From a virus, in IMG/VR virus record IMGVR_UViG_3300025138_000234, positions 1-29,158 of that record: DNA of 29,158 nucleotides, one strand, 5' to 3'. The position numbers and the translations under genes are program-made. Positions within the stretch are counted from its first letter, which is position 1; each line of letters opens with the position of its first letter. This document shows positions 1-29,158 of this stretch, one piece after another. The notes under the pieces were generated by a model, which had not been told where the DNA came from, ran no database searches, and was given only the letters and a program-made list of their open reading frames with translations.

Positions 1-413
1 AGCCAGCTCTTAAGAAGCGAGCGGATCTCCCGTTCGTCGAAGAAGTGGATGATGGCGGTAACGAGACCGGCAACTGGGTCTTCAAGTTCAAGCTGAAGGC
101 TATCGGTGTCAACGGCGACGACAGGTGGGAGCAGCGTCCGATTGTCATGGACAGCAAGAAGGCTCCGATTGACACCACGACAGTCGAGGTTGGTCAGGGT
201 AGTCGTATCTCTGTCGGCTGCGAAATCGTCCCGTACGTCAGTCCGATGGTGGGTGCAGGGATCTCTTTGCGCCTGAAGGTTGTCCAAGTGGTTGAGCTTC
301 GTGAGTCCGGGTCGTCAGTGGGCGATGACTGGGGCTTCGATGTTGTCGAGGGCTTTGTGACTAATGAGAAGACAAGCAGCACCAGCAGCGTCGAAGAAGA
401 CTTCGACTTCTGA
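1..413 (+). CDS. T7 gp2.5-like single-stranded DNA-binding protein (5' truncated)
   Basis: The reading frame is open from the first bases (frame starting at base 3), so the N-terminus is outside the window; the GTG at 45 is an internal codon, not a convincing start. The visible part carries the gp2.5 OB-fold C-terminal half: a W-x-D...P-x-I-V-D-S-K segment, a G-x-G-S beta turn, and the P-Y-V/M-V-G/LRLKVVQVVEL stretch typical of T7 SSB. It ends in an acidic tail with a terminal aromatic, EEDFDF. In T7 that tail (acidic plus final Phe) docks gp4 and gp5 and is essential. The role would be coating ssDNA at the phage fork and coordinating polymerase and helicase. It is followed immediately by a recombination nuclease and the primase-helicase, as in T7. 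Recognition is from sequence pattern and synteny. Confidence 0.85.
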   Translation, partial: PALKKRADLPFVEEVDDGGNETGNWVFKFKLKAIGVNGDDRWEQRPIVMDSKKAPIDTTTVEVGQGSRISVGCEIVPYVSPMVGAGISLRLKVVQVVELRESGSSVGDDWGFDVVEGFVTNEKTSSTSSVEEDFDF

Positions 414-420
414 GGTCAAA

Positions 421-861
421 GTGAAAGCCTTTCGAGGCTCTCATCGATGGTCCGTATTCATTCCTATTGATCCCGTCCCTGCGTCCAGACCTAGGTTTAC
501 TAGGACGGGCCGGTGTTACTACGGCAAGCGATATACGGAATTCATCAAGACCGCTGCGCATTTGTTTTCAGATGCAAAGTTACCTCGATCGTTCCCGTTG
601 GAGGGTAGTCTCGCAGTATCAGCAGTGTTTCACGTTGTGAAGCCCCGCACATCCAAGCGAGCTACCCCCAATGGGGATGTTGATAATTACTTCAAGACCC
701 TCGACGTTCTGAATGGAGTCGTATGGGGGGACGATGACCAACTGGTCTGGGCCTCTATGGCGAAGGAGTTTTCAGAGGAGGCGGGCATCACATTGGAGGT
801 AGCTAGAGTTGAGCGAGTTCCTAAGACACGAGCCTTGTCCAAGATGTGGCTCGAAAGATAA
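421..861 (+). CDS. RusA-like Holliday junction resolvase
   Basis: 146-aa protein (from the GTG) matching the RusA endodeoxyribonuclease family: N-terminal beta strand with P-V-P-A-S-R-P-R-F, then the metal site N-G-D-V-D-N-Y-F-K (D86, D88) and G-D-D-D-Q (D104-D106), which correspond to the catalytic aspartates D70, D72 and D91 of E. coli RusA. It would resolve four-way junctions and branched replication intermediates before packaging. It sits exactly where T7 encodes endonuclease I (gene 3), so it is probably a non-orthologous replacement. Start choice: GTG 421 has GAGG at 412-415 at good spacing and begins just before the conserved domain; an upstream in-frame ATG at 364 would add 19 low-complexity residues lying inside the SSB gene. 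The 3' end overlaps the primase start by 53 nt. Confidence 0.85.
   Translation: MKAFRGSHRWSVFIPIDPVPASRPRFTRTGRCYYGKRYTEFIKTAAHLFSDAKLPRSFPLEGSLAVSAVFHVVKPRTSKRATPNGDVDNYFKTLDVLNGVVWGDDDQLVWASMAKEFSEEAGITLEVARVERVPKTRALSKMWLER
795..811 (+). promoter_or_regulatory. Shine-Dalgarno site that fixes the TTG start of the primase-helicase
   Basis: GGAGGT at 795-800 lies 8 nt before a TTG codon at 809, inside the end of the RusA gene. Starting there includes the first zinc-ligand cysteine pair (CPRCG); any later start would lose it, so the non-ATG start is well supported. Confidence 0.75.
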
Positions 862-2404
862 TCTTGCGAGATACACGGACAATCACGCGTACTGCTTTGG
901 TTGTGACTATTACGAACGCGGGGATGGAAACCCGGTAGAACAGAAAGAGACTCATACAGTGACCGGATTAATTGAATACGAAGTTGCTCCGCTGCATAAG
1001 CGAGGCATATCAGAAGACACGTGCAAGAAGTTTGACTACGGTATCGGAACCTATGAAGGTCGCCCGGTACAGGTAGCGAACTACAAAGACGGAGCTGGCA
1101 ACCTCGTTGCCCAGAAGCTGAGGTTTGTCGATAAGACGTTCAAGTGGCTGGGCGACCCTAAGAAAGCGTCCTTGTACGGATCACATCTCTGGCGTGACTC
1201 GGGCAAGATGGTGACCATTACTGAGGGTGAGCTTGATGCGCTCTCCGTATCTCAAGTGTTTAACCTCACATGGCCTGTCGTTTCCATACCCAACGGAGTT
1301 AAGTCTGCTGCCCGCGTTATTGCGAAGAACATTGACTGGCTTGAGTCGTTCGACAGTGTCGTCCTGTGCTTCGATCAGGATTCGCAGGGCAGAGCCGCAG
1401 CTCTTGAGGCGGCCCAGCAGCTTAGTCCCGGCAAAGCCAAGATCGTTACAGGTATGCCATTGAAGGATGCTAATGACTGCGTCGTTGACGGCAAGGTCAA
1501 AGAGCTTATTGATGCCGTATACAGCGCGAAGTCTTTTCGTCCTGACGGTGTCGTACCGGGCGAGGAGCTTTGGGATGTCATCACCGACGACACTCAGACC
1601 CCGTCGATACCTTACCCTTGGCCCAGTCTGAATGATAAGTTGTTTGGTATGCGAGGAGGAGAACTCGTGACGCTGACAGCAGGCACCGGGATTGGTAAGT
1701 CGAGTGTTGCCCGTGAGCTGGCGTACTACTTGATGGACATGAACCAGAAGGTGGGGTACATCGCGCTGGAAGAGTCAGTCAAGAAGACGAGTGAGTTCAT
1801 CATGGGACTCCGCATGAACATTCCGCCACACCTCTGGACTGACCAGACCGTCACTATGGAGCAGAAGAAGGAAGCGTTCGACGCTACTGTCGGCTCCGGC
1901 AACATGGTGCTGTACGACCATTGGGGTTCGATTGACCCTGCCAACCTACTGACTCGTGTTCGATACATGGCCCGAGCAATGGAGTGCAAGTACGTGTTCC
2001 TTGATCACCTGAGCATCGTCGTCAGCGCGCTTGAGTCAGGAGACGAGCGTCGGACCATCGACAATACGATGACGAAGCTGCGGTCACTCGTAGAGGAAAC
2101 GAACATCCACCTCGTATTGGTCTCGCACCTCCGCAGGCCAGACGGTAGGTCTCATGAGGAGGGCGGGGTGACGAGCCTGAGCCAGCTCCGAGGATCTCAT
2201 GCTATCGCCCAGCTCAGTGATGCTGTGATCGGATGTGAGCGTGATCAGCAGGACGGCAGTACGTCGAACCACATGGCTCTGAGAGTACTGAAGAATCGAT
2301 ACGCTGGAGAGACGGGCGTGTCTACCGTACTGGAGTACAGTAGTGACACCGGACGGCTGAATGAATGGTCGGCTCCAGAAGTCGTAGAATTACCGAACGA
2401 TTAG
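809..2404 (+). CDS. T7 gp4-like bifunctional DNA primase-helicase
   Basis: 531 aa (T7 gp4A is 566). N-terminal zinc-binding domain with C10-x2-C13 and C29-x2-C32; TOPRIM primase core with TEGELDAL (E139) and CFDQDSQGR (D189, D191); then a RecA-like DnaB-family helicase with Walker A AGTGIGKSS (291-299), catalytic E in ALEES (about 320-322), Walker B YVFLDHL (D399), the LVSHLRRP motif (H440) and a C-terminal arginine-finger segment near RGSHAIAQLSD. It unwinds dsDNA using NTPs and makes RNA primers on the lagging strand, working with the polymerase and SSB. The C-terminus is only mildly acidic and lacks a terminal aromatic, unlike T7 gp4's polymerase-docking tail. TTG start, chosen for the strong upstream GGAGGT and to retain the zinc domain. 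Followed after 30 nt by the polymerase. Confidence 0.95.
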   Translation: MSEFLRHEPCPRCGSKDNLARYTDNHAYCFGCDYYERGDGNPVEQKETHTVTGLIEYEVAPLHKRGISEDTCKKFDYGIGTYEGRPVQVANYKDGAGNLVAQKLRFVDKTFKWLGDPKKASLYGSHLWRDSGKMVTITEGELDALSVSQVFNLTWPVVSIPNGVKSAARVIAKNIDWLESFDSVVLCFDQDSQGRAAALEAAQQLSPGKAKIVTGMPLKDANDCVVDGKVKELIDAVYSAKSFRPDGVVPGEELWDVITDDTQTPSIPYPWPSLNDKLFGMRGGELVTLTAGTGIGKSSVARELAYYLMDMNQKVGYIALEESVKKTSEFIMGLRMNIPPHLWTDQTVTMEQKKEAFDATVGSGNMVLYDHWGSIDPANLLTRVRYMARAMECKYVFLDHLSIVVSALESGDERRTIDNTMTKLRSLVEETNIHLVLVSHLRRPDGRSHEEGGVTSLSQLRGSHAIAQLSDAVIGCERDQQDGSTSNHMALRVLKNRYAGETGVSTVLEYSSDTGRLNEWSAPEVVELPND

Positions 2405-2421
2405 TGTTGGGATTCCCAACA
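2405..2421 (+). other. Perfect 7-bp hairpin in the primase-polymerase gap
   Basis: TGTTGGG-ATT-CCCAACA: seven perfect base pairs with a 3-nt loop, starting at the base after the primase stop codon and ending 13 nt before the polymerase ATG. No T-run follows, so it is not a classical terminator. It could be an RNA-processing or stability element, or modulate polymerase translation; function is inferred only from position. Confidence 0.6.
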
Positions 2422-2434
2422 GAAAGAAGACATC

Positions 2435-4270
2435 ATGCACACTGTCGTGTTTGATATAGAGACGAACGGCATCAAGTGCTTCCGGACCTTACTTGGTCTT
2501 AAGAAGATCCACTGTGTCGCGCTCTCAACTAACGGAGACGATCCACGTCTCGTCACTATTGAAGAAGGTCTTGAGGAGCTTCGACTCGCTGATGTAATTA
2601 TAGGTCACAACATTCAGGAGTTTGACGTTCGGGCCATCCAACGTCTTTACCCTGAATGGGAGCCAACGGGCTGTGTCAGAGATACGCTTGTTATGTCTCG
2701 AATGCTGTGGCCTGACATAGCCAACACGGACTGGCACAACGTTGACTTTCCGAAGAAGTTTGCTGGCCGCCACTCACTGAAGGCGTGGGGCTACAGGCTC
2801 GGGATGCATAAGGGTGACTACGGTGAGCAGGACAACTGCTGGGACGAGTACACGGATGAGATGGGCGAGTACTGTGTCCAAGATGTCCGGGTTACTCTTG
2901 CCCTATGGAACAAGATCAAGGCTGAGGACGTGCCTGAAAACCCCACCGTGTTGGAACACGAATTCGCGGCCACAATTTCTCAACAAGAGAGAAACGGGAT
3001 CGGTTTCAACGTAGACGCAGCTAGGGAGCTGCACGGATCCTTGCTGGCTGCCAAGGACGAGGTACAGAAGGAACTGAAGACGGCGTTCCCTCCACAGACC
3101 ATCCCCATGAAGACACCTCTGTATTACTATGATCCGGAGACTGATGCGAAATATGACAAGAAGAAGGATTGTCCCGCAAAGCTCAGGTCTCGGTTACTCG
3201 CCGGGGAAAAGAGGGTCAAAACAATACCGTTTAACCCCGGCTCACGGGATCAGATCGCGAAAGGTCTTATCCAGAAGCACGGATGGGAGCCTACGGAGTT
3301 CACTCCTGAGGGCCGTCCGAAGATCGATGAGACGGTTCTTAAAGGTCTTGAATACCCTGAGTGCAAGCCGTTGATCCAGTATCTGCTTTTAGGCAAGCGA
3401 CTGGGGCAAGTGGCCGAGGGTCGAGAGGCGTGGATCAAGCTGGAGAAGGACGGTCGAATCTATGGTCGCGTCAATCCCTGCGGCGCAGTGTCAACGAGAT
3501 GTACGCACAGCAAGCCTAACGTCGCTCAGGTGCCTAGAGTGTCAGCTCCTTGGGGCTTCGAGTGCCGCAGCTTGTTCTGCGCTCCTGCCGGGTTTCGTCT
3601 AGTGGGTGCAGATATGAGCGGCCTAGAACTTCGGTGCCTTGCTCACTACACGTTTAGATACGACAACGGACTGTATCGTGACGCGATCCTTGAAGGTGAC
3701 ATCCATGAGATCAATAAGGATGCGGCAGGTCTGGACAACAGAGACCAAGCGAAAGTCTTCGTGTACGCCCTTCTCTACGGAGCAGGCGCGGCCCGCATTG
3801 GTAAGATCGTGGGAGGCACGGCCCGTGACGGCAGCCACCTTAAGACCGTCTTCTTGAATCGGATGCCTGCGCTGAAGAAGCTGAAGGACGCTGTCGAGTT
3901 CAGGGCAGACAAACTGGGGGTATTGAAGGCTATCGATGGGCGTACTCTCAGGGTCAGGTCGAAGCACAGTGCGCTGAACCTACTGCTTCAGTCCGCCGGG
4001 TCGATCGCGATGAAAGAGGCAACGTGCAACCTCGCGTCAACGATCAGGCAGAAGAGTCTTATTAACCTCGTCGATCAGAAGTATTACAAGCGGGTCAAGC
4101 AAGTCGCTCATATTCACGACGAACTACAGCTTGAAGTCCCTGAAGAGATCACTCACAAGGTCGGGATCAGCGCAGTGGAGGCGATGGAAAAGGCGGGGGA
4201 AACCCTAGGGTTCAAGTGTCCACTAACGGGGGAATATCGTGTTGGAGCCAACTGGGCAGAGACGCATTGA
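2435..4270 (+). CDS. T7 gp5-like family A DNA polymerase with 3'-5' exonuclease
   Basis: 611 aa (T7 gp5 is 704). Exonuclease domain intact: Exo I FDIETNG (D7, E9), Exo II IIGHNIQEFD (D64), Exo III EYCVQDVRVT (Y146, D150). Polymerase domain: T-R-x-T-H-S-K-P-N-V-A-Q-V-P near 354-367, motif A GADMSGLELR (catalytic D393), motif B RDQAKVFVYALLYGAG with K440 and Y444, motif C HIHDELQLE (D562). Y444 aligns with T7 Y526 (E. coli Pol I position 762), so this is a Tyr-type replicase. The thumb insertion between about 216 and 265 is shorter than the T7 thioredoxin-binding segment, which probably accounts for part of the length difference. ATG with AGAAAGAAG-type RBS, preceded by a hairpin. The last 32 nt overlap the LAGLIDADG gene. 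Confidence 0.96.
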   Translation: MHTVVFDIETNGIKCFRTLLGLKKIHCVALSTNGDDPRLVTIEEGLEELRLADVIIGHNIQEFDVRAIQRLYPEWEPTGCVRDTLVMSRMLWPDIANTDWHNVDFPKKFAGRHSLKAWGYRLGMHKGDYGEQDNCWDEYTDEMGEYCVQDVRVTLALWNKIKAEDVPENPTVLEHEFAATISQQERNGIGFNVDAARELHGSLLAAKDEVQKELKTAFPPQTIPMKTPLYYYDPETDAKYDKKKDCPAKLRSRLLAGEKRVKTIPFNPGSRDQIAKGLIQKHGWEPTEFTPEGRPKIDETVLKGLEYPECKPLIQYLLLGKRLGQVAEGREAWIKLEKDGRIYGRVNPCGAVSTRCTHSKPNVAQVPRVSAPWGFECRSLFCAPAGFRLVGADMSGLELRCLAHYTFRYDNGLYRDAILEGDIHEINKDAAGLDNRDQAKVFVYALLYGAGAARIGKIVGGTARDGSHLKTVFLNRMPALKKLKDAVEFRADKLGVLKAIDGRTLRVRSKHSALNLLLQSAGSIAMKEATCNLASTIRQKSLINLVDQKYYKRVKQVAHIHDELQLEVPEEITHKVGISAVEAMEKAGETLGFKCPLTGEYRVGANWAETH

Positions 4271-4619
4271 TGTAGCGTACTTAGCAGGTCTCGTAGACGG
4301 CGAAGGATGCTTTTTGTTTAACGGAGGTCCTCACCTCAGGGTGGAGTCCACTAGCCGGTGCGTCATTGAAAAAATGCATGAAGTGTTCGGCGGCAGTTGC
4401 GCGGTCGCTAAAAGAAAGACGGCACTGAATAGGATCGTTTTTATGTGGAGCGCGTACGGTCCTACGGCCTCCTCGATAGCCGAAGAGCTTGCTGAGTTTT
4501 TGATTGATAAGCGTATTCAAGCTATACTTATGTCACGTATTCAGAAGTATCCGCCGGGGTCCGCGATGCGCGAGTCAATTAAGATCCGGCTTAAATCCAT
4601 AAAAAAGGCTGCCTCGTGA
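4239..4619 (+). CDS. Small single-motif LAGLIDADG-type protein
   Basis: 126 aa beginning at GTG 4239 behind GGGGGA, overlapping the polymerase end. Residues 14-25 (YLAGLVDGEGCF) form a LAGLIDADG helix with the acidic residue, followed by G-x-L-R-V-x-S-T/S-R and a V-F-G-G loop typical of this fold; the C-terminus is basic (R-I-Q-K-Y, I-R-L-K-S-I-K-K). Only one motif is present, so an active enzyme would need to be a homodimer; stand-alone degenerate versions also exist in phages. It sits between polymerase and exonuclease, the same place where T7 carries the HNH homing gene 5.3. Base use looks A/T-richer than neighbours near its 3' end, which fits mobile origin. Activity and target site cannot be read from the sequence. 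Confidence 0.7.
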   Translation: MLEPTGQRRIDVAYLAGLVDGEGCFLFNGGPHLRVESTSRCVIEKMHEVFGGSCAVAKRKTALNRIVFMWSAYGPTASSIAEELAEFLIDKRIQAILMSRIQKYPPGSAMRESIKIRLKSIKKAAS

Positions 4620-4837
4620 CTGACCTACAATTCGTCCCTAGTGACGACATGATCAAAGAGCTACAGAAAAGGTTTGACGAGCTTGTCGTCTTAGGATCCG
4701 CTCAAAGAACTAGACAGACTGAAGATCTCACTGTAGCCTTCAGTGGTTCTTATCACAGTTGCGTAGGCTTAATCGAGCTAGGCCGAATCGCGATACAGGC
4801 CGGAGGCGCTCCTGATGACGAGGAATTTACTTCTTGA
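4616..4837 (+). CDS. Small hypothetical protein between homing-type gene and exonuclease
   Basis: 73 aa, GTG start in a GTGA overlap with the preceding stop, and its own 3' end overlaps the exonuclease start by 23 nt, so it is translationally coupled on both sides. Soluble, slightly acidic, no membrane segment or signal peptide; contains D-E-L-V-V-L-G-S and a S-G-S-Y-H-S-C-V-G-L stretch. The overlaps on both sides and the absence of any better frame here support it being real. Function not recognised. It could be a small accessory protein of the replication block. Confidence 0.65.
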   Translation: MTDLQFVPSDDMIKELQKRFDELVVLGSAQRTRQTEDLTVAFSGSYHSCVGLIELGRIAIQAGGAPDDEEFTS

Positions 4838-5594
4838 CGGCGACATCGTCATATATGAAGTCCTGCTTGCGTGCGAAACCGCGTGGGACTGGGGCAACGA
4901 TGTATGGACTCTCCATTGCGATATGCGAGAAGCTACGCAGAGATTCGACTGCTGGATAGCCGACATCAAAGAGAAGCTAGACGCGACTAACGTCTACGTC
5001 GCCTACACCGACAGAGCGAACTGGCGCAAAGACGTACTCCCCACATATAAAAGCAACAGGAAAAGCAAGCGTAAACCTCTCGGATTTCCTGCTCTCAAAG
5101 AGTATACGAGGGCTGTCTACACGGTATGTGAGGAGCCTAGTCTTGAGGGCGACGACATTCTTGGCATTCTGGCGGGTATGCCTAAGTCAGTAAGCTGGCT
5201 TGGTTGCCGACGAATGACCGGGGATCGGATCATCGTCACCATTGATAAAGACTTGCTGACTATACCGGGACTTCACTACAACCCGAGAAAGCCTGAGGAA
5301 GGCGTGATCGAGGTGAGCGAAGAAGAAGCTGATCGTCTGCATCTAACTCAGTCGTTGACAGGGGATGCGGTTGACGGCTACAGCGGCTGTCCGGGGATAG
5401 GCCCTAAAAGGGCGGCCCGGATTCTGGATGAATCTTGTGACTGGGAACAGGTCGTCGCTGCGTACGCGAACGCTGGCCTGTCCGAGAGAGAAGCCCTAGT
5501 TCAGGCCCGCGTAGCTCGCATCCTGAGATGGGGCGAATACGACCGTAAGAAAAGTAAGGTAAAACTATGGAACCCATCGATCGAGACCAGCTAA
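4815..5594 (+). CDS. T7 gp6-like 5'-3' exonuclease (FEN/RNase H family)
   Basis: 259 aa (T7 gp6 is about 300). Metal-binding acids of the family are in order: LLLDGD (D8, D10), YTDRANWR (D66) with R/K-rich YKSNRKSKRK, the SLEGDDI site (E111, D113, D114), TIDKDL (D144, D146), and LTGDAVDGY (D184, D187), leading into the helix-hairpin-helix G-C-P-G-I-G-P-K-R-A. It removes RNA primers and degrades host and linear DNA from 5' ends, feeding recombination and nucleotide recycling, together with the polymerase and SSB. ATG start inside the preceding small gene. Its end overlaps the next gene by 28 nt. Confidence 0.92.
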   Translation: MTRNLLLDGDIVIYEVLLACETAWDWGNDVWTLHCDMREATQRFDCWIADIKEKLDATNVYVAYTDRANWRKDVLPTYKSNRKSKRKPLGFPALKEYTRAVYTVCEEPSLEGDDILGILAGMPKSVSWLGCRRMTGDRIIVTIDKDLLTIPGLHYNPRKPEEGVIEVSEEEADRLHLTQSLTGDAVDGYSGCPGIGPKRAARILDESCDWEQVVAAYANAGLSEREALVQARVARILRWGEYDRKKSKVKLWNPSIETS

Positions 5595-5908
5595 TCCGCC
5601 TCCACATGAAGATGACTGAGGAAGCCCGCGTCCTTATGGAAGCTAAGAACCACGACTACAGCGGAGGGAAGGACGCGAGTGACCCGTTCCTGAACTTCAC
5701 GAGGGTGGAGAAGCTAGGGATTACGGACACGAAGACGGGGTTTTTGGTCCGAATGACGGATAAGCTGTCCCGTCTAATCACGTTCTCTCATAATGGGGTG
5801 TTCAAAACCAAGGACGAGGCCCTGAAAGACACGATTCTGGACCTAATCAACTACAGCGTACTGCTTTACGCGTACTCCCAGACCGAAAAGGATGACTATA
5901 AGGAATGA
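5567..5908 (+). CDS. Nmad1/DUF1599-like nucleotide-associated protein
   Basis: 113 aa, all-alpha, with the layout of the DUF1599 / Nucleotide modification associated domain 1 group: a first helix ending E-A-K-N-H-D-Y (27-31), a G-I-T...G-F-L-V-R-M-T-D-K-L-S-R-L segment (62-70), and a final K-D-T-I-L-D-L-I-N-Y (D88, D92, N95, Y96), where paired acids resemble MazG/dUTPase-like metal sites. The family is linked by genome context to nucleotide metabolism or base modification in phages, but no reaction is firmly assigned. ATG at 5567 follows AAGGT and lies within the exonuclease 3' end; the stop overlaps the next ATG (ATGA). A role in the dNTP pool is inferred from family and position beside the replication genes. 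Confidence 0.7.
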   Translation: MEPIDRDQLIRLHMKMTEEARVLMEAKNHDYSGGKDASDPFLNFTRVEKLGITDTKTGFLVRMTDKLSRLITFSHNGVFKTKDEALKDTILDLINYSVLLYAYSQTEKDDYKE

Positions 5909-6090
5909 GTAACGAACGCAATTTTCCGACAATTCCAGAAGCTCTTATGGTAGAGCTGAACAAACGATGGCCTGAGCAGTCCGCCGATCCTAAGTGGACT
6001 GATAGAGAGATATGGATTGCCAGCGGACAACGGTCCGTGGTCCGATTTCTTAACGCCATATATCAAGAGCAGCAAGAGACAGTCCTGTAG
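5905..6090 (+). CDS. Small hypothetical protein upstream of head genes
   Basis: 61 aa, starts in an ATGA overlap with the previous gene. Contains P-T-I-P-E-A-L, L-N-K-R-W-P-E-Q, then W-T-D-R-E-I-W-I-A-S-G-Q-R-S-V-V-R-F-L. Predicted small soluble helical protein with no signal or membrane segment. I recall similar short proteins just upstream of portal genes in other marine T7-like phages, but cannot verify this here. The function is unknown. The tight coupling upstream and a strong RBS right at its stop codon support it being a genuine gene. Confidence 0.65.
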   Translation: MSNERNFPTIPEALMVELNKRWPEQSADPKWTDREIWIASGQRSVVRFLNAIYQEQQETVL

Positions 6091-6099
6091 GGGGTAAAA

Positions 6100-6411
6100 A
6101 TGTGCGACGGTGGTAATAACGTTCTTGATGACTGGTTTGGCATGGATCCTCCCCAAGCGCCCCCCCCTGTGACAATCCCGCCCCCACCTAGACAGATCCT
6201 GAGAGCGCAGACTCTTACGGGCGGTCAGGCTAAATCTACTCAGAAGAGAGTCCAGATCAAAGCCCTTCGAGACCGAAAGAAGCGCGGCGACAAGTCTTCA
6301 GGAAAGTCAATGCTTGCTATCGCCCGCGCTAAAGGGGTTGGGCAGCCTTTCGTGGGCGGCGTAGGTATGACTTCCGGTCCTTCACCCGTGACGGGGATTA
6401 ACTACGGATGA
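6100..6411 (+). CDS. T7 gp7.3-like virion/tail assembly protein
   Basis: 103 aa, starting at ATG behind AGGGGG (6089-6094). Proline-rich N-terminus (P-P-Q-A-P-P-P, I-P-P-P-P), basic middle, and a C-terminal segment R-D-R-K-K-R-G-D-K-S-S-G-K-S-M-L-A-I-A-R followed by a Gly-rich end G-I-N-Y-G. This resembles the end of T7 gp7.3 (R-K-K-A-R-A-G-G-K-K-S-L-S-V-A-R ... G-G-G-I-N-I), and it occupies the same place directly before the portal gene. In T7, gp7.3 is a minor virion protein needed for tail/adsorption competence. Similarity is short, so synteny carries much of the weight. Stop overlaps the portal ATG (ATGA). Confidence 0.6.
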   Translation: MCDGGNNVLDDWFGMDPPQAPPPVTIPPPPRQILRAQTLTGGQAKSTQKRVQIKALRDRKKRGDKSSGKSMLAIARAKGVGQPFVGGVGMTSGPSPVTGINYG

Positions 6412-7940
6412 CGCACAGCTCGGACACGATTGCGGGCCAGTACGCCAAGTGCGAGTCAGACCGCTACTCCTATCTGGAGAGAGCGAGGGACTCTGCTAGG
6501 CTGACGATTCCGACCGTCATGCCCGACTCAGGCTCTACGAATAGCCGAAAGTTCCCTACCCCGTACCAGTCTACGGGCGCTCGTGGGGTGGCTAATCTCA
6601 GCTCCGCTTTGTTGATGTCTCTACTGCCCCCTAATGCGCCGTTCTTCAGGCTCGTAATCGACGAGGAAGAAAAGGCGAAGATGAACGCTGTTGATCCCGC
6701 CATCAAGAACGAAGTAGAAAAATCTCTGGCCGACATTGAGCGAGCTGTTGCCAAAGAGATTGAAGTGAACAACATCCGTGTGGGAACCTTCGAGGCCCTG
6801 AGACACTTGGTCGTCACAGGCAACGCTCTGTTGTACTTGCCCGACGAAGGCCCCATGCGGGTCATCCACTTGGATCGTTACGTCATCAAGCGAGACCCGT
6901 CAGGCAACGCTCGCATGATCATCTTGAAAGAGACCGTTGACCCATCGGTTCTTCCTGCGGATATCCGAGATTTTGTCTATGCGGAGAGCGGGGCTTCGGA
7001 AGATACGTGCGACCTGTATACCATGCAGAAAACGCTGGATAACGGGAAGATTGAAGTCGTCCAAGAGGTCAAAGGCAAGATCATTGAAAGCACGTACAAG
7101 CAGTACCCCAAGGACAAGTCCCCGTTTATCGCCCTTCGGATGATGCGGGTGGACGGAGAGAGCTACGGTCGAGGTTACGTCGAACAGTACTTTGGAGATC
7201 TCCAGAGTCTTGAAGGGCTGACCAAAGCCATCGTGGAGGGGGCTGCTGCTTCGGCAAAGGTCCTGTTCTTGGTAAACCCCAACGGGACAACACGAGCGCG
7301 TACGCTTAGTGAAAGCCCTAACGGCGCAATACGTGAGGGAACAGCAGCAGATGTATCGGTACTCCAGACACAAAAAGCGAACGATTTCAGTGTTGCGCTC
7401 AGTGCGACTCAACAGATTAACGACCGTCTCGCGTATGCCTTCCTCCTTACTGAATCAACGATACGTAATGCGGATCGTGTCACTGCCGAGGAAGTCCGAT
7501 TAGTCACTCAGTCCATTGAACGACAGCTAGGCGGCATTTACAGCGTCTTGAGCATGGAGTTCCAGCTCCCACTCGTCAACCGAATGATGGACCGGATGCA
7601 GAAGCAGAAGAAACTTCCGAAACTGCCGAAGGACAAGATAAAGCCCGCAATTGTCACAGGTATTGAGGCTCTGGGACGAGGCAACGACCTTAATCGTCTC
7701 GATATTTACCTCAGTGGTATTGCTCAGATGCTTGGCCCGGAGGCGTTGGGACAGTATATTAACATCAGTGAGTACATGGCTCGTCGAGCGTCTGCACTGG
7801 GCATCGACACTGACGGTCTCGTACGTAGTCCAGAAGAGATGCAGGCAATGGCGCAACAACAACAGGAACAGCAGATGGCTCAACAAGCAGCCCAAGCCGC
7901 TGTTCCTGCGGTCGCGCAGCGTGCGATGAATCAGGAGTAG
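6408..7940 (+). CDS. T7 gp8-like portal (head-tail connector) protein
   Basis: 510 aa (T7 gp8 is 536). N-terminal landmarks match T7 gp8: R-A-R-D-S-A-R-L-T-I-P, then G-A-R-G-V-A-N-L-S-S-A-L-L-M-S-L-L-P-P. The central E-G-A-A-A-S-A-K-V-L-F-L-V-N-P and the late R-V-T-A-E-E-V-R-L-V-T-Q-S-I-E-R-Q-L-G-G-I-Y-S (from about 358) leading to E-F-Q-L-P-L-V are diagnostic of the family. A Gln/Ala-rich low-complexity tail ends the protein. Twelve copies would form the ring at the head vertex through which the terminase pumps DNA and to which gp11 and gp12 attach. Translationally coupled to the gp7.3-like gene; followed two bases later by a small basic protein. Confidence 0.96.
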   Translation: MTHSSDTIAGQYAKCESDRYSYLERARDSARLTIPTVMPDSGSTNSRKFPTPYQSTGARGVANLSSALLMSLLPPNAPFFRLVIDEEEKAKMNAVDPAIKNEVEKSLADIERAVAKEIEVNNIRVGTFEALRHLVVTGNALLYLPDEGPMRVIHLDRYVIKRDPSGNARMIILKETVDPSVLPADIRDFVYAESGASEDTCDLYTMQKTLDNGKIEVVQEVKGKIIESTYKQYPKDKSPFIALRMMRVDGESYGRGYVEQYFGDLQSLEGLTKAIVEGAAASAKVLFLVNPNGTTRARTLSESPNGAIREGTAADVSVLQTQKANDFSVALSATQQINDRLAYAFLLTESTIRNADRVTAEEVRLVTQSIERQLGGIYSVLSMEFQLPLVNRMMDRMQKQKKLPKLPKDKIKPAIVTGIEALGRGNDLNRLDIYLSGIAQMLGPEALGQYINISEYMARRASALGIDTDGLVRSPEEMQAMAQQQQEQQMAQQAAQAAVPAVAQRAMNQE

Positions 7941-7942
7941 AC

Positions 7943-8164
7943 ATGGCTAAGAAAGGTCTTTATGAAAACATCAAGAACAAACGGAATCGCATTGCTGCGG
8001 GATCCGGAGAGACGATGAGAAAAGCCGGTGAGTCAGGACGACCGTCCTCGAAAGACTTTAAGGAATCCGCAAAGACGGCTAAGAAGCCTAAGAAAGCGAG
8101 TCCTAATAAGAAGGTCAGCAAGCCTAAAGAAAAGCGGAAACCCGCAAGAAAGCGAGCTTATTAA
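7943..8164 (+). CDS. Small Lys/Arg-rich protein between portal and scaffold
   Basis: 73 aa, strongly basic. The N-terminus reads M-A-K-K-G-L-Y-E-N-I-K-N-K-R-N-R-I-A-A-G-S-G-E, followed by S-K-D-F-K-E-S-A-K-T-A-K-K and a Lys/Pro/Arg tail. Proteins with this G-L-Y-x-N-I-x-x-K-R-x-R-I-A-A-G-S-G-E beginning are common small unknowns in marine podovirus head clusters as far as I recall. No catalytic motif or membrane segment. ATG two bases after the portal stop; its TAA overlaps the scaffold ATG by one base. Nucleic-acid or head binding is plausible from charge alone. Confidence 0.7.
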   Translation: MAKKGLYENIKNKRNRIAAGSGETMRKAGESGRPSSKDFKESAKTAKKPKKASPNKKVSKPKEKRKPARKRAY

Positions 8165-8958
8165 TGGGTGATTACCAGAAAGTAGAAATTGTTAGAGACG
8201 GCGACCCCGAAGGCGCGGCCCAAGAAGCGGAGATGCAGCAGAGCCTGCAAGCCGAGCTACAACAGCAGCAGGAGGCTCAGCAAGAGCAGCCCGCAGAAGA
8301 GTCGATGATGGAGGAGTCTACGGAATCTCCTGAGCGACCCGAGTGGCTCCCTGATAAGTTCGTCAGCCCGGAAGCCATGGCTAAGGCGTATAACGAGCTT
8401 GAAGGAATGATGTCTCAGTCAAAGCCTGAAGAAACTCAGGAAGGCGAGCTTGAGCCTCTGTCAAATGACGACTTTGCCGCGTTTGGACAAGAGCTTCAGA
8501 TGACCGGAGAAGTATCTGAAGAGTCTAAGCAGCAGATGGTTGACTGGGGTCTCCCAAGGGAAGTTGTCGAAGCTCATATTGCAGGACAGCAGGCCCGCCT
8601 TCAGCTTGAGATTCAGGGCGTCCAGAACGAAGTCGGTGGGTCTGAATCGTATGAGCAGATGATCGAGTGGGCTACGCAGCACCTTGACGAAGCTGACCAG
8701 AACGCGTTTGATCAGGCCGTGACTCAAGGGAACATGGAGCAAATGACGTTTGCTGTTCGCAGTCTTAAGGCTCGATGGGAAGCCTCAGGAGGCCGTAGCG
8801 GTAACCTTATCCAAGGAGACACGAGCGCGGCTCAGTCATACTCGGGCTACAGATCTTTGGCTGAGCTTACGTCGGCCATGAAAGACCCTCGATACAGAGA
8901 CGACCGTGCGTACCGAAAAGACGTAGAGACAAGGCTTGCTAACTCGGACATCCTGTGA
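8164..8958 (+). CDS. T7 gp9-like capsid assembly scaffolding protein
   Basis: 264 aa, acidic and Gln/Glu-rich, helical, without enzymatic motifs. N-terminal Q-rich coiled region (A-E-L-Q-Q-Q-Q-E-A-Q-Q), then P-E-W-L-P-D-K-F-V-S-P-E-A-M-A-K-A-Y-N-E-L-E, which is the characteristic scaffold signature, and a C-terminal L-A-E-L-T-S-A-M-K-D-P-R-Y-R-D-D-R-A-Y-R-K-D-V capsid-interacting helix region. It would direct polymerisation of the capsid protein on the portal and leave before or during packaging. Gene order portal-scaffold-capsid is as in T7, but four small genes intervene before the capsid here. Its TGA overlaps the next GTG start (GTGA). Confidence 0.9.
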   Translation: MGDYQKVEIVRDGDPEGAAQEAEMQQSLQAELQQQQEAQQEQPAEESMMEESTESPERPEWLPDKFVSPEAMAKAYNELEGMMSQSKPEETQEGELEPLSNDDFAAFGQELQMTGEVSEESKQQMVDWGLPREVVEAHIAGQQARLQLEIQGVQNEVGGSESYEQMIEWATQHLDEADQNAFDQAVTQGNMEQMTFAVRSLKARWEASGGRSGNLIQGDTSAAQSYSGYRSLAELTSAMKDPRYRDDRAYRKDVETRLANSDIL

Positions 8959-9314
8959 ACTACGGATGCTTGATGCTTGCGGCCTTGTTACTTGTCGGGT
9001 GTCAGACGACTGTTCCTGTCGAGACTTCGAGAGCCGTTAATCAGCTCAAGGAGTCCGCCGAGTCGGAACCGTTGACGGTACTGTCTGTGACCGGCGGCTT
9101 GTGTCTGATAGCCGGGATGGTACTGCTTGTTGTCACCTCTGGCCGCAAGGGGTGGTATCCGGTAATTGGCGGACTGCTACTCGTGGTCCTGAACTACGTC
9201 GTCGCCCGCTATTCGCACTACTTATTCGCACCGGCCATCGTGTTCACGGGAATGATCAGTGCCGCGTGGACATACAAGACCATCAAACAGATTCTTCTGG
9301 AGAAGAGACAATGA
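8955..9314 (+). CDS. Putative membrane lipoprotein with three transmembrane segments
   Basis: 119 aa. Hydrophobic N-terminus M-L-A-A-L-L-L-V-G-C-Q forms a lipobox-like L-V-G-C (Cys16 with the GTG start), followed by a short polar stretch and then three hydrophobic segments at about 40-62, 67-86 and 90-108, with a basic C-terminus. The GTG start makes a 4-nt GTGA overlap with the scaffold stop; an in-frame ATG six codons later would leave only nine residues before the Cys. The N-region lacks the usual Lys/Arg, so lipidation is not certain. Together with the next gene it forms a membrane pair between scaffold and capsid. A holin, spanin-like or ejection-assisting role is possible but none is demonstrated. 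Confidence 0.7.
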   Translation: MNYGCLMLAALLLVGCQTTVPVETSRAVNQLKESAESEPLTVLSVTGGLCLIAGMVLLVVTSGRKGWYPVIGGLLLVVLNYVVARYSHYLFAPAIVFTGMISAAWTYKTIKQILLEKRQ

Positions 9315-9439
9315 TTATCGCTACCGTATCCGGCTTCTTTGGCACCGCATGGTTCATGGCTCTCATTGCTGTCGGCGGATTTGTCGCAGGCATGTGTTTC
9401 AAGGACTGGTTCTTGAAGCTCATTAGCAAGGGCAGGTAA
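9311..9439 (+). CDS. 42-aa single-pass membrane protein
   Basis: Short gene starting at ATG in an ATGA overlap with the lipoprotein-like gene. One long hydrophobic span (residues 2-29, with G-F-F-G-T-A-W-F-M-A-L-I-A-V-G-G-F-V-A-G) followed by a basic tail F-K-D-W-F-L-K-L-I-S-K-G-R, predicting N-out/C-in insertion. RBS-like GGAGAAGAGA just upstream. Size and layout resemble small phage holins or antiholins, or an accessory to the preceding membrane protein. The same frame is open further upstream, but that part lies under the lipoprotein gene and looks non-genuine. The next ATG overlaps its stop (TAATG). Confidence 0.65.
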   Translation: MIIATVSGFFGTAWFMALIAVGGFVAGMCFKDWFLKLISKGR

Positions 9440-9585
9440 TGGCTAGGAAAATAGGAAAAAAATTTACTCCCCACATGATGTACTCTAAAGCGGGGAAGGC
9501 TGTTAAGGCGACCACGATGAAGAAACACCTTGAACTAAAGGGTAAGGGGTACGGCCATGAGAAGCCCGCTAAAGGGAAGAAGTAG
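9439..9585 (+). CDS. 48-aa basic hypothetical protein
   Basis: Tiny, very basic protein: begins M-A-R-K-I-G-K-K-F-T-P-H-M-M-Y-S-K, continues with K-A-V-K-A-T-T-M-K-K-H-L-E-L-K-G-K-G-Y-G-H and ends in a Lys-rich tail. Start overlaps the previous stop (TAATG) and its TAG overlaps the following GTG by one base, so it is embedded in a coupled chain. No membrane segment or signal. A virion or nucleic-acid-associated role is conceivable from the charge and the head-cluster position. Confidence 0.65.
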   Translation: MARKIGKKFTPHMMYSKAGKAVKATTMKKHLELKGKGYGHEKPAKGKK

Positions 9586-9833
9586 TGGCTAAGCGCCGCG
9601 TCGGCAAGAAGAACATGCCCTGTAACAAGCCGAGAAGGTCTGTGCAGGGTGGCAAGAAGTCTGTCGTCAAAGCCTGCAAGGGTGGTAAAGAAAAGATCAT
9701 CCGGTTCGGCGATGCGAACATGACTATCAAGAAAAGTAACCCGGCGCGGCGGAAGTCTTTCCGTGCGCGTCACAAATGCTCTACTGCCAAGGACAAGTTT
9801 TCGGCCAGATACTGGTCGTGCCGTGCTTGGTAA
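9585..9833 (+). CDS. Basic four-cysteine hypothetical protein upstream of capsid
   Basis: 82 aa, GTG start sharing one base with the preceding TAG. Four cysteines (13, 31, 65, 79) plus H63 could form a metal site or disulfides. The recognisable blocks are M-P-C-N-K-P-R-R, V-V-K-A-C-K-G-G-K-E-K-I-I-R-F-G-D, and R-R-K-S-F-R-A-R-H-K-C-S-T-A-K-D-K followed by S-A-R-Y-W-S-C. Proteins with the K-x-I-R-F-G and S-F-R-A-R-H pattern recur in marine podoviruses and cyanophages near head genes, by my recollection, with no assigned function. It may be a minor head protein or DNA-binding factor; neither is proven. Confidence 0.75.
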   Translation: MAKRRVGKKNMPCNKPRRSVQGGKKSVVKACKGGKEKIIRFGDANMTIKKSNPARRKSFRARHKCSTAKDKFSARYWSCRAW

Positions 9834-9959
9834 GTGATGGCATGTCGAGGAACAATGGTTCCCGGCCTGCTGCGGTGGATAACTGAGACTCCTTAGTTAC
9901 CGAGACAGCCATCACGTTGTTGTCTCTAATTAAAACTTTTAACTACGGAGTAAAGACAA
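9834..9959 (+). promoter_or_regulatory. Structured leader region of the major capsid gene
   Basis: 126 nt without a gene. It holds an 8-bp closing stem GTGATGGC (9834-9841) with GCCATCAC (9908-9915), extended after one bulged A by TGTC (9843-9846) with GACA (9904-9907). Inside are hairpin GGAAC-AATG-GTTCC (9849-9862) and an 8-bp hairpin TAACTGAG/CTTAGTTA with one G-U pair and an ACTC tetraloop (9880-9899). A rival stem GAGACA (9902-9907) with TGTCTC (9921-9926) would exclude the TGTC/GACA extension. Downstream are the near-palindrome TTAAAACTTTTAA (9930-9942) and the capsid RBS GGAG (9947-9950). The late phage promoter expected ahead of a gp10-type gene may lie here, but I cannot identify a consensus. 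Not a tRNA: no T-arm consensus. Confidence 0.6.
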
Positions 9960-11105
9960 ATGTCTTCATCTCAATTTGGCGCACAGCCATCACGTCTAGG
10001 CTCGATTGATTTCGGTGCCGACACGGATGCCCTGTTCCTAAAGGTCTTCAGTGGCGAGGTTCTCACCACATTTGAAGAAAGTAACATCATGATGCCTCTG
10101 CATCGTGTCCGAACGATCACCAGTGGTAAGTCCGCGCAGTTCCCGACCACGGGCGTTGCAGGTGCTGCTTACCACACTCCCGGTGAATCGCTGTTCCACC
10201 AGAACGTGACCAACACGATCTCTGGTAATCAGGATTCTGAGGCTCTTGCTCAGTCCAATGCGAACAAGTATCTTACGAACATGGCCCACTCTGAGGTCAC
10301 GATCGCAATCGACGGTGTTCTTACTTCCTCGGCATTCCTTGCGGATATCGATGAAGCAAAGAATCACTACGAAGTTCGGTCCATTTATTCGACCGAAATC
10401 GGGCGACAGTTGGCTTACACCGCCGACCGCAACCTGATTCAGACCGTGATTGGCGGTGCGCGTAACGCGACCGACCGTTTCGGTAACACGCTTACGGCTG
10501 GCGGTCGTCAGACGTACGGCGGTTGTAAGATCAACTTGGGTGACTCTAGCGCAGCGGGTAACGAGATTGTTCAGGGCGTAGCTGACATTAATACGACGAC
10601 CTGCACTGGCGCACACATCTTGGACGGGATTGCTACGGCAGCCGAGGTTCTTGATGAGAAGAACGTCCCATCAGAAGGGCGTTACTGTCTGCTTCCACCT
10701 TCGCAGTACTACAAGCTGGTCACTGAGAACAACGATGCGCTTAACCGCGACTACGGCAACGACGGTAATGGTTCCATTGCTTCCGGTGTCATCGTCTCGG
10801 CTTACGGCGTTCGCATTCTTAAGTCCAACCACGTCCCGACTTTGCAGACCTATGCCATCTCAACTGACCCTGCGGTCAACAACGATGTGTCAGGGGTTGC
10901 GGATGCGGGTTACGACGGTGACTTCAGAGATACTGTCGGCTGCGTCTTCCAGACGGAAGCTGTCGGTACGGTGAAGCTGATGGATCTGTCTATGGAGTCT
11001 GAGTACTACATGGATCGACTCGGAACGCTGCTCATGGCTAAGTACGCTATGGGCCACGGCGTTCTTCGTGCAGAAGCCTGCATCGAAATCGAGTGCGACA
11101 CCTGA
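9960..11105 (+). CDS. T7 gp10-like major capsid protein
   Basis: 381 aa (T7 gp10A is 345), HK97-fold capsid protein family of T7-like phages. Visible landmarks: D-A-L-F-L-K-V-F-S-G-E-V-L-T-T-F-E near 27-43, G-K-S-A-Q-F-P-T-T-G, the I-D-E-A-K-N-H-Y-E-V-R-S region, P-P-S-Q-Y-Y-K-L, and V-G-T-V-K-L-M-D-L near the end. It forms the icosahedral shell on the scaffold and portal. ATG follows GGAG (9947-9950). It has its own structured leader and is followed by a strong terminator, so transcript levels can be set separately from the tail genes. No gp10B-type frameshift extension is evident after the stop. Confidence 0.93.
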   Translation: MSSSQFGAQPSRLGSIDFGADTDALFLKVFSGEVLTTFEESNIMMPLHRVRTITSGKSAQFPTTGVAGAAYHTPGESLFHQNVTNTISGNQDSEALAQSNANKYLTNMAHSEVTIAIDGVLTSSAFLADIDEAKNHYEVRSIYSTEIGRQLAYTADRNLIQTVIGGARNATDRFGNTLTAGGRQTYGGCKINLGDSSAAGNEIVQGVADINTTTCTGAHILDGIATAAEVLDEKNVPSEGRYCLLPPSQYYKLVTENNDALNRDYGNDGNGSIASGVIVSAYGVRILKSNHVPTLQTYAISTDPAVNNDVSGVADAGYDGDFRDTVGCVFQTEAVGTVKLMDLSMESEYYMDRLGTLLMAKYAMGHGVLRAEACIEIECDT

Positions 11106-11143
11106 TTGATTCTGCTACACTGGTAGACATGAGTCTCCATTCG

Positions 11144-11179
11144 GGGGTCGTCCTTGCTTTGCAGGGGCGGCCCCTTTTT
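11144..11179 (+). terminator. Strong intrinsic terminator after the capsid gene (T-phi analogue)
   Basis: GGGGTCGTCC (11144-11153) pairs with GGGCGGCCCC (11165-11174), with two G-U wobbles; inside it, T-G wobble and TGC/GCA extend the stem to about 14 bp closed by TTT, and it is followed directly by five T's (11175-11179). It lies 38 nt after the capsid stop and upstream of gp11, matching the place of T7's late terminator T-phi after gene 10. Partial read-through would explain how the downstream tail genes, which have no obvious separate promoter here, are still transcribed. Confidence 0.9.
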
Positions 11180-11187
11180 CATACCTT

Positions 11188-11201
11188 GGGAGGAACATAT
11201 G
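11188..11201 (+). promoter_or_regulatory. Ribosome binding site deciding the gp11 start
   Basis: GGGAGGA at 11188-11194 precedes ATG 11199 by about 5 nt. The frame is also open from a TTG at 11154, but that lies inside the terminator stem, so the ATG is the real start. Confidence 0.85.
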
Positions 11202-11819
11202 GCACTTAACAGAGCCACTGAACTTGAAGCAGTCAACACGATGCTCTCGGCTGTCGGAGAGCCTCCCATCAACTCTCTGGATGCCCAGAAGAATGCGGAC
11301 GCTGCGATTGCTCGAAACATTCTGAAAGAAGTGAACCGCGAGATCCAAACTCACGGATGGCACTTCAACACTCAGAGAGACGTGTCGTTTAGCCCGGACT
11401 CCACTACCAAGGAGATCCTTGTAGGCGACAACGTTGTTCGTATTGATATTGACATGACTTCTATCGGAACGAGCTACGACGAAAGAGACGTTACGCAGCG
11501 AGGAGACAAGCTGTTTGATCGCAGAAGTAACACGTACGAGTTCACGAGCGACGTAAAAGCTACTGTCACGTACCTGTTCGACTGGGACGAGCTTCCAGAG
11601 CCATTTAAGAACTACGTCACTGTTCGATCTGGTCGTATCTTCCAAGACCGAATGGTCGGTTCTCAAGCTCACCACGGCTTCTCTCAACAAGACGAAGCCC
11701 GCGCCCTAGCTCTCCTTAAAGAGTTTCAGTCAGACACGGCTGACCACAGCATCTTTGACCACTACGACATCTACAGGATCGTCGCACGTCCTGACGCGAT
11801 TCGCACGAGGTCCACTTAA
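11199..11819 (+). CDS. T7 gp11-like tail tubular protein A
   Basis: 206 aa (T7 gp11 is 196). N-terminus A-L-N-R-A-T-E-L-E-A-V-N-T-M-L-S-A-V-G-E-P-P-I-N-S-L is the family signature, with the G-W-H-F-N-T-Q-R-D-V block and the late R-S-G-R-I-F-Q-D-R-M-V-G-S segment. Twelve subunits would form the adaptor ring between the portal and the gp12 nozzle. The translation start follows a strong SD directly after the capsid terminator. The last base overlaps the gp12 ATG (TAATG). Confidence 0.93.
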   Translation: MALNRATELEAVNTMLSAVGEPPINSLDAQKNADAAIARNILKEVNREIQTHGWHFNTQRDVSFSPDSTTKEILVGDNVVRIDIDMTSIGTSYDERDVTQRGDKLFDRRSNTYEFTSDVKATVTYLFDWDELPEPFKNYVTVRSGRIFQDRMVGSQAHHGFSQQDEARALALLKEFQSDTADHSIFDHYDIYRIVARPDAIRTRST

Positions 11820-14665
11820 TGCTGGTCAATACTTCAGTACCTAACTTTGCTGGAGGCGTGTCCCAGCAGCCTGATTCTCAACGGTTGCCTAATCAGCTTG
11901 AAGCTATTGACAACGGGGTGCCTTATCTGGTTGGAGGTCTGGTCAAGCGTCCTCCTACGAACCACGTAGGCGAGATCAAAAGCGACTCAGGATCATCTAT
12001 CAACGTCTCGACCGCGTTCACGCACGTCGTAACAAGGGACAGCACGGAAGAGTTCATGGTCTCTATCGAAAAGAACAGGTCGTCTGCTACGGCAGGAATC
12101 CATGTGACTGACCTGACTACGGGAGCCGCAAAGATCGTCAAGTACGACGTGGGTCCTGACGCATACTTGAGATCTTCTACTCCTCAGGACAGCTTCAGAG
12201 CCGTCACTATTGCGGATGTCACATTCCTGTTGAATAAGGACATCGTCGTTCAGCAGGACCTTGCAGTCAGCACCCCGTTCTCTAGAGGCACTACAAACCT
12301 AGAGTACGAGGGGTTTGTCTGGATTAAAGAACGCGGATCAGGAGCTACTTACAGGATCACGTTGAAATACGTGGGCCATGACGGAGCGGAGCATGACGCT
12401 TTCGTAGAGCTACGTCATAAGCCTGTCGTCAAAGACATTGATCCTGCCGCGAACGAAGAGCAGTACGCTTTTGAAGTATCCCCCCCGTCAACTAAGCAGA
12501 TTGCGGACATCCTAGTGAATGGCACAAGCGCGGTCATTCCTGATATGGACATCAGCACTACTGAAAAGCTGAGAGACGAACTGGGTATCACGATCCACTT
12601 CAAGAAAGGCGCGAACGGCGGCAATCCTGAGACCGTGGCTATCGGAAGCAACACCTTTGGCGGACTTAACACTCTACAGGGGCAGACTACGGACAGCAGT
12701 ACTTTCGATGAGATCGTTGACGCAGGCGTGTCCGGAAGTGTCATCTTCCTGAAGGCGAAGGCGGCTGGCCCTCTGTTCCCCGGAGGCTCGGCTATTGACT
12801 TCACGTTGACGGCTGAAGACTCTTTTGGCGGCAACGGTGTAGGGGTCATCAAAGACAGCGTCCAAGAGTTCTTAGAACTACCGAACGTCTGCAAGAATGG
12901 CTACATCGTCGAAATCATTGGAAACCCTGACTCTGATATTGACGACTACTACGTCAAGTTTGAGACGAACGGGTCAGCAGACTTCGCTAAAGGAACGTGG
13001 GTGGAGACCGTAGGACCCGGAGTTAAGTTCCGATGGAACTACAACACGATGCCTCATATCCTTATCAGACAGTCAGACGGCACGTTCGTCGTGAAGAGAG
13101 CGGACGGTACTACGCCTGATATACGAACAAGTGAGTCAGACGGCAGCTATACGTCAGCTTTGAACTCCGATTACAGCACTTTTCAGTTTGCTGATCGTCA
13201 ATCCGGGGACGACCTCACTAACCCGTTCCCGACGTTTCTCGGAAAAAAGATAAGCAACATCGCATTCTATAGGAACAGGCTGGCTCTCCTTAGCGGAGAA
13301 AACGTCATCCTCAGTGAGGCTGCTCAGTTCTTCAACTTCTTCAGGCTTACAGTATCCCAGCTCCTAGACAGCGCAGTCATTGACTTGGCGGTCGGCGGAT
13401 CTGAAGTGAACGAGCTTAAGGAAGCGCAGGCTTTCAGTGACCGTCTAATTCTGTTCTCTGAGCGTACGCAGTTTGCTCTGAGGGCTGATGGCGGCCTAAG
13501 CCCCCGTACTGCGATCATTAACCAAGTCACAAACTACGACGTGACTGTCGGTGTTGACCCTGTCCCCGCAGGACGCTCCCTGTTCTTCGCGTTTAACCGA
13601 GGGACGTTCAGCGGCATTAGAGAGTTCTTCAAGACGGGCGAAAACGACATTCAGTTCGACGCTGTCGAAGCGTCTGCTCAAGCTCCTCGGTACATCGAAG
13701 GCGAAGTCAAGAAGCTGACCGTATCTACTCACGAGGACGTACTGGCTATTCTGGCCCGTAAGACGGGATCGACTACGAACACGATCTACATTTACAAGTA
13801 CTTCAACGCCGGTAATCAACGCGCTCAGTCAGCGTGGTGTAAGTTCACGTTTGATGACTGTACGATCGTAGATATTCACTTCATTGAGAACGCGCTTTAC
13901 ATCGTTACTCTTCGTGGAACTAAGACGTTTATCGAGCGGATGGACTTGCAGACGGGACTGACCGACGACGACGTTACGTACGTCACCTGTCTGGACCGTA
14001 GGGTCAAGGTCAGCCTCGGAACTCTAGGCAGTACTCCAGAGCAGATTGAGACTGCGATAAACGGCATGTACAACACGTCGCGAGCAGGATGGGACATAAA
14101 GCTGACCGACGACGGTAGGACGGGTACGGCAAAGTACACGATTGGGGCGGGCGAGGTTATGACCGTCGTATCCCAAGACGGTGAAGTACTTAATACGATT
14201 GAATCACCAGCCGTTAGTGACCCCGGATTTGTGACGATCGCTGAAAAACCGGCAAGCGGTGACATATTCTACATTGGTAAGTCCTACACGATGAGATGCG
14301 AACTCACTAAGCCTATTCTCAAAGACACGTCAGGAGGCGGAGCGAAGGCGATCGTCTCAGGAAGGCATCAAGTTCGGTATATGACTATCGTGTTTGATGA
14401 GACTGCGTCGTTCACTGTTCAAGTTACTCCGATCGTCGGAGGCGATGACGGCACGACCTCGACGTACCCGTTCTCTGGCCGGTTCTTAAACGCTGGGGCT
14501 TTCCTTGGAAGCGTACCTGCGGAAACTGGAGACTTCAGGTTTCCTATATTCGCTCAATCAGATGCTGTAAAGATCGAGATATTGAACCCAACGCCTCTGC
14601 CGAGTAACATTCAGTCAGTCGAGTTTGAGTCTTACTACACTAACCGCGCATCACAGAGGTTCTAA
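11819..14665 (+). CDS. T7 gp12-like tail tubular protein B (nozzle)
   Basis: 948 aa, longer than T7 gp12 (794). The N-terminus has the hallmark S-V-P-N-F-A-G-G-V-S-Q-Q-P-D-S-Q-R-L-P-N-Q followed by G-G-L-V-K-R-P-P-T, identical in layout to T7 gp12. The middle has F-L-G-K-K-I-S-N-I-A-F-Y-R-N-R-L-A-L-L-S-G-E-N-V, a strongly conserved block of these proteins, and a beta-rich C-terminus ending in F-E-S-Y-Y-T-N-R-A. A hexamer would form the tail nozzle that holds the fibres and gates DNA release. The extra length is probably inserted beta domains. Coupled to gp11 upstream and to the gp13-like gene downstream by TAATG junctions. Confidence 0.94.
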   Translation: MLVNTSVPNFAGGVSQQPDSQRLPNQLEAIDNGVPYLVGGLVKRPPTNHVGEIKSDSGSSINVSTAFTHVVTRDSTEEFMVSIEKNRSSATAGIHVTDLTTGAAKIVKYDVGPDAYLRSSTPQDSFRAVTIADVTFLLNKDIVVQQDLAVSTPFSRGTTNLEYEGFVWIKERGSGATYRITLKYVGHDGAEHDAFVELRHKPVVKDIDPAANEEQYAFEVSPPSTKQIADILVNGTSAVIPDMDISTTEKLRDELGITIHFKKGANGGNPETVAIGSNTFGGLNTLQGQTTDSSTFDEIVDAGVSGSVIFLKAKAAGPLFPGGSAIDFTLTAEDSFGGNGVGVIKDSVQEFLELPNVCKNGYIVEIIGNPDSDIDDYYVKFETNGSADFAKGTWVETVGPGVKFRWNYNTMPHILIRQSDGTFVVKRADGTTPDIRTSESDGSYTSALNSDYSTFQFADRQSGDDLTNPFPTFLGKKISNIAFYRNRLALLSGENVILSEAAQFFNFFRLTVSQLLDSAVIDLAVGGSEVNELKEAQAFSDRLILFSERTQFALRADGGLSPRTAIINQVTNYDVTVGVDPVPAGRSLFFAFNRGTFSGIREFFKTGENDIQFDAVEASAQAPRYIEGEVKKLTVSTHEDVLAILARKTGSTTNTIYIYKYFNAGNQRAQSAWCKFTFDDCTIVDIHFIENALYIVTLRGTKTFIERMDLQTGLTDDDVTYVTCLDRRVKVSLGTLGSTPEQIETAINGMYNTSRAGWDIKLTDDGRTGTAKYTIGAGEVMTVVSQDGEVLNTIESPAVSDPGFVTIAEKPASGDIFYIGKSYTMRCELTKPILKDTSGGGAKAIVSGRHQVRYMTIVFDETASFTVQVTPIVGGDDGTTSTYPFSGRFLNAGAFLGSVPAETGDFRFPIFAQSDAVKIEILNPTPLPSNIQSVEFESYYTNRASQRF

Positions 14666-15141
14666 TGGCATTAGATATCAGACCAGCAGAAGGGGTCGAT
14701 ATAGATATCATCGCGTGTGACATGCGGCCTGCTGATCTTGCCGAGATTGCGGCTACAGGTACGGTAGATCCCGTTGAGTCTCTGTCGAACAGTATGGAAC
14801 TCAGCGTGCCTAGCTGCTACACGATAACGGCTGACGGTCTACCTATCGCAATGTTCGGGATCGCCCCAGTGGAGCTTATCCCAGACTTCGGCAGCATTTG
14901 GCTGATGGGTACGGAAGAGATTGAACGATACCCCACGGCGTTTTTAAGACTCTGCAAAACCACGTTGCCTAGGTTGATGGCACCGTATGACATGGTGTTC
15001 AACTTGATGGACGTGCGGAACGAGCTACATGTCAAGTTCGTGAAGTGGCTAGGTTTTACATTCATTCGAGAGCGACCGTTTGGCCCTGAGGGGCTGCCGT
15101 TCTACGAGTTCGCTTTAATCAACAACAACAGGAGAAGCTGA
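14665..15141 (+). CDS. T7 gp13-like protein (GNAT-fold, DUF2833-type)
   Basis: 158 aa (T7 gp13 is 138). It opens with I-R-P-A-E-G-V-D-I-D and contains G-L-P-I-A-M-F-G-I-A-P, G-S-I-W-L-M-G-T-E-E-I and V-K-W-L-G-F-T-F-I-R-E-R-P-F-G-P-E-G-L-P-F-Y-E-F. This matches the acetyltransferase-like organisation of the T7 gp13 family (compare R-F-L-K-T-I-G-A-V-F-H-E-E-Y in T7). Whether it acetylates anything is unknown; in T7 it is needed for correct assembly of the internal core. It sits between gp12 and gp14 exactly as in T7. The next gene starts 4 nt after its stop with AGGAG at 15130-15134. Confidence 0.8.
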   Translation: MALDIRPAEGVDIDIIACDMRPADLAEIAATGTVDPVESLSNSMELSVPSCYTITADGLPIAMFGIAPVELIPDFGSIWLMGTEEIERYPTAFLRLCKTTLPRLMAPYDMVFNLMDVRNELHVKFVKWLGFTFIRERPFGPEGLPFYEFALINNNRRS

Positions 15142-15144
15142 TCT

Positions 15145-15870
15145 ATGTGTCCAGTTACCATGACTGTTCTCGGGGGCGTGGCTGCCGCAGGCTCTCTTGC
15201 TATGAACTTTGTGGGCCAGCAAGCCGCCGCAGGTCAGGCCGCAGATCAAGTTGGCCGCAACAACGATTACAAACGACGACTGCAAAAGTTCAAGGAAGAC
15301 TCGTACTTGAAGACGGCGACTTCAGTTCGCGCAGATTTCGCGCAGAAAACTGAAGCGATGATGGACCGCGTAAATCAGATGAAACGCGCTTCGTTGTCTG
15401 AGATTGAAAAGGCGCACCGAGGAGCAAGGGCTTCGTCGTCGATGATCACCGTATCTCGCGACGAAACCGCAGGAAGAACTGTCTCCGCTCTTCAAGCCGA
15501 AGCTGAGCGGCTAAGCGTGGAAACTGCGAACATTGTCTGGATGAACTTTGAAGGTCAGATCAGGCAGGCTAACAGGGAGATGGAAGGGTTCCGAGCGCAG
15601 GGACAGACCGTCCTGAACCGAGCTTACCCAGATCCTATGCAGCCGTTTGAGCAGGCTCCTGCTGGTCCTAGCACACTGGCGTTGGGCCTTAATCTCGCGT
15701 CTGTCGGATTTAACACAGGCGCTAGTGCGATGAACGTCTACAGTCCTACGGATAACCCGGCAATTAACTCGGAGCAAGCCCGTATCGACACGCTCGCACA
15801 GGCTGGACAAGGCTCAGCAGACGACTACATGAACGCGGTCATGAATAATCCTTACGGCGGAGGTGGTTAA
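15145..15870 (+). CDS. T7 gp14-like internal virion protein B
   Basis: 241 aa (T7 gp14 is 196). A small-residue-rich hydrophobic N-terminus (V-L-G-G-V-A-A-A-G-S-L-A-M-N-F-V-G) could insert in a membrane; it is followed by a long amphipathic helical region rich in Ala, Gln, Arg and Glu (about 25-160) and a Gly-rich end. In T7, gp14 leaves the capsid during ejection and forms a pore in the outer membrane as the outermost part of the ejectosome. Recognised mainly from size, composition and the gp13-14-15-16 order. One-base TAATG overlap with the next gene. Confidence 0.82.
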   Translation: MCPVTMTVLGGVAAAGSLAMNFVGQQAAAGQAADQVGRNNDYKRRLQKFKEDSYLKTATSVRADFAQKTEAMMDRVNQMKRASLSEIEKAHRGARASSSMITVSRDETAGRTVSALQAEAERLSVETANIVWMNFEGQIRQANREMEGFRAQGQTVLNRAYPDPMQPFEQAPAGPSTLALGLNLASVGFNTGASAMNVYSPTDNPAINSEQARIDTLAQAGQGSADDYMNAVMNNPYGGGG

Positions 15871-18359
15871 TGACTCAATACAGACAGCCGACAGCTCCCA
15901 CACCTAGAGTCACGGCAAGTCCGGTCAACACGATCGTAACTCCCGGTTCAGAAGGCGCACCTTCTCAAACTCTCGCGCCTGTCGATCCTATGATTCGATT
16001 TGCTGGCGAGCTTTCCCAGTCTTACTCGTCCCTCAGCTCATCCCTTGTCAGTCTGGGTAGATCAGTTAAAGGGTTTGAAGGCAAGCAGGATAAGGCGGGC
16101 TACGACGCGATGAAGGCCCTGCTTAATAAGAATAACGAGAACTTGGCTAAGCTCGTCGAAAACGGGCTGGCTAACCCAAGCGAGAATCCGCACATTCAAC
16201 GTGGTCGGGGGAGAGCTGTAGGGGAGGCTCTGGCTCGTCAATTTGAAATCAAAACTGAGTCGGTAATCGGACAAATGAGGGCAACTAATCCGGCCTTTGC
16301 GGATACGTCAGGCGCGATGGCGTGGTTCGGAGAAGAGTCCGCTTCTTATTTTAGGTCAATGCCTGATTCTGGCGGGGACCGGGTCGCGATGGAAAAAGCG
16401 TTCGGTAACGGTATTGCCGGATATAGAGCGCGGTTTGAGGTCTCTCAAAATAAATACGCCGGTGATAAAGCTCTTGAAGACTCTCGGGTCGGGTTTGCGG
16501 TAGGCGTTCAAGACATGGTCAAGAACGCGGCAAAAGACCGGGCGGCCGAACTCAGAGACGGTCTTGAAGGACCTTCATTTGCAACGCAGAATATGGTCAA
16601 TCAGATTACGGGGGCAATCGACGACGACGCTACGGGCTTCGGACCTGACAAGTGGCCCCTGACCTACACCGCAAAAAACAGGTTGGCAGTAGACGCACTT
16701 ATTCAACTGGCAAAGGATGACCCTACGTATACGGCACTAGCCGTAGAGGCTCTTGAACGCGTAAAGACGGGTCCTAAAGGATCTCGTGCAGATCTTAAAA
16801 GCGATTACGCGAAATCAGAGCTGCTGAAGGCTCAGAAGACGATCGACGCGAACATCGGATTGCGGAGACGCGGAGGAAATTTCAAACAAGCCGCTCGAAG
16901 GTGGCAAGACGGAGCATCTCAAATGGCGGTAGGCCGCCTTATGAGCAAGTTTGATTCAGGCGTGATTAACATGCGTAATGTCGAAGACATTGAAACCGTA
17001 ATCAAAGAATCCTTTGACGAAGCGGTAGCTGTCCAGAACATATTTGACGAGGGAGAGCTTGTAAGGGTGGCACAGAGCGACTCTGAAAAGGTTGTCTATC
17101 AAATAAACACGGACGATGGAGAGTCTTTCACTATTGAAATGGATATGAGAGAGATCACGGCATCTGCACGTAATGAAATTACGACGCTGGCATATGAGAC
17201 CGCTTCAAAAGCAGGAGCGGGCCACGCAGACGCTTTAACTGTCGCTGCGATGAAAACAGGTAAAGTCCCTTCGCAGTTCCAAAGAGAAGTAGAGTCCGCC
17301 TTCGACGCTCTTTCTAACTTTACGCTAGGAGCAGGCCAAGAAATCGACCCTGAGTTCGTAGCGTCGCAGGCACAGCAGTTCCACGAAAGAGTCTACGAGC
17401 CTTGGGCGCAACTGGGACGAGCAGGGTTTGAGGGGCGACTGACGGGAGACCGTGGTCAAGAGCAGCTCATGGACATTTATGAAGAGCTTATTCAAACTCA
17501 AACTCCTGCGGAAGCGGTGACGAAAGTACTGCAAATTAAGGGGAGAGACCTCGACATATCAGCGTTTTCTCAGAAGGTGCGTCAGCTTACGGTAGGCAAG
17601 GAAACGATACTTAACGAGTCTCAGCAGGCGCATATTGACGACATTGAAGATCGAGCAACGATGATGAAGTTGATTGAACCTAGCATGACGCCTGAAGAGT
17701 GCATCGAATACGGCATCAAAGCCTTCGATAGAGACACGATCTCTTTGGCTGGGAAAAGGGTTCCAAAGTCCGCTTTTAACAAACGGGATGCTGAAGCCAT
17801 GCAAGAGATCCAGCAGCTCGTGGGTAAAGACGCAGCAGATGGTCCCTTTGTCGGGGGAATGCTTTCTGGAATGCTGTCTGTTGTCGATACGGACGTACAG
17901 TATCAGCTTGTCCGCGCCAAGGGGGAGAATCTCTCAGTAGACTACGTCGCTGGGCGCGGGTATCAAGTCAAGATAGCGATCGAGGGAGAGCTGCCGTTTG
18001 CGATCAGTAACCCATTCAGAAACGACAACGTGTTCACATCAGCCGACATCAAGCGAATAGCCAAGGCTTATTCGTACTTCGACCAAGGCCACACGAAGGA
18101 AGTAAGAGACCAGTTGGTTGAAATTGAACTTGGAGTCCGAGAGCCGGGTGAGTTTACTATTACGCAGCCCAAGCCTGACCCGTCTTTGAAGCAGAGTAAG
18201 ATGCCTGAAATGCGAGAAAAGAAAACCGACTCTAACAGCACGCTGGGTGGTGAGCCTATGCCACGAGTCGGGGAAAGCAGTCCCGAAGAAAAAGCTGAAT
18301 TCGCAGACGAGTTTCTCAGAATGCTTAATGAAGGCAACCGTTATCTCGGAGACCAGTAA
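15870..18359 (+). CDS. T7 gp15-like internal virion protein C
   Basis: 829 aa (T7 gp15 is 747). Mostly helical, hydrophilic, no membrane segment; Pro/Thr-rich start, then S-Q-S-Y-S-S-L-S-S-S-L and long charged helices; an A-x-A-x-R-x-F-E region near the start; an acidic disordered C-terminus (E-S-S-P-E-E-K-A-E-F-A-D-E). In T7, gp15 forms the periplasmic tube of the DNA-ejection conduit together with gp16. No lysozyme-type motif was seen on reading through the protein. The gp16-like gene starts 3 nt after its stop. Assigned mainly by size and synteny. Confidence 0.83.
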   Translation: MTQYRQPTAPTPRVTASPVNTIVTPGSEGAPSQTLAPVDPMIRFAGELSQSYSSLSSSLVSLGRSVKGFEGKQDKAGYDAMKALLNKNNENLAKLVENGLANPSENPHIQRGRGRAVGEALARQFEIKTESVIGQMRATNPAFADTSGAMAWFGEESASYFRSMPDSGGDRVAMEKAFGNGIAGYRARFEVSQNKYAGDKALEDSRVGFAVGVQDMVKNAAKDRAAELRDGLEGPSFATQNMVNQITGAIDDDATGFGPDKWPLTYTAKNRLAVDALIQLAKDDPTYTALAVEALERVKTGPKGSRADLKSDYAKSELLKAQKTIDANIGLRRRGGNFKQAARRWQDGASQMAVGRLMSKFDSGVINMRNVEDIETVIKESFDEAVAVQNIFDEGELVRVAQSDSEKVVYQINTDDGESFTIEMDMREITASARNEITTLAYETASKAGAGHADALTVAAMKTGKVPSQFQREVESAFDALSNFTLGAGQEIDPEFVASQAQQFHERVYEPWAQLGRAGFEGRLTGDRGQEQLMDIYEELIQTQTPAEAVTKVLQIKGRDLDISAFSQKVRQLTVGKETILNESQQAHIDDIEDRATMMKLIEPSMTPEECIEYGIKAFDRDTISLAGKRVPKSAFNKRDAEAMQEIQQLVGKDAADGPFVGGMLSGMLSVVDTDVQYQLVRAKGENLSVDYVAGRGYQVKIAIEGELPFAISNPFRNDNVFTSADIKRIAKAYSYFDQGHTKEVRDQLVEIELGVREPGEFTITQPKPDPSLKQSKMPEMREKKTDSNSTLGGEPMPRVGESSPEEKAEFADEFLRMLNEGNRYLGDQ

Positions 18360-18361
18360 AA

Positions 18362-21300
18362 ATGGAAGAACAGCAAGTGAGCCGCATTGCTCCGTTTGAG
18401 CTGCTGTCCCTACCCTCTACGCCCGCGACTCGTACTAAGAAAGAGCTGACTCGACTGTATAACCAACCCGAAGCTCTTGATCTCGGGTTTGGCGGTAAGG
18501 TCCTTACCGCTCTTGAATACGAAACAGTAACTGCTGAAGCAATTAGAGACGTGACATCTCGAAGCTATCCGATGGCCGAGATGCTGGATCCGAACTTTTC
18601 AGTGACTCCGGAGATCATTGAAGAGTACGCTTCGGATATACCAGAGAGGACCCTTAGACGGATCGGGTCCCCTGCTTCTCTTCCCGCGTTTCTGGAACAG
18701 ATCAACGACGTTCGTATACAGGAGCAACGCCGTAAGGACCTGTTTGAGAACGGAATGGTCAGCGGCGTACTGGCGACGATCATCGGTTCAGGTGCTGAAG
18801 CCGTGGCTGCTACAGTCATTGGGTCAGCCGTTGCGGGACCTTTCGGCGGAGCCGCAGCAGCAGCAGGTAATCTCAACCGAATAACGAGGGGCGTACGTAT
18901 TGCAACGGGAGTGCGCTCTACGCTCGCCGCAGCCGCTATCGACGTTCCTCTTGAAGGGGCGCGGTACGCTCTGGATAAGACTCTTACGCCCGGAGACATG
19001 CTGATTGGAATCGGGGCTTCCGGGGTCTTGTCAGGCGCATTAGGAACCGCGTTCCCTAAAGCGTTCAACAGCTCACTGCGTAGAGCGATTAACGACTCCG
19101 TAAGAGAGGAAACTGAAGTTCTGCTAAGAGAAGCCGGGGAGACGGCGGCGGCTGAAACCTTTGCCCCCTCGCTCCCGTCTATTAAAGTGATCACTGACGA
19201 AAAGATTCTGGACACAGTGATTAACTTGAAGGGCAAAAAGCTGAATGAGGCTGCCCGCAAACTCGGCGTTCCTACGAGACGTGGTGGCAAGAAGCTGAGT
19301 GCTGACGATAAAAGAGAAGCCATATTCGACGTTATCAGGGCAAACAAGCCGGGTGAAGAAGAAGCGATGGCAGCTCTGGACGATGCTCTTGCTGGCATGA
19401 AGACCGTAGAGCAGCTTACGGAAGTGGCGCGTAGGTTTGGAGTGACCGTATCTCAGAACCAGAGCGCAGCAACGCTCAGATCTACGATTAAATCAGAGGT
19501 CCGGCAGGCCGTCAGGAGAGGAACTCGGATCACCGAGAAACCCGCGATCATCTCTAAATCGCTTAAGACATCAAAGCCTCGCGTGACCATTAATAAAGCG
19601 AAGTTTGATATTCAGTTCTCGTCTGACGTAGGTAACGCGCTCTGGAAACTAGGAGGACGCATCAAGTCGGACGCTATCCGTCGAGAAATCGTAGCGACTC
19701 TTGAAGAGCTGGGGATTAACGACGCGGAGAATCTGGCAAAGGAACTACGTAAACGAGTCAAAGAGAACGGCAGGCAGGGCAAGGGAGTCGTAGGCGGTAT
19801 GCTCAAGTTCGACGAAGCCGAAGTTCTGGGCCGTAAAGTCGGTAGGCAAATTGAAGAACCCCTTGATCTTCGTATTGATCCCACCACAAAGCGGGTTGCG
19901 TTCGGCACCGAGACTCAGATGGCAGACGCTCAAAAGAAAACGAGGGTGCCTGATCCGGACCCAGAAGACGCTCCTCACCCCTTGGCGGACGCTAATGAAG
20001 AGGTCATTCTTATTGACGGTAGAGAGGTAGCGCGGGATACGGACCTCGGGGTTAAGGTCATTGACGTATCTCAGGATGCGTACGCTGACTCAGCCGCCGA
20101 TGCCGGACGACGAGGGACGGACAACGCCACGGGTAAACGCGAAAAGGCGGCCCGATTCATGGAAGGAGCAGGCCCCAAGATCTTCGGCAAGACCGTCAAC
20201 CGGGGGTTTGCGGCGGTATCGGTCGTTTTAGATAGCATGAAGGCGACGAGCGGCGTGTTCTACAAGGCACGGCGGCTTCTTATGGAAAGCCCAAGAGGCG
20301 GCGGGGTCAACGCTGTGACCGTTGTCGGGTTGAATCGGGACCGAGTAGTCAGTGAGCTTAGGAACGCGCTGATGAACCCTAGAAAGGAATGGGTACGCGC
20401 AGGTAACAACCCTGACGACTTTGATAAGGCCGTCACTAGGAGTCTGACTGATAGGTCTTTCGTGCCTACGCAGGGCGACCCTGTTTCAGACGCAGTCACT
20501 GCTCTCAGGCAGTTCCATAACAAGATGTTTAACGTTCTGTCTAAGAACGGCTTCCTTGAGGGCGAAGTCCCTGACCCCAGCACGTATTTCCGTAGGGTGT
20601 ACAGACATACCTCGTTTTCTGGTCGAGGCACCGAAGAAGAGATGGTTGACTTCTTCGTAGAGTCGATGAAGAGCGCAGCGAAGCGGCGAGGAGTCAACGA
20701 GTTCAATGAAGCTGTTGCCCGAGAAGCCGCTAAAAGAATCGTGGCCTTCGGCATTGACCCCGTAGCTCACCGCAGCAACAAGAACACGATGACGTTTATC
20801 AAAGCTCAGGAAGATAGCATTAGAGCCAGCATCCAACGGCTTGCGGACGAGGGCAAGATAGAAGGGGACGTTGAAGAGCAGGTTCAGGCGGTCCTTGAAT
20901 CGATCGTATCTCACGGAAGCTCAGACCCTCATCTAAGTAAGGGGTTTCAAAAGCATCGTATTGAGCTTGACGAAAACTACGAAGCCGTGATCGGGGGAGT
21001 CAACACCCATATCGACCACTTCTTCAAACGAGATATCAACGACATTACGGATCAGTACGCTTACCAAGTCTTGGGAGCCGTCGAAACTAAGAAAGTACTG
21101 GGCGCACTCGGTTTTGAAAACGTCCCTCTTGAGGATGTCGCAAGCAGACTAGGAGCTATGGTTCCTGACGGAGACGACGCTGAGTTTGCAAGAGATAATT
21201 TTCTTAAGGCTCTCCGTAGATTGAGCGGGCAGCCCATTTGGGACGCAGACGAAAAGACGCTAAAGAACGTTATCTCGATACAGTCGTTGGCTCAGGGAAT

Positions 21301-22588
21301 CTACGGGTCCTTGCTTGGTATCGCTCAGCTTCCTGAAATAGCCAGCATCATGGCTAGAACCGGGCTGTCGAACTCTCTGGAAGCGTTCCCGACTCTAGGC
21401 CAGCTCAGAGATACGTTCTTGATTGGCATCACTAAAGAGAAGAATCTAAGAGGATCTGACGGCAGGCTGTTGGATAACGTCGCGGCGGAACTTGAGACTT
21501 TCATTGGCTCAGGAGGAGACTACGCCAGAGGCGACCATATCCTAAGAAGATTGGACGAAATGTCGGCAGACTCTGCTGATTCGTCCGGAATACGTAAGTG
21601 GATAGAGATGGGCAGGTCAGCCTCTATCCTGAACCCGCTGGGAATCGTGCCTATGGACACGTTCCTGAGGCGGTGGGGTACGAAGGCCGCGTTCCAGCGG
21701 TTTGTCAACGAAGCCTATCAAATGAAGAACGGTAAACCCGTGCTACAGCAGAGCTTCTGGACAAACGGGAAGCAGAGGTTTATGGAGCTGGGGCTGTCTG
21801 AAGCAGAAGCAAAACGAATCTTTACTGCGTTGGCTGACGAAGAGGTCGTATCTGTCCGCCCCGGCCATTTCGGTAACTATAAGGTAAAGGATGTCGATTT
21901 CACGAAGGTGAAGGACCAGCACGCTTACGATCTGCTCGCTCTCGCAATGAGAAGACAGGTAGACAACATGGTTCAACGTCAGACTTTCGGTGAAATGCCA
22001 GCTTGGATGAACAAGGGGCCTATTTTCAAACTCCTGACTCAGTACCGAGTCTTCATGATGGCCTCCAGAGGAAAACAGGTAGCAGCAGGGATTGCGCGAG
22101 GCGACATGAGAGAGGCCGTGAACTTGATCGGCTCTGCGGGTCTCGGCGCACTTGGGTACACACTGCTCGGGTACGGAAGAAGCCTGAAGTATTCCGGCAA
22201 CGATCGAGAGCAGTACTTCAAAGAGAATATGACGACGGAACGGATCCTAATGTCTGGAGCGTTCAAGTCTTCATATTCTACGTATTTGCTAGCTATGGCC
22301 GATACCGGGTTTAACATTGCCGGATATGACGCGCCATTCGGAAGAAACGCGAGGACTACCGGGCTGGCCTCTAATATGGTCTCGGGGACAGTCCCGTTCG
22401 CTATGGCCGATTCGTTTATACGGTTCGGAATAGAAGCCATTCAAAGCACGATTCAAGCAGACGACCCTTGGAGTCAGAAAGACTTAAGGGACGCAAAGAA
22501 ACTTACATTGTTCGGGAATCTCCCGGTAATCAACCAAGCGTCAGATATCGCAATCTCTAACCTTCCACTTCCCGTGGACGATAATTAG
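18362..22588 (+). CDS. T7 gp16-like internal virion protein D (no transglycosylase domain)
   Basis: 1408 aa, the largest gene, like T7 gp16 (1318). The N-terminus lacks the lytic transglycosylase motif found in T7 gp16 (E-S-x-F ... G-x-M-Q); instead there is a helical region, then Gly/Ala-rich hydrophobic stretches at about 132-170 and 211-231 that could enter the inner membrane. Residues about 288-326 and 347-376 look like two tandem SAP/HeH-like helical motifs (K-K-L-N-E-A-A-R-K-L-G-V and E-Q-L-T-E-V-A-R-R-F-G-V), possibly DNA- or protein-binding. The remaining C-terminal two thirds is long and helical, with the late W-M-N-K-G-P-I-F-K-L-L-T-Q-Y-R-V-F block typical of this family. The role is the inner-membrane ratchet/conduit for genome entry. 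Confidence 0.85.
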   Translation: MEEQQVSRIAPFELLSLPSTPATRTKKELTRLYNQPEALDLGFGGKVLTALEYETVTAEAIRDVTSRSYPMAEMLDPNFSVTPEIIEEYASDIPERTLRRIGSPASLPAFLEQINDVRIQEQRRKDLFENGMVSGVLATIIGSGAEAVAATVIGSAVAGPFGGAAAAAGNLNRITRGVRIATGVRSTLAAAAIDVPLEGARYALDKTLTPGDMLIGIGASGVLSGALGTAFPKAFNSSLRRAINDSVREETEVLLREAGETAAAETFAPSLPSIKVITDEKILDTVINLKGKKLNEAARKLGVPTRRGGKKLSADDKREAIFDVIRANKPGEEEAMAALDDALAGMKTVEQLTEVARRFGVTVSQNQSAATLRSTIKSEVRQAVRRGTRITEKPAIISKSLKTSKPRVTINKAKFDIQFSSDVGNALWKLGGRIKSDAIRREIVATLEELGINDAENLAKELRKRVKENGRQGKGVVGGMLKFDEAEVLGRKVGRQIEEPLDLRIDPTTKRVAFGTETQMADAQKKTRVPDPDPEDAPHPLADANEEVILIDGREVARDTDLGVKVIDVSQDAYADSAADAGRRGTDNATGKREKAARFMEGAGPKIFGKTVNRGFAAVSVVLDSMKATSGVFYKARRLLMESPRGGGVNAVTVVGLNRDRVVSELRNALMNPRKEWVRAGNNPDDFDKAVTRSLTDRSFVPTQGDPVSDAVTALRQFHNKMFNVLSKNGFLEGEVPDPSTYFRRVYRHTSFSGRGTEEEMVDFFVESMKSAAKRRGVNEFNEAVAREAAKRIVAFGIDPVAHRSNKNTMTFIKAQEDSIRASIQRLADEGKIEGDVEEQVQAVLESIVSHGSSDPHLSKGFQKHRIELDENYEAVIGGVNTHIDHFFKRDINDITDQYAYQVLGAVETKKVLGALGFENVPLEDVASRLGAMVPDGDDAEFARDNFLKALRRLSGQPIWDADEKTLKNVISIQSLAQGIYGSLLGIAQLPEIASIMARTGLSNSLEAFPTLGQLRDTFLIGITKEKNLRGSDGRLLDNVAAELETFIGSGGDYARGDHILRRLDEMSADSADSSGIRKWIEMGRSASILNPLGIVPMDTFLRRWGTKAAFQRFVNEAYQMKNGKPVLQQSFWTNGKQRFMELGLSEAEAKRIFTALADEEVVSVRPGHFGNYKVKDVDFTKVKDQHAYDLLALAMRRQVDNMVQRQTFGEMPAWMNKGPIFKLLTQYRVFMMASRGKQVAAGIARGDMREAVNLIGSAGLGALGYTLLGYGRSLKYSGNDREQYFKENMTTERILMSGAFKSSYSTYLLAMADTGFNIAGYDAPFGRNARTTGLASNMVSGTVPFAMADSFIRFGIEAIQSTIQADDPWSQKDLRDAKKLTLFGNLPVINQASDIAISNLPLPVDDN

Positions 22589-22596
22589 GAGGACCT

Positions 22597-24789
22597 ATGC
22601 CGAATAGTTACGTTGACTATACAGTAACGGGTAACCAAACCGCATTCTCTTCCGTTAGCCTAAGTTACTTGCTTACCTCACATCTCGGCGTTTCAATCAC
22701 GTCTACGTCAGGGACCGTGTATACGGTAGACGCTGCGGATATCACGATCTCGGAGACCCCGAACCTTACGGTGACGATTGATGCCGCGAAATACGGATCA
22801 TCTGGTAGCGTCTACGTGATCGCTAACGGTGACGTAGTTCGTATCGCGAGGACAACTCCGATCGACGACCTGACCAGAACGTTCAACGACGGTTCGGTCT
22901 TGAAAGCGAGCGACCTGAACTCACAGAGTAGCCAGCTCCTGTTCAGTCTCCAAGAGCAAGAAGACAAGGGCGTAGGCTCTCTTCCTGTGGATACTGACAA
23001 CAGATATGACGCAGGCAACCGAATCATCAAGAACATCGCGACCCCGATCTCGGGAAACCACGCCGCGACAATGCAGTTCGTTGCGGATGCTATTGAAGCA
23101 GGGGGCGTTCAAAGCCTGTCAAGCCCAGAGTCGTTCTCGCTGACCGGGAATGATTTCACCGATACCGGGGCCGACGCTGTCTATGACTTCCCTGTTGCTC
23201 CCGCATCTCTGGAAGCTAACACGTACATCGTCGAAGTCAGCGGAGTCATCCAGCATCCGGGGGACGACTACACGATCACGCAGAACGCGAACGACAGCGT
23301 CCGAATAACACTGCTCGATCAGGACAACATTGTCGGCACTTCAGAGAAAGTTCAGATTAGGAACTTCGGGGTGTCGCGAGGACAGGCGTTGCAGCCGTTC
23401 ATCTCCAGCAGCACGGCACCGGCCATGAAGGTTCAGCAGGGCGACAGCGTTACCGGGCAGAACACGATGGAGTTTAAGAACTCTGGAGGAACGAACCAAG
23501 CCGCGTTTACGAGTGACGGAAAGTTCCGAGTCGGTACGGGCGTAGGAACCGCAGCTACTCAGGTTGAAATCCGAAGCTCATCTACGGAGAACGCGATCGA
23601 AGTCGGCGACTACAGCACGGGGAACACGGCAGGTGTCGAACTGCGCCACGACGTGAACTCGGGGACTAACGACGACTTCGGTCAAATCCTTGTGTCAGGA
23701 CAGACATCTATATCCAGCAGTACGAAAGCCGTAGATGTTGAAAGGAACGGCAGCAGCCTGTTCTACGTGGATTATGGCGGTAACGTCGTAAACACGGGAA
23801 ACATCACAAACGCGGGGACACTGACGAACACGGGGTTGATTTCGACCCCTGCGGGTCTGTCCGTGACTGCGGGTTCGTTGACGATGTCCGGGGGAACCGT
23901 TCTGGACGTAAATGGCACTACGGAAATATCGGGTGGTGTCACGGTAACCAACAGCGCAGATATCACGCTGGGCAACAACTGCGACATCAGCTTGTCTACG
24001 GGCAACATTACTCTAGCTAATGGAAACATCGAAACGACGACAGGCTACGTCAAGCAGCCCGGTGGACTCGTTCAGAAAGTGTTCTTTCAAGAAGACCGGC
24101 CGTATAGACTATCGGACTGCCCGATGGACACTGTCTGTAGGCTGTACCTCGTCAGCAACGGAACGACAGAATCCGAGGTTGCTGCGGGAGTGGCTACGGA
24201 TTACGTGAAGGTTACGGCTACTGACCGTGAATCCTTGTTTGGGGATGCGTCGGCTTCGGGATCGGATTTTCAGCGCGTGTTCTTTGAAGTTTCTATCGCC
24301 CCGAAACTGGCGGGGAACAAGATTGAGCTTAGGTTTGAAAGCCATATAATTTCTGAAGCTCCGTACGGACACGTGCTATTCGGTAAAACGAAAAGCGATG
24401 CACCTCTTACGGATTCGCAGTTTTCGGGGTCGGACTTGAGCAACGCGACCGTACTGAGGGCGAGAGGGGCCGGGGAAAACGGTACACCGGATTACAACGC
24501 TTCAAATGCGCACGGTATCTATACTCCTGTCGGATCGACCGCGCTTACTGAAGACGGTAGCGATGGAGGACAGGACCAGCACGGATCTGAAGCCTCCCAG
24601 AACGCTTCCTACTTGTACACCGTGGAATCTGGAGACGTTGGATCAACACTGACTTTCCACGTGTTCTTCGCTAACAACAACCATGATGACGTGGACATCG
24701 GGATCCATAGCGACTTTAATCAAGGCACCCCGGACGGCTTCCATCGTCGAGGCATGTCGCTTCTTTCAGCAACCGAGTACTGGGCCTAA
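22597..24789 (+). CDS. T7 gp17-like tail fibre protein
   Basis: 730 aa (T7 gp17 is 553). The first ~160 residues are the T7 tail-fibre anchoring domain: T-V-T-G-N-Q-T-A-F near the start, I-A-R-T-T-P-I-D, F-N-D-G-S-V-L-K-A-S-D-L-N, and Y-D-A-G-N-R-I-I-K-N-I-A-T-P. The middle (about 370-490) is a chain of short beta repeats rich in T, G, N and S (T-N-T-G, L-T-M-S-G-G-T, I-S-G-G-V-T, L-A-N-G-N-I), suggesting a trimeric beta-helical shaft. The C-terminal ~240 residues form a distinct globular domain that should hold receptor specificity. Strong AGGAGG (22587-22592) precedes the ATG. Confidence 0.9.
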   Translation: MPNSYVDYTVTGNQTAFSSVSLSYLLTSHLGVSITSTSGTVYTVDAADITISETPNLTVTIDAAKYGSSGSVYVIANGDVVRIARTTPIDDLTRTFNDGSVLKASDLNSQSSQLLFSLQEQEDKGVGSLPVDTDNRYDAGNRIIKNIATPISGNHAATMQFVADAIEAGGVQSLSSPESFSLTGNDFTDTGADAVYDFPVAPASLEANTYIVEVSGVIQHPGDDYTITQNANDSVRITLLDQDNIVGTSEKVQIRNFGVSRGQALQPFISSSTAPAMKVQQGDSVTGQNTMEFKNSGGTNQAAFTSDGKFRVGTGVGTAATQVEIRSSSTENAIEVGDYSTGNTAGVELRHDVNSGTNDDFGQILVSGQTSISSSTKAVDVERNGSSLFYVDYGGNVVNTGNITNAGTLTNTGLISTPAGLSVTAGSLTMSGGTVLDVNGTTEISGGVTVTNSADITLGNNCDISLSTGNITLANGNIETTTGYVKQPGGLVQKVFFQEDRPYRLSDCPMDTVCRLYLVSNGTTESEVAAGVATDYVKVTATDRESLFGDASASGSDFQRVFFEVSIAPKLAGNKIELRFESHIISEAPYGHVLFGKTKSDAPLTDSQFSGSDLSNATVLRARGAGENGTPDYNASNAHGIYTPVGSTALTEDGSDGGQDQHGSEASQNASYLYTVESGDVGSTLTFHVFFANNNHDDVDIGIHSDFNQGTPDGFHRRGMSLLSATEYWA

Positions 24790-24801
24790 TAGGAGGGAAA
24801 C

Positions 24802-25425
24802 ATGGTAACTAAAGTAACATCAGGAATGACTGACGGCGTTGTCGTGGCGACGGAGAAGTCGCTCGCCAATCCGTCATCGAAACCGGGGTCCGGGTCCGCA
24901 AACAAAGTCGCAATCCTTAACGCCGAAGGAAACCTAGACGATCACTACTTGCCGAGCTACGTAGGGCAGTGGAGGCTGACGGTTGACTTTGCGATCGGGA
25001 CATCAGAAGCGATCGTAGCTAATACGTGGGAAAAAGTAGACACTTCCGTGCAGGGGACGGGCGTAGGTTCTCACATGGCTCAGACCAGCGGCACCTTCAC
25101 GTTCCCCGAGACAGGCAAATGGATGGTTGAGTTTCACGGTCGGGTCACTAAAAACAGCGCAGATGTCGCAGTGATTGCCGCAGACTTGTTTGCGACTACG
25201 GGATCTGGCGGCAGTACCGAAGTTAGGGTCGCTCAGAGCTGGGGATCCGTAGCTACGGCAGGTACAAACGATACACTCTGTATGTCGTCAATGATTGACG
25301 TGACAAACGTCAGCGACAACAAAGTTAAGATCAAACTGTCTGCGGGCAACTCAGGAGCGGACCTGAAAGGAAACTCGACATTCAACCTCACTTACTTGAC
25401 ATTTACGAGGCTCGGAGCGACTTGA
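24802..25425 (+). CDS. Putative second tail fibre / receptor-binding tip protein
   Basis: 207 aa, ATG behind AGGAGGG (24791-24797). The N-terminal part has G-S-G-S-A-N-K-V-A-I-L-N-A-E-G-N-L-D; from about 55 on it is beta-rich with F-T-F-P-E-T-G-K-W-M-V-E-F-H-G, D-L-F-A-T-T-G-S-G-G, A-Q-S-W-G-S-V and a final N-L-T-Y-L-T-F-T-R-L-G. This arrangement resembles C1q/TNF-like jelly-roll heads on phage fibres and receptor-binding proteins. Located directly after the gp17-like fibre, it could be a fibre-tip subunit or a secondary adsorption protein. No chaperone or depolymerase motif seen. Stop overlaps the next ATG (TGATG). Confidence 0.65.
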   Translation: MVTKVTSGMTDGVVVATEKSLANPSSKPGSGSANKVAILNAEGNLDDHYLPSYVGQWRLTVDFAIGTSEAIVANTWEKVDTSVQGTGVGSHMAQTSGTFTFPETGKWMVEFHGRVTKNSADVAVIAADLFATTGSGGSTEVRVAQSWGSVATAGTNDTLCMSSMIDVTNVSDNKVKIKLSAGNSGADLKGNSTFNLTYLTFTRLGAT

Positions 25426-25634
25426 TGGACAACGAGATACTGATTGCTTTAGGCCGTCTTGAAGGCAAAGTAGACGCGCTTATTGCTAGGCAAGCAATTC
25501 ACGATGAAGAGCTGGACAGGCACGACAAACGGCTTCGAGATCTTGAGCAGTCGAAGTCATGGCTGCTGGGGATTGCTGCCGCAGTCGGAGCTGTTGCGGG
25601 ATTTGTCATCAACTACGTAGGGGGTCAGGGCTAG
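25425..25634 (+). CDS. Holin-like protein with coiled coil and one C-terminal membrane span
   Basis: 69 aa. Residues 1-42 form a charged heptad-like helix (I-A-L-G-R-L-E-G-K-V-D-A-L-I, L-D-R-H-D-K-R-L-R-D-L-E), followed by S-K-S-W-L-L-G and a transmembrane helix at about 46-66. This is the XhlA-like arrangement often annotated as holin in podoviruses, and the place matches T7 holin gene 17.5 between tail fibre and small terminase. It would set lysis timing by acting in the inner membrane. ATG 25425 overlaps the previous stop; an upstream in-frame TTG adds only one residue. Confidence 0.72.
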   Translation: MDNEILIALGRLEGKVDALIARQAIHDEELDRHDKRLRDLEQSKSWLLGIAAAVGAVAGFVINYVGGQG

Positions 25635-25840
25635 TGAACGATATTCTTGAAGAACTTCATAAGCATCTTGCAGAGGACCTTCTACATAAGATTCGATCAG
25701 GCGAGGCTACAGCCGCAGAGCTTAGTGTTGCTCGCGCATTTCTTAAGGACAACGGCATTGACGCAATAATGGAAGCAAGCGAGCCGTTGAACAACTTGGC
25801 TAAGACGCTTCCGTTTAACGTAGACACGGAGGTAGCGTGA
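25634..25840 (+). CDS. Small terminase subunit (T7 gp18-like)
   Basis: 68 aa, start GTG sharing a base with the holin TAG (TAGTG). Helical protein with L-E-E-L-H-K-H-L-A-E-D-L-L-H-K-I-R-S-G-E-A-T-A-A-E-L and A-R-A-F-L-K-D-N-G-I-D, the signature of small terminases in marine T7-like phages. It would recognise the concatemer or modulate the large subunit during packaging. Shorter than T7 gp18 (89 aa). A longer form starting 75 nt upstream would lie under the holin and has an implausible Cys/Arg-rich start. Stop overlaps the next start (TGATG). Confidence 0.78.
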   Translation: MNDILEELHKHLAEDLLHKIRSGEATAAELSVARAFLKDNGIDAIMEASEPLNNLAKTLPFNVDTEVA

Positions 25841-26586
25841 TGAAGAAAGTTGGAAAGAAAAGAAAAGGCTGTGATTGCGGCGAGGGCGACTGCGGGGACT
25901 GTGGAAGTGGTAAGGTTAAGACTTATTCGAGTCCGGCGTGCAATCAGCGCGTAGGAAGAAACTTCAAACAATGCACGACTCAGTATGGGATGAATCCCCC
26001 TCCTTCACCATCCTCTCCGGGCGGCGTTGGTAGTAATAAACCTACTCCGGTTCCTACGACCCCCTCAATAACCGACGCTCAAGGCAACACGGGAGGTAGT
26101 GATCCCGACGACGGAGACAACGGAGACGACGGAGACAACGGAGACAACGGCGGAGGAAACCCGATAACACCCGAGCAATTCCTTGCAATGCTGGATATGG
26201 ACGGTGACGGTTTTATTGACGGCGACGAGTGGCAAGCGTGGAGAGCCCAACTTGTCGCTCTTATAGCGTCCGGAGAATACGACCCTCTTTTCGATATGAA
26301 TGGGGATGGTGTTATTGACAACGCCGACAAAGTACTCGCTAGGGCAACTTGGCAGTCATTTCGACCGCCAGTCGCTCCTGAAACGGAAGAGCTGGAAGAA
26401 TCTGACAGGCTCGTGAAGGGGAACCTCCTGAGTCCGATGGACGTGAATGATTACGTCAAGAAGCGTAATGTCGTCATGAACAAGCGTAAGATTGGCAAAA
26501 AGCAGAAGTACAGCGCATCTAACTCCATGCAAAGCGATCCCGGTTCCGGGGGCGGCGGCACTCCAGTCGGAGGTGGCGGCCGTTAA
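25840..26586 (+). CDS. Cys-rich protein with EF-hand/dockerin-like calcium loops, between the terminase genes
   Basis: 248 aa from the ATG (a GTG one codon earlier is also in frame). Domains in order: basic start (K-K-V-G-K-K-R-K-G) and a C-D-C-G-E-G-D-C-G-D-C-G cluster with two more cysteines to residue 45; a Pro/Ser/Thr linker; a Gly/Asp repeat (about 86-105); a calcium-loop pair with EF loop 1 D119-M-D-G-D-G-F-I-D-G-D-E130 (fully canonical) and loop 2 D152-M-N-G-D-G-V-I-D-N-A-D163 (dockerin-like, ending in D); then a basic helix (V-N-D-Y-V-K-K-R-N-V-V-M-N-K-R-K) and a Gly-rich tail. No signal peptide. The function is not recognised; calcium binding and metal/disulfide formation are likely. 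T7 has the spanin gene 18.5 in this slot; this protein does not resemble it. Confidence 0.8.
   Translation: MKKVGKKRKGCDCGEGDCGDCGSGKVKTYSSPACNQRVGRNFKQCTTQYGMNPPPSPSSPGGVGSNKPTPVPTTPSITDAQGNTGGSDPDDGDNGDDGDNGDNGGGNPITPEQFLAMLDMDGDGFIDGDEWQAWRAQLVALIASGEYDPLFDMNGDGVIDNADKVLARATWQSFRPPVAPETEELEESDRLVKGNLLSPMDVNDYVKKRNVVMNKRKIGKKQKYSASNSMQSDPGSGGGGTPVGGGGR
26107..26151 (+). repeat. 9-nt tandem repeat, five units, encoding Asp-(Asp/Asn)-Gly
   Basis: Five consecutive units of GACRACGGA (last unit GGC) in frame within the calcium-loop gene, giving DDG-DNG-DDG-DNG-DNG. Such repeats can expand or contract by slippage in multiples of three residues without a frameshift. Confidence 0.85.
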
Positions 26587-28244
26587 TGGATGACCGGCTT
26601 AAAGATTTTCGGAACTTCCTGTATCTGGCTTGGGATCATTTGGGTCTACCGGACCCTACTCCTATTCAGTACGACATTGCTGACTACATCCAGTCAGGAC
26701 CGAAAAGACGAGTCGTTCAAGCATTCAGGGGCGTGGGTAAGTCTTGGATTACGTCCGCGTACGTATGTCATTCCCTACTGTTGGACCCGACAAAGAACAT
26801 AATGGTCGTATCCGGCTCGAAACAACGAGCTGATGACTTCTCAACATTTACTTTGCGGCTGATATCAGACATGCCGATGCTTCGGCACCTGATTCCTACC
26901 GATAGTCAGAGGAACAGCAAGATCGCGTTTGACGTTGGCCCAGCTCCAGCTTCCCACGCCCCCTCAGTCGTTTCCAAAGGTATCTCCAGCCAGATCACGG
27001 GATCACGCGCTGATTTGATCGTCGCAGACGACGTGGAGAGCTTGAACAACTCAGCCACCCAAATGATGCGTGACAAGCTCAGTGAGTCCATCAAGGAGTT
27101 TGACGCGGTCCTGAAGCCGGGTGGAGAGATCCTGTTCTTGGGGACTCCACAAACGGAATCCAGTATCTACAGCGTCCTGCCTGAGCGAGGCTTCAAGACG
27201 TTGATCTGGCCCGCTAGATACCCGACAAGGGGCCAGCTCAAGAGGTACGGAGACACGTTGGCTCCGAAGATCGAAGAGGCGATGGAGGACGAGGAAACCG
27301 TAGGACAGCCTACGGACCCAAAAAGATTCGACGATCAGGACCTGATGGAGCGAGAAGCGTCCTATGGCCGCACCGGGTTCTCCTTGCAGTTCATGCTGGA
27401 CCCAAGCCTCAGCGACCTCGACAGATACCCGTTGAAGCTGTCGGATCTTGTCGTCATGTCTTTGAATCCTCGTCAGGGACCGGAGAAGCCCGTCTGGGCG
27501 GCTTCAGCAGAGAATATGGTCAAGGACCTGCCGAACGTTGGGCTGCCCGGAGATCGCTTCTACGGGCCTCTCACGGTAATTGACGGTAAATGGGCTGACT
27601 ACACAGGCTCAGTGATGGCTATTGACCCGTCAGGCCGTGGTGCGGACGAGACTTCTTACGCTGTCGTCAAGATGCTGAACGGGTTCTTGTTCGTGACGGA
27701 TGCGGGAGGACTGCCGGGGGGCTATAGCGAGGACACGTTGAAACGGCTGGCTATGGTCGCCAAGGAGCAGGAAGTCAACGAGATCGTCGTGGAGTCCAAC
27801 TTCGGTGACGGCATGTTCACGCAGCTCCTGAAGCCGATCCTTGGGAAGATCTACAGATGTACGATCGAGGAAGTCCGGCATAGCGTCCAGAAGGAACGTC
27901 GTATCTGCGACACGCTGGAACCTGTGATGAACAGCCATCGCCTCTGTATTGACAAACGGGTGATTGAAAAGGACTACGACAGCACGAGACATCTGCCGCC
28001 TGAGAAAGCGTTGAGATACCAGATGATGTACCAGATGAGCCGGGTGACCCGTCAGAAGGGTGCGCTGGCTCATGACGACAGGCTTGATGTCCTCGCTATT
28101 GCGGTCAACTACTGGACGGAACAGATGGCTCAGGACGCTGACAAAGCGATGGCGAATAGAGCGGACGATAAGTTGCGTAAGGAACTGGATGATTTCGTCG
28201 ATGGAGTCATGGGTCGTAAACGTAAGCCGCTCAGTTGGTTCTGA
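26586..28244 (+). CDS. Large terminase subunit (T7 gp19-like ATPase/nuclease)
   Basis: 552 aa (T7 gp19 is 586). ATPase domain: adenine-side P-T-P-I-Q-Y-D, Walker A F-R-G-V-G-K-S-W (47-54), Walker B L-I-V-A-D-D-V-E (144-151), coupling motif L-G-T-P-Q-T. Nuclease domain: A-I-D-P-S-G-R-G-A-D-E-T (D347), V-V-E-S-N-F-G-D-G (E403), and the late A-H-D-D-R-L-D-V-L-A (D497, D498, D501) metal-binding acids. It docks on the portal, translocates concatemeric DNA and cuts genome ends. The start overlaps the previous stop (TAATG). A non-coding structured stretch follows, as expected near the end of the T7-type late transcription unit. Confidence 0.96.
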   Translation: MDDRLKDFRNFLYLAWDHLGLPDPTPIQYDIADYIQSGPKRRVVQAFRGVGKSWITSAYVCHSLLLDPTKNIMVVSGSKQRADDFSTFTLRLISDMPMLRHLIPTDSQRNSKIAFDVGPAPASHAPSVVSKGISSQITGSRADLIVADDVESLNNSATQMMRDKLSESIKEFDAVLKPGGEILFLGTPQTESSIYSVLPERGFKTLIWPARYPTRGQLKRYGDTLAPKIEEAMEDEETVGQPTDPKRFDDQDLMEREASYGRTGFSLQFMLDPSLSDLDRYPLKLSDLVVMSLNPRQGPEKPVWAASAENMVKDLPNVGLPGDRFYGPLTVIDGKWADYTGSVMAIDPSGRGADETSYAVVKMLNGFLFVTDAGGLPGGYSEDTLKRLAMVAKEQEVNEIVVESNFGDGMFTQLLKPILGKIYRCTIEEVRHSVQKERRICDTLEPVMNSHRLCIDKRVIEKDYDSTRHLPPEKALRYQMMYQMSRVTRQKGALAHDDRLDVLAIAVNYWTEQMAQDADKAMANRADDKLRKELDDFVDGVMGRKRKPLSWF

Positions 28245-28428
28245 ATTGGATGACTATATGGTTACGGAAACGTGACTGGGCCGACAGAACTCGTCAGGAC
28301 TCAGGTGAAGACCTAGTCTGGCTGTCTCCTTATCCCTGTAATGGGGGGTAGGGGGGCCTCTAGAATCTGACAGGATCTAGGTGAAGGGTGTAAACTCTTC
28401 TATAAGACAACTTTATGAGGGGATAAGA
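28245..28428 (+). promoter_or_regulatory. Structured, repeat-bearing non-coding region after the terminase
   Basis: 184 nt, the longest gap in the window. It contains a nested stem-loop with outer GACAG (28283-28287)/CTGTC (28322-28326) and inner GACT(c)AGGT-GAAG-ACCTAGTC (28298-28318), a G-rich run ending TAGGGGGGCC, a CTAGA/TCTAG inverted repeat (28360-28364, 28376-28380), and a direct repeat listed separately. TATAAG at 28401-28406 resembles a -10 box, but no matching -35 is visible. GAGGGGA (28417-28423) is the RBS of the next gene. By position it could hold a terminator or processing site and a promoter for the last genes; the phage promoter consensus is unknown to me. Confidence 0.5.
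28295..28386 (+). repeat. Imperfect 16-nt direct repeat, two copies
   Basis: CAGGACTCAGGTGAAG (28295-28310) and CAGGATCTAGGTGAAG (28371-28386) match at 13 of 16 bases, 76 nt apart, with the mismatches clustered in the middle three bases. The first copy is half of a stem-loop; the second runs just ahead of the TATAAG box. Candidates are a phage promoter core or a protein-binding site. Confidence 0.6.
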
Positions 28429-28956
28429 ATGCTGAAGACTCTATTTGTGATTCTCAGCGTGTCCACGGGTATCTCACAGGATCCGTGGACTGTTGAGTAC
28501 GTTACCTACGAAGAAGGACCTAAAACTACGTATCAAGGGACTGTAAGGCTTAGATTTGAAGACCACAGCACGGTCTGTATGACTCACTGCTGGGAGATAC
28601 CAGAGGGACGGCTCGTAGGATCCGCAATCTCTTCAAATCCGGGGCAACCAATGCTGCCCTTCGATAGCTGGGAGTTGACGGGAAATGAGCTACGGATCAC
28701 GTGGTGTAGGACTCCGGCCAGCAACCAGCACGTCCCAGTGCAGTCCCCGAGAAACTTTAAGTTCTCCGTTATTAAAACGACGTTTGATGGTGATGATCTA
28801 GGGAATCTACTGGCTGACTGGGGTCCTCCCGTCGTTATTGTCGTGCCTTGGCCTGAACAAAACTACACGTACGTTTCACCGTGGGACCTTAACTTGGACA
28901 CCATCGTGGACGGTAAAGACTTAGCTATTCTTCTAGGGGGTTGGAAAGTTGACTAA
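28429..28956 (+). CDS. Putative secreted protein with planctomycete-type dockerin-like repeats
   Basis: 175 aa from ATG 28429, which has RBS GAGGGGA at 28417-28423; an upstream in-frame GTG (28381) would destroy the signal peptide. M-L-K-T-L-F-V-I-L-S-V-S-T-G-I-S-Q is a short signal-peptide-like N-terminus. The middle (about 20-115) is beta-rich with three cysteines (C50, C54, C93) and no recognised fold. The C-terminus has two repeats: F-D-G-D-D-L-G-N-L-L-A-D-W-G-P (119-133, loop first half lost) and D153-L-N-L-D-T-I-V-D-G-K-D164-L-A-I-L-L-G-G-W, which fits the type I dockerin calcium loop DxNxDxxVxxxD. Such doublets are typical of secreted Phycisphaerae/Planctomycetes proteins. The role in infection is unknown: host surface modification, superinfection exclusion or virion display are options. 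Confidence 0.75.
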   Translation: MLKTLFVILSVSTGISQDPWTVEYVTYEEGPKTTYQGTVRLRFEDHSTVCMTHCWEIPEGRLVGSAISSNPGQPMLPFDSWELTGNELRITWCRTPASNQHVPVQSPRNFKFSVIKTTFDGDDLGNLLADWGPPVVIVVPWPEQNYTYVSPWDLNLDTIVDGKDLAILLGGWKVD

Positions 28957-29158
28957 ACGGAACTACGGACGTGAGTACGAGCAGTACGGCTCGAAGACGA
29001 TCGCTGAACGTTCCAGTCGAAACAAGGCTCGAAGAATCGCTAAGAAGAAATATGGGGCCAGTAAGATTGCCGGTAAGGATATTCATCACAAGAACGGCAA
29101 CCCTAAAGACAATCGTAAATCGAATCTAACCATCAGAAGCCGAAAGGCGAACAGATCA
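28949..29158 (+). CDS. Short HNH-type protein (3' truncated by window end)
   Basis: 70 codons to the end of the window without a stop. TTG start at 28949 overlaps the previous stop by 8 nt and has AGGGGG (28935-28940) 8 nt upstream. Basic N-terminus with N-Y-G-R-E-Y-E-Q-Y-G-S-K and R-N-K-A-R-R, then I-A-G-K-D-I-H-H-K-N-G-N-P-K-D-N-R-K-S-N-L, an HNH-like H-H...N...N-L motif followed by S-R-K-A-N-R. Very short proteins of this kind are common in marine podoviruses and are annotated HNH endonuclease; the minimal fold makes catalytic activity uncertain, and DNA binding or a packaging-related nicking role is possible. Confidence 0.7.
   Translation, partial: MTKRNYGREYEQYGSKTIAERSSRNKARRIAKKKYGASKIAGKDIHHKNGNPKDNRKSNLTIRSRKANRS

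Follow-up and report, generated by a model that had tools for sequence, protein, structure and literature searches.

The linear virus record analysed here (a marine phage from IMG/VR; 29,158 bases, called the window throughout) encodes a 175-amino acid protein, DOC, whose C-terminal tail resembles one half of a dockerin of the kind typical of one marine lineage of planctomycetes, that of Planctomycetes bacterium TMED75. We put at roughly 0.6 the probability that DOC is an exported, surface-anchored accessory protein of phages infecting this lineage, acting at lysis or against re-adsorption. The data behind this reading are a protein family under purifying selection, a conserved loop, a tail that matches the host lineage, and a module of genes shared between phages.

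A selected gene with a dockerin-like tail

DOC and its parts lie as follows:

28429..28956, + strand: DOC, a 175-amino acid putative exported beta-sandwich protein with a half dockerin at its C-terminus (open reading frame, homologues, AF2 model, dN/dS)
28429..28479, + strand: residues 1-17, signal-peptide-like N-terminus (MLKTLFVILSVSTGISQ; hydrophobicity kept in 14 full-length members)
28480..28779, + strand: residues 18-117, virus-specific beta-sandwich domain (AF2 model; fold and genome searches)
28780..28824, + strand: residues 118-132, first dockerin-like helix (FDGDDLGNLLADWG), without a calcium loop (alignment, AF2 model)
28885..28920, + strand: residues 153-164, single calcium-type loop DLNLDTIVDGKD (alignment; dockerin matches in the PDB)
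28912..28944, + strand: residues 162-172, second dockerin-like helix, ending LLGGW (alignment, AF2 model)

The frame is open for 175 amino acids, and its ATG has GAGGGGATAAGA upstream, a good ribosome site. Comparison with the 84% relative in contig L003 gives a dN/dS of 0.28 (0.20 in the middle domain), which argues that DOC is a selected gene; in the same comparison, the N-terminal residues are the fastest-evolving part of the protein. A scan of the window for promoters and terminators returned no excess over shuffled sequences.

An earlier note on this DNA had described the start of the protein as signal-peptide-like. The family bears this out. Every full-length member starts with a short hydrophobic stretch, and in 13 of 14 no 9-mer elsewhere in the protein is more hydrophobic than the one found in the first 24 residues. 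Because this feature is kept across the family, DOC is likely to be exported, and its export during infection is plausible.

The middle of the protein was examined through an AF2 model built from 15 sequences, which replaced a poor earlier model built from three. Its mean pLDDT is 80.9, rising to about 90-95 over residues 111-170; within the beta domain, it is about 90 over most of the length and under 50 at residues 65-75. Fold searches with this domain return chitin- and cellulose-binding domains and terminal domains of glycosidases, all as weak matches with Z below 8; a carbohydrate-binding module (family 2-like) fold is possible for residues 18-117. Matches to the adenovirus knob and to adaptin were set aside as the likeness common to beta-sandwiches. 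The BFVD entry A0A516MFS6 matches the DOC fold with E 2e-7 at 22% identity. Nothing enzymatic was recognised in DOC.

As to the tail, the motifs that had been reported, DDLGNLLADWG and a DxNxDxxVxxxD loop leading to LAILLGGW, are both present in frame. They had been taken as paired dockerin repeats, and here the claim stands only in part. Both helices are there, ending LLADWG and LLGGW and spanning residues 121-129 and 162-170 in the AF2 model, but the first half lacks the DxNxD calcium loop of a normal dockerin in all 15 aligned members; in the model, the last beta strand (104-115) leads directly into the first helix, with no loop between. In the one loop that is kept, DLNLDTIVDGKD, positions 1, 3, 5 and 12 are invariant in 15 of 15 homologues. 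Invariance in these homologues extends to F110, F112, F119, D123, L128, W131, G132, S150, W152, D153, N155, D157, V160, G162, D164, L168, L169 and W172. This, together with purifying selection, means that the tail motifs are not there by chance.

A match to a dockerin profile, which the earlier note had proposed as a check, did not materialise: no model in Pfam, PHROG or NCBIfam matched the DOC protein, which falls below the Dockerin_1 cut-off, and sub-threshold Dockerin_1 matches lie at DOC in contigs L088, L092, L093 and L121. When the profile of the DOC family was compared with the PDB, the top seven entries, at E 0.004 to 0.3, were all dockerins or chains that contain one. From the shared loop, the helices and these PDB matches, the tail is called dockerin-like, even though the duplicated loop is absent; judged by its sequence, it is half a dockerin, and it may bind calcium.

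The family and the phages that carry it

Scans of viral contigs with a growing alignment found DOC homologues in 16 IMG/VR records, to which contig L121 was added from among the terminase relatives. The alignment holds 15 members, of which 14 are full-length and one is a truncated record keeping only the end of the beta domain. All members combine a beta domain that includes F110 and F112 with two helices, the first closing on LLxxWG and the second on LLxxW; ahead of the second stands the single D-x-N-x-D loop, whose position 12 is also D. Proteins of this type had been called uncommon in phages. This holds for the phages in GenBank, where neither DOC nor its tail has a tblastn match in 50,697 records, nor in plasmids, but not for uncultivated phages, where a family exists. 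A tblastn match between a distant member and a Shewanella phage (25%, E 0.2) was taken as chance.

The homologues span at least three phage backgrounds. T7-like carriers are the window, L003 and L121. Siphovirus-like carriers are L088, L092 and L094, the first two classed by terminase phrog_2 (L088 also by portal phrog_2662) and the third by likeness. The remaining background is that of podoviruses with large virion proteins (L081-L087), in which proteins of 1,800 to 3,200 amino acids adjoin DOC; contig L082 carries a T7-type terminase matching that of the window with E 4e-114.

The T7-like character claimed for the window itself is well founded, since it carries a T7-type terminase (PF22530), a portal, a Gp10A-like capsid, a T7 fibre N-terminus and a T7 helicase-primase. 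No single-subunit RNA polymerase was seen among the window reading frames examined, in a 29-kb record that may be a fragment. Directly after the DNA polymerase, at 4239-4619, stands a small reading frame with a weak LAGLIDADG match. Among 80 IMG/VR relatives of the terminase, DOC occurs only in L003, L121 and L099, and the last of these repeats part of the window sequence (terL 100% identical). In many of the DOC-free relatives, the sequence still extends more than 1 kb beyond terL.

Genes that recur with DOC

Five other genes of the window bear on the function of DOC:

8955..9314, + strand: LPM, a 119-amino acid lipobox protein (membrane lipoprotein) with three hydrophobic segments (homologues in DOC contigs)
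9311..9439, + strand: TMP, a 42-amino acid single-span membrane peptide overlapping the end of LPM (same peptide in other contigs)
25422..25634, + strand: XhlA-like small membrane protein, a possible holin (weak match, E 0.006, below cut-off)
25837..26586, + strand: EF, a 249-amino acid protein with an EF-hand and a dockerin-like loop, between TerS and TerL (Pfam; homologue in G771)
26586..28244, + strand: large terminase subunit of T7 type, encoded by the gene that precedes DOC (Pfam, PHROG, cultured relatives)

Homologues of LPM stand directly upstream of DOC in L088, L089, L090, L092 and L094, and four that were aligned are 50-58% identical to the window LPM. TMP lies between the two in L088, L089, L090 and L092, an arrangement not found in L094. 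The siphovirus-like phage G771 (the L092 contig) encodes, after its head genes, a 356-amino acid protein that combines an EF-hand pair homologous to the window EF (E 6e-12) with two repeats of dockerin type. Thus LPM, TMP, EF and DOC, which in the window are spread over 19 kb, all recur in an unrelated phage, which suggests a host-specific gene set passed between phages. In L101, an 81% terminase relative, a 107-amino acid protein at 1852-2172 between terS and terL is loosely similar in part and has no EF-hand. The EF-hand segment of the window EF looks like an insertion.

One use for such a set would be lysis, with DOC, the lipoprotein, the 42-amino acid peptide and the XhlA-like protein forming a cassette adapted to the planctomycete envelope. 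XhlA-like proteins are indeed neighbours of DOC or of its cassette in L004/L084, L081, L087, L088, L089 and L094, and LPM and TMP keep company with DOC in siphovirus-like contigs as well. In the window, however, the proposed cassette is the one scattered over those 19 kb, its XhlA likeness is below cut-off, the protein concerned is only loosely like the similar-sized neighbours of DOC elsewhere, and no endolysin or spanin was recognised adjoining DOC. Such a role in lysis is possible, if short of an even chance.

A somewhat less likely use is superinfection exclusion, or receptor masking, in which DOC, attached by its dockerin tail, would cover the infected cell and deny competing phages a surface structure that they use. 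A secreted-looking protein with a surface-tag tail and a binding-type beta-sandwich, common to phages that would compete for one host, is what such a role would call for, and in L088 and L092 DOC lies between replication-type and packaging genes, together with the membrane lipoprotein. In the window, by contrast, DOC follows terL, a late position, and the scan showed no early promoter. This late position suits lysis better than exclusion.

A probable host within the TMED75 lineage

The earlier note had proposed a planctomycete host from the dockerin-like tail. The proposal gains indirect support, and the link proves sharper than was claimed, being limited to one lineage within the phylum. A search for the strict tail motif, which fixes the K and A of the window, covered 84,980 prokaryote species at one genome per species and hit a single genome, that of Planctomycetes bacterium TMED75, which NCBI places in unclassified Planctomycetota. 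A looser form was counted within Planctomycetota. Here, TMED75 has 14 copies and the 198 other planctomycetes of an even phylum sample of 199 have none, while in a set of TMED75 and its relatives the motif occurs in 68 of 201 genomes, with up to 104 copies in one; the reversed motif, as a control, has no match in these 201. The window protein carries D[LF]NxDxx[VI]DGxDLxxLLxxW, the dockerin subtype of this lineage. At E up to 1, TMED75 has 155 matches to the family profile, those listed lying in the tail, and Pfam Dockerin_1 scores above cut-off in 31 of 31 genomes of TMED75 and relatives against 2 of 14 controls. Host proteins can even end in near-identical C-terminal doublets, for example ...DLAKFLGSWGYDNPDTDFNGDGIVDGQDLALLLANWS.

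These counts point to a planctomycete of the TMED75 lineage as the host, through the resemblance of a short tag rather than a physical link; searches for a direct link gave no spacer and no provirus carrying DOC. The genome of a TMED75 class-mate does contain an integrated podovirus-like element (L182, G667:C97:24000-43900), in which an integrase-like gene accompanies tail and terminase genes of T7 type. The terminase of this element is a 34% match to that of the window, and the stretch read has no DOC match, so that it shows only that such phages occur in class-mates of TMED75.

The host might, of course, belong to another phylum, the tail being a generic calcium-binding dockerin acquired elsewhere. 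The cultured relatives of the terminase, at 59-62% identity, are phages of the Roseobacter group and Pelagibacter, with alphaproteobacterial hosts, and dockerins occur in other phyla (Deinobacterium and Methanosarcina among the control matches). Yet those alphaproteobacterial phages are in a collection without a DOC match, the strict motif singles out one planctomycete, and the looser motif is lineage-limited within Planctomycetota. We regard a host outside the planctomycetes as improbable.

It had further been proposed that the gene was taken from the host. For the whole gene this finds no support. Against 392 planctomycete genomes, the beta domain gave one marginal, partial match (E 0.004 over 43 residues), so that this middle part appears otherwise to be found only in viral contigs, and no full-length homologue of DOC was found in 397 class-mates of TMED75. 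Only the tail is therefore host-like, and capture from a host would go no further than this part; taken whole, the gene belongs by its sequence relationships to a phage family. A host original of LPM was likewise sought in planctomycete genomes, with no convincing match.

What DOC would do in infection

In the reading that we prefer, that of an exported, surface-anchored accessory protein, the Sec system of the host would export DOC during infection and remove its signal peptide. The half dockerin would act as a copy of a tag that such a host genome bears at more than a hundred sites, letting the host position or retain DOC, with the aid of calcium, at its surface or outer envelope, where some envelope component would be the ligand of the virus-specific beta-sandwich. 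The outcome would be an envelope weakened at lysis, or one masked against re-adsorption of progeny and debris. Unrelated phages that share these hosts would exchange DOC, in part along with the lipoprotein, the membrane peptide and the EF-hand protein. Counting against this explanation are the searches that gave no direct host link, the alphaproteobacterial terminase relatives, the missing calcium loop, the Pfam failure, and the scarcity of cohesin, the known dockerin partner domain, which is present in 3 of 31 genomes of the host lineage. Because cohesins are so rare there, membership of DOC in a cellulosome was rejected. That DOC is instead part of the virion, its tail binding a host surface partner during adsorption, is about as improbable as a host outside the planctomycetes: elsewhere in IMG/VR, baseplate-wedge and tail-fibre-like proteins (L012, L047, L032) do carry dockerin modules, as does a protein after the head genes of G771, but a signal-peptide-like N-terminus is unusual for a virion protein, and DOC has no structural homologue.

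Dockerin tails in other viral contigs

The looser motif occurs in 63 IMG/VR sequence stretches (phage hallmark genes were checked in part of the contigs), among them subtilases, a protein that looks trypsin-like by eye, and baseplate-wedge and fibre-like proteins. The dockerin repeats of such proteins have no tblastn match in INPHARED, where the low-complexity filter of BLAST may hide some.

The largest count of repeats is in L047 (2372-8815, - strand), where a 2,148-amino acid protein with a baseplate-wedge match has 18 Dockerin_1 stretches; it is possibly an adsorption device. Single dockerin doublets near the C-terminus are seen in a baseplate-type protein (Pfam and PHROG) in L012 (2124-4826, - strand) and in proteins of L065 and L067 that are baseplate-type by likeness. 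Subtilases of about 468 amino acids with C-terminal dockerin doublets are encoded in L016, L018, L020, L025, L033, L036, L039, L046, L048, L051 and L066 (Peptidase_S8 was tested for L016; the others are classed by likeness). L010 and about 14 similar loci (MAILKNYNP...) encode a 357-amino acid protein that scores above cut-off for Dockerin_1 and, from its GDSGSP motif, looks trypsin-like by eye; in L010 a ribonucleotide reductase gene is nearby.

We suggest tentatively, and with somewhat less than even confidence, that several unrelated phage lineages exploit a planctomycete-specific surface-sorting tag, with dockerin tails borne by accessory proteins that are exported, by proteases, and even by baseplate or fibre proteins. 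If so, sorting or surface partners of the host would serve infection, and the tag could serve as a sequence marker of planctomycete phages. This would matter because planctomycete phages are hardly known (in the literature library searched, no paper on them turned up, and none relevant on dockerins in them), and a lineage-specific tag on phage proteins offers a way to assign uncultivated phages to hosts. Further, a small phage protein makes the binding partner of planctomycete dockerins testable where cohesins are rare.

Comparison with known systems

The phages nearest to the window are T7-like marine phages (Autographiviridae; for example CRP-125, HTVC134P and the uncultured S45-C18), whose terminases are those 59-62% identical to that of the window and whose late gene order around terL is the same in those read. 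Unlike the window, the phage collection that includes them yielded nothing that matches DOC, LPM or EF; for EF and LPM, tblastn likewise returned nothing from plasmids.

Like type I dockerins (PF00404), DOC has a DxNxDxxxxxxD loop and two helices at the C-terminus of a protein that is, for DOC putatively, exported, and dockerins such as 6kg9 are its best PDB profile matches. DOC differs in having no first calcium loop, in scoring below the Pfam cut-off, and in having a presumed host lineage where the cohesin partner is scarce. The C-terminal doublets of TMED75-lineage proteins share its motif and often its C-terminal place, whereas several of these host proteins have two complete loops, and their N-terminal domains are different.

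The only published proposal found for what planctomycete dockerins bind is the "planctosome," a cohesin-dockerin peptidase complex hypothesised for freshwater planctomycetes (PMC6461901). It resembles DOC in involving non-cellulosomal dockerins, there on exported planctomycete proteins. The planctosome is, however, a peptidase complex of the host and itself a hypothesis, while DOC has no recognisable peptidase; dockerin-tailed subtilases do occur in some viral contigs.
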